DNA of 64,000 nt from contig NC_056550.1 in NCBI RefSeq assembly GCF_910596095.1, positions 14,172,001 through 14,236,000 on the forward strand. Reading direction: 5' to 3'. Positions 1 through 64,000 of the stretch are shown here, one piece after another. Under the pieces are notes generated by a model. That model searched no databases and was not told the DNA's origin. It worked only from the letters and a program-made list of their open reading frames with translations. The stretch is from Thunnus maccoyii (lineage: Eukaryota; Chordata; Actinopteri; Scombriformes; Scombridae). A program made the translations under genes and the position numbers. How positions within the stretch are numbered: the first letter of the stretch is position 1; every line of letters begins with the position of its first letter.

Positions 1-11
1 CTCTTTCCTAC

Positions 12-3000
12 CTTGGCCTCCGTACCCGCCACCAGGTCTTTGAGCTCGATGATTTTGTCGTTGATGGACGAGCGGTAGCGCTTCTCAATGGCGTTGTGAG
101 CGGTGCGCTTCTCCCCCTTGTGTACCTGGCCGACTGGCTTACCGCTGATAGCGATGCGGTTGATTGGCAGCTTCTCAGCGTCCACCATGACAGGCACCGT
201 GGTCAGGATGGTGCCCCCGCCCATAAAGGCCTGAGGAGGTACGCAGGGTGGGATGGGAGAGGGGAGAAATAGGAGTAGAACAAAAAAAGTAGACAGTTGG
301 GTGAAGAATTTGCAAAGGAAAATTGTATTTCTCTCTCTTCACTCTCACAAGTTCTTTTTATGGTCAAAGGAATATTCGATCACCACAGTTTAGATCTTAA
401 TCCTCTTTGCTACAAATTGGTTGTAAAGGTGATTATGTAAAATTGAAACTTTTCTATTATTGCAGCTGAGAGATTTGCATTGGATGAGTGAATGACATTA
501 CCAAAGTGTGTTGTGTGATCAGAGTTTAAACAGCACACGATGTTTCTACCTGCAGTGAAGTGCTCTGTACTGGGGTGGTGGTGGTGGCCAGGGATGTGGG
601 AGAGGCCACAGTAGTAACTATACAGGGGTCATGCTTCAGAGTGGTCAGCAGCAGAGATTCAGCCTTGATGAACTGGGGTTGAAGCAACACCTGAGAAACA
701 CACGAATCAGGACAGATACACAGATGTTAAGTCTGCTTTTTGATTCCATAATACTCAAAAACAAGAAATGCATACAAGTCAGTTCAGGTTCGTTCAGGTG
801 CCGGTCTTGTACACTTACAGGTACTTGCTGTACATGAGATGTGATAGTCTGAGTCGGTGGGCTTGCCGACGTTGCGAGCAGAGGAGAGGTGGTGGTCAGC
901 CCTTGGAGCTGAGCCTGAATGGCCACTGGTTGAACAGTTGGAGGTGAGGATGACAAAGTGGTGACTGGTTGGCTCACGCTGCCTGGACTGCCAGCTGGAA
1001 AAATAGTTACGAAACAGTGAAGGAAATTCTACAGTGAATGAGTTCATTGCTAAATTGCTTTCCATTACATAAGTATTGCAATGACTTTCTTTCATCTATT
1101 CCATATTTGTACTTAAACTAAAAACCATGATGTCACTGAGCAATGAAGGCAAGAGAATATTAGATGTTTGTATTGGTTTATGAAATGTACCGATGCAAAT
1201 CAAGTAGTAACAGCTTCTGTTGCTGCAATTGACATTGTGGAAGTTATAGATTATGGGTTTGTAGACCACTAGGTGAGCTGCTATCTCATTAGAAATAAGT
1301 GATAGCAACATTCAGTGCGTCACCTTCTTATCAGCTCCAACGGGGCTGGTGATTGCATCCAACTATGAGTAACAAGGTTGGGGAATTTCTTCAATGAGTA
1401 ATAAAAACTTTTTACTGCGTCTTGAATGTGCAATGTGTAATCTGCTACATTTCCAAACCATTAAGCATTAGTAGGTTTTTTCAGTGGACATGGTTGGTGT
1501 GTATATTTATTTTACACATACAAATTAAAGGAAAAACCGGTACAGGTCTGAATGCTTGACCCCTACAGTGAAGGGATCTGGTGGCTTTGTTATGCTTTGG
1601 GGGGCATTTTGCTGACATATTCTGGGTCCACTTGTCCTCTTAGAGGGAAGGTCACTGCAAATCAATACAAAGTTGTTCTGAGTGATCATCTTTATCTTAT
1701 GATGAAACATTTCTATCCTGATGGGAGTGGTCTCTTCCAGGATGACAACGCTCGCGTCCACAGGGCACGAGGGGTCACTGAATGGTTTGATGAGTATGAA
1801 AATGATGTGAATCATATGCTATGACCTTCACAGTCACCAGATCTCAACCCAGTTGAACACCTATGGGAGATTTTGGACGGATGGAGCAGACAGCGCTCAC
1901 TACCATCATCATCAAAACACCAAATGAGGGAAGATCTTTTGGAAAAATAGTGTTCATCCCTCCAGTAGAGTTCAGAGACTTGTTGAATCAATGCCAAGGC
2001 GCATTAAAGCTGTTCTGGTGGCACATGGTGGCCAAACACCTTACTAAGACACTTTATGTTGGTTTTTCCTTTAATCTGTCACCGGTCTGTGTATATATAT
2101 ATATGCTGCAATGTGTACATATACAATGGGTGTTGCCCAGACAAAGCAGTTTCATTTAGCTTAAAGATGTTCACACTGCTGAGCAAAGTCTATTAGATTA
2201 GGGCAATCAGCTGAGGTTGAATAACCTAGTGTCCAAGTTTAAGAAATGCAATACACATGAAGAGCCACCCTTGTTGGGCTCTGGGGTTTAATTTGGGACA
2301 CATTTCCAAACTGGCATGGGAAACACAAATCTGATTTAAACTACATTGGCCCTGGCTTTGTAATCCTTTTAAAAGTAATTAACTATTTTAGCTGCAGGTG
2401 CGTACAAGAGGCAGCGGTCCAACACTATTTATTCTTGTTGATTTCTAGCATTTCCCTCCTTTTTAAAATAGAATACAGAAGTAGCTCTCCATTCTTATAT
2501 TATTTACTGTGCATCAGTTGTGATAACATAACAATGTGCGCCCAAGAGTCATACATACAAGAAGAAACCTATACAAGCATTGTTACAGCCAATTCGCTGA
2601 AACACCTACCAAACATTACAGCTCCTGTTTGCTAAAGAACGCAATGATTTATTCTTTACAAGCCATTTTCAACTAGTTTTTCACACTGAATATCTGGTTT
2701 TGTACCTGGATTTAGTATTGAATTGATCCAATAACAGACACACAGTACCAGACAAAAGATTGAACACAGGTGTGTCTGAACTTTTGACTGGTACTGTACA
2801 AAGCGAGAAAACCCGTCACTGCACAAAGAAAATAAGACTATAACCTGTGTTAAAACATCCCAATGCCTTTTTAAAGTCTTAAACTCGGATTATCTACCTT
2901 TTACTCACAGCACAAGGATAAACTCTCATCACCATCAAATTGTACTTACCTGTGTAAGTGTTTGGGCTGCTGTAGTTGGTCCGAGTCTGCTGGGTCTGAA

Positions 3001-6000
3001 CCTGAACTTGAGCCTGAAGTTGTGTCTGTGGCTGAGGTTGGGGTTGAGGTTGAGGTGGAGTCTGTGGTGCAGGAGAAGTGAAGAGGGCCTGAGGCGTGGA
3101 GCTGAATACTGGGTTCGGTCCTGGTGATCCATGAGGTGAGGCTGCCTGAGCCGGGGGTGACTGGCTGAGAATGGGTTGGGGCTGTTCCACCTGGGGCTGT
3201 CTGAGGCTCTGAGCCTGCTGCGGGGAGGCTGGCTGCTGCCGCGGGGTGGAGTTGGATACCTGGGCCAGGGGGGACTGCTGGAAGGTGGGTGGCTGGAAAA
3301 CCTTGTCTGGGGTTGAGGAGCTGCGGGTGATGGGAGGCCCCAGGAGCGCATCCAGGTGGGGGCTACTGCTGAGGATAGAGGAGGAGGACGTAGATGGAGG
3401 TGTGGTAGTGGTGGAGGGAGGGGCAGCTGAGGTGATGGACTGGGTCAGAGCAGGAAGCTCTTGGGTGGGGGCAGGTCCTGTGTATGGAGGGTTATCAAAC
3501 AGTCCTCCAAACTCCATGTCCTGGTTGTTGATGAGCTGAAGCATGTCTAAGGAAGGACAGAAATCAGAACCACCATCAGAACTGGATCCAAATGTATATA
3601 AACCAGGCATTTGTTGAGAAACATGGTTTTCAACTACAACAAACTGAATCTCCTGCACTTCTGTCTACATCTCAACCCACATGCACAGTGTTTATAATAT
3701 AGCCGACCAAAGAAAGCACTCAAAATTCAGTTACAACATATTGTAGTGACTTACAGGGAAATGCAATCACTGTGCTAAAATAGCCTCATGTAAGTAGGAA
3801 GTACCATAAATCTAACGTTACAAGGCATTTACTGTAGCATGGGATAACAATGCACTGTTTTTTGGTTTGTGTATCAAAATCAAGTAAAAACAGGTGTAAA
3901 CCAACAAACATACAAACTGTTCTAAACAAATAGCTGTTCTTTGTTTCAAAACGGAATCACCAAATACTTTATAATCTATGACAAATTACTGTTTGTGGCA
4001 ACTTCCTGATAATGAAGGCAGATTTTGATTTCAACACATTTTTCCTTTTCATACTCAAACAGTATGACACAAATCAGAACCAAGATTCAATTATAACCAA
4101 AAACTGAATCAGAATCAAATCAATTAATTGACCCTCTTCACAGTGTATAATGACATAGATTGTACAAACAGCACAGTCTTGCATAAGGTACAAACTGTTG
4201 TGGAAAACACCAAATACACATATACTGTACATGCTACATTTTATTCAACCATGTGCATTCAAGCAATTTATAGTATTCCTGCAGCTGTGGGCCACACTGT
4301 TGCAAAATAACTATTAGTAAACTGGTCTGATACATCAGTGAGAAGACATGAAAGAGTTCTTAAAGTTGAAAGTGAAATTTATTTCTGTCTGCAATCAATA
4401 AGAGAGATGATTAGGTCATAAGTATAAATATACAAATTCAAATACACACAAAGACACATAAAAAAGGAGACACATACTCAAATACCACAGTTGAAAACAA
4501 CTTAAAAGATTTCTGCTGTCCAAAAAGTAATTTGGTTATGGGCTCGTGGGTCTGAGTCTGCATGATCTGGGCCTAAGAGATCCAAAATTTCCAAAACGTT
4601 TATTTTCCAAAACAAGCTGCTGCAGTTTATTTTGAAATTTTATTTATTTGAGAAATATCATGCTCAATATAAAACCTGACATTATGCTCATCAACACCCT
4701 GTTATATTGTGCTCCGGAAAGATGCCAAAATTAATTTTGACCTGAAGCAGCTCAACAGGAACATATTACTCAATAAAAAAATTTAAAAAAAAAAAAAAAA
4801 TACTGACACTGAGTGTATGTTGTGTCTGTAGTGAAACGCAGCAGCCTGGATTTGTAAACCAGTGTTTTGTATGAGGTGATCGCTCTTGACCAATCAGAGC
4901 GCGTCTCAGAGACTTGCTATGCCGATCAGCTCAAGACAGGAAAGAGAGGGAGCGCTGTCTGCACGAGGTTACCATCGAGCAGCATCACCGTGGGTTACTG
5001 TCGGTCACATTTTGGGAAGATACTGAGAACGTCTGCAAGATATGCATTACTGCCTATAATATACGCAGTGCAGCCTTACATAAATACACGATGGCTATTA
5101 CTGTAGAGATGCATATTGGCCATTACAGTAAAATCTCCAGAAAAAAAACACAGAAAATAGTACTCCATGTATGCAATTAACGCTTTCTTCACCTTCCATC
5201 CCTAATATTAACACCAAATGTGTGATGAGCATGTGCCAACTTATGAAAAACTAATGCAAACGTAAGGAAGCACGTGTTTATAACTAAAACGAGATAGAAA
5301 GATGTGAGACAGGAGGCCTCATTAGAGCGCAGTGTTACAATAATCTATTGATTTCGTGATCATAAAATAAACACAAATTAGTATAAAATGTTTCGATTCG
5401 GTCAACTGAGGCACCGTGAACCCAAAGAGGAGGAATGACCGACAGTAACCCCTGTCTGAGGAGCAAGCTGGGGGCGGGGCGCACTCACGACCATTCACCA
5501 TGTTAGCTTCACCTACTAGCTTAGCTAACTCACCCAGTCTTAATACTATTATTATGCGACAGCATGATTATCACAGCAAGGTCTGACAGCGCATGAAACA
5601 AGAAACAACACCGTAAGACCTCTAACGAAACCACACGTTATAAGCTCAGCTAACCAAGAGAGAGAAAGTCATTAGCTGGTCTAGCTAATGACGGCTGAAA
5701 GCTACGTTGGGAGCTAAAACCTTCAAAATTGGCGCTGTCTGTTAGCATAAATGAGGTTTTTAAACAGCTTGTGACAAGTATAAGACAGGAGCTACACAAG
5801 ACTTGATGAGTGAAACACACATGGCATTCAGATAAATTATAACCGGCGTTGTTTGGTTTGGGCTGTTTAGTTAACCTGACTGAGTTACATTATCGTATTT
5901 TCTTACCATCAATGTCGCTTAAGAGGGCCGTGTCGATGTCGCTGGGGTCATTAAGCGACAGTGTTGGATCCAGATTATCCAGCGAAGCATCGTCAAACGA

Positions 6001-6012
6001 CAGGTTGTTCAT
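12..6012 (-). CDS. srebf1: srebf1, sterol regulatory element binding protein 1, 5' part (exons 1-5)
   Basis: Coding exons read on the minus strand: 6012-5907, 3546-2950, 994-819, 690-550 and 230-12, all with AG/GT borders and matching phases (413 codons). The gene continues beyond the left edge. SREBP-1 is an ER-membrane bHLH-zipper transcription factor released by proteolysis to switch on lipid synthesis. Exon 1 encodes a short acidic start ([10 protein letters not shown]). Exon 2 opens with [10 protein letters not shown] and [10 protein letters not shown], the SREBP-1 transactivation signature, then a long Ser/Pro/Gln-rich region. Exon 4 has [15 protein letters not shown]. Exon 5 has [10 protein letters not shown] and the basic helix with the SREBP-specific Tyr ([11 protein letters not shown], Tyr about residue 392). 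Zipper, membrane and regulatory domains lie outside the window. The start is the 1a-type ATG; a 1c-type first exon is suspected in intron 1 but I could not locate it. The [10 protein letters not shown] motif favours srebf1 over srebf2. Confidence 0.95.
1524..2075 (+). mobile_element. Tc1-family transposon, internally deleted and dead
   Basis: Located in srebf1 intron 2. The translation shows the 3' half of a Tc1 transposase: [11 protein letters not shown] (second catalytic Asp region) and [14 protein letters not shown] (third catalytic residue region), separated by a TGA where family members usually have Trp. The N-terminal DNA-binding domain and first catalytic Asp are absent. A perfect 15-bp inverted repeat (ATTAAAGGAAAAACC at 1524-1538, complement at 2061-2075) flanks the remnant, so it looks like a deletion derivative and not a random fragment. 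It cannot encode an active transposase. Confidence 0.85.
2742..2798. repeat. Short inverted repeat resembling fused transposon ends
   Basis: ACAGTACCAGACAAAAG at 2742-2758 is mirrored by CTTTTGACTGGTACTGT at 2781-2797, with related sequence (ACACAGG/TGTGTC) continuing inwards. The whole unit is about 57 bp and would fold into a near-continuous hairpin. It resembles the terminal repeats of a teleost DNA transposon joined with almost no interior. Located in srebf1 intron 2, near exon 2. Confidence 0.6.
4871..4894 (-). promoter_or_regulatory. CCAAT box plus SRE-like site in srebf1 intron 1
   Basis: On the gene strand an inverted CCAAT box (ATTGG, 4894-4890) is followed 9 bp later by ATCACCTCAT (4880-4871), 8 of 10 matches to the SRE-1 core ATCACCCCAC. 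The pair lies about 100 bp downstream, in the gene direction, of an LXR-type element. NF-Y plus SRE plus LXRE is the known architecture of mammalian SREBP-1c promoters, so this is inferred to be part of the internal 1c-type promoter. Confidence 0.5.
4992..5007 (-). promoter_or_regulatory. LXR response element (DR4), copy 1
   Basis: On the gene strand the sequence is TGACCGACAGTAACCC; the complement GGGTTA-CTGT-CGGTCA is a DR4. It differs at one base from the LXRE I recall from the mouse Srebf1c promoter (GGGTTACTGGCGGTCA). It sits in srebf1 intron 1, about 1.45 kb upstream of exon 2, where mammals place the SREBP-1c promoter. Confidence 0.65.
5436..5451 (+). promoter_or_regulatory. LXR response element (DR4), copy 2, inverted
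   Basis: The same 16-mer, TGACCGACAGTAACCC, occurs on the plus strand 428 bp from copy 1, in opposite orientation. A GC box (GGGGCGGGGC, 5471-5480) lies 19 bp away. Two LXREs also occur in the mouse 1c promoter, though much closer together. Confidence 0.6.
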
Positions 6013-7602
6013 CTTGACTCTTGTGCCCGGCTATCCAATTAATCAGAAACTTCTCACGTCCCTACATTTGCCAAAAAAAAGCTTCAACTCCCAAGTCTAC
6101 CTTGAAACACGCGCAAAGTGAGGTGCAACTTTTTTTTAAATCTGTCAACTAGCTGCTCACTCCTACCCCCATGATCGTGCAGGGAAACTTGTAAAGCCTA
6201 GCACAAACACTGGAGCTCATTCACAGCACTGGAACAAATCCACCTCGCCGATAATGATTGACAGGCGCCGCAGCCAATCAGAGCCCTCGAACTGGATCGT
6301 CACGTCACTGGCTCTCAGGGTTGTTTTGATTGTCATAGCAGCATGTGGGCCATAAGGATATCGTTTTATAGAAAAATCTACACTAAGACATGACCATTAA
6401 TATGCTAGACAAACTATTAGAATGTCTCCGGAATACTCGTATGAATTAATGTGAAAAGTACTGTAAAATAATTATCTACTGAGCACAAATGTGTACTATA
6501 ATGCAACAAATGCTCATTTATTCCAGTTCTGTATGGTTGTTAATTAATGTTTAGCATTATTATTATTTCACCAAACATTGCATTTTGAGTGAAACAGCAT
6601 GCATGTGTTTATTGTGGGTTTGCCCCCGACAGCCAATCAAAGCCGAGCAGGCGTGGGGCTACTGAAAGTCAAGTTTGTTTGACGCGGAGCGGCGGCTCCT
6701 CCTGTAGAACCAGTGAAAATCGTCCAATGGGAAGCTCAGAAACCGAGTGGGGTGATCTGACGTCACATCTCTGGTCTAGTGATTACATCATGTGTTTCTC
6801 TCCTATAATAGTGGAAGCAGCAGCAGGGAAATAACCTGGAGGGATACAAGTGGCCAAAGTACGATAAAATGAGGAAAAATATAATATTTTGTCAAAAAAA
6901 ACAAACAACTTTGAGACTGGGCACAAATGTAACAATCTATATACTTCATTTATCTCTGTAAAGTAGTAAAATAAAGCTTATTCCAGAAAAAAACATTTAA
7001 ATTATTAATAATGTAAATAATTGAAAACACAGAATTTTTCAGAAAAATAAGCATCAGATAAATTAAAATTATAATGTGTCACGTGCATACAAAGGGGTCG
7101 CCCCACAAAGGCATGTTGGGGAAATAGGTCACTGACCTAGAGTAGTACAGCAAAGTTGTTATCAGTACTGAGGGAGCGGATGAATATTAAAAGCCTATCG
7201 GCAGGCCTTGTAGTGTTGGTGATGGAGTATGTTTGCATAAAGGTGAATGTCTTGCTCACTTTTGGAAACATGCCAGTGATGCTAAACAATCAACTATAGG
7301 TAACAAAAACTTTAAGAGAAGTAAAACTTGTATAAACATCTGTGTGACAAAAGGAGTTGTTTACATTTTCTGTATGCTAAGCTGTTATGCCAAGCAGAAA
7401 GGATGAAGTGTCCATGAACTACTAAATGGGACGGGGTGGGGGGGTGAGAAGCTCATGTGACAATGAATGGCCAGTGAAGTGCAAGATTGAGGGCCTGTTG
7501 CATCAGCATGTGCACGAGGAAGTGGGAGATTCACAGACACACAACCTCAACTGTAAAATAACCACAAACAATTGTGAGGTAGAGGTCACACATTGCTAGT
7601 GT
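6013..7602. other. Intergenic region between srebf1 and tom1l2 (srebf1 upstream region)
   Basis: This holds the srebf1 5' UTR and 1a-type promoter. A CCAAT box within GCCGCAGCCAATCAGAGC (around 6269-6286) and a CRE-like TCACGTCAC (6300-6308) lie near the start. A second cluster with CCAAT boxes (6633-6637, 6724-6728), an exact SRE-1 and a CRE lies around 6.6-6.8 kb. No further exon is convincing. From about 6840 to 7600 the DNA is AT-rich with no recognised element. The start codon is at 6012-6010. Confidence 0.6.
6724..6765 (-). promoter_or_regulatory. CRE - SRE-1 - NF-Y cluster upstream of srebf1
   Basis: In the srebf1 direction: palindromic CRE TGACGTCA (6765-6758), exact SRE-1 core ATCACCCCAC (6756-6747), an 18-bp spacer, then an inverted CCAAT box ATTGG (6728-6724). 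SRE-1 with NF-Y at 16-20 bp is the established arrangement of SREBP target promoters. The site lies about 735 bp upstream of the srebf1 ATG and downstream of the tom1l2 3' end, so srebf1 autoregulation is the likely role. Confidence 0.6.
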
Positions 7603-7608
7603 TTTATT
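7603..7608 (-). terminator. Candidate poly(A) signal of tom1l2
   Basis: AATAAA on the minus strand, 2.5 kb beyond the tom1l2 stop codon. If used, tom1l2 has a 3' UTR of about 2.5 kb (7.6-10.15 kb), which is AT-rich and has no other recognised feature. Earlier signals cannot be excluded. Confidence 0.4.
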
Positions 7609-10155
7609 GGGCAGTTACATACGTGCATTAGGTCAAACAGATTTCTGACCATTAGTAATGGCAGCAGACGGCACAGCCAAACAGACACGAGACATCCACG
7701 AACAGAAAACAAGTCTCTCTTCCATGTCTAAATGTCTGATTCATCAGTATTAAAAGACATTCAGTAACCATTTTGACATAGCCAGAATTTCGAGGAATAC
7801 ATGTTGCAATCAAGACTAAAGCTTCATAAAAGCAAGTAACACAGTACACTCTGTTATAGGTCCAGAGATTCGTAACATATTAACACAGAAAAAAAACTGA
7901 AGTTCCCTTTAAAAGGACCTCCTGTTACATTTTTAGTAACCATCTTTGTTCCGCCTGCATTGTTTAGTTTTTCAAAGTGGACTCAGTGGTTGATTGTAAA
8001 TTTGATGCTATTATCTCAGTTACCTGGCAATTTTATTAAACCTACTAAAATACATTTAAATATTTAATCACACTGATTATGTTGACACAAATAATTTTTC
8101 AATGCATCTAGGTTAACAAATATAACAAATCATGAATATTTCTCTCCACTGGGAGGCCTATACTGACAAAGTATAATTCAACAAGTAATTTTGACGCATG
8201 TTTAGGCTTTTACTACTTGGGAGGAAATTCAAATGGTCTGCCTTGGATTGACAAGGCTTTTGGTCTTTAATGGACTGAAAGAAGAAAAAAAAATCTTTGA
8301 AGTGCAGAGCAAGGTTAGAACAAACCAGAGCATCAGCAAAAGAGCTGGAATGAAGACAGGATTGCTTTTGCCTCAGTGTGATCTTAAGTACACCAAAGCT
8401 TCAGAGCTTCTTTTCTGAAATCAGTCAATCACAGAAATGTTTGTATGCAGCTCTAACAAGAGCGGATGAATCATGAAAATACACCAAGAATGAAAATATG
8501 TCTTTGACGGCACAAATCAAAGAAAGTACAACTGTGTTTGTTCACTGTGTGCTTCAGCCTGAACCACAAAAAGTTCAATAATGAAGTGTACAAACATGAA
8601 TTTTTTCCTTTTTTACATGAACTATAAAAATACAATCAGGGGATGAAATAATACATAAACCTCCCTGCCTTCTGGATATTACTATGAGCCAATACATTTT
8701 TAACCAGATACAGAAACTAATATTTCTGTATTTTGAGGTATATAGAATACATAGTATAGAGTATGTGAAGATCTACCTATATGAATACATCCATTACAAT
8801 AGTGCATTGTAAGCTATAAATTTTATCTTTTAGAAGATTATGACGCCGGCGCTAAGTCATGCCACTAATTTAAATGCCTTTTTTTTGTCTTGCATCTTCA
8901 TGTAATTTCTATTATTCTTAAAACCTTTTGTAATCACAACTTTGTAAGTCCATCTATCCACTTCTATGAATGTGTTTTGTGAACATGTGCTTGAATTAAA
9001 CAGTTAGAAAAGTTATGTGCAAAATGAAGTCAATCTAAAGATCACTTCCCATCCCCTAGAAAAATAGTAACCATCTTGTAAACACAAAGGACAAAATACA
9101 GATTTGTTTTTGCTTCAAAGTGCACAGACATTAATATAGCAGAGGAAGGAAAATGTTCATGATACCATAATATCTATAACACATGAATGTAATTATTGTT
9201 CAACAAGTGAAATTAAGTGCTGATTGGTCATTAAAGCCTAAATATTCTTTGGAATGGCTAAAAGTTTCAAGAGCTACTTTTTTCAGCTAATTTCTTGTAG
9301 CTTTTCAGAGACTGAAAAGACTGATGGGAAATATTCCATGGGCACGTTCCTTCCCCTTAGCCATTTCAAATACATAACAGAGAATCCTAACAAGTGCTTT
9401 TTTAGATTTTTTAGTCTTTATTCCCTTTGGTTAAAGGAATGCTGGCATACACCGTTTATCAATATTAGCTATAATTTAGCTATAATGTGCCTTGTTAGCG
9501 ATGTTAGCCTGCTAACAGTCTTTTCTCCACTCTGCTTCAGTCAAACTGGGTAATAAAATATGCTGCCATTCCACACATATCTCAGTATTAAAAGCATGAC
9601 TACAACTCTTAACTGGACTATTTGTAGAAAAAAAAATTATGCATGAATCAACCATAACCACAGCGCTAGTACATAGTACAGAACAAACCATTAAAACAAT
9701 AAATGCATAAATTAGCAAAAATTAGCCGAATGTAGTCGAACAACACAATATAATCCTAATTGTATGCTTCCATACTGACTTGACGCGTGGACCTGCAGTG
9801 AAATTTTCCATTAATCCCGCAGTAATACACCACATCTTTAAACCTCATCTAACATGTTAACAAGTCCTTTGGTGGAGCGTTACAAATGAGATGCAGGGCT
9901 GCGCGTACATCCCACACTTACAGATTAATACATCCATATATAGTAAAACGCAACACAGTAGTGCGCAGTGAACATGTCGGACCTCTGTATGTTAGGGCAA
10001 CAATGTGGAAAGAGAATTACAAGGAGGTGGAGATCACTTGCTACACCACTGCCGGTCAGCGATGAAATGGGACTGGAGGGACTGTTTGAGGGGAATCATT
10101 TAGGGCGAGGACCTTTAGATGCCCTGGAGAGAGATTGAGATTCTCTGAGAAGAGT

Positions 10156-13100
10156 CTACAAGGCAAAGAGGGCATCTTCCGTCCGCTCAGCCTTCTTGTG
10201 GGATCCACTAGGGGCACGGACAGGGTGAGCAGGGTTAGCTCCGGGGGGAGATGGCAGAGTGTCTGCCACCTTCGCTCTCTCCTCCAGGAATTTATCGAAC
10301 TCTGAAAGAAACAAATTGATTTGACTCAGAGAAATGCAGAGTTGAATGTTATATAAGGAAGAAAAAAATAATAAAACTTGTTCATATTATTTGTAATTGC
10401 AGTCTGTACCTTCACTGGTTACCCCTTCCTCTGGAACATCACCTTTCTATAAAGAGAAGTGAGAAGATAATAAACCCATTTTGGCAGAAAAGATCAAAAA
10501 CAGAGGTGGCTTTATTTTAACAGACACAAAAATGTCAGTAAACAGTCAGCAACACAAAGCATCATACAAGTCAGATGCCTGTAAAGTTCACAAAAAGTTC
10601 TGACAAATCCATAAAGTCGCTCATGAAGGATCCGTCAAACATGCATCCTTCCACATACTTCTCACAGGAGAACACATTAAAGAACTTTCTTGAGCCCAAC
10701 ACCCCAACCTCCACATGCATATTTTAAGAAAGATCATATCAGCTGTTTTAACGCTACTGTCATTAGCACTATGTTAGCATATGTAAGTCAGACCTCACAC
10801 TCAACTGTTATATGTCAGTCATTGGTGGAAATAAAGTTACAGTGAATGAAAGGATGTGAAGTTAAAAGAAACTTAAGTTGAAGGTGTCCAGTTATATGAG
10901 ACGGATGAATGAAACGTGCTGTCAAAGAAAACTAAACAAAAACCTGAGGGTAGAAGAAGAGAGAAAGAAGAGAAGAAAAAGTTATAAATCAAGGTAAAGA
11001 AGTCTCACCACGTCAGCACAGAGCCACTCCTCTATGTCATCCATGACAGAGGACTGCGATACGGGGATCTATGGAGCAAAGCCATGGACAAACCAAGGGG
11101 CAGCGCCAAAGCCACACAACAGAAAGACACCCAACCCCGTCAACAAAATCCAAAAAATTGTAGCACACGCATACGCACACATACAAAAACAACAAGAATA
11201 GGAATCACAAAAAGGCTCAAGAGAGGAAAATGATAAAAAATAAAACAAATGATGACAAAAAGAAAAGACACACTCGGCCCCTCTCAAGTCTGTGCTCTTA
11301 TAGTTTTAATCATGTGCGACGATCTGCTTATCAGCTGTCTTCAATGAGAACAGGAGTTCCCAGCTTGTGTATTGTTCTCATTAGTTCTGTAGTGCTGACA
11401 TGGCTTAACAGCTGCCGACTAATGTCACACAGCAGTGTTAATTATTCCACATCATTAGTTAATTAGCAAATCGCTTGAACGTGATTAAGAGATTGATTGG
11501 ATGGGAAAAGCCGAAAAGCACAGGGACCGTTGAGAGGCAGGGCAATCACACGGCGCACAACACATACGTGGAGCACACACACACACACTGCACACGCACA
11601 CCACACAGGACGCGTGGAGCGCAAGCGTGCAGTGACTGTGATGACGCAAGCCATGTCAGAGTGGATGGTGTTGCGTTTATGTTTATGTATGTGATGGACA
11701 CAAAACAATCTGACTGACTCGGGACTGCTGGGAAAGGGAGAAGAAGCCTATTCTTATACATTAGCTATTCTTTTCTGCAAAAGTCAAGTGTGTGGTGATT
11801 GACACGCTTCTGATAAAAAAAAAAAAATCTTCTGTTATGTTCCCCATTTACAATTAAAAAGCTTTAGAACAATACTCTTTTCAATGATATTTAGATGTTG
11901 TATTCTATGTGCCTGAAAAGAAAATACAATTTCATCCATCAGGAGGGACACTGCAAGAGTTATTTGCATGTTTTTTTTAAGCAAAAAAAAAGGCACTGAG
12001 TTTATACACAATACTAAAAGTCTTTTGTTTCACCCGTGTGATGCATCACGGTTGACGTCAACCTGATAGCAAAGTTGAATAGAGAGAACAAAACCCTTTT
12101 CATGAGATCCTATTATATGCTACCAGAACACAGGTGGGGATTTCCTCATGAAATCATAGTTAACATAGTGAAGGAGCATATCAAAAGCAAGGCCAAGGCA
12201 GTGGGGCAGGGAAAGTCATTCACAGAAGAAAAAAAAAAACCCCACATGCGACTGTGTGAATAAGAGAGAAAATACTGTGTGAAGAAGTTTGTCCCAACCG
12301 TTACTCACAGCAAAGTGTCGTTCTTTATATTCAAACATTTACACTCATCATACAGTCGGTTAAAAATATTACAACTACTGAGACATCAGTTAGTCGGTTG
12401 ATCTGTTCCTGGTTAGAATGGGACATGTGAGGTTACTTACATCTACTTTATTATTTAAGATCCACAGACCATTAGAGTGCAACCAACAAATACTCACCGC
12501 TACACAGAAGTCTCAAACACATTATCACTTTTTTTTTTAATGCTTTGATGCACTGCTGTTATGAATACACACTGCTCGTCATTCTTGATTTGACCGTTCT
12601 GTGCAGCGGTGGTATCTGTACTCCTCCGTTGTTTTAGCGTGTGAATGTTAAGAGATGGATCTAGCTGATGGAAGCTCCTGGAGATCAGTCAGGCTCATTA
12701 ATCCAACCGTAGGGGGGAGGAATTAACGTAAAAGGTTGATATCAGTAATAGGGATGGGCATGAGTACTAAAGTACTCGATTTGGACTTCAGTACTTGTTC
12801 AATGTATAGGAGTAATCACATTTATTTTTTGCTTTGTAAAAAAGACAAATATATATATATACACTTACCTTGTCAAAAAGGTGATAATTGTACTCTATGT
12901 TTATTATCGAGGTCATAGTGGGTGGTGGTGGTGTACTGTATGAGTGCATTATATTAAAAAGTGTCATGTATGTTAATGGGGTGGACAACTTATTAGGAAC
13001 GCCATTCAATATAAAACATTCCAGTACACCACCACCACCCACTATGACCAATAATAAACATAAAGTACAATTACCACCTTTCTGACAATGTCAACAAAAA

Positions 13101-16100
13101 CTGAAAATTTATAAATGTATAATTTAATAGAATTTATGACAGAGCTGTTGTATTAGATTGTATTAGATTGCACAGGTATACCTAATAAAGTGGGTAAATT
13201 GACCCTGCTCTATATTAAAAGTTTACATTTTTGGACAGGACAGGCAGAATGGTGACCAGGAATAAGAGTGATGTTTGGAAGTATTTTGACAAAATAAATG
13301 AAATGAATAAACAGTGCTGGCTATGTGATGTTAAACTTTCATATCTGCATTTTTGCTTGGGTGTTCACTTCGGACCCTATGATGTTAGATTTTTTTTTTG
13401 TGAGTACTCGAGTACTCTATCATAATTTAATGCAAGTACTCGAATATTGAAATTATTTAAAATGTCCATCCCTAATCAGTAATGGATATAGTGTTTAGCA
13501 CCCATGTCAACTGAGTACAATAGAGGTGGGCAATATGGATAAAATCTTATATTATAGTATATGTAATTTTATAATCACAGCAGTGATTTATACCATATTC
13601 TGGAAATTCAATTCATGAACTCCTTTTAGATGAAATAACCAGAGAGGATTTGGTTGATACAGTAAAGTACAATGAAGTACCGGACCAATAAAGATCATTT
13701 ATAATGTAACAATCCTGTTTCAGTATTGCCAAAGCAGCCCTGTTGCTACAGTTGACAAATCTCTAACGTCTTATGTGTACATCGTCATATTGCCCAACAC
13801 TAGAGTACAACATGGAGGCGGATGCTCTTTAGGGGAAAACACTTTCTTAGTACTGGGCTTGTTTGAGCATTCCAGGACAGAGTGAGGCGAGGCTGAAAAT
13901 GAGGATTATGGATGATGCTTGGAGGAGATTGACAGCAAGGGGGGGGGGGGTGATGGTGGACATGAAGGGAAGGGAGGAGGACACACTGAGGATGGAGTCC
14001 TCACCATTCCTTGGGTAATAAGCCAGCTGTCTATGGGCAGCTCCTGATCTGCTGGGTTATCATCCCCTTTTACCCTCAGCTGAATCAACAACAGAACAAC
14101 ACCTTACACAAGAGAAGAGAGGTAGCAGGCCCCACCACAGCATAGCACACAGTGCAGAGAGAGAGACAGACCAGAAGTCAAATATGCAAGAGACGATTGT
14201 CACTTAAAAGGGGGAGAAAAAAAAGAGAGGGAGAATGAAACAAAGTGGTGAAAGGCTCATTCCATAAAGATGTAAATGAGGAAAATAAGAGGGGAAAAAA
14301 GAAAAGACTAAACTCCCTCAAGTAAAGTACTGTCACAGGGCACCTGAGGTAACAAAAAAAGGGGATGGTGTGTGTAATCCCCACTGTGTGTCTGCTTGTG
14401 TGTGTGGTGGTTCAGGTTTCAGAATTGTCTGTGTACATAGTGATAACCATGCAAATATATTGCAATGTGTGTTCAGACAGAAAAAAAAAATTGAAACTAG
14501 CATGTGCTTAATTCTCTGTGCAAACTGATTATGTAAATCAACAAAAACTGGATTCACAAAGAACTGATATCAGGTTTAGGAATGAGAAAATATAATTTAT
14601 GTTTTTTTTTTAATGACTGACTAAACTGCCGAGACAAATTTCTGCCCAGAACAAATGCAAAAAAAGTGACAATGGTTTGGATGTAGAATCTGCAAGTTAT
14701 TCATATGGTACCCATTCTGAGTGCTTACTTACACTCTACTTATAGCCATGCTTATTACTTTCACAATGCAAGATCTTTATTTAAGCCATTCAGTACTGCC
14801 AATAATCAGTACACACACCTTCACCTTTCTGCTTGATCAAAGTTCAAATATCACCGCACACAGGACAAACGTCACTGTAGAACATACAGTATTACAGTAT
14901 GTTACATGCAGGAAGTGACGGAGGGCTGAGGACGGACTCGTACAAGAGGACTTGTCAGTCATGTAAATAATGCAGCGCCCACATTTCATATCTGGGCAAA
15001 AGCTGTATTAAACTACATGCTTCAGTGTACTCACCCCTCCTGTGTTCTGTTGTCTAACATCCAACGCCGAGGCCAGGCCGCCCAGAGCCTGAGGGTCTTC
15101 ATACTTTACACTGCCCACAAACACATAAAAAAACATAGATGAGATAAAGCATAGAAGCTGGTTTGGCTCAATATCTATGAGAATCAAGCAGAATAAAAAA
15201 TTAAAAACGCTGACAAAAATCAATCAGTGTAAATAATAATATAAAACTGAAGGAAATATCCACCTTAAAAGTATTTTAAAAAACACTGTCATGAAACAAT
15301 AACAATACCTGGCATTTCTGACCCATTCTGATTATACTTTAATTAACAAAACTAATATATTTTTTATTTTCCATGAATAACTGTTTATTTTTTCAGGAAC
15401 AGCAAGAATGGGATTTGATGAGTTCATATATTATTTTTGGAGGAGAAAAGACATGAAATGTGCTTTTAAAAAAAAGGAGGAGGAAGAAATGCAAGAACAG
15501 AAACAAATCCACAGCACTGCTGAAAATATACCAGTTTCTCAGGAAAAAGTAGCCTAAATAGCCGAAACCTTTTCCTTAACTGTGAAATCGTGTCCATGTT
15601 ACTTTATCAATATCATTCCTGTACTTAAATATTCAACCTACAACTGAATACAACAAGTTCTTGGCAGAGAAAGTGACAGATTAACACCTGTATACTGGAG
15701 GTTTTCAAAACACCTCAAATCAAATAAATCTATAAAGGACAGTAGATAGAGAAAATGAAAAGTAAACTGATGCGTCATTATGAAAAAACTTGAATACAGT
15801 GAACATCATGGAACAATGTATAAGTGTCAGAGGGTGGATTTCTACTTCAGATATTAAAATTTACAAAACCAAATTACATCCTGAATAATGACATGAAGAT
15901 CTGGGCTCACAAGCAAAGTGAAATATAGACCTACTTCTTGCGTTGTTCAGCCAGAGAGCTGCTCCTGGTCTGGGCAAACATGTCAAAGTCATCCCGGTTG
16001 CGGGCTTGTAGAGAAGACGGGGCGCCTCTCGCACTGTCTGAACCTACATCTGAAGTGAGATGGTGTGAACGCAGAGGAGAAGAGAGAATGAGCAAGAAGG

Positions 16101-19100
16101 AGAAAACAGGAGGATGATGAAGAAAGGTTAAAAAAAAAACATGACAAAAGAAGTGACAGGATAATGGAATTAAAGAAGCAATGCAATGAAGATTTAGTTG
16201 CCAATCTACATCGGCCGTCTTGTGAAAAGTCATCCTTCACAGCACTTCTACGCTACAGGGTGGCTGACTTGACTCCACCAAAAGAGCTGCAGTATATCTA
16301 AGCTTTTACCAGAATACTACAGCATACAGAGACTTTCTAGAGACCATCAGGGGAGCTAGCAGTGGTGGGGAAGAGTCTCTAGTAATCAGTTATGCTGCTG
16401 GGTTCATTTCCCATTAGTAGCCAGATTATGAGCCTTTTATACACTCTGCTGCTTCTCAAAAGCCAAGTGAGAGTGAGCGAGTGTGTAAATTAGATCGTTG
16501 GAGTTGGAAGCAAGAATGAATATGGAGTGAAAAAACATTTTCGTGATACAGACAGACTTGACACCGTTCTGTTCGTACCGAGGCTGCCGAGTGCGGAGGT
16601 TAGCGAGGCTGTGGTTGAATTATGGGCCGGGGAGGCAGTGGCCCCGGCAGAGGAGTGGGGCGGAGGGCTGGAGGTGATCCGTGGCGTGACTACAGCAGGG
16701 GAGCCTGGGCCCAGGTCTATCAGGTTGTCCTCTGAGGCCTCACTCAACATCTAAGAGGGGTCAGAGAGAAAGAGAGAGCAAAAAACGATGACTAAGTAGG
16801 TACATGAGAAACAACGTTAAGACGCAGAGTTTCTGAGCTTCTAACTTGACTTTAGGTTGTACTAAAATATGAGAATGAAGTTCAGTGTTTGCAGGTTGTA
16901 TGTAAAGGGAATATTATGTAGCTACTGGAGTTCCACAGGATTGTTTATTTACACAATTTGAGACATTACTAGTTGTGGGTTGGGGGCTATATGGAGGAAC
17001 ACTACTGAGGGTTGAACAGAAACACGCCTGCACAGGATTTCAGATGTATTTGACAGAAGGAGGGTAGAGAAGAACACAAAGCATCTAGTTTCACACGGTG
17101 GTTCTGATGTTGACACATCATGTGGGTCTGAGCATTAGCTCCATACAGCAGACGTATTAGCATTCATCACTCTGTTCATCCCAGCGCACTGGGCTCGGAT
17201 AGAACGTGGTGGTGGTGGTATCATACTTGCCTCCATCAGCTAGCCACAACACAAACAGACAGAGCACACAGAGAGATCAACAGAATGCAAACACAAACAG
17301 CTACGTGGGATGTAAGTAAGAGCTCCCCCAATCCTCTGGCGAATGACTGATACTGGCGAATGTACACTCAAAATAGCAAATTGGAGTTTGGTCTGCAATG
17401 CAATCCATCTGACTTAAATAATAATACTGCAGTGGATTTTGTTTGTTATTATAATATATAGTAAACAGTAATTAATACATTTAATATACACTAACTGGCT
17501 ATGCAGACTGATTTACGTTTGAAACATCTCTCATAGTATTCTTAATAGCATTCACCACAGGCGATGCAAATGTAGACGTATTAACATGGAAAAAAAGATA
17601 AGAGTTTTTCTGAAAACACGCTTAAAGCAAAAACAAAACAAGGTATCCTAAGAGAGAATTTTAGCTGTTTGATTTCTGCTCTTTGCATGCAGAGTTCCTG
17701 TTGATGATACTCACCCCATTGTTCTGTGCGGCTCTACCCGACCTGTACCTCTCGTACCTGTGAGCAACACAAGATCCTTTGAATGTTTTTACCACACGCT
17801 TTGTTAAGTTCAAATGCTTAAATGTCTTTCATCTTCAGAAACCTCATGAAAGAGACATTTTGGCAATTTGAAGCCACAGAATGCTTAAAAGGAAACAGTT
17901 ATGCACAGCTTTTCATAGCAGATCTCTGACATTGTGATGTTTGGACTCGCTCAAAGTGTGTTCTACAGTACATGCCGAATCTGTGTCGAGCATGTTTTCT
18001 CAAAAAAAAAAAAAAAAAAAGCTTAGGTGTAATCACATTTACAGCCTCATCTCTAAAATTATGGATTTAGTCTTGAAATTGAGTTTGGGCAAACCAACAA
18101 AGTCCTAACAAGCATTCTCACAACAATGTTCTGATGTGGTAAATGATTGATCGTACCTCTCATATCGGAGGAAAATGTTGTTGAGGTCATCATTGACATG
18201 CAGCAGTTCCTCAGTCACCTCCTCATTAGACACACGAGAAATCAGCTCAACCACTCTCTGCTGCATAGCCCTGCATGTCCTGTTCAGCTCCTAGATATAT
18301 CCACAGATAAAAAATATGACTAACAAATAATTTTGTCGGGCACATACAAAAGCAGGTCAGTTTTGACAGAATGCTTGCACAGCTTCTGGGAAAAATAATT
18401 GGACAATATCCATATACTGCATGTCTTGTCTTTATAAAATAGAGTAGATCTTTTTTATCCCTAGGTCAGGGATGCAATGTTAAGCTAGTCGGAAAAATTT
18501 ACACAACTGCATAAAAACATCTTTAAAGGCTTCTTCTGTGGTGGTTGGAAAAAGAGAGAAAGAAATTTAAAAAAAAATAAATGTCAGAACAGGTACCACA
18601 TCAGCATTACAACTGGCACGAGTGCCTTAACACTCCCAGATCCTTGCAGCTGACACAAATACCTGAGTGGATTTGGCCTGAGGAGATTAAACTCTGCATG
18701 AGTTTCTATACCACTGGTTAACTGCCAATTCCAGGAATTTTACCACAGCCAAGTGGCTCATGACTGTGAGTTAAGCGGTTTCTCTGATAACTAAAGATGC
18801 TGCTCCCCCTGGTGGCTGCAAAAAATTACAACACTTTACAGCTGACATATCATGTTGGAGAGCTTTTTGGTTACTCAATGAACATCATGCATAGTGTGAG
18901 GGAATTCGATAAGTATTCTGCATGAAAAAAGAGCTTAGCAGTAAGAGATATTTGACTCCATGTGTCTTCTTGAAAATCCAGGGGTATGATAGCGCCACCA
19001 ATTTGTATAAATATGCATTTAAAGTTCTATTGATGCTGCTACAGTGGAGTAAAACAAGGCAGTACACTTCCATATTTTAAGGAAGCAAATAAAGCCTATA

Positions 19101-20933
19101 TTCAGTGTTTTGTTTTAGAATAGTGGTGCTAGTATGATGTGTAGCTCGACAATTTAATATAATAAACAAAATAATCAGATCTAATCTTATTTGCTTTGAT
19201 GTATTCAGAAATTATAAGACCACACTAAAAATTAAATTATGTCCACAAAATAAGATTTATTTCTGCTGTTATTCACTCTGATGAAAAATTTAATTTATTT
19301 GGTTAAGATGGACCTCATAGTGTGTTCATCTAACCTGAAGCAGTTCCAGGTCAGAGGCATCTTCCTGGCCGGGGACCATCTCTGTTAGCATCTCCGACAT
19401 GACTTTGATGTTTCCTCTCACTACGTCCAGCTCACTACGCAGCCGGGCAATCTGAAAGCACAGACAGTCAAAAGTTATTTAAAATGCTGCTTTATTGAAT
19501 AACTTTAATAAAATCTGCTTTATTGACTTCACTTTACAAGCAACATCTGCAGTAACAAGTTAATATCGTTGGTCAAAGGTTTGTTGTCGCTGCCTCTCAC
19601 CTGTTCAGGAGTTGCTGTGATGGGGCTGGGCATCTGGGACACCTGTGTGGCAGAGTTTGGGGCCGGGGCAGGGGCAGGTTTAGGAGGTCCGGCAGCAGGT
19701 GATGCAGGGGCTAGGTACTTGATCATGGCTGGATCCACCTCTGGTGTACCCTGTGAGAAAAAAGTAAGCCTGTAGACCATTACTGTGAACACATAAATAT
19801 GTGTTTGTAAATGTATTCCTATGTCTTTACCCTCTGTGGCGTGTGGATGGGAGACAATGCATCCAGATCTGCCATTGGGAACTCAATGCCCTTCCTCTTC
19901 AGTTCTTCATAAATGTGGACCACCCCGGTTAGATCAGGGCTACTCCTGAAGGCGTCGGCCCAGGCCTACCACGACACACACACACACACACACACAAAGA
20001 CATACAATACACATTAAACAATTGACAGTTGATATCCTTAAAACCACTGAACAGTCCTTTTACATCACAATATCAGCACAAATATTTTGTTCCTTTCCTG
20101 TTTGCAAATCCTTCACAAAAAACAGAAAAAGTATGGTCAAGGAGCCTCCCTTACATCCTCCCAGACGGTGTAAATAGACCGAGCAAAGGATAGAAAGACT
20201 GCATCTAAAAGAGGAGTGTCCCTGGGGTCTCCAACAGCCTTCACTAAATCGCTATAAATAATTAGAGGACAGCGGGAACAGAGATAGAGAACACCACCTG
20301 TCGGCCGAGGTGACCTCAGGTAAACGGATAGCACCAGTGACTGCAGTCTGTGGTACAACACCTGGGAAGCGGAGCATACGGTGCCCATCCGGGAGGCCAG
20401 GTTTGACGGGGAGCACCACTGACACACCGCCAATGTATGGTAGTAACATCTGACATTCAACAATATGATTTCATGATGGGAAAACAGAAACTACAATCAG
20501 AAAAATAATATAAACACTAAATACAGCCCCGATACCTGTATGAGAGACAGGACTTTGTCTTGTACGATGGTTGGAGGATTGGTTTTGGGGGAGATGATTT
20601 TGACCAAAACACCATCAATGAAATCTCTGTTGGCCACCTGGACGTGAAATCTGTGTCCGCAGTTCTTCACACACGTCTCCAACACCTGCAGAGAGGGAAA
20701 AGGATCAAAGAGAGATAGAAGCTTGACGAATAAAACTGCAAAGGAGGAAAGTTTGTGCGCGATAACCAGGCAGCTGAAAAAGACTTTGCTCTTCACAGAT
20801 CTCAGCTTGGATGCTTTCATCACGCAGCGGAGGCTTTTAACTAGCAGAGCTATCAAAGACATGGGTGGATGTGAACGCAGCTCAAAAAGCACGGCTGCTA
20901 TAAACGAAATAAAAGATGAGCGATATCAGGCAG

Positions 20934-20967
<34 letters not shown>

Positions 20968-21848
20968 AGTCTTGGCAGTGGGCTGAAGGTGGAATAAAAT
21001 GACCAAGAACATAAGATCTGGAGAGTTTTATGCAGGGGTGTGATCCTTTAATGTTGCCTATACACTGAAAAGCAACAAAAGCACAGACATGGTTACATCA
21101 GATGAATTTAATGCCAGTTTACAATAAAAAAAAACAACTTCTTACCATCAGAGCCAGCATCACTTCTCTATAATTCTTGTTGCCACTGAGTCTTTTCTTC
21201 AGTGCCCGCACAGCATCTTTTGGCCTAAAGGGAAACAGCAGAAAAGATAAAGCTGGATAAAGCACCCCAGCTGAGAGTCGGTATTAACATCTTTGACTTT
21301 GTTGGAATAAAGGATTTTCTGTGCCACAATAACAGATGCCAGTCGTTCTGTCAGTGTAACTGTTTGATGAGAACAGAGAAAAAAAAACGTCACACCATCT
21401 GTTTCTCTTCTTTTCTTTCTGCGTGACTATCTGTTTCTCCCAAGGCAAGATCAAAGCTGTCCATGCATAAAGAGTTCAGGTTGGCTCTCTGCCTCACATT
21501 GCCTGATGTAATAAGCCTTTATGAACTCCTTCATGAGCTACGGTGATAGATAGGAATGGATGGAAACAGAACATAATGCACGATAAAAAGCTTTGTCTCC
21601 GACATCCATAGCGTGTTTCCGATTCTCCGTTACAGTTACCTTTTGTTGTTTTTTTTAACTTTTGGATGTCATTTTTAAAAAAAAAGTTGTTCTCAGTTCA
21701 GGAGAATCTCCTGAACCTCAAACTTTGGAGCTGACCAGACTTCGTCTAACTTGCTGAACATCTTGAGGACAAGAAGTTCTGTGTTCTGTGAAGCTGAACT
21801 CCCTCACACACACACACACACACACACACACTCTCTCTCGCTTTCTGG

Positions 21849-21887
<39 letters not shown>

Positions 21888-24800
21888 TTTGAGTGTGACA
21901 GAAAGGGCCCCATGTCGCATGCCGAGACAATGCCTGTGTGTAGGCATGAAGAATGTGAAAAGCAAGGGAAGAGAGAAGAGGAGAAGTGCTGAGGGAAAAT
22001 GGAAAAAGACAGACTCCTCCACAAAACATTTTTTTTTATGTTCTTCATGAAAAAAGTACGTTCTCTATAAAAAGGAACTGATTAGTGTGTCTTACTGTAC
22101 GTTAACAAACAATTTTCTCTCTTGGATACATTAACTACAAGTGGATTTAATGGTGTTGTGGAAGAAAGCAAAGTTTGCAAAGTGCTACATGATGACACTC
22201 TCTGTTAATTATATGCTGCAGAACAAAACCATTTCTCAGCATCTGATTCTGATTCATCTCATTTGATTTCTAAATGCAGGAGAAGGCTGATAAAACTGAT
22301 GTATTCATAGGAGTGATGGAAAATGCTATTTTGTTTCTTATTGTCTCACATTTGCAGAATCTAGATTGTGTCTTATAAAGACAGCAGGCTGGACATCTTT
22401 CAATGTAGACGAATTTCATTCAATCAATCAGACAGTGACACCTAAAGGAAACAAAAGACTTTCTGTAGTGTCTGTTGGTGAAGAACAGTAGTCAGTGTAT
22501 TATTTGCTTGAGTCACTCAGTCAGCCAGTGTGTAAGAAAACAAAGAAGGTTCCAGTACAAACTGTTGTTAGAACACAGGAACCGGGTCTCTTTAGACCAA
22601 AAGGCCTCACTGATCCTACAGAACATTGATAATGTGAGATATAATGCCAATAACGACTCATTTCTAGAACTCACCCCTCGTCCGTCTCATTTACGATATC
22701 GCAGATCTCCATGTTGAGGGTCCAGTCTTCGTTCTGTAGGCCTCCATCTGTGGCCCGCTCTGGAGGAAAACACAAGAGTTCAACAGAATCTTTAATGACA
22801 CTTTATTGCAGGTTAAACTGTAGTGAACTAATAAAAACACAAATTAACAGAGCACCAGTTTTTACCTAATGTAATATGTTCATACCCAAAATCATTTCAG
22901 TTTAAACCAGGCCATACTTCCTGTGGAGAGAAACATCACTGCCTACAGAGAGTTTAGGCTTAATTCTGTGGGGACATGACACACCTCAGTATTATAAGTC
23001 CTAGTTACTAGACAACCTAGACCAACACTGCGGCTGGCGCTGAAGTAAAATTTTATTTTTGATACCTAATCCACTGTTTACACCCCTGCCAGCTGTCTCG
23101 CTAGCGAGTGTGATGCTGCATTTTAGCCGGGCTCAGTTGTCGCCGGTGCTTGAGTCTAAGCAGACTAATTAAAGCATCCTGTGGTTTACATAACATTGAG
23201 AGTAAAAGTGTCGTGTAAGCAAGTCAGCATGTGGCGACAGACTTTATTGCTCTGCGTCTCTGATGTTTATTTTTATTCAGTTCACGGACAAACATTTTGT
23301 GGATACGGGCGATAAGAAACGTGCACCACAAACTATTGGTCATAATCTTAAAATGTAATTCAGTAAACTGTGTCTACACGCTATAATGACTCGCTTATAA
23401 GCATTTTGTTGTGCTGTGAAGCTACTTTTGAAAATAAACACAATGTCAAAAATTCCTCTCCAGCTGTTTCCTCTTGAAATGATAAATTCTAGTGAACATA
23501 AATAGCCAAACTGGAAACTAATCTCTGGTAGAGCTCATGAAAGGTTGGAATGAAGGATCAGGCAACAGATAAGACAACTACAATCCTTTTTATTCCATTC
23601 AGATTTTACAACATCATTATCTCCAAGTCTCGCAAGCAACCCTTTTATTCTATAAAATATCATCCGCCACCTGTTGCTCTGATGTCTCCAACTAAACGAG
23701 AGCCAAACAGTCAGCTGGAAAGTGGAAAGCTAACATCTCAGGGGAAAGTGAAGCTGATTGTGGGTGTGATGTGGTTGTGTACTCAGTCATAACAGCTGAA
23801 ATCAGAAGCCTCATGAGACCCACTTTCCCCTTCACACTCCACCCTACCATTTAATATAATTTTGGCTACAGCCAGGAAATAATGCGATCCAGAGACTGTG
23901 AGAGGCTACAGTGATGAACTGGTATCGCAGTCATCACTGCGTTCCTCGCTCTGTCTCCTCCTCCCTCTCTCGTCCCCCGGAATCCATCCATCATGTCTGT
24001 GAATGCTGATATTCTTTCAGGATCGTAGTTGTTTGGGGTGGCATCCACAATGAAAGAGAAAATGATTTTCTACTGAAGCAAACTGTGACTAGGTTCCTAT
24101 GCCTGACACTCAATAGATTCTCATTAGACGATTCTTGAGCTTGGACAGTAGGAGCTCCTCTCCCTGAAGCCCAGAGGACCAGAGCAGGCTGTCATGCCCA
24201 GGCCAAGAGCCTCTCACTGAGCCGTGTTGCCTTCCTTTTGGAGAGTTCAAGATTGGACAAGCCTGACAGCCATGACTTATTCATGCTCTACCTCCCCTCT
24301 CTAATCAACTTGTCGCAGACTGGGCAAGCACCAAGAGACTGGCCTTTTTTTTGTGTGTGTCTCAAAAAAAGAAACTTATCTAGTAAAATAGAGAGACATC
24401 AGATGAATTTCAAATGAGCAGCATTTAAAAACACTGTGATGTGTCTTGTTGTACAACATGTACAACATAAGTTTGGAAGAATTAACCAGCTACTTCCTTT
24501 GGGATTTCCCATGTAATCTCTTCAAGTGGATTGTCGGGTCCAAGCAGGGCAAATACTAGGTGGCAAGAGGAGGAGGAAAAAAAAAAAATCTGATTTCTCC
24601 ATGTGAGATGAACCAGAATGAAACTGAACAATCAGTGCCTTGCTAATGAAGTTAAATGTCCACTGAGTGCATTCATTCATGGTGTTGTGTCAATCCGCCC
24701 AGTCCTGGGAATGGATGCCACACCAGTGAAGCCAGTCGATCACATGGCTGTAACAGTGGCAGGCTGTGCCTCGCACTGCCAACAAAGCCGCAAATCTCTG

Positions 24801-27284
24801 TCCCTCTCTGGCACCATCTTTCCACCTTTTGTCCTTTTAAGACTCTTCCTTTCTCTGCTCTCACACTTTCTACTTATCCTTATCCCTTTTCAAGGATTAG
24901 TTAACTCTTCCTAATTATTTAAATACCTCATCAATAAAAAAAAAAACAACAAAAAAAAATACAACCTGCTAGCCAAAAGCTGGTGACCTAAATGTTGGAT
25001 ATGGCTGCAAATCCTCGTTAATTGTGGTCATAGAACCAGAAGGAACAATAAATAATGGAAGCAATTCTTGCATTACAACTTTTAAATTTAACTTTTGTAC
25101 AATGTCAAGGACTATTATGTGGATACCAGAGATGTTTAAAATGACATTCAAGGACAGAGTCACCTGATCCATAGGCCCATCTACATTACAAAGTTCTACA
25201 GACAACAGAATTCCATACAAAATAGCTTTAATTTACAAAAAATATTTAATATATTTCCCCCTTCATTTATCAATGGTGCTTTAAAAGCTTCCTTTCAATT
25301 AAATCTGCCAAAATCAACTAGCGCATACTGACAGACAGCTTGGCTTTAGCTCTCTGCACTAATAGCTTCTCATCAATATGTTTGGTTTTAGGGGAAAAAA
25401 AGGGTTTGAGCAGTGAAGCAAAGTGGTCAAAGTGAAAGGGACATAAAAGGCTTAAACCTCCCCTCATGTAAAATGACAAGACAAAGTTATGCACACATGA
25501 CACACACCTGTACACATCATTCACCATCTGACCACTTCTCACTTAGGAAATGAAAAAGCTCTATAAAGTTCTTGATAATGCCTCGTCAGCTGTTCTCTGT
25601 CTCCTCTGTCAGTCTCTCTTACATTGTGTCACGTAAGCTGATCCTTCATCCTGCTGCTGTGGTGTACAGCACCATGGCAGCAGTGCAACGCTGTGCCACT
25701 CTGCACCTTGCAGCAACTCAACCCGAAAGATCAGGCTGGTGATTCAAGGCGAAAGTGAAAAAGGGGGAAATCCAAGATGTGCTATGCACAACCCACTGCA
25801 TGACCTAGAAGGACCTCTGTAGAATAAGATGTTAGAGCTCATGCTCAAAGTTGACGCCTGGGGGGCGTCTTGGATGGCATGGCACACAGCAGCTAACCAG
25901 TGGGTGGTGGGCAACACTCTCCCTGGCCAGAGGAAATAGTTTTAATCAAGAGCACACAGGAGCTTGACTAAAATATTGCACAGTTATCTGTCAGTACTTG
26001 CTGTCTCTAGAAAGGGGAAAACAGGTGGGTGAGAACATGAGAAAGACTGAGATCTACCCAAAGGCATTATTTATAAAACAGCAGCTTGCTTTACATGACT
26101 GTCAGAAGAAAATATGTAAACAACAAATGCTTGCGTGGCAGCTGTTGCATTTACGTGGACACAACACAAATCAGCATTATGAGAAAATGATGTTCTGCTT
26201 ACATCTGTCGTGTAGGGTCTTATAACACAGAAAAACCTGCTTAAAATCTAATGGATCGTTTACACAACTTCATAAACACTGGCATTAGAACTCAAATCAA
26301 AACTGTTTACAAGTTAAGAAGGTAACAGCTATTAGAAAGTAAAGGTAGAAAATCCTCTAATAGAACCAAGGATGGTGGTCTCTCTGTAAACAGGAACACA
26401 ACAGTAGGGATGTTGTTGTAAAACGGTGTAGTGGGGTGGGTGAAATTCAGGCAATCCAATGTGGATACTTCCTCATCACTGAGCCTCTATAGATGATCTT
26501 AACTAATAAGGAATAATACATTCTCACAACCAGACTACACTTTAACATTACAGAATAAAACAAAACTTCCTATTAGTAGATCTCACAGAAGAGTTATTCT
26601 CATCATGTGTGTCATTCTTTCATGGTGAAGGCAGAGCAAAGCCTTGGTCACACCTGTTTTAGGTCAGAGGTTGTTCATCTCTGAGCAGCTTGCAAACAAT
26701 GAGCAAAGATAGATGCAACCACACCAAAAGGATGTGGTAGGCCACATGTCTTTCCTCTCTCATGCAGGACGAATAAGCATCATACCAGCCTGTGTACATT
26801 CAAAACTAAAAATCAACCAGGCTGACCAAGCTGTGTGGTCAACTGTGCTGTTAACCAACTACGGAAATGTTGAGATTTAACTTGGCTATGGCTCTGTTAA
26901 GCCAAGTCACTACATTGACCCCACCACTCCCTTTCATTTAATTTCCTTTTAAACTACACATGTAAATAAGTCACCATTGTCAACATAGACACAAAGACAG
27001 ATTCAGCTCAATTAACTTGTTATTACGGCGGACTAAGTTAGATAGGTTAGCTGGCTAACATTAGCTGAAAGCTCTTTCCAAGTGGATGACGTTTGCTGCG
27101 ATGATGCTTGCTAGCTCGCAATTTCCACTGGCGCAACCTTATATCCAAGTGGTAAACACCAAATGTTAGTTTTAATTCTGTATGGTGAAACAAGTATCAC
27201 ATCTCAAAAGAATTTTTTCAAGGCTAACGTACCTATACATTGGCCCACGGGAGTGCTGTAGGGATTGCCAAGTAAGAACTCCAT
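10156..27284 (-). CDS. tom1l2: tom1l2, TOM1-like protein 2 (VHS-GAT endosomal adaptor)
   Basis: Exons on the minus strand: 27284-27233, 22759-22675, 21224-21146, 20685-20536, 19965-19831, 19750-19601, 19451-19335, 18290-18157, 17757-17715, 16750-16579, 16049-15935, 15110-15035, 11068-11009, 10446-10410 and 10301-10156; total 516 aa (human about 507). The start [15 protein letters not shown] and the end EDALFAL are family hallmarks. VHS domain is about residues 1-150 ([28 protein letters not shown]). GAT domain is about 218-301 ([30 protein letters not shown]). Acidic DNLIDL (about 323-328) resembles a clathrin or sorting motif, and MDDIEEWL lies near 445-452. TOM1-family proteins bind ubiquitinated cargo, Tollip, clathrin and myosin VI on endosomes. 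An extra in-frame cassette exon lies at 14079-14005. Intron 1 (4.5 kb) shows nothing recognisable. TOM1 is the alternative, but neighbours and sequence favour tom1l2. Confidence 0.95.
12749..13474. mobile_element. Non-autonomous hAT element with 8-bp target duplication
   Basis: Begins TAGGGATGGGCAT (12749) and ends ATGTCCATCCCTA (13474), 12 of 13 positions inverted-complementary. It is flanked on both sides by the same 8-mer ATCAGTAA (12741-12748 and 13475-13482), the duplication length of the hAT superfamily. Sub-terminal AGTACT/ACTCGA motifs repeat at both ends. It has no transposase ORF. It sits in a tom1l2 intron and contains a foldback repeat. Confidence 0.85.
12868..13089. repeat. Foldback (hairpin) element nested in the hAT element
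   Basis: Two arms of about 65-70 bp are inverted copies of each other. The left arm holds GGTCATAGTGGGTGGTGGTG and the right arm holds CACCACCACCCACTATGACC; both extend outward through ATGTTTATTAT-like sequence and an AATTGTACT/AGTACAATT pair. The loop is about 85 bp. It lies entirely inside the larger hAT element. Confidence 0.75.
14005..14079 (-). CDS. tom1l2: tom1l2 candidate alternative cassette exon (25 codons)
   Basis: A 75-bp open segment between the exons ending at 15035 and starting at 11068. It has a clean acceptor (TTGATTCAG) and donor (GTGAGG) and is phase 0 on both sides, so inclusion would add exactly 25 residues ([12 protein letters not shown]...[10 protein letters not shown]) just before the IPVSQSS exon without changing frame. 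The standard mammalian isoforms I remember lack it. The coding-like composition and splice sites support a real alternative exon; expression is unknown. Confidence 0.55.
20936..20966. repeat. Poly(A) tract of 31 bases
   Basis: Uninterrupted A run in a tom1l2 intron between the exons at 21146 and 20685; a T run on the transcribed strand. No flanking duplication or retrogene sequence was recognised. Confidence 0.9.
21804..21887. repeat. (CA)n - CT - (GT)n inverted microsatellite
   Basis: A CA run (about 21804-21831), a 19-bp CT-rich spacer, then a GT run (about 21851-21887). As the two runs are complementary, the transcript or single strand can fold into a long hairpin. Located in the tom1l2 intron between the exons at 22675 and 21224. 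Confidence 0.9.
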
Positions 27285-28213
27285 TTTGACAACAAACAAT
27301 CCGCTCGGGAATGAGGCTGAGGCCCAGAAGCTGTAATACCAAGCTCCGCCCATAGATCAATCCTATTGGACGAAAAATCAGACATTTCAATATGTATGGC
27401 TGAAATTACTGTCGGTCATATTTAGCAACTGAAGCTGCGTTCAAAAACATCTCCATACATATAAATATGAATTTCACTTTAGAGTGCATCGTGATTGTAT
27501 ATACATTTACGGAGAACAACAATAAAACAATGAACTCAGGCATTAATCATTTGAAATATAGAACATAAATATTGAACATGAAAATAGAAAAATGGATATA
27601 GCTCATATTTTACTTTTGACAAAGATGTTAAAACAAAAGAAATCAACCGCACAAAATCTTAGTGTCATCATAGCTAAACGGTTTTTTTTTTGTTTTGCGT
27701 TGTTATTATAAATATTTATAAGTCAAGCGAGTATATTTTGAGGTTGAAAGGTTATATTAACAGAATCACTTGATGGTACTTGAACGCAGCTTTGAGTCAG
27801 CCTGTTGCTATGTAACAACGTCTAAACAACAGAGGTTAAGAGGTAAGATACTGACTTTACTAGGCACAAAAACTTGTATTACTTGTTTGTTCGGGGTTTT
27901 TTTTAAGTTGTCTATATCGGAAGTAAACAACAGTAAATAGATTTTGCGGTTGTCATTGGTAGGTAGTATAAACTTGTTAATGTTTGCTAACGCTAATGAT
28001 AATTGCCTGGCAAGCCCATTCACTCAATCTAATGACGGTGTTAGCTAATGTCAGCCTATCTAAATTACACCTTCTTTTTTTCTTGCATTATCGTTCGACA
28101 TCATCCTTAACTGAACAAACCTAGCTCCAAATTAACAAAATATGTCCTACCTCTCTCCTTTTGGCAGAGGGTAAAGTGAAGTCAAGTGTGCCTCCAACAC
28201 CACAAGCTGCAGG
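27285..28213. other. Divergent tom1l2-drc3 promoter region
   Basis: About 930 bp between the tom1l2 start codon (minus strand) and the drc3 start codon (plus strand), so both promoters must lie here. An RFX X-box-like motif sits at 27804-27816. No TATA box is obvious. A 5' non-coding drc3 exon may exist here, but no clear donor-acceptor pair was assigned. Confidence 0.6.
27804..27816 (+). promoter_or_regulatory. RFX X-box-like motif
   Basis: GTTGCTATGTAAC resembles the X-box GTTGCC(N)RGYAAC bound by RFX factors that control cilia genes. It lies about 400 bp upstream of the ATG of drc3, a motile-cilium gene. The right half-site deviates at its first base, so the match is near and not perfect. 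Confidence 0.45.
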
Positions 28214-31200
28214 ATGAGCCACTATTTTATTCATTTTCAGCCCATTTTGACGGAAGATACGGTTCTGAAGAAGGCAATAATAGAGGAAAGTCCTCAAGAT
28301 GTGGCTGAGCTTATTGCCAAGATGAAGGGAATCAACTTAGATGAAGTTTCTAATCTATGTCTGCAATACAGAAGTGAGAAAAAACATTAAAGGACGGGTT
28401 CACAATTTTTCAAGTCTGTTTGAAAACAATAATCAGGTGCCCAAATGAACACTGAAATAGGTTTTTCATTCCTCCTGTTCATACTGGTCATTAGAAGATC
28501 CCTCCATAATGCACTGTGAGTGACGGGGGCCAAAATCCACAGTCCTCCTTCTGTGCAAAACGCTTATTAGCACACTTGCTAATATGAAGCTTCAGTTGTC
28601 CAAAATATTAAAATTAAGTAGATATCTTTCAACGTTACAGTCTTTTTAGCACCAAATTCCACCGGAGCTCAACAGGAAAACACTGTCAAAGGAAACACAA
28701 AGAGGAAATTTGATGCTAAAAAGTCTGTAAATGTGGCACGTATCCACTTGATATGATTAACTCAGACTGCTGAAACCTCATGTAAGTCAGTATGAACAGG
28801 AGGAATGATTACAGCGAGGAAAACCTCTTTCAGTGCTCATACAGGCAACTGACTTGTTTTAAAGACATGCAGACTTGAAAAATTGTGAACCTATCATTTA
28901 AATTCATTCAGTGTATGAATGTGTATTAGGTTCGGGTATTTAGCTAAGAGTTTGTTTGTTCACAGACATCCTAAAGATTGACCATTTATGGGAATGCAAG
29001 TCCTTGACCAAGCTTGAATTGAACAACAACATCATAAAGAAGATTGAGGGTCTGGACTTTTTGATTAATCTGACATGGCTCGGTAGGATGAAGCTTTTTA
29101 TTGATATTTTGCTCACAGTTTGCATGTGGACAACATGGCATGATAAACCTAAAAAAGCTTAAAATATGAGCCCTGTAACTACAAGCAATCATGACGGTCA
29201 GTCTCAATGTGTCTTTTAGATCTGTCGTTCAACAGCATTGAGAAAATTGAGGGTCTGGAGTCTCTGCGGAAGCTCGAAGTGCTGAATTTGTCCAACAACA
29301 AAATTCCTGTCATTGAAAACATGGACACACTTGAGAAACTAACTTTTTTCTGCTTTTCAAACAACCTCGTCGGACAGCTGGACAATGTAACATATTTGCC
29401 TTGCATGAATACTGTAATATACTGCATTTATATTGCAAGTGATATATAACATTTGTTCACTTTACCTAATGCAAATCTAATGCATTTCAAAGGTGCTCTA
29501 TCTCAGGACATTTAAGAACCTGTTCACCCTCAACCTACTTGGAAATCCTGTCTCTGAGGAGGGCGATTACAAACTTTTCATTGCTGCCTACTTTCCAAAC
29601 TTGAACTGCCTAGACTACAGATATCTCGATGAGAAGACAGTGAGTATAAATTGTGGTGTGTTTTGACACAAACCCAAGTTGTCACACAAGTCTTTTCACT
29701 TTAAGCAACTGGCATTTTTATAGATAATTTTCTTTTTGTTTGGAAATTGTGCCCATGGTGATTTATAATATGCCATATTGATACTGTACAAATTAAATCA
29801 TGTTTGTCTATGTGCAGAAAAAGGAGGCGTTGATAAAATACCACTATGACCTTGAGAAAATGAAACGTGATGGCTTGCAGATGCAACAAGCTGCAGAGGC
29901 TAAGCAAAGACAGGAAGCTGAGCTACAATTACACCACGTAATATAAAGTTCAGATTTGGTGATGCGGTCGTTGTTCACTGAGCATTTATACATGCTGTGT
30001 GTCACTTCAGTTTTTCTTTTCTACAGGATGCCTTTGTGGAGTTCCTGGATGGGTCTTATCTGTTTAAGGACATGTTCAAAGATGATCCAGAGGCAGACAA
30101 ACTACACTACCTGCCAGAAGTCGTTACTCTGCTTCACACATATCCTTTGTTGTCTTGGCTTACTAATCCATGCACAGGTGTGTAATTGATGAGAAAAAAA
30201 ATCAGCGGAAATTATTCCTGGAATTCCTTGACCCTATACTTACATTTGAGCACCAAATGGTGGAGCTGTGTGTGCAGTTATTTGAAAATGGCCTGGCTGA
30301 GCATAAGCGAAGAGAAGCAGAGGTGAACTCCTTCTTCAGCGGTCACTCTAAAGCTGTGCCTCACTACCAGCTCAGAGCATCACAAATATTGGCAAATTTT
30401 GAGCAGAAACACAAAGAGGTGAGCTATGAGGACCATAATGTTTTAAAAAGACTTGTTCTGGGTCATTGTCAGTAAACGTATCCAGATAACTCAATAAATC
30501 TTCTACTTGGAACAGGCCTGTTGTGTATTATTGATTAGTATAACAATATGTCCCCTGTTGACACCTTTCTAGAGGATAGAAGAGTTGCAGCACTTATCAG
30601 AACCAGAACTCCTGAAGGTCAAGGTCACCCAGTGCAATGATGAAATCGACCTACTCTGTAACAACCTTATGGAGCTGGATTTTCAGCTGGTCAGCCAGCT
30701 GGAGGTAAGTGTGTCTATACCTTCTGTACTATGTATTATGTAGTATATATACACATGCCAAAAAACTCTGTTACTGTGCTTTACTTTAACATTTACACAG
30801 TGATGCTGCCTTTTCATTTCAGGATATCATCAAAAAGCTTGACACCAACATCTCAGACATGGTTGTCATCTTCAGTGAAACAGCTCAAGGGACATATCCT
30901 TTATTTATTTATTTTTTTTACTGTGCATCACCCTAAAAGCTTGGGATTATTTCCAGTAACACTGGTTGTTAATGTTCTATCTTAAGTGCATGACATTATT
31001 TTCTTGAAATAGAAATCAAGATAAGTCTCAACACTATTGATGCAATCCCACATTAACCCACTAGGGCATCCAGGCAGAACTTCCTCTATTATAGGCTTAC
31101 CTGACCCCCACCTGAACCTCCTCACCTAGAGAAAAGACTTTCTTGAAATCCAACTTGAATTTTGTTTCAATTTAAATATAATCTTGGCCATTAATCCAGT

Positions 31201-32479
31201 CTTGTTTAAATGTCAGCATTTGGTGACACACACACATAGTTTAGATACAAAATTAGCAATGGTCTAATTAAAGATCCCCTCCGGACATGTATTAAGGCAT
31301 ATAAAAATACTCTCCTTGGAACAAATCGTGTGTCTGATTTTTTTTTCCACGAAAAAGTATAATTATGACTTTAAAATCCTTACCATTAAAAATGCCAGAA
31401 TCTACAGTATGAAAATATGCAAATATTTCTTCATTTCAAAGGTTTTCCTGCTGGACACAAGATGTCTCCTGATTCATGGTAAAGTCCACTCTCTTTGTTT
31501 GTGCACTGGAGGCTTCAAGTTTCCACATCACACTTGTGTAAATTGAATACTGGATCAGGATTGGTGTCCAAAATAGTTGTGATGTCATAAATCCTGTTTA
31601 TAGGCCGACCGCTAAAAATCTGATTACCAGTGAGCACAGAGAAACTTTCCACTTTAAGCAGATGAACATGAAAACAGCCTTCCAGTGTCAAACACTTAAA
31701 ATACATCATTCATCCAACATTAGAAACAATTAAAAAAATATTTTTGAGCAGAGAAGGACTTTAACACTTTCCTTGACACAATCATACATTTGCCCAATGT
31801 CGAGATCTGGAAGATGACTATAATGAGAAGGTGCGAGAGATTGCTGTAGCCACTCTGGAGAAAGTAGCCAAGGACAAGTTGGAGGAGGACCTGCCAGATG
31901 ATGTTAGAATGGTAAGTTATGACTGAGACTATAGTTTTATTGCAAATGTTGATTAGCACTTCTCTCTCAGTTTGGCTCTGTTTAATCTGAGATCATTCAA
32001 AATGACTGCACAAGGTGTTAACATTAACAGATAAAATACAACCACAGTTTAGCAGAGTAATAGCAATCTAAAGTGAATGTTGATGACAGTGAATATCCTG
32101 CAACAACAGTCTGGTTGGGACATGACACATTTTTCACTTGTGTTTCTCTGTGTAGCTATTTACAGACAAAGACACAGTGATGGACGCACTGGCCACCGGC
32201 CATGATAACCACCTGCTGAAGATCAATGACCGAGAGACTCAGTTGGTTACACGTATCAATACCTGGAAAGTGACCCTCATTAAAGGGGTAGGAAGCTGAA
32301 ATTACATCAAAACAAGCTGCCCTGATTTATCTCTCCTCTACTCTTTGTTTCCCAGGTTTGTAATTGTTTGCTTTTTGTTACAGATTCAAGACACAGAACT
32401 TAAGCGGAGCCGCATGCGCATCTCAGGCATCCACAGATATATGGACTATTTGAGGGAGCAGCTGGAAGAGTTGCAGTAG
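28214..32479 (+). CDS. drc3: drc3 (lrrc48), dynein regulatory complex subunit 3
   Basis: Exons: 28214-28373, 28966-29082, 29220-29386, 29493-29639, 29818-29937, 30027-30139, 30244-30418, 30573-30704, 30823-30893, 31788-31911, 32156-32287 and 32384-32479; total 517 aa (human about 523). DRC3 is a leucine-rich-repeat subunit of the nexin-dynein regulatory complex linking axonemal doublets in motile cilia and sperm. Visible features: LRRs about residues 55-190 (LTKLELNNNIIKKIEGLDFL, KLEVLNLSNNKI, LFTLNLLGNPVSEEGDYKLF), an LRR cap with FPNLNCLDYRYLD, then long charged coiled-coil stretches (MKRDGLQMQQAAEAKQRQE; QCRDLEDDYNEKV) to the C-terminus. Introns 6 and 9 are U12-type AT-AC introns; only with them does the protein align without gaps to mammalian DRC3. 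The start lies in MSHYFIHFQP, comparable to mammalian MSRAYDNLQP. Confidence 0.93.
28392..28896. mobile_element. MITE in drc3 intron 1
   Basis: Terminal inverted repeats: GGTTCACAATTTTTCAAGTC near the left end (from about 28397) and GACTTGAAAAATTGTGAACC near the right end (to about 28891). The unit is about 505 bp with no coding capacity. Smaller inverted pairs inside (for example TAGCACCAAATT and AATTTGATGCTA) suggest a foldback interior. I recognise the type as a common teleost MITE but do not name the family. Confidence 0.75.
30140..30243 (+). other. drc3: U12-type AT-AC intron 6 of drc3
   Basis: The 104-bp intron starts ATATCCTTT, the U12 5' splice-site consensus, has branch site TTCCTTGAC (30224-30232), and ends CTTAC 12 nt after the branch A. 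The junction is phase 2 (AC|A). Spliced protein reads LLHTFEHQMVELCVQLFENG, aligning without gaps to human LLETYKDKFVIICVNIFEYG. No GT-AG alternative preserves the frame. Confidence 0.85.
30894..31787 (+). other. drc3: U12-type AT-AC intron 9 of drc3
   Basis: The 894-bp intron starts ATATCCTTT, has branch site TTCCTTGAC (31769-31777) and ends CATAC 11 nt after the branch A. Phase 2 (AC|A), as in intron 6. The spliced product reads SETAQGTFAQCRDLEDDYNE, matching the human segment around LMAQCRDLE. Confidence 0.85.
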
Positions 32480-32673
32480 CATGATCAATGAGACATTTGA
32501 GTCCAAAAAAAGAATGGAAAAGGCACATTTTCACATCTTGTGTGAACAACAGAAACACATTTCATTGTATCCAAGTAATAATATTCCTCAATTTCTTTTG
32601 CTATATGTACCATACCCAATAACAAATGTCAGAAATAATATGTTCCTGTATTTCTTGCTGCCTGTGTTGAGAT

Positions 32674-32679
32674 AATAAA
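32674..32679 (+). terminator. Poly(A) signal of drc3
   Basis: AATAAA 195 bp after the drc3 stop codon, followed by T-rich sequence. The only canonical signal close to the end of the gene. Confidence 0.7.
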
Positions 32680-33271
32680 GATATTTTGATTTACTTTCTT
32701 AGTGTCCTCCCAAGTTCCCCGGTCACCCAAATACATGTGCATAAGATTTGTGTGGAGTTCACTTCTCTTGTCTTTTTAAAAAATCTTTATTAAAGGAACA
32801 ATAACATTACAAGACAAACAACAGTACAAAAAGTGTGTGGAAAATTAGACCAAAAGAAGAAAAAGAAAAATATATATTCACAATATACTAAAAAACAACT
32901 CTGAATTCACAAGAAAAACAAAATAAATGACCCAGTTTAAAAAATCCTAAAAATTTACACATAAACTCAAATCACAATCTTGTCCATAATATTTATTAAA
33001 AGAAGGAATTTCTTGAACACTTTTTAGTTTTTAGAAATTATACAAATAGAATTAAATAAAGAAAGAAGTTCAACACATAACTGAGTTATATTTAGTACAA
33101 GAAACTAAAGATGTATGGCATTGTGAGTGTGCAGTTTGCAGAGGAGTCACAACAATTTTATTAGAGGCAGTATATTTAAAAGAAAAAAACATAGCCTACT
33201 TTCTAAAATAAGCACCAAAACATCGCAAGTATCTCATTGCTGGTGGTTGTGTAGTGTACTCTCAGAATAAA

Positions 33272-33291
33272 TACAACTCCCAGAATGCCTT
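33272..33291 (+). promoter_or_regulatory. ZNF143/SBS-type promoter motif upstream of gid4
   Basis: TACAACTCCCAGAATGCCTT resembles the ACTACAA-TCCCAGAATGC element bound by ZNF143/THAP11, common within 100 bp of housekeeping-gene start sites. It lies 268 bp upstream of the proposed gid4 ATG. Confidence 0.5.
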
Positions 33292-33558
33292 TCCGTACGT
33301 TATCCAATGAGACTGTTGCTCAATCATTTCCAACCAATTAAATTTAGGGAAGCTGGATTCTCACATGAGACGTTGCAGAGTCCACTAATAAGTGGCCAGT
33401 TCGTGAGCAGCGCTGCAAAATTGAGCACAGTTTCGGACCTCTGGGATTTTATGCAGCTAGCAAACCGTCCTCTGTCAGTAACACTTCTCTGTCCAGCTGT
33501 GGTGTGCTCAGACACAAAGTTCATGACGGTTGCTGACGGTGACACGTTAGCGCTCATC

Positions 33559-36208
33559 ATGCCTGTCCGAGCAGAGTGCTGCAGTACCACCGGCACGGCC
33601 TGCTTATCCTCGGCCTCTCTTACACCCCCTGCCCCGATCAACACCCACCAGCCGGGGGTGGCCACCTCGCTGCTCTACAGCGGCTCACAGTTTCGGGGTT
33701 ATCAGAAGAGCAAAGGCAACTCTTACGACGTTGAGGTTGTCCTGCAGGTACATTTATTTGTGACGTGCACCAGTCCGGTTTCGTTTTAACAGTAGTTTGT
33801 TTCTTATTGCATGCAAATATCATTAGTCGCTAACTTGCTAGCTAGCTGACGTTTACTCGCTTAGCTTTATATGGTGAGACAGTACTAACACGCTGACCTA
33901 ATTTTGAGCCAGCCCACAGGACTAGGTTTCTACTATGGTATTTTACATCTGGACCACATTTAATTAATTTCGACACCTGTTATGCAGTACATGATACCAA
34001 AACACGTTAGCATTTTGTGCAACTAGCTGTTAGCTACCTAAATTAATGGAATTACTATACTAGTGTTGACGTGGGAGCAGTGTCAACAGACAGTATAATC
34101 CTTGTCTGCATGCACTCTTTATAAGGTTTCGTATCTGTTCACACAACATCTAGTATACTATCAGACTGCCATTAAGAAGAAGGAGAACATTTTTTACACC
34201 TGTGCGTTGAGGCTATTTCAGATACCTAATTATGTGTTCCTAAAATGTGTTTATCTTGGACAGCATGTGACTGTGGAGGACTCATATTTGTGTGGATACT
34301 TGAAAATCAAAGGCCTGACTGAGGTAAGCTTTTCAAACTAGGTCAGATGTAGTTAGACTGACCTTTATTCTGTCAACGACTAATCACAACTGGTTTCCAC
34401 TCGCTTGATGCAGGCTGAATTGTGACACTGATAAGACGGAGACAGTGTGTGATGCCATTTGGTGTAACCTCTAAGGTCTAACACTCCAGACCTTAGCTTA
34501 AGTGTGTCAACTGTATATCCATTACATTATGCAACACATGGAAGTGAAAAGGTCAGCAGGATACTGTATTAAATTTTGGCTGTGGCGGAGTGGAGCGAAA
34601 GATGAGTAACACTTTGCCAAGTTGTGTCTGTGCCTCTGCAGAAGTATTGAGTCAAATTTTAACTGAAGCAAAATTATGCTGTTTGATTTACAACACAATT
34701 ATTTTTAAATAAGCTGTACAGGTATATCCAGATATTGAAACATATTCAGGACATGGGTGGAGAAAGCTATTAAATTTGTCATTAGGGCTACATAGTCTAC
34801 TGTAATCTTTCTGCTGATGCATAGTTCATAGCCTGTTGCACGACACATGAGTCATACAGGAAATCTAAATGTGTCGGATTATCAGAGCAGAAGCATTTTT
34901 TTAATGCAGGTTTAAAAGCAAATATAAAATGTACACATGCATTTCGAAAGAAAGTTATCACCATCTCTCCTTCTTTCCTTCCCGCTGTGCAACAGGAGTA
35001 TCCCACTCTCACAACATTCTTTGCTGGTGAAATTATCAGTCGAAAGAGACCTTTTTTAACAAGGAAGTGGGACGCAGATGAAGATGTGGACAGAAAGCAC
35101 TGGGTATGTCCTTATTCTGTTATTTTGCTCTGATGTAGTAACAGCTGTTAATCAAAGATCGATTAATCACAGTGCACAAATTTGGCATGACATTATTTGT
35201 GCATTCCTGGGACATTTGTTTAATGTTGTGCAGCTGTTTTTAGCTGCTGGGCTTGTGACAAATTTCCATACAGTTTGGATAAGTGATGTGTGTTACCATG
35301 AGCAGTCATAATGCAAGTGGCTTACTATAGGACAACAGTGAAAGTCGTTGCTCAGACATGTTGGAAGTTTAAGTTCACCCAAATTGCAGTATGTACCTGT
35401 CGCCTGCAGCTCTTTGTCTAACTGTGAATGTCTGATTTATGTCCTCCAGAAAAAAAAATATAAGTTGTGCAGAATTATGTTTGGTCTTTTTAATTTTGTT
35501 TGACTATTTCTGGAATAACAACACATGAAAGGAAAAGTGGCAGGAAAAACTTTTTGAATGCTTTCATCAAGGAACATTCTTATTTTCTAAGCAAGTAATG
35601 ATTGATGAAGATAATTCACATGCCAGACAATCATGTGAGGATTTTGTCTTGTTATAATCTCCATACTTTCTATTCCCTGATCAGTATTTAATTAACTCTT
35701 ACCAGGGCAAATTTCAGCCTTTTTACAAATACGCCAAAAGCTTCAACTCAGACGACTTTGACTATGAGGCTCTGGACAGCAGTGATTATGTCTTCATGAG
35801 GTGGAAGGTTAGTACATCCTCTTACTGTGATCTGTCATCTCTCTTCTTACTCATATTAGCTTTCAACTCTGACCTCCACTGTGTTGTTTTTTTTTTTTCC
35901 TGCACCCTAAGGAGCAATTTCTAGTTCCAGACCACACTATCAAAGATATCAGTGGCGCTTCCTTCGCAGGCTTCTACTACATTTGCTTCCAGAAGTCCAC
36001 AGCCACTATTGAGGGCTACTATTACCACAGGAGCTCAGAATGGTAACCACCAGCATTACGAACCAAGTTCAATGATTTTTTTATTGTCACATTAACGCTT
36101 GTTTCTTATGCTGATATCACTCTTTCTTCTTTTTTTAAATTCAGGTACCAGTCCCTAAACCTAAACCATGTTCGAGAACACAGTATGCCCATTTATGAAT
36201 TTCGGTGA
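33559..36208 (+). CDS. gid4: gid4, substrate receptor of the CTLH/GID E3 ubiquitin ligase
   Basis: Exons: 33559-33747, 34264-34323, 34996-35103, 35706-35807, 35912-36042 and 36145-36208; total 217 aa. GID4 recognises proteins with N-terminal proline and delivers them to the CTLH E3 ligase. Sequence matches the family throughout: MPVRAEC start, [139 protein letters not shown] and the C-terminal IYEFR. These form the beta-barrel whose tunnel binds the Pro/N-degron. The start is the internal Met that is conserved in human; an in-frame upstream ATG at 33307 would add 84 residues, comparable in length to the human N-terminal extension but not similar in sequence as I recall it. Confidence 0.96.
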
Positions 36209-37257
36209 CAAACACACACACACGTTTTGAGTCAAGGAGGGGACAGTTCACCCCGCCCTGCTGTTAAATGGAACGGGAACGACAGAGAGCCCTTTAATGC
36301 CAAGACTGGAGCTGACCCGTTTTCCTCGCTGCAAGGAAACAAATGTGTGGTCACTCGTCCCTCTTCTGATGGACTGAAAGAAAGATGGCGCAGAGAGAGA
36401 AGAGTTAAAAAGAAGACGAAGATTAGTGAGAGATGGGCAGGTCTCACAGTTGCCGTAGAACTGATGTTTGCCTGGGATTTAATTTTTTGATTTTAATTTG
36501 TCCTTTTTTGGCCTGTTTTTTTAATTTTAATTTTGTACTATCTGGATTCTTGGCGCTCTTATAGGATCTGCACCCCTGTAGTTGGACATCAAAAAAGGTT
36601 CCTGTTTTCCTTCAGTGGAAACGTAATTTCTTTGCCTTTCAGTTAAGAGTTGCAAAAGTAAAAGATGGTACTCTTTTAAAAAGAGTATAAAGAGTTTTTT
36701 TTCAGTAAAGCTTAATTTATTTCTACTTAATACAATTATCTTTGCAATAACACTTTGACGCCCCGTAGTGATTGATACAGAGTATGATAGCAGGGGGGGG
36801 TCCTTGCCAAAATGTTGCAAAAGAAGCAACGATGAGCAGTGATCTAGTTTTTATGCAAGTTCTGTAAGACACGGTCTGTTGATCAGGGACGGTACATTCA
36901 GGCAGTACGTATTATAACTGAAAACCAACAGTTGAATGTGATGGAGCTGGAATCGGCTGAGTTAGGATTACAGCAACATTGACCTCTGAACAGGTCATTA
37001 GTAACCAATCATTTCCAAGCTGCTGCTGCTGCTGCTTCAGAAAATCCTCTAAACACAACGCACCGAAAAGTCTAATAATGGCTCAACATCAGTTTTTGTT
37101 TTGTTTTGTTTTTTTCTATGCAAGCCAAAGGTCACTAATAGTTAGGGTTTCTATCACTACTCACTAACTTATTTTCAGATTATTTCTCTTTCAGAGTGAT
37201 TTATTTATTTTTTTAATCAAGAGTGACCCTCAGTTAAAATGCACAAGGAAAAATAAA
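36209..37257 (+). other. Probable gid4 3' UTR
   Basis: About 1 kb after the stop up to AATAAA at 37252-37257. It includes a short open frame near 36.23-36.49 kb that has no protein-like features and is treated as untranslated. AATTTTAATTTTG-type stretches and a GCTGCTGCTGCTGCT run (around 37020) are present. Confidence 0.5.
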
Positions 37258-39273
37258 GAATCATGGAATAAATAAGGAGGCTTATTTTATTGCGTAGACC
37301 AGCATTTTAAGCTCAGACATGTGACAGTACATTCCAGTTCATAATTCATTTTAAAACACAAGGTCTTTCAGAATTTCAGTCACATAAGAGGTGTCGACAA
37401 ACGGCAGGAGATTAGAGATGTCGGTGTGCGCATCTCAGGGGGCACACGTGGAGTTTTGAGTGATGGGGGAAGAGTTGATGTGTAATGCAACAAAAACAAT
37501 GCAGTGTGTTGAATGTTAATCTTAGTAGAGTACAATCTTAGTTTTCTTCAGTTACAGTCCGCTCATGGTCATTTTCATCCTTTCCCACATTATTTCCATG
37601 TTTAGAAGCGGCTAAATGTGGCAGTTCATTTTTCTCCTAACTTTTTAAACGAAGGCACAACAGTTAAGACGTAACACACAGAGTTACATAACATTACGTC
37701 ATTGTGTGTTATTGTTCTGCCCTTTAGTGGAGAATATTGTATTAAAAGCACCTTGTGGCTCATTAAGTGTTAAGTAGGATGATGCTTTAGTAAAAACCTG
37801 CTGCCTTACACTTTTAAATGTTTGTAAATCTCCCTTTTCTCACAAGTGGTTAGATTAGTAATGTTTTACTTGAAAGAAATCATGAGTATATTTCTGTGGG
37901 AGAAACTGTGCAAAAACATGACAGAACTTTGTGTCCTTCTGATGGATCCTTCTGGAAAGAGATTGATATAAAAGTTTGCCTGCCTCTTTGTTGCTTATAG
38001 ACTTTTACATGACTTGGCAGCCTGCAGCATGACAAGCAGGCTTGATGGGTTGTGTGAATACTATTCGCACTATGTTTTGTTTTTTGTTTTTTGTTTTTTT
38101 CCATGAATAGTATCTGGATGGAAAATCTTACAAATGTTCCATATAACTTCAAGATAATTTGCTTTGTCATTAATCATGTAACAAATATTTATTTGAGAGT
38201 GTGTCGTTAAAAAGTTTGAATACAACTGATTTAAAAAGATCAATTTAGAAAAGATGTATGATAAATCTAATTGAGTGTATTGTGTGAGGAGGAATTAAAA
38301 AGTGAACTATTTCATACACATTTACACATTCTTTGTTATTATTTTGAGTCCTATTTTATTTCTTCTAATCTGGACAGTTGAATTGATGCGCCCATTACTG
38401 GTAAAGTTGAGACAGGTGACCGAAGTGAACACAGCAGTCAGCACTAGATGTCAGCAGTGAACCACAAAAAGTTTCACTTCTTATCTCCTTGGACAACATG
38501 CCCCAGAGCCCCAAACTAGCTCATAAAGTTCCAAACCTCTGAACATTAAGCAGTGTCTGACTGACTAACTTTGTACTGGTTCTATAGTACAATAGCTCAT
38601 CCCCACAATCCTGTAACTTTTTACACACACATTCACAAATCCCTGGAGATGGAGGCAGTGATTCAAATCCTTCTCATTCAAATCCTATGTAGTTTATCCC
38701 CCGCCAAAATGCTGGCATCCTCCATTCTTTTATTATGTTTTTCAAAAACAACTGTTTTTATGGTGAAGTTCTTAGTTATGTACTTAGTGATAAATGATAA
38801 GAAGACTCCAACGCAGGGTTCCATTTCTTTAGATACTCATTGATGTGGCATTTTTATATGAGAATGTTTTTCAGGAAAAACAAATATACTTTGGGAGTTC
38901 GATTGAATGGCCAATTATTAAACTTTTTATCCAGTACAGCTTTCTATCATAAAATAAACAAAACCAGTAAATGGTTAATGTGGCTCAGGTTTGGTGTAAG
39001 TGCCTGAGCTAACAAAGCCTGACTGAACAGAGGAGGAAATAATATTCACGTGAAGCCTGAAAGTTATGAGGAAAATGTATGTGGGCAACAACTTCTTATC
39101 TGTTTTAACAATGCTGGCAAGTTTCATAAGAGCGGTCAAGTATTTTAATGCTGACTGGTGTTTTTTTAGTGTGTATTGATAAGCGATGGAGTTTTAGAGT
39201 TAAACAGTGTTACATTTCTGTCTTTGAATCGAGCTGTGTTCAGGATGATGAGGGTGAACTTAGTAGATATGGG

Positions 39274-40110
39274 CAGTGGTGGAAGTAGTACTCAGATACT
39301 TTACTTAGGTAAAAGTACCAATACAGCAATGTAAAAACAGTCCATTACAAGTCCTGCATGAAAAATCCTATTTAAGCAGAAGTACATAACTATCAGCAGC
39401 AAAATCTATTGCAGTAAAAGTAGTGGTTTGGTCCCTCTGACTGATATATTATTCTATATGACATCATTAGATTATTAATACTGAAGCATCAGTGTGTAAG
39501 CAGCATGTTACTGTTGTAGCTGCTGGAGGTGGAGCTAGTTTGAACTACTTCATATACAGTTAGCCAGTTTAGTCCTGTGGTTCCCAACCTAGGGTTCAGG
39601 CCCCTCCAAAGGGTCACCAGGTCACCATAAACCTGAGGGGTCGTGAGATGATTAATAAGAGAGGAAAGAAGAAAAAACAAAGTTCTGATACACAAATCTG
39701 TTTTCAGTTTTTGGGCTTTTTCTCTAATCTTTGATTTTTGGAGAAATATTGGATCATTTGAACATTTATTGAAATGAGACCACGTGAGAAGTTTAGAGGG
39801 AAAAATCACTATTTGGTGGAGCTCAAAAGACAAAAAGGTTGGAAACCACTGGTTTCATCTTTAGCAATGTGTTGTATTTTAAAAGCTTGTTATATTATCC
39901 ATTGTGTCAAATCTTCACCTGAAAAGTAACTAAAGCTGTCAGATAAATGTAGTGGAGTAGAAAGTACAATATTTCCCTCTGAAATGTAGTGGAGTGGAAG
40001 TATAAAGTAGCATCAAATGGAAATACTCGAGTAAAGTACAAGTACCTAAAAACTGTACTTAAGTACAGTACTTGAGTAGCTTCAATGTACTTAGTTACTT
40101 TCCACCACTG
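39274..40110. mobile_element. Non-autonomous hAT element with TIR CAGTGGTGGAA
   Basis: Left end CAGTGGTGGAAGTAGTACT, right end ACTTTCCACCACTG. Sub-terminal AGTACTT/ACTTAAGTA motifs near both ends are typical of a widespread teleost hAT-MITE. Flanking 8-mers are GATATGGG (39266-39273) and GAAATGGG (40111-40118), 7 of 8 identical, fitting a hAT target duplication. No transposase ORF. It is interrupted by a second element. Confidence 0.8.
39575..39851. mobile_element. Second non-autonomous hAT-like element nested in the first
   Basis: Left end CTGTGGTTCCCAACCT (39575), right end AGGTTGGAAACCACTG (ending about 39851), 14 of 16 positions inverted-complementary. Flanking 8-mers GTTTAGTC and GTTTCATC share 6 of 8 bases. 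It splits the older element, so it inserted later. Confidence 0.7.
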
Positions 40111-40566
40111 GAAATGGGGATCAACATAATTAGAAATGCAATTTATATCTTCTTATACTGTATGTATTTGCTACTTCAGTTCTTGCCTCCTAGAATATTT
40201 ATTCATTTTAAAAAAAGAAACAATATGCCCTCATCCATGTGTAGGGTGTGAAAAAAGAAAAAGAAATCTAATTTCAATTTCAATTTCAAATCTAGTTTGA
40301 GGGTAGAAGATATTCTGAGTCATTACCAGAGAAAACCGTTTCTTTGTAATCGGCTTAACCACGTAACCATGTCAGACAGAAATACTTTTCTGAAGCAAAA
40401 TGACAACATAGCCAAATTGTTTCCTTAATGTTCCCGTAAACGTGCGGTTTCATTCTGACATGCAGAATCATGCATTGTGTTGCAGTGCCACACAGCCACG
40501 GGTTTTGGAGCAATGCTGGATTTTCCTGTACGTGACCAAAATATTTTCCACCTCTGCTTGCCAGCA

Positions 40567-40608
40567 TGACTCACACAGCCACACCTGCGCCGATGGACGA
40601 CATATAAA
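40567..40608 (+). promoter_or_regulatory. noxo1 core promoter: AP-1 site and TATA box
   Basis: TGACTCA (40567-40573), an AP-1 consensus, is followed 29 bp later by TATAAA (40603-40608), about 97 bp upstream of the noxo1 ATG. The spacing predicts transcription starting near 40.63 kb with a short leader. A TATA plus AP-1 promoter fits an inducible, tissue-restricted gene. Confidence 0.55.
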
Positions 40609-40704
40609 TTCACCTGCAGAGCATTCCTACATCACAGCAGCTCACTGCTGGACTACTCAACACACTTTCTGCATCTTATCTTTGGCTTTTTTTTTTAAAT
40701 TACC

Positions 40705-43700
40705 ATGGGGGACCAGCGGTATCCCATTAGCGTCCGTATAATTGGAGTGTTGCATAAGGAGAAGAGCAAAGTAAGCGCAGATGGAGTTTATTTCGCTTCT
40801 GTCATTTAATGTCGCTTTTATGCCAAGACAGTCATAATATGTACCTATCGACGGTGTAATAAAATCTGCTTTTTCCTTTTCCAGTTGTACATGACCTCAG
40901 TGCTTTGGTCAGACCAGAATGACATTGTAGTTTATAGAAGTTTTCGGGATTTCAAGAAAATGCACGTGAGTATGAAACAAAAAAGTCAATTTTTATGTCT
41001 TGTACATGCAAGTTTGTGTAGATAAGACTTAATAAATCTTGTTGCCTTTACTCAACTGCTATTTATTACAGAAACAACTGAAGAAAGCGTTCCCACCCGC
41101 AAACAAGCTGAAGAAATCCGACAGAATCGTCCCCAAATTTACAGGTATGTCGTGCGTAATTCCCACCTTCTGTGAGCAGTGAAAGGTTGTTGTTGGGATT
41201 TTGACTTCAGGTGTCCTGTGTGTGTTTAGACAGAAAGATAAAGCGCAGCGGTCGGAGGAAAAGCCCCACCAAATCACTGGTGCGCCTGAAGCTTTTGCAG
41301 AAATATTGTAATGAACTCCTGAGCTGCGACCCGCGCGTCTCTCAGTCTGCAGACCTCATCCAGTTCTTCCATCCCAAAGACCAGGATCTCGAGCCCGAGT
41401 TCTCCAAGAACGGGTAGGCTAAAAAACACATTTAAAGGTGCACTATGTAAGATTTGGCTAGAATTTTTTCTTTTTTCTTTTAAACATTCAAAAATTAAAG
41501 CTGGAGTGCAGGACTTCTGGAATTATGAGCAATTGAGTAATAACAAAAACATTGTTGACACTGTCGGTGCCTACATGTAGGTGATTTCGCTTGCCAAAAT
41601 TAGCATTAGCATTATCATGGTTAACCACAGACTGTAAATGCACAGTGCTAACCAAGCTAGCAGCTAGTGTTCGGGTCAGCTACCCTCTTGTCCAAATATG
41701 GTCACTTCTGGCTCCAAAAATCCGAAATGGCGACAGTCAAAATGCCGAAATCAAGTCTACAAACCAATGGGTGATGTCATAGTAGCTACGTTCATTATTT
41801 TTTGCAGTCTTTTGGCCAGTCTGAAAGCTGCTGCTGCTGAAAGTTTCGCTGTAGAACCATTAATTTGTCACTTTGTTAAGCTGTAACATTTTTTCAGGCG
41901 AGAAAGTAACCATTTAGATTCCCGATATGTGGTCAGTTTATCCAAATAACGACTACTTGGAAATTTGCACTGATGTCATTTGGAGATGCTGCTACTACAG
42001 CCACTGGCCAGATTGGAGAGCTAATCATTTCATTCAGCTATTTGGTAATTTACCACTGACTCTAATGTCTTTGTAGCATTTTGATATCTTGACGATGCCA
42101 TGCACAGATTCACCGCAAACAGTAAGCTGGCCAAACCTTACATAGTGCACCAGGATGAACTCTGCCCTATTACCTCTCCTACATGTGTCTAACAGCAACG
42201 ATTATTGTAAACACAAAATATTGTAAGTTATGAGTTTTGAAGTGGTTTTCTAACCTTCCAAAAATTTACTTTTAAGAATACTGGAATTAAAGGTTTTTTT
42301 TTTTATTTACATCCCTTCCTTACTAAATAATGTATGTAGTTTGGTGTTAAATACTAATCTGCACCTGGAGGTTCGGAAACAACCTGGTAGACTATTAAAG
42401 GAAGGAAAAGTTGTGTGTACCAGGGAGGCAAAAAAGACAGGGGCCCTAAGTGGATGCTTATGTATGCCAAGGGCCAAACAAGATAGTATCCAGACATGGA
42501 TTAAGGAGCACAGGATATACCATTAATGCACAGATTAAGCATAATACATGCAGAAGTTCTGTGTTAACCTAACCTGCGTCTCTTGTCCTCAGAATCATGA
42601 TCATGCCCTCAGAAGATGACATCAAGAGTGATGTGGGACACGGCGGCGGCGGTGGCAACGTGACTCAGCCGTTTGTCACAGAGACGTACAGGTGTGTGGC
42701 CCCTTACGAGACCAAAGACACCAAGAACAAACCTTTCAAAGTGGCGATGGACGAGAAAGTGGACGTACTCATCAAAGACAAAGCGGGTGAGCAAACAAGC
42801 TTCAGTCAGTTTGAAAATAGGTTTCATCAGCCCAAAAATACGCTCGAGGACCTGTGTGACATGTGGTTGTGTTGGCTCAGGGTGGTGGCTTGTGGAGAAT
42901 GAAGACAAACGCATGGCCTGGTTCCCTGCCCCCTACCTGGAGAAAGTGGATGATGACGATGACGGGGATGAAGATTACATGGATATGACTGGTGCAAGAG
43001 GTGCCTCACTAAATACACTTTCTATTAAACTATTTCTTAAGACATATCGACACATATTTGTATAGGTGGTGCATACAGCAGCTTGCCTTAGTGGATGAAA
43101 GTTTGTCAAGATGCTACATGACATCGTATTTAAAGTCGTCTTTTTCACCCTCAGGCATGTACACTGCAGTCAGGAGCTACAAAGCCACCAAAGACGATGA
43201 AATAACCGTAAACATTGGCACAGTGGTGGAAGTCCTGCAGAAGTCTGACAACGGCTGGTGGCTCATCAGGTATTCAATACCTTTGACTTTTGGCTGAAAC
43301 TTCTAACCTTCTTCTTCTTATAACTGCATTGATGATCGTGACACAGAGACCCCTCTCACAGTCCAAAGAAAGAGAAAAAGGATGATCAATACATGCTTAT
43401 TTTTAAAAAACACAAATTGAAATGGAAGTGCTACAAACCTTTCCTTATAAGCAAAAGCAAATAACCCTGCAAATTCAAAGTTAAACAATGAAGCCTCTGT
43501 GAGGATCAAAATCCACTCAATCAGTGACAACAAACAATGTAAACACAATCAATCATCTATTGTTATGACCATCAAGACTGAATACCAGACAGTGTTTGAG
43601 CTTATGTCTTTACATTCTTTTGGAAGCAAATTCCTGTAGCTTGTGGCCTAAATAAGAGTCAGTATCTTGATGCAACACAAAACGGCTTAGTGTGGAAGCT

Positions 43701-45128
43701 TCTAGCTTGATTTCTTTTATAGAATTTCTTATCAATAGGTCTTGATAACACTTTATTTTACATGTCCTTTAAGTTTATATTAGTTTCCTGGAAATTTTTG
43801 GAGTAATTTGCCAGTATGTAACAATTCATTTTTAGGCTATTTTACTGAGAGGGTGGTGCAATTTGGTACAAATTCTAAGAAAAAACAGAAAAAAATATTC
43901 ATGTTCATACATAGTTGTTAATTTGCAAAAGATCTTAATATAAATTAGACTCTTAACAATTCTTTAACTGACAGAAAATACTTCAGTGTGTAGTTTTGTG
44001 TGTCAAACTACATATTAATATATTAGCTTGTTCCTTAAAAACGCTATGAGCATATTTCCCATATACGACCAAATTACACCCTTTCAAAGAAATGTTACAC
44101 AGCAGCTACTTTTAGGAAATTACTGAAAAAAAACATAATATGCTAATATATCATTTGACACACAAAACTACACACTGAAAGCCAAGTATTTTCTGTCAGT
44201 TAAAGAATTGTCAAGAGTAAATTCTTAAGATTTATTATTATTTGATGGTTCATGATTTGCAAATTAACAACGATGTATGAACCCAGATATAACTTACCAA
44301 CTGAACCAACTTAGTACATTTTTCTTTTTTTGTATCATTTGTACCACCTGTAAACTAATCCAGATTTCAATGCTACATTCTCCCCACAGACACAACGGTA
44401 AAGCAGGTTACATCCCCACAATGTACCTGCAGCCCTACAACCACCCTCATATCCGCATGACAAGCCACCATCAAGATAAACGCGCCTCCTTGACGCTATC
44501 CTCCTCCCTGCTGACACCGCAGTCCCAGCAGCTCAGCCGCTCTCAAGGCAACCTGCTGCAGCTGCTGCCTGTCAGCCCCACCTCACCCAACCCACTCCTA
44601 TCAAACAAGCAAAGGTCACACTCCCTTAACGTCCTGTCAGAGCAACCCCCACCGAGCATCCCTTCCTCTGCTGCCAAAGCTGGCGCCACACCCTCCTCTG
44701 CAAATCACGCTCCTCCACCCATGATCACGGTGGAGATGGATGGAGAGGAGCAGCAGCGAGAGCGGAGCCCTACAACAGATAGCGATGGAAGCTTTGTGAG
44801 CGACAGTGACTTCAGTCTCAGTGATGACCAGAGCTCCTCCTCAGCGAGCTCATTCCTCAACCTGAGCCTCCCCGCCAATGACGAGCGCCTGCGTCTCAGC
44901 CACACACCTCCGCCCACGGTGGGCAATCGCCTCAGTCCGACAAGCGGCTCAGAGGGGAGAATGCTCCCCAGTGTGTCTGACCCCAACCTCTACAAGGGCC
45001 CCACAATACCCAAGGTGCCACCCAGACCTCAGGCGCAGGACATCCTCACCCGCTGCAGCACCATCACCCGCAAGAACGCAAGCAGAAATGTTCTGTCACC
45101 CACACAAACTGAGGTACAGAGTCGATAA
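40705..45128 (+). CDS. noxo1: noxo1, NADPH oxidase organizer 1
   Basis: Exons: 40705-40770, 40885-40965, 41072-41144, 41230-41413, 42593-42786, 42881-43000, 43155-43269 and 44390-45128; total 523 aa (human about 371-376). NOXO1 assembles with NOXA1 and p22phox to activate NOX1/NOX3. PX domain is about residues 5-130 ([11 protein letters not shown] with Arg40; [10 protein letters not shown]), binding phosphoinositides. First SH3 is about 166-222 ([28 protein letters not shown], very close to human NOXO1). Second SH3 is about 242-297 ([33 protein letters not shown]). An acidic [10 protein letters not shown] linker separates them. A long Ser/Pro-rich tail includes PKVPPRPQ, a PxxP motif. The p47phox autoinhibitory Arg-rich region is not seen, which favours NOXO1 over NCF1, as does adjacency to tbl3. 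Confidence 0.93.
41437..42151. mobile_element. MITE in noxo1 intron 4
   Basis: Left terminal repeat GGTGCACTATGTAAGATTTG and right terminal repeat CAAACCTTACATAGTGCACC; over 22 bp they differ at one position. The unit is about 715 bp, non-coding, and of a type common in teleost genomes. Confidence 0.8.
43901..44283. repeat. Foldback element in noxo1 intron 7
   Basis: A left arm (about 43901-44032) and right arm (about 44142-44283) are imperfect inverted copies. Pairs include TTCATACATAGTTGTTAATT with AATTAACAACGATGTATGAA, CTGACAGAAAATACTT with AAGTATTTTCTGTCAG, and GTGTGTAGTTTTGTGTGTCA with TGACACACAAAACTACACAC. The loop is about 110 bp. Confidence 0.8.
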
Positions 45129-45692
45129 AAGTTTCTATTCTTAACTATGTTGACTTTATTTTTATCAGTCGGTGAATTTTTCTCTTCTCTGTTCTACCAT
45201 TTACAACTACTGTCACTTTTTTTTTTTCACTAAAGATGTACTCATAGAAATGTGATTTATCAAAAAGTCTTGTTAATGTTTGGTCATTAAAGTGAGACTG
45301 GCAACAACTATTCAGAAAATGTACAAAAGGCTTAATTTTGGATTTCAGCAAAATCAGCTTAGACGTATAAACATGATTGATCAGGATACACTAAACATTC
45401 ATAACTCACCTCTTTACAGTCTGCTCTGAATAATCTATTTTCCATAATGGAAACCTGTTGTTGTGCCTTATATGCATTTTGTCTGTGCTGAGTGCACAAA
45501 GATAGATAGATTTGTTCTGTTAACTGCACTGAAAGTAAATGTTTGTCTGAAGTACAAGAGTATGCAGACTGTTTTATTTCCTGCTTAAGTATATGTGTGT
45601 AATTATCAATGAAGATCAATTCAGAATGGGATGTAAAATGTAGATTGATTCTGGGTGTGTTGTGTTTACATGTTACTGTAGAGCTCTGAACA

Positions 45693-45698
45693 AATAAA
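45693..45698 (+). terminator. Poly(A) signal of noxo1
   Basis: AATAAA 565 bp after the noxo1 stop codon; the 3' UTR between them is non-coding. It converges on the tbl3 3' end about 0.6 kb away. Confidence 0.6.
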
Positions 45699-46296
45699 AG
45701 CATTTTTGGGAACTTGGACAGTAACTCGGACTGATATTATTTTTGTACATTTCACACCTAAACATTACTCAAAATACTTCAAGAGACTTTGTCATGTTTA
45801 AGAGCTCAAGTTCAATGATATCCCCTCATTCTAATACATCTCGATCATCATTCAACTTCAAATTGCATATTTAGCAGCAGATGAAAGGTTATTAGTTATT
45901 AGTTTAATGGCCACTGGTTTAATTCTGACTCGGGACGTGCTCTCTCTCTGCCCATGTTTCTTGTCTGTATATTTCTACTGTCACTACCAGAAACTCATGG
46001 GGGATAAAATCAGTAAAAAGTTTTGCGTGTCTTACAAAGTCTGCAATCTATTCTCATCATTTTGTGCAACTGCTTACTCCAAAAACTGACTCTCTTTTGT
46101 GGTTTGCTTAAACTTCATGCTCCAGCCTGAGCTTTACTGAAGTATGAGGAAACCAAAGGGCAACAGGGATTTTTACCATGTTTCCATGAAACAATTAAGT
46201 CTTGAGTGACTGATGGATTATATATCAAACACTGCTGCTGCTTAGACAATTTAAAAATGCTGTATCACTTTATATTAAAAATAAAAAAAACACATT
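45699..46296. other. Gap between convergent noxo1 and tbl3
   Basis: About 600 bp between the inferred 3' ends. AT-rich; no exon, RNA gene or repeat recognised. Confidence 0.5.
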
Positions 46297-46302
46297 TTTA
46301 TT
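46297..46302 (-). terminator. Candidate poly(A) signal of tbl3
   Basis: AATAAA on the minus strand, about 560 bp past the tbl3 stop; a second copy lies at 46333-46328, closer to the stop. Either would give a 3' UTR of about 0.5-0.6 kb. Confidence 0.5.
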
Positions 46303-46859
46303 CATTTTAAATCACAGGAAACAAATTTTTATTTTATAAACATTTGTAGTCATGACATAAAAAAACATCCTTGCTTATATAAGAGACCTTTTGTGTGGTT
46401 GTTGTTGTTGTTGTGGTAGAGCTGGTATATCAGGACTACACAACATTGCAGAAGTAGACAATGGGTGCTGGTATTTGCTGTAGGGGAGGATGGTCCTGAC
46501 TGACAGCCTGAATGTTGATCTTTCTTCCTTCTATCTATCCTTCCTCCTCTTTTCCTCCCTACTGTCCATTTTATCTGAAGAAATCAGGGTGGTTAAGTTT
46601 ACAGTGTTCTTCAGAATCTGCTCAAAGTCTGAGTTGAAGAACTGGTGCACCGTTTGAGACTGAAAGCTGCTGAGAGGCGAATACACGGAGAGGCCCATTA
46701 CCTGTATAATTATCATTCCACACCTGTTTCTCCGTCTCTCCCCCCGCACTGACACACATTCAGTGTGTCGCTCCAGCTAATGGTCCGAGATAAGAAGATT
46801 TCCTGGGGATTTTTTTTACTCCAGGAGTGAGTCATCTGTGTTCAACTCAGTGACCCCTG

Positions 46860-49800
46860 TCAGCTGGTGAAAGTCTGGCACTGTGGCGTGGAGGACGCTG
46901 GAAGACATTTCACCGCTTTTACTGTCGTTTGATCCCTCTCTTCTTGATCTTCCTCTTCTGAACTCTCCTCACTTTCAGAGTGGTGGTTGCCGTTTGTTTT
47001 GGCGCCCCCTCCGTTTTGCGCTCGCCTGACGTTGGCAGAGGCTTTCTTGGTGGCGCTGACCTCATCGTCGTCGTCTTCCATCTCCTCGACAGGGCAGTTT
47101 GGATCTTCGTCTTGTCCGCTATCGCTGTCGTCTCCGTCTTGTTTCTCCTCACTGCTGCCCTTTTCTTTCCCCTTGTCAATCATAAATAGAGGCTGGGTCT
47201 TCTCAAGCGGAGTGGTATCCATTTCTTCATCTTGGCCCATGCTAGAGAAGATATATTGACATAGATTAGATTCATAAACCTGATCTTAAGTTTTATAAAA
47301 AGACAAAGCTTCAGACAGAAAAGAAAACTAGAAGCACCGCCTTGCAGTTGCCTCCACCAACTAGACAAGTTGCAGTTTACATCCATCTCTGTCCAGACTC
47401 ATATAATAGTTGTAGTAAAGACTTTGAAGGAATTTAATAAAAGGTATTAAGTGTATTTTTCTTGTATGTGTTGACATGCTCAGCCAATAAAGCTGATTCT
47501 GATCACAACTTTTATGTAAACAGTGTCACATCTCTTGTCAATCAGATGTATTTGTCTTTTTAATAACACAAAGTTGTAGTCATGACAGTCGACTATGCTT
47601 CAGATATGGATGTTGCTGCAAGGAAGTGACAAATTCTAAAATGTGGATGCTTCACACACACATCTTCAACCATGTCATAGTGAAGGTGACCTTTGACCTT
47701 TTGGATTTAAAATGTTATCACTTCATCATTTTATCCTATTAGACATTTGTGTGAAATTTTGTCATAATGAGCGTATGAATTCTTGAGTTATGGCCAAAAA
47801 CATGTTTTGTGAGGTCACAGCGACCTTGACATTTGACCACCAAATTCTAATCAGTTCATCCTTGAGTCCAAGTGGCCGTTTGTGCCAAATATGAAGAAAT
47901 CCTATCAAGGCGCTACTGAGACATCGCACTCATGAGAATGGGACAGATGGATAGATGGAGAACCCGCAAACATAATGCCTCCGGCCGCCGCTATCGTTGG
48001 CACGTAGACATAAAAAAACGTGGCAGCATGTCTGGTTTAAAGCTGAGAATACTGCTCAGAAGCAAACATTTGACCTTTTCCACTTCCTGGATTCCCATCA
48101 GACAACAACAAACACAACTACTACTGTGTGCGAGGCCCTGATAAGATCGACTTCATTCTTTGTAATGTTTGCCAAAAATAAACACTGGGACAGATTGCGA
48201 GACAAAACTCTGAATGCACTCTCTGCTCTGCTCGGTTTTGGACTGTGACACCCCTAAACCTCTCTCACCCTGATGGTGCTCCAGCCACTCTCATCTTCTG
48301 CCACATGTAGTTAAGGAACATGGACTTCTGCAGCAGATGGCCAATCCTCTGCATGTGTCTCTCTGTGGGAGAGAAAAGAGAAAACAGTTCAGATGGGTTC
48401 ATACTTACTTCTTTACAATACTGCCATTCTTACATCCACTTTGCCCATGTAAATTACAGTATAGTCTTTGTATGCCGCATTTCATGAACCGATACTTCCT
48501 CTTTCTTGTGTTCAGACTTAAAAATCCCGTTTGTCAAGTTCACCACATGCTCCAGTCAAAACCCTGTTGCCAGAGTCTTGACACAAACAACAAAATTTGA
48601 CTCCATAATATCTATCTTGTCCTCTTTATATTGGCTCTTAATTGTAATAATGTTATATGTGTATGAACTTTCTTACTGAACCTTGTATATCACCGTGTGC
48701 CCTCAAATCATGTGACACGCTTATCAATCAAAGGAGGTTAAAAAGACTTCTAAAAAAGCTTATTTGGCACCTGTTCAAGTTTTAGCTTTTGCCATCCATG
48801 CTGATGGTTGTTTTGTTATGTTCTTGATCCCAATGGCAATCCCAATTTATCATTCTTTTGTAATATTCAATCTTTTATTCCTGGCCATCATGGCAGGCAC
48901 AAATATTATTTTTCCTAATGATGGATTCATTCAATGTCTAAGGTTTGGGGAGGGGTGTTGCAGTATTCAGTGTTTTACAGTAATTTGGGCCTATAACTTT
49001 GATTTGACACATGACATTTGTGTCACTTAAACACACACGCGCACGCGCACATGGCCTCTGCTGACCTGTGTATGGGATGAGTCCTTCCAGGTGTGTGCGT
49101 GCACCCTGGTACTGCAGCAGCTCCTCGGGCGGCAGGTGTGTGAGGAGCACCCGGAGGACAGCCTGGGCATTCAGACAGTTCCTGGCGTTCGTGTTCCACA
49201 CCGCACAGAACCGCAGGAGCGACTCTGAGTGAGGTCGAAGCCGTGACAGGGTGGTGCAGGTGGAAAAGGGAGGGAAGGTAAGAAAAGAGTTGGTCTTTAT
49301 TATTTTCTCCGCTGACAGACATTCTCTCCACACCTTGTTGAAGGTTCATCTGGGCCGGATGCCAGTTTTGTGTTTGTAAGCAAGTTATTTCCTGCAGGCT
49401 TGTGAAATTCTCACAATTTTTTTTATTAACCATTGACCATAAATTTCATACACATAAAGCCAGAGCCATTCATGTGTTAAAATATGATATACATGTGTAC
49501 TTGACATCCAGCAGGCCTTTTTTTAAGACATACGTTTCAGAGATTAATCTGAATGTAAACTTGTCATCAATTTTAGAAGATTATTCATTTAAACTGTTCT
49601 CCTAGTTATTTCTGTACTTCATCATTAAAAAAAGGTTTAAGGATATCTTTTTGACTCTTACCTTTCTGATCCACGCGAAGTTTAAGCACCGTTTTCTCCA
49701 GCAGCTTGTGGCCATCCTCCACCTCACGGATTGCTAAGAACAACAGAGAGCAACTTATCAAGAACAAAGGAGTAGACAGTAAAGAGGGTTAACATGGGCG

Positions 49801-52800
49801 ATGTACATTTGTTCATATTAGAACTGTAATAATGATCACATATTATCATCACACGTAGATTACCAATTACTGAATTCACAGTGACGTGAGACGTGTCGTC
49901 ATAGATCATCATATGTTGCCCATGTAGAATAATGGAAGAAATGTTCATGAGACAGCAGCGTGCAGATACTTAATCTGATTTAGTCTGTAACAGTATATTC
50001 ATATGATTACATAACTGCACTATCGTGGTACTGCGGATGGTTGTGGGGTTCGGTTATTTGTGAAGGAACTATGTAGGAACCTGAGGAACCTGTTTATAAT
50101 CGTGTCCATATTGCTCTCCATATGAGCACGACTAGGTGTGATCGATACCACTTTGCATTGTCCGTACAGAACCGAGAATGAATAAAGCATTGTGGTTAAA
50201 CCTGCAATGTTTGACACGCTCTGAATGAGATGGATGCTGATTCATCCCCCTGCGGTGTAGCACATGAATGATGTCCCATCTAATTAATGTATAATTGCTG
50301 AAGCGTCAGCAGAGACGCAAACAGCAACAATCAGAACATAAATACCGTTTAATTGCCATTTAATTTGTAACTGAGGAATGTTGGGAGTATAGTATTCACA
50401 TTATAAACAGTCTTCTGCCACCTGCATTTGAGCCGCCATAGTACGATGGGACGTGATGTCCTGTTCAGCTTCCGATGAACAAAATCAGTCACTTGACTTT
50501 GTTTCGTAAAATAACATGCCTTTTCTTCAGTGTCAATGGAAAGGACAAAAGGGGATGACAAACAGATTTTTTGAGTCCACAGACAATCACGGTGCACGCA
50601 TCAATGCTTGTGTGACTCAACTCTTAAACCGGGCAGCCGCCCACGACGACAGATGACAGATTGACAAGAAGGACGTTTATCAAGATAACAGCAGATGAAA
50701 AGATGAAGGACAGAGATGGATTGGGTACCGAGGAATCCAATGTCTTCAGAACAACAAACACTACACAATAAATTAGGAACTTGTGTAGCATCAAAATGGT
50801 GAAAGTGATGAAAAACAGTTGGTGACAGGTCTGGTTAGAGAAAGTTTTAGCATGAAGTACCTTTGATAACAGTGAGCACAGTGTGAGGCTGGTCCAGAGA
50901 GATGGCGAGGCCCAGAGCCTTCAGATATTTCTTTTCATGGAGCAGGTTGGACAACTCCTGCTGCCTTCAGACACAAGAAACACACACATGTTCATACACA
51001 GGCAGACACGTACACATTTGTTACAACACCTGAATAATGATCCTTCATGTTTACTAAAAATACACACTGAAAATACACAACTCTACGATGACTAGAATAT
51101 GCTTACAAACACATTTATTGATTTGATAGATAGATACATCTACATACATTAAATGCACATAATCAATGATCTGAAACCTGAAATTCCCTCATGTTTATCA
51201 GAATATCAGAGCACAAACATGGCCTTTGCTAGGCCTGATCTGTGTGACCTAGTGAGCTCCACCTTAGCCTAACATAGTCTCTGAACATTTATCAGGCGAC
51301 AGACAGGCAGCAGGTCCGATCTGCGGCTGACTGATTCTTGCAGCATCTCTGACCTCCGACAAAAAGAGGAGGAGAGACTGTGTTTATCCGCCCCTCCAGA
51401 CGGAGGTCCTGTGACATTTGATCAATTTTAAGATAATGTTGTGCGTAACTTACTTGAGTATCTGATCCTCCTGCTTGGCCTGCTCCTCTGCTAGCTCCAC
51501 TTCAGTCACATCCTAGTGGTGGACAGAAGAAAACTTTTTTTTTTTTTTTTGCTATGATAATGTGTTGATCCCTGCAGGGGAAATTCTTCTTTTTCCTCCC
51601 ATCAAAGAGAGGTCAGAGTGAAAGCTCAGCTAAAATAACCAGCTAGATAAGATGTGGACTGAATATCTTGCTCAAGGGTACTTCAGCAGACTGGAAACTT
51701 GCTGTCACAAAGAGCCAAACCTTCCAGCTGACATTACTGGAGGGCAAATGCAAATACTGATCCCAGCACTGGGAGTACTGTCAAGTGATTACTGTACACT
51801 GTTTTTGAAATGTACCGATTTTTGAGCTGTTAAATACATTTTTTTGCCTTGATCTTCCTTTCATCAACCTGCCTTGTGTGTTTCAATCTTATTAACTTTT
51901 ACTTAGTGATTAAAAAACATCCAAACAACATTTATGAGCATTTTGCATCAAGCCAAAAACAATGTTGGAAAAATGATTTTCTGGACAGCAAGAACTCGTC
52001 CATTCAACAGGTGACTGTCAGTCCCATCACTTACCAGCCACACTGTGATGTTAGAGTCTGCTGACCCGGTCACCATCTTGTCATCTTTGCGGCTGGCGTG
52101 GAGACCCCACACTTTATCCTGGTGGGCATCCAGCGTCTTCACACACTCGTTGGTCTTTATGGTCCACAGTTTTACCAAACCGTCTGAGCCACTGAGGACG
52201 GAGCACAGTTGGGAGTGTTGGATTACAAATGTGTGTCAACAGGGAGACTTTTATTTAAAGACACTATAAGCTGCGTCCAGAATCCACACTACAAACAATG
52301 TATAGTGTACTCAAAACAGTCAGTATACAGACTGAAACACTACTTTCCCATCAACTATGAGGCCTGATTTTCTATAACAGTAATACACTTACTTTAAGGG
52401 CAGGTGTGTATGTGAATATATGTGTATACAGTATGTACTGTACGTATGTATGCATAGATATACCGGTATCTAGGTATAGTTTGTTGTTTATTTAAGAGAC
52501 GGGTCTATTTTATTTATTTATTTATTTATCTTTCCCTCTAAAGTGTGTGCTTTGTGTCTGGTTGGCACATATGTACCACTTTTGTTTATATGTGTAATGT
52601 GTTCTTTAAAAGAAAACCTAATAAAAAGTAAATAACAAAAAAAAAAACCCCACTCTCGCACAATGCAATGCGCAAAGGAAATGGAGGAACTTCTCACACC
52701 TGGAAAAATGTCAAAGTAATTATAGATGATGGTGACACAGCTCCAAGAACAAAAACTGTGTCTTTCTTAAAAAAAATTGTTGACAACATCATTCTAAAGT

Positions 52801-55278
52801 CATAGTTAGATTGCTTTGGCTCAGCACACTATAAAAGTAAACTGATTTCTTGTATACTACTAAAAACAGTATGCTATAAAGTATATAGTACATATCGTAT
52901 ACTATTAGAATGTACTATGGACTTGGGACGGAAGGTTTGCTTCAGTAAAACACCAAAACAACAGAAAAATGCTTTAATTCCTTTTAAATAGGATTAATAG
53001 GTCACTTGGGTCGGAAGCCTAATTTTCAAAGCATAGCTTTGGTTTCACATTCCTCAGTCTTACTGGAAAGCAAGCGTGACAAATGGTGGTTAGTCTCAGA
53101 CATCTAGCATGACAATTAGACGTTTGAGATAGCATGATAAGCATGCATAAGTGTATGAGAGCTTAGCTTTCCTGATCAACAGCACAATGTGACGTTGCTT
53201 TTTAAATCAGCTGGGAGGAGTTTTCAAATTAAGCCCGTCAATGCAAACCAGAATGAAGAGAGAGAAAAAAAAGATGTATTTTCAAATGTATCTGCAATAG
53301 CGTGTGCATTATTTTGTGCATGTACTTCTATGAAATATTCTGCATGAGAGGTAGGCGGGGTTACCTAGTGAGCAGCTGAGTGCCTCGACTCACAAAGATG
53401 ACCTTCAAAACTGATGCATCGTGCCCTTCAAATGTCTAAACAGAAGAAAAGAAATAAAAAAAACAATCACATCATTTCTACTTCACAGACAAAAACAATC
53501 TCTGTTCAAAATTACAGTCAGCTATGGGAAGAGAGCTAATTAACCTTAACTAACAACGTGTCTATTGTTATCTTAATATATATAATCATAATTACTCTGG
53601 TGCAACACCACAGAACATTTCCTGTTGAATTGAGAGATATTAGTAGTGTGTTAATATGACGTAAAGCTTTGCAAAAGGAGGACACTTATAAGAAATGGAA
53701 CTTGTATGCACTCAGTTATCCTTTCCAGTGATAAATGATACTCTGCACTCAAATGATACATGCACTCTTAATATCACAGCCCACCTTCAGGCAGCTGAAG
53801 TCTTGCAGGCTCCACAGTTTGGTGGTGCCGTCTGCAGAGGAGGTGGCCAGCACCTGGTCCACAGGAGAGAAGCAGACGGCCCAGACGCCGCGACGGTGGC
53901 CCCGAAACACCCCCAGCAGGCCCACGGTCCCCTCCCCCGCCAAGGACCACAGCTTGGCCGTGCGGTCCTGGGAGCCTGATGCCAGCAGCTTGTCATTGGG
54001 CGAGACTGCAACGCTATTGACATCCTAGACAAGCAGCCAGGGAGGGGATGAGGAAATGAGGATTAACTTTTGATCAGATTAACGGATTAACAGTTGATCA
54101 GATCCTAAGAAATATATAATTGTGAAGGAGGAAATTCAGTAGAAAAAAAAGGAGACAGTGCTGGGAAACTGATATTGAGAAATTGAAGGGTGGATCAGAA
54201 ATTGCAATTTCAAGAGAAACAGATGTTTAAAAATTCCCTTTCACTACATTGCCTCCAGTTTCACCTGACTGAAAAGTTTTTTGGAAACTGGAAACTGATT
54301 CACCTGTGTGTGCGTGCAAAAGAGAGAGAATACTCACAAAAACATATATATAAATGCTATACTGAGTTTTTTATTAATATATGCATCTGAGTTGGCTTTT
54401 CGGTATTATATATCAACAATCTAATGACCGGTCTCATCTACTTCTTTCTATACTTTGCAATTACAGGAACCTGTAAAGGTGAAAGGTTAGACAGACATAT
54501 TTTCCACTGGAGGAACTGGCTTTCTTGGCCTGGTTTCATATCTGATTTGCAGATATGTAACCAGACTTCTAACAGATCTTTAACATGTGTGTATTTGTAT
54601 AACAGGTTTGAGACAGGGAAGGTAAGGCTGTGACAGCAGTGCTGCAGGAGGAAAAGGAAACTAAGCATATTGTACATGTAACAGAGGATCTGCAGATCCA
54701 GCGAAAACAATTCAAATTTAAACTCACACTAAAATAAAGTATAGTGGCTTCTTGAAGTCTAATAAGTCAATTTCTAGCTGAAGAGAAGACTATTTGTGAG
54801 AATTCAGACATATTTCTGCTGCAAGTAAAAACACTGGTGAATGACTGCACCATTAGTCCAAATGCACTGACAAAGATTATCGGGGCTATATGCTAATAGG
54901 CAGAAAGAAGTTGTGAGAGCAGCGACACCTTTTGAGAGAGAACAATGGCATGAGGTGTCAATACCCCTTCTTCAAATGACAGAAAAAGCTGTCAAAGAGG
55001 GTGATAGTGCTGATGAAAGAAACCAGGAAGTCTGAAAAGCGAAAGCCCGTTATTGGAATCATTTGGACAGGATATTTGCTCCATTGCTGCTTCTGTTCTC
55101 AAATGACAGCATGAATACAAAACAAAACAATTTGACCGCAAGGCACAAATATTAACCAGGGCCAGCTGTATGGGAGACTACACTGAGACCCTCAATCAAA
55201 CCAAAATGTTATAGTCATTTGATAACATAACCATGAAGAGGAGTGGTGAAAACATCTGCCATGTGTAATAATGGACAT

Positions 55279-55358
<80 letters not shown>

Positions 55359-58300
55359 CTGAAGGTTAGAACATTTTTTGTAAAGTTTTTCCTGTTCATA
55401 CTAAAATCTGGCATTGCTCGGTCTGCATTTGGTGAGATGGAAATTTTTCTCTCTTCTCAGATTTGAAAAGAAGTACATTAATGGAGGATATTAAATGCTT
55501 GTGAAAGTTCCTTTTTGAGATTGAACAATAAAAAGGTTAAAGTACAGATGTTTGCTTTCTTTGTTTCGGTGTTAACGTTCAACCAAAGCAGAGCTTTTAT
55601 AACATACAGACAAAAGCTTTTCAACTAGAGGAGGAAGCATTTCTCAGGTGAAATCCAATGAAAGATCTGCAGACACACCCTGAACGTTTGGCTGAGCTCT
55701 TAGTTTGCCATCTTATGCTATGATTTGGGTTTGGTTTGCAGCTGATTGATCACTGATTGAAAGCTTATCTCTGACATGCTTTCTTATAAAGGATTAATGC
55801 AGAATTTATCTTTGGGACATTCAAACATTGCTGTGAATCATTCTTTCTCATCATCTTTACTCTACAAAACTAGTGATTTCCATTTAACACAAAACTATTT
55901 AACACATTTTTGTGTGTACTGTATATATATGGCTTCTTTTGCGCATGCTATCAACTGCACATGGTTGCAGTTTTTTGTTCCTGGTGAACTGTGTGCAGTT
56001 TTTTCCTTCTTGTACCTTATCGTGTGCCTTCTCTGTGGCGCGGGCGGTCAGCTGATGTATATCTGCTCCTGCCATAGACAAGTCTGCAGGGAGATCCCAC
56101 ACCTTTACAGTACAGTCCTGACTACCAGACACGATGAAAGATGCCTTCATCCTGGACATAAAAAGATGGAGCATCATTATTGTCACATAGATGTACAGAA
56201 ACACACTGATTTCCTTTGTATTTAGGAACAATTTGATCTTTTTTCAAGTTTTACCAAGTGAATCTATAATATGTGTCCCTACACGGGATAATAAAACACA
56301 CGTGTGACTGCAGGAAAGTGAAGTGTTACCTGGAGCAGGTGATGGAGCCCACAACATTAGTGTGGCTGGAGCCGTGGGCCACGCAGTGAACCTGCCCACT
56401 GTCACTGTCCATCTGCCACACACGCACTGACCTGTCCTGAAGACAAACACAGAACATACTAATGTTATTGTTGGCATAAATGTGGCTTAATAATCTCTAA
56501 TATTTATAGAATGGCTTCTCTTGATCGTGTCCATGTGTTGATATTTATGGTTTTGCATTGAAACCGGAACATCTGCATGAGCCACCTGTCTAAACATAGT
56601 TCAATGTACATATTTATTGTTTCCTTGTCTGCAGTGTGCTCACCTTCGCACAGCTTGCAAATAGAAAGCCCTTTTTGAACACGTCCAGTGAGAGGACAGT
56701 ATCTGTGGAAGATAAAAAGATAAACATAGTAGAGTGTGCCAGGAAAGATAAGCAGTTATCAGACCTGCTCACCAACATTTTTTTTATTTCTAACCTCTTC
56801 CACTCCCCCCTCCCTACCATCGACACATTTTTTGTTCTTTTTTGGGAAGGGCAGGGGATGTTTAAGGGGAGATAACAGGTCAACAGTATATGTCACATAG
56901 AAGTGGTATACATCATGAAGATTAATTTGAGGTGCAGCTCAGCACTGTGTGTCAAGTTTTACTAGTCATAAATCTGTAATGAGCATTGTGTTTTGGTTAG
57001 ACGCATATTTAAATTTTGAAAGTTTAGAGTATGTAACGGTTTAGAACATTATGATGGCCATTCCCATGATCAATTATGTCTCATAAGTTGTTGAAGCAAT
57101 TTTTGGGTTGATACCATTTATTACACAGATTTGGTGTAAAATTGAACCATTTTTGGCCAATCGAGAATTGATAAAAATGGTCAAAAATCCCTCCAAAATA
57201 CCATATTGCGACACCAAGACTTTGAGGAACACCACAGAAAAATTCATGCTGTGATTTAGTATCAAAAACCTTTGACATTTGGAGATTTCTGTAAGAATTG
57301 CATTTTTCAGCATTTTTTGGATGGCGAGTACTTCTGTTCTGGTAATTCCTCAGAAACCCCCTAATTGTCAATATACCTAGAAGAGCCATACATCCCCTGA
57401 TTGCTCTAGGTCTCTAGTTTGTGGTTGCAAAGTTTCATGAGGATGTGACTGTCCTTGAGGTCACAATAGGTCATTTTATACAGTGAGGTCAAGTGTTAAA
57501 AAATGGTCTCACTACAATGAAATGGCTACTATGGGAATTAACATCATCACACATGAATACATTTGGGCTCATTGAATCCACAAGAGTCTCAGCTTTCCAG
57601 TCATACTAAATTTATGCAATTCCAAAACTGTTTAGGGACCCCAGTATGCAGAAATATTCAAATACACCATTTTTAGAATAGGTGAAAATAACACATTTAT
57701 ACTGCATGCAAAAAACTGCATGATTTTTGCCTAAAACTGCTTGGGATTAGCATAAAGTGGGCATGTCTGTAAAGGGAAGACTCGTGGGAACCCATAGAAC
57801 CCATTTTTATTCAGATATCTTGAGGTGAGAGGTCAAGGGACCCCTTTGAAAATGGCCATGCCAGTTTTTCGCTCGCCAAAATTTAGCCTAACTTTGGAGC
57901 GTTATTTATTCCCCTTACCAACAAGTTAGGATGACATGGTTGGTACCAATGGATGCCTTAGGTCTTCTAGTTTCAAGTGATCTTCACTCTGGCTTTAAAA
58001 CTTTAAACCCACTACAGCCTCTGAAAGACAGTAATGTTGGCCGAGGCGCTGGCGTCCTTGTGGAGTTTAAGAGGTTAATCATAAACCCTGACTGTCTAGC
58101 ATCTGAATTCTTTGGATTTTAGTTGCACTAATGACAACTTTCATTTTCACTAATTCTGCCATCATTTATGGAGCCTGTCTTCAACCTTTAATAAGTGTTT
58201 TTAATTTATTAGTTGAGTGGTATGAAAGCTTTATATTATTCCATTACCTTAAAATTACACTACACTATATAATCAAAAATATTTAGAAATGAATTTTCCA

Positions 58301-61300
58301 TTTATTCAATTGCCTTTTGGATTGTGAAGCACTGTGCAAGTTTACTCTACAAATAAAAAGGTTATTATTATTATTATTATTATTATTCACTTTATGATAA
58401 AAAACAGACAGCACACTAACTAACATTTTTCAGCTTTTTTTTTTCCCCTCACAGATTTTCATTTCCAGTCACTCATTTATTTCCAGTCATTGAGAAACTA
58501 CTGCAACTTTTAGAAACAACAGTCAACATTGCAAAAATAGACCTAAATATGCCTGTTTTACCAATATTACTAGTTAGGTGAGGTTGACATGTGTTTAGAA
58601 AAGTTGCACAAGTGCATTTCTTTAGGACAACACGTCCTCACTCTAGCAACACAGACTACCATAGATAACTTTCAGCTCTTCTGCAAAATTAATAAACACA
58701 CTAGTATGTGTCACACATAGGTATAAACATACACCTGCTGCCCTCTGCTGGCGACTGACCTGTGTGTCCGTAGAGGATCTGGCAGCTGTTGGTGAGCAGC
58801 TCAAACACCTTGATCTGGCAGCTGTTAGTGGCCACCACGATGTGGCTGTCACCTTTACCCAGAAACTTCACGTCCAGCACCTCGTCGCTGTAACCCACAA
58901 ACTGCAAGGGGAGGATGGAGAGGGGGAGCAAACAGAGAAACAACGTTAAAAATGACTTACTAATATATACTGGCACATATATTGGCAGTCTGACAACAAT
59001 AAATATTAGCACTGGTACTGGTACAGGTTTCTTCCCAGTACCCACCTGTTGCTGTGTGGTGAGACCGGGCAGCTGGTAGAGCAGTATGTTGTGCTCTGCA
59101 GTGACTGTGGCCAGTCTGGAGGAGGCAGGCAGGTGAAGCAGGTACACTAAGCTGCGGGGGTCGTCGTCCTTTTCTTCCTCGTCCTCAGAGATGGGGCTGA
59201 GGGTGGAGGGGAGGGTCTGGGTGTAGACACAGCGCGCCGTGCTGGCCTCCCACACTCTCAACACACCTGCAGTGAGGAAGGGAGAAGAGGTGAGTGACAG
59301 AAAGTGAGCGAACACAGATTCAGTTCTCGAGACGGTGCAGGAGCCAAACCTTTGCTGCCAGCTGTGATGAAATGTAAGTCTTTGCTCTTTACTCCGATCT
59401 GAGAGAAGTCCTGTTTCTGAGGCAGCAGCACAACACCCTCCACAGCCTGGACACAAAGGCAACACACGGAAATGAACAAATGTAGCTGCAGCGCATGATG
59501 ACTGAATGAAGATTTGGTCTGTTAGGATGATGTTCAAATAATACATTAGCATCCATTAGCGATTTACCTCATAGACCGGTACAGTTCTCTTGGCTTTCTG
59601 GCTCTTCAGATCCCACACTGTGCAGATCTTATCTCTGCCAGAACTACAAATAAAGATTAGCACACAGTTACAGGCATGAAAAAGTAAAACACACAACATT
59701 AGAGACCCAGAAAATGCCAAATGCTCAAGATTTGATTTAACACAACTTTGATGTACCCATCCACTGAGTGGCTGATTTTACAGTACCTGATCATGGTGCC
59801 GCCATCTGCGCTGAAACTGAGAGACGTGACAGCGCTGTAGTGGCTCTGCAGCACACACACACACTGGCTGGAGCGCAAGTCCCACAGCCGAATGCCGCAG
59901 TCCAGAGACGAGGAGAATAGCTGCAGTCTGTTGATATCTGGGTGAAACTCGACCAGGCTGCAGACACACACAAGGATGATTATATATATTACATTATTTT
60001 ACATATGTTACAGATTTATTACAAATCCTCTGATCATGCCAAATTCAACCAAAAGCCATTCTCTCATATCCTTCATGCCCTCCATCTGGTTGTTCAATGT
60101 ACTATATAGAGACTATAATGTGTTTGATGGTGACTAATAAATATGTATGATTAATCTACTGTCTTATTTGAAATAAAGGCCATTGTATGTGCAATCCTGG
60201 TGTATTCTGGAAATGTCCTGCAACATGGCAGCACCTGTGACATTCAAACTGACTGTAAACCTGTTACACTGGTTGAATTAGAGCAGCTCTGTTCATGAAA
60301 CACTCAGTTGTTTCTTCAGCTCAATAAGGCTGCAGGAATAGGACTGGGTATCAAACCTTAATACTTTTTTTAATACAGACAACAACGTGTCCATAACAAA
60401 GGCATCGAATGTCTGGACAGATACGTAATCTATCTGTTCTTTGATCATATAGTTCCTGATTTAAAATTAAATTTTATCCAATTTTAAACTAAATAAAAAA
60501 GTGCTTTTATCTAGAAACTATTTTTACCAGTTCACTGCCATTTCTTGATTTTATACACTACTGCTCAATCTTACAGGATCACAATTATTAAGATGGTAAC
60601 GGTGTAAGTGGTTATGGTAATGATAATTGTTGTTATACAAACACACACACTACTGTTTTACTTATATTTTTAATAGTTTACTATTGTACTTCTTTCCTCT
60701 TTTAAAATATATCTTAATGTTTTACCAATTTAAACAGTCACTGATTTTCTTTATTTAATCTGTTAAGCACTTTTAGCAGCATTTTGTGTATGAGAGGAGC
60801 TACATAAACAAAGTTTATTATTATCATTATTATATTAACTCAAGTATTGTATATGCAAACAATACCCCGGCCTGTCCAGGAGTGACTCACTAATCTTATC
60901 CCTTGGCTGATTGTAGTGTAGTAGTGTAATTTAGTTAAACCAAAAAACAGCTTCTGTACATGCACATTATTCACAGCATTTCTAGTTCATAGATATCTTG
61001 ACTTACTGCACAACACCGGATGACCCTTTAAGGTTGTGGGTGCAGTACTGCTTCACCACATCCCAAAGCTTTATAGTGCCGTCACAGCCACCTGCAAAAC
61101 AACAAGAAGACAAACTCTGCAAACTGTGTAATGTCCATGTAGCAGAATCACACAGAAACAAGCGCCATGAAAGTCTAAACTGATTGTCATTAGTTGTGTG
61201 CTGGCTGACCTGTGGCCAGGAGCGTGGAGGTGGAGTCAAAGGTCATGCTGGCTACTGGCACAGTGTGAATGGCCCTCCAGGAGCGCGTACACTGAGCTTG

Positions 61301-62938
61301 CTTCCAGTCCCACTGCTTCAGCAGCAGGGCCCTGCTTGCTGTTACCAGCAGCTGTAGAGAGACACAGAGACATAATGAATATTCTACATGCTGATATTAA
61401 AAATGTTTACACCATGACGTTTGTTTGTGTGAGGTAATCAGGCGATTCAGGTGTTTGCTTACCTCATCATCACAGCTGAGTGCGAATGATGTGATGTCCT
61501 CTTGATCATCCTGCAATCACAGTATGGGCAGATATGATAAAAAGGCTCTAAAGATAAATAAACATGTACAAAATGCATGAAATGGTTCTGGACTCACGTG
61601 TTCAATGCTGTGGACGATCTTTCCTGTGCTGATCTCCAAAACATTGACACGGGATGCACAGGTGCAAAAAATGTACTTCTCATCTTTGCTGATCTGAAAA
61701 ACAACAGGTTAATCAAAAACTAAAGAGGCAGTGTGCTGATTTTACACATCAAAGTCAGTTCACTAGTCACGCGGAAACTATTTAAATCGTGAAGAGTTGT
61801 GTAATGAGCTTTGTCTAAAACTCAAATTATGCTTTCAATGTCTATGTGATGTAAATTCTGCTATCTGCAGTGTGAATCTCAAAATGTATGACTGCCCAGA
61901 CTGAGCATATAAACTGAATACATGTGAACATGTCTACCTGTGCACACGCACAATGTTATATAAACAGAACCACATGAAAGTCCACTGTCCCATTGATTCT
62001 GGAGTGTATTAAGATCTTGAGAAAATAATCAGTGTAATGTCATTATAATGTCATCAAAATCATTGTCTTGAGCTTAGGATACTACACCTTTATAGATGCA
62101 ACAATTAATCAATAATCAGCAACTATTTTGATAAACAATTAATTGTGCTGTTTTTCCTCAACGTATATAACTGTCAATTTAATATCTTAAGATTCAGGAC
62201 TGTTGGTTGGACAAAACAAGAAAATCAAAAGCATCACTGTAGGCTCTAAGAAATGGTAACTGGCATATTTTCCACTATTTCTTAACATTTCACAGACCAA
62301 ACGATAATAATCACAAGATTAATTGCTAATAAAAATAATGATTAGTTGCAGCCTGATATGCTTTTATAAAATAAATCATGGATCACAGATTGAGGGTGTG
62401 GAGTTTGAATGGCATGGACATTTATCAAGCAAGGAAAGTTTAATGATACAAGTAATGTTGAGTTGCATCAGGGGAAATTTAGGATCCAGTGTTTTTGGAG
62501 CTTGTCTTGGACCAGCGACTAAAAAGTCAGGATATCTCAGCCTCTGCTGCATCACTTTGACCACTCTTGAAAAAATCTGTCCCTCACAAGTCCCCAAACT
62601 TTCTGGAAGTTCAATGCTAAATCAGCACAGTGCCTCTTTGAGATGATTTAGGTTGGTCCACCAGGTAATACACACTAATGTCAGCAACATAGAGACACTT
62701 GAGACACAAAACACAAAGCACAAAACTCACCTGTACTTTTCCTCCTTTATAAAAAGGCTCAATCTTGCTAGAAACATCATAACTGTGGGAAAATAACGGA
62801 AATAGGAGGGTAAGTCGTGGCTACTTTAAATGACAGTAAAAACACATGTAGCTTAGCTTGTGTTAGCCAGCCAACAACCTGCACGTGCGGTGCAACGAAA
62901 ACTTACTTTGTTTTGAACTGAAGATTTGTATTTGCCAT
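46860..62938 (-). CDS. tbl3: tbl3 (UTP13 orthologue), nucleolar WD40 protein
   Basis: Exons on the minus strand: 62938-62907, 62782-62731, 61693-61598, 61510-61463, 61351-61210, 61091-61007, 59957-59787, 59643-59568, 59446-59350, 59266-59046, 58901-58760, 56702-56644, 56436-56330, 56151-56016, 54024-53785, 53435-53365, 52191-52035, 51512-51454, 50964-50861, 49733-49662, 49224-49066, 48362-48269 and 47241-46860; total 933 aa (human about 808). TBL3/UTP13 belongs to the UTP-B module of the small-subunit processome, needed for 18S rRNA maturation. Tandem WD40 repeats fill about residues 60-650 (GGCDGTIKLWD, SGRDKICTVWDLK, SGSQDCTVKVWDL, SGSQDRTAKLWSL, SSADGTTKLWSL, SGSDGLVKLWTIK). A helical UTP13 C-terminal domain follows (KQQELSNLLHEKKYLKALGL, SLLRFCAVWNTNARN, FLNYMWQKMR). 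The last exon adds about 126 residues of Glu/Asp/Ser-rich sequence that I do not recall from human TBL3. Confidence 0.95.
47650..48010. repeat. Dispersed teleost repeat in the last tbl3 intron
   Basis: A segment containing GAAGGTGACCTTTGACCTTT, GAGGTCACAGCGACCTTGAC, TCATCCTTGAGTCCAAGTGG and CATAATGCCTCCGGCCGC. I recognise this wording as a high-copy teleost interspersed repeat; class uncertain. The several AGGTCA-like half sites are part of the repeat. Confidence 0.55.
55279..55357. repeat. A-tract followed by (AT)n microsatellite
   Basis: About 15 A followed by roughly 32 AT units in a tbl3 intron. Self-complementary and probably length-variable. Confidence 0.95.
57040..58080. repeat. Dispersed repeat, about 1 kb, in tbl3 intron 11
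   Basis: Phrases such as CATCCCCTGATTGCTCTAGG, GTGACTGTCCTTGAGGTCAC, GGGACCCCTTTGAAAATGGC and GGATGCCTTAGGTCTTCTAG belong to a teleost repeat that I recognise by wording only. No ORF, and no terminal repeats were identified, so its limits are approximate. Confidence 0.5.
58362..58387. repeat. (ATT)n microsatellite
   Basis: About 8-9 TTA/ATT units in tbl3 intron 11. Confidence 0.9.
61722..62639. mobile_element. Non-autonomous DNA element in tbl3 intron 2, split by another repeat
   Basis: Left end AAAGAGGCAGTGTGCTGATT (61722) and right end AATCAGCACAGTGCCTCTTT (62639) are inverted-complementary at 20 of 21 positions. No coding capacity. A second repeat occupies about 62094-62352, explaining the roughly 918-bp size. 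Target duplication not discernible. Confidence 0.75.
62094..62352. mobile_element. Inserted repeat with ATTAATC-rich ends
   Basis: Left part GATGCAACAATTAATCAATA and right part AATGATTAGTTGCAGCCTGA form loose inverted ends; the interior has GTTGGTTGGACAAAACAAGA and AACATTTCACAGACCAAACG. The wording matches a widespread percomorph element whose ends are rich in GATTAATCG. It lies inside the larger element. Confidence 0.6.
62882..62887. promoter_or_regulatory. CACGTG E-box beside the tbl3 start
   Basis: CACGTG (in GCACGTGCGG) lies about 50 bp past the tbl3 ATG, at the start of intron 1. Canonical E-boxes near the start are typical of MYC-regulated ribosome-biogenesis genes; functional use is inferred. 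Confidence 0.4.
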
Positions 62939-64000
62939 CTTGCTCGCGATAAAAATGCCAACCCCGGGATATTTCGGCTATTACAGTGGTGTAAATGACT
63001 TATTTCTCACTTCGCACGTTGGCTACAGTCAACACATCCATCCCGCATGTTGATAGGAAGAGTCGCGCACTTTGTACGTCATCCGAGCGCACGGAGCTGT
63101 GATTGGCCAAGTGGTTTTTTGCTCACAACGTTGAAAAAATCTAATTTCTATTGTCAATATTGAGCCTAATTAGATCGATTTTCATATCATAAATCATATA
63201 AACTGAGAGTTTGTGGAAAATCAAATTTAAAATTAAAATGCGTGCATGTTCTGTGGTCATACAATTCGTCACTGTGGCTCAAAACAATAAACGCTGCTGA
63301 GCTATTCATGTTAAAAAAAGAAGCTCCTGTTTGACATGTGGAGGCTGTGCTTTGATGCTAGAACAGCAGGGAAAGGACGCGCTTCATGAGAGCCATTATC
63401 TCCCTTCGTTTATATAATTTACTGTTGTCATTTGTCCGCACACACACACACACACACCCACAAACACACACACACGAACCCTCCTTCATGTTTTGTCAGG
63501 AATGTTCATGTGTGTGTTGCATTGATAACGCGGGTGTGTGTTCTGTGTGTGACATGTGAGGGGACCGATATGGAGTAAAGCAGCACCGGGAATGGAAACA
63601 CGGTGAGGGAAGGGGATTATCATGGTGAGTAGCAGACAACTTCTGTTTATTTTTGTAATCTAGGTTTTATGTCTCACATCTATTGACAGATACTTGAAAC
63701 TTTTACACGTAGTCTACATATTTTAGGCTTTATGGGAACTTGACGTGATTTTTGTTTTTCGAAGCTTAAATTGTAGAGGCTATAGTCTTGTATGTAGCTA
63801 CTGTATATCGTGGTACTTTTTATTCAATATTTGAATTAACTAACAATGACAATTAAGTAACTCTTGGCCAATTTGATGTGCTTCCAAGTATTTTAAAGTG
63901 ATCTCATCTTATTTTCTGAAGAAAAAGAATACAAACAGAAGGATTGTGGCTGTTTTCTTTAATCATGTGATCAGTCATATGACTTTCCAGAACAATTCTG
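62939..64000. other. tbl3 promoter region and window end
   Basis: Contains an inverted CCAAT box (GATTGGCC, about 63102-63109), GC-rich sequence with CpGs near 63.05-63.1 kb, a CA microsatellite at 63439-63476, and a possible first exon of another gene on the plus strand: ATG at 63622-63624 followed directly by GTGAGT. The remainder to 64000 is AT-rich, presumably intron or intergenic. Confidence 0.45.
63530..63624 (+). other. Possible first exon of an unidentified plus-strand gene
   Basis: CpG-containing sequence ends at ATCATG|GTGAGT, a strong donor placed immediately after an ATG; another donor-like CACG|GTGAGG lies 24 bp earlier. This could be a 5' exon ending with the start codon, divergent from tbl3. 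No protein sequence is available to identify it. Confidence 0.25.

Follow-up and report, generated by a model that had tools for sequence, protein, structure and literature searches.

Twin inverted candidate LXR elements in intron 1 of srebf1 of Thunnus maccoyii and a plausible internal 1c-type promoter

In mammals, the SREBP-1c promoter is located in intron 1 of SREBF1 and contains an NF-Y site, and the 1c first exon begins MDCTFE. The LXR elements (LXREs) of this promoter were reportedly described by Repa in 2000 and Yoshikawa in 2001. An LXRE in intron 1 of mammalian LPL, acting on the upstream promoter, is said to have been described by Zhang in 2001. Zebrafish acsl3a is an LXR target. SREBP-1a and -1c each have a promoter and a first exon of their own (PMC5348127). 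The Srebp-1c promoter contains two LXREs (PMC6113258), accompanied by an SRE (PMC4890907; legend in PMC8699568), and the same motifs are predicted in pig (PMC11641310); PMC8710527 cites Repa 2000 and Yoshikawa 2001 for the LXREs of the mammalian SREBF1c promoter. The LXR-responsive reporter region in mouse spans −249 to −144 (PMC7968528), and in mouse liver LXR binds the alternative Srebf1c promoter as well as further Srebf1 sites (PMC8851562). Two further LXREs, both human, have been published for FASN (TGACCGgcagTAACCC, spacer gcag) and ABCA1 (TGACCGatagTAACCT, spacer atag) (PMC5548719). The excerpts of PMC4890907, PMC8851562 and PMC6121590 do not treat the LPL intron 1 element.

LXR control of fish lipogenesis is relevant to comparative endocrinology and to aquaculture feeds (LC-PUFA, fatty liver). 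LXR agonists act on srebp1 in two fish: T0901317 raised srebp1 in rabbitfish hepatocytes (PMC5027541), and GW3965 raised salmon srebp-1 in SHK-1 cells (review PMC9385821, which also mentions that an SREBP site is predicted in the promoter of salmon srebp-1); no LXR element is named in the excerpts of these sources. Likewise, titles and abstract openings in the literature named no fish srebf1 LXRE or 1c promoter, and a literature search by sequence letters returned, of LXREs, the human FASN element alone and no mouse element. We describe here two exact candidate LXREs in srebf1 of Thunnus maccoyii, together with elements of the same genome that lie by abca1, lpl and each of the two acsl3 paralogs. 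These candidates make the fish 1c promoter question directly testable.

The sequence analysed is a 64,000-nt stretch of NC_056550.1 (the window), to which all positions refer unless another locus is given; genome-wide counts cover the 782-Mb genome. Both 16-mers are hosted by intron 1 of srebf1, which lies on the minus strand (Table 1). The bHLH exon of the gene matched SREBP-1a in the PDB (E 5.2e-16), and a genome search with this exon returned, besides srebf1 itself, a single further match at C18:7815728 (75% identity). A mir-33 precursor is found on the srebf1 strand 5.8 kb beyond the window start (L005), as expected for srebf1 because rabbitfish mir-33 sits within srebp1, in intron 16 (PMC5027541). 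Several other features of the window were noted in passing. By eye, a Tc1-like transposase remnant is seen in an srebf1 intron at 1545–2060 (a Pfam scan of one of its frames, 1552–1821, gave no match) and a tom1l2-like neighbour (−) within 10–62 kb, three frames of the tom1l2-like stretch being without a Pfam match. Further neighbours are an LRR gene (+) at ∼ 29 kb, a p47phox-C match (+) at 44–45 kb that is under the Pfam cut-off, and a WD40 gene (−) at 51–61 kb.

Table 1. Positions of the srebf1 exons and of the putative regulatory features around intron 1, in gene direction.
Feature	Position	Strand	Remarks
CpG-rich domain	4881..6304	.	CpG o/e 0.80 vs window mean 0.40
Exon 1a, coding part	5907..6012	-	ATG at 6012, donor at 5906
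GC box GGGCGG	5472..5477	+	just upstream (gene direction) of distal LXRE
Distal LXRE (DR4) TGACCGACAGTAACCC, putative	5436..5451	+	exact match; 455 bp into intron 1
TATAAA, candidate core promoter for a start at ~5.25 kb	5277..5282	-	predicted; E-box CACGTG at 5271-5276
Candidate alternative first exon for a start at ~5.25 kb	5193..5250	-	exon start guessed from TATA
Proximal LXRE (DR4), putative, identical and inverted	4992..5007	-	exact match; 899 bp into intron 1
NF-Y site CCAATCA (ATTGG in gene direction)	4890..4896	+	97 bp downstream of proximal LXRE
SRE-like ATCACCTCAT	4871..4880	-	2 mismatches to ATCACCCCAC
Exon 2	2950..3546	-	starts 3546; reads MLQLINNQD from third base

The 16-mer TGACCGACAGTAACCC is present in srebf1 intron 1 as two exact copies, at the positions and on the opposite strands given in the original prediction, and the inverted copies are separated by 428 nt when measured between the arms. 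It is a direct repeat of the hexamers GGGTTA and CGGTCA with the four-base spacer CTGT (DR4); in gene direction the distal copy reads GGGTTACTGTCGGTCA. Allowing up to three mismatches, the window contains three matches to TGACCGACAGTAACCC, whereas 100 shuffles averaged 0.27 and always stayed below three; TGACCNNNNNTAACCY occurs twice, compared with an average of 0.04 over 100 Markov shuffles. Its half-sites TGACCG/TAACCC are those of the human FASN LXRE, from which it differs by one spacer base. With two hexamer half-sites in direct repeat, a 4-base spacer and close similarity to proven elements, the assignment of both srebf1 16-mers as putative DR4 LXREs is well supported. They represent a known kind of element in a new arrangement. 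Mammalian SREBF1c likewise has two LXR elements, situated before the 1c start and accompanied by an SRE, whereas the tuna copies are identical, inverted and 428 bp apart, and the tuna 1c exon is only a candidate. The human FASN and ABCA1 LXREs belong to other genes and are described in upstream promoters, in contrast to the intron 1 position of the srebf1 copies.

Two perfect 16-bp inverted repeats at this spacing could also be the ends of a small DNA transposon or the product of an inverted duplication, resembling LXREs by accident. The flanks of the copies do not bear this out. Among the three exact copies in the genome (the third, see below, being a single one in lpl) flank identity is 7, 11 and 13 of 50, approximately chance, and a masked local alignment of the two srebf1 flanks scored 17, below the shuffle median of 20. 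Identity of the copies stops at the 16 bases that an LXR/RXR dimer would read. No target-site duplication of 2–12 bases was found around the inverted pair, and comparison of the interval between the 16-mers with the rest of the window gave nothing but short or low-complexity matches of at most 34 bases; neither the target-site duplication nor the multiple copies expected of a MITE were thus seen, the interior having been compared within the window. Since there are no shared flanks and no target-site duplication, a transposon or inverted duplication was rejected as an extremely improbable origin.

The LXR reading of the 16-mers gains strong support from the other places in the genome that carry the element. 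Three exact copies of TGACCGACAGTAACCC were returned, the srebf1 pair and one on C7 in lpl intron 1, against 0.09 expected from a first-order Markov estimate; the reversed control has no genome copy. The half-sites on their own carry little information: TGACCGNNNNTAACCC has 25 genome sites against 18.9 expected (Markov estimate), and its reversed control has 44, more than the 25 (86.8 expected), although that control lacks CpG and is therefore unmatched. An NNAG spacer, a rule set after the published elements and the window had been seen, is present in 4 of the 25 TGACCGNNNNTAACCC sites, namely both srebf1 copies, lpl and an acsl3 gene on C6, and these rank 1, 2, 3 and 8 of 25 by the CpG o/e of their 600 bp surroundings with the element masked (exact p 0.0009; 0.005 if the two srebf1 sites are treated as one). 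The 21 sites with other spacers entered the CpG comparison only; four of them with a TGAT spacer (L006, L008, L014, L025) look partly repetitive, two pairs sharing 58 and 68 of 116 bases.

The NNAG rule of the published elements, combined with TGACCG as half-site (TGACCGNNAGTAACCY), gave 10 genome sites against 3.2 expected. Seven of the 10 are found at srebf1 (two), abca1 (two), lpl and the acsl3 genes on C6 and C12, all of which we take to be LXR targets. If they are so taken, the sites are associated with LXR target genes beyond chance. The remaining three sites (C5, C1 and C18), approximately the number that chance would give, showed no known LXR target in the DNA read, which comprised 3-kb loci (C5, C1) and one stretch of 7–8 kb each; target genes farther away would therefore escape notice. 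By eye, the surroundings of the C5 site have frames like collectin-like genes, those of the C18 site some LINE-like frames, and those of the C1 site nothing recognizable. A clean split by CpG content is not seen, as the C5 site, too, lies in a CpG-rich stretch (o/e 1.08); the lpl site (o/e 0.55) and one abca1 site (0.49) are in DNA that is not strongly CpG-rich. The distribution of these sites suggests that TGACCGNNAGTAACCY may be a fish LXR code that mammals share. The wider pattern TGACCKNNAGTAACCY has 99 genome sites against 16.2 expected and 32 for the reversed control, and 42 of the 99 form one tandem array on C13. Sites with TGACCT total 89; outside the C13 array, TGACCTNNAGTAACCY occurs 47 times against 13.0 expected; neighbouring genes were read for the TGACCG sites. 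The array itself (C13:579149-580992, 42 TGACCTRCAGTAACCY sites, mostly at 26-bp spacing) is a minisatellite of LXRE/TRE-like DR4 elements.

The third exact copy of TGACCGACAGTAACCC lies within the first intron of lpl, at a distance of 161 bp from the exon 1 donor. The gene was identified by an LPL match in the PDB and by TIGR03230 in three exons around the copy. The reported mammalian LPL element is also in intron 1, where Thunnus maccoyii lpl has the identical 16-mer; that element is a single copy, unlike the srebf1 pair. Between the lpl LXRE and the end of the scan (position 1900 of L001) no CCAATSR, GGGCGG, CACGTG, TATAWA, SRE or CRE was found. The C6 site is separated by 6.3 kb from the downstream ATG of a gene read by eye as acsl3, for which Pfam gave an AMP-binding exon and a farsb-like neighbour (a PDB comparison of its N-terminus was uninformative), and it sits in a CpG-rich patch. 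The C12 site, letter-for-letter the human ABCA1 element, precedes the ATG of a second acsl3-like gene (AMP-binding, Pfam) by 3.3 kb. Both acsl3 paralogs have their LXRE (L030 9001–9016; L059 1501–1516) in CpG-rich DNA, and both have a CCAAT box 43–44 bp after the element in gene direction. If the pair are duplicates from the teleost genome duplication, as we infer, the element would have been kept in both since. At abca1, identified by a PDB ranking of ABCA1 over ABCA4 (87 versus 78 bits), two C2 sites (C2:33265642-33265657 and 33266596-33266611) are found 5.2 and 4.2 kb upstream of the ATG, in the same orientation and 954 bp apart; the second differs from the srebf1 element at a single base.

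We propose that the two 16-mers are very probably functional DR4 elements that would be bound by LXR/RXR and would make srebf1 respond to oxysterols. In this mechanism, LXR/RXR would bind both elements and, upon oxysterols, the bound elements would activate srebf1 transcription, from a target promoter that is considered below. What is observed is the letters, their rarity, the unrelated flanks and the near-identical elements at abca1, lpl and two acsl3 genes. A result from trout runs counter to a simple LXR model, since 25-hydroxycholesterol lowered srebp-1c in hepatocytes (PMC7048274). DR4 elements are also common to LXR and the thyroid hormone receptor (PMC8851562), and the Srebp-1c LXREs have been reported as RAREs in rat hepatocytes (PMC4890907), such that the elements could mainly serve the thyroid hormone receptor or RAR/RXR. 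The remaining assigned sites, at abca1, lpl and acsl3, are what we take to be an LXR set, which speaks against another receptor, and we regard this alternative as very unlikely.

Which promoter the elements would act on was approached from the neighbouring motifs and from donor scores. The CCAAT box and SRE-like sequence that had been claimed just downstream of the pair in gene direction are both present, as is the GC box near the upstream copy (Table 1). The CpG-rich domain extends over exon 1a and both LXREs, and its edge falls at the CCAAT/SRE-like pair. Of the original interpretation, the LXR part is upheld by the same element at sterol-controlled genes across the genome; the internal 1c promoter is a plausible hypothesis, with an ambiguous first exon. 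Donors were scored with a splice matrix, on which real donors obtained 2.83, 3.19, 4.18 and 8.50 (exon 1a 4.18; two lpl donors 2.83 and 3.19).

The start originally envisaged, past the NF-Y and SRE-like sites at ∼ 4.80–4.84 kb, is possible without being probable. The order LXRE, CCAAT, SRE-like in gene direction and the edge of the CpG domain at 4881 are consistent with it. So is the ATG 2 bases into exon 2, with which the first exon could do without coding sequence. However, every donor between 4850 and 3961 has a negative score (the best being −0.39 at 4680, −0.89 at 4297 and −0.95 at 4741), and the first fair donors are far down, at 3754 (2.76) and 3680 (2.87). Nor is the CCAAT/SRE-like pair decisive alone: ATTGG-N5-25-TCACCY occurs twice in the window against 1.73 expected, chance frequency, and, as ATCACCCCAC with up to two mismatches has 50 matches in the window, the SRE-like ATCACCTCAT is not rare on its own.

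A second candidate is a TATA promoter with a start at ∼ 5.25 kb, between the two LXREs, whose first exon would encode ME before DMLQLINNQ. The TATAAA at 5282 is joined by CACGTG, and an ATG at 5199 with G at −3 and +4 is followed by GGGATGGAAG and then a GTGAAG donor at 5192, in phase 1 and scoring 3.25. The distal LXRE would be about as far upstream of this start as the LXR-driven reporter region of mouse (PMC7968528). On the other hand, such a set occurs in 5.5% of 1000 shuffled introns, the window holds five such sets with this one included, the stretch is AT-rich and the CCAAT/SRE-like sites would fall downstream of the start. We consider such a start doubtful, and it is unlikely that the LXREs bracket a TATA-driven 1c start (∼ 190 bp upstream and ∼ 245 bp downstream of it) with an exon encoding Met-Glu before DMLQLINNQ. 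If true, an SREBP-1c-like protein would be gated by LXR from both sides of its start, an arrangement that differs from the close mouse pair.

The main rival to an internal start of either kind is that the LXREs act from intron 1 as an enhancer on the upstream 1a promoter, with no internal 1c. The lpl copy is likewise in intron 1 and has none of the scanned motifs between it and the end of the scan; an LXRE in intron 1 need therefore not imply a promoter there. The same reading is favoured by the CpG-rich domain being continuous with exon 1a, by the lack of a donor scoring above 0 from 4850 to 3961 and by the first exon: no MDCTFE-like one was found in srebf1, the corresponding ATGGAYTGY occurring on the minus strand of the window only at 39345 and 17408 and not in srebf1 intron 1. 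Against an enhancer alone are the CCAAT and SRE-like sites that come after the proximal LXRE, the acsl3 elements that precede CCAAT in CpG-rich DNA, and the TATA/ATG/donor set at 5282–5192. An enhancer acting on the 1a promoter is a serious possibility, to which we give more weight than to the start at ∼ 4.80–4.84 kb and, in turn, to that at ∼ 5.25 kb taken singly; the remainder goes to both starts or none. Because the proximal LXRE precedes CCAAT in a CpG-rich domain, like both acsl3 elements, we nevertheless lean slightly towards an internal 1c-type start in srebf1 intron 1.

A separate cluster was observed upstream of exon 1a. The only exact ATCACCCCAC of the window, which we take to be an LDLR-type SRE, is at 6747–6756 (−), and it is adjoined by CCAATGG at 6724–6730 and a perfect CRE, TGACGTCA, at 6758–6765. 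This stretch (6724–6765), ∼ 735 bp upstream of the exon 1a ATG, may serve the 1a promoter as an SREBP/NF-Y/CREB control point.
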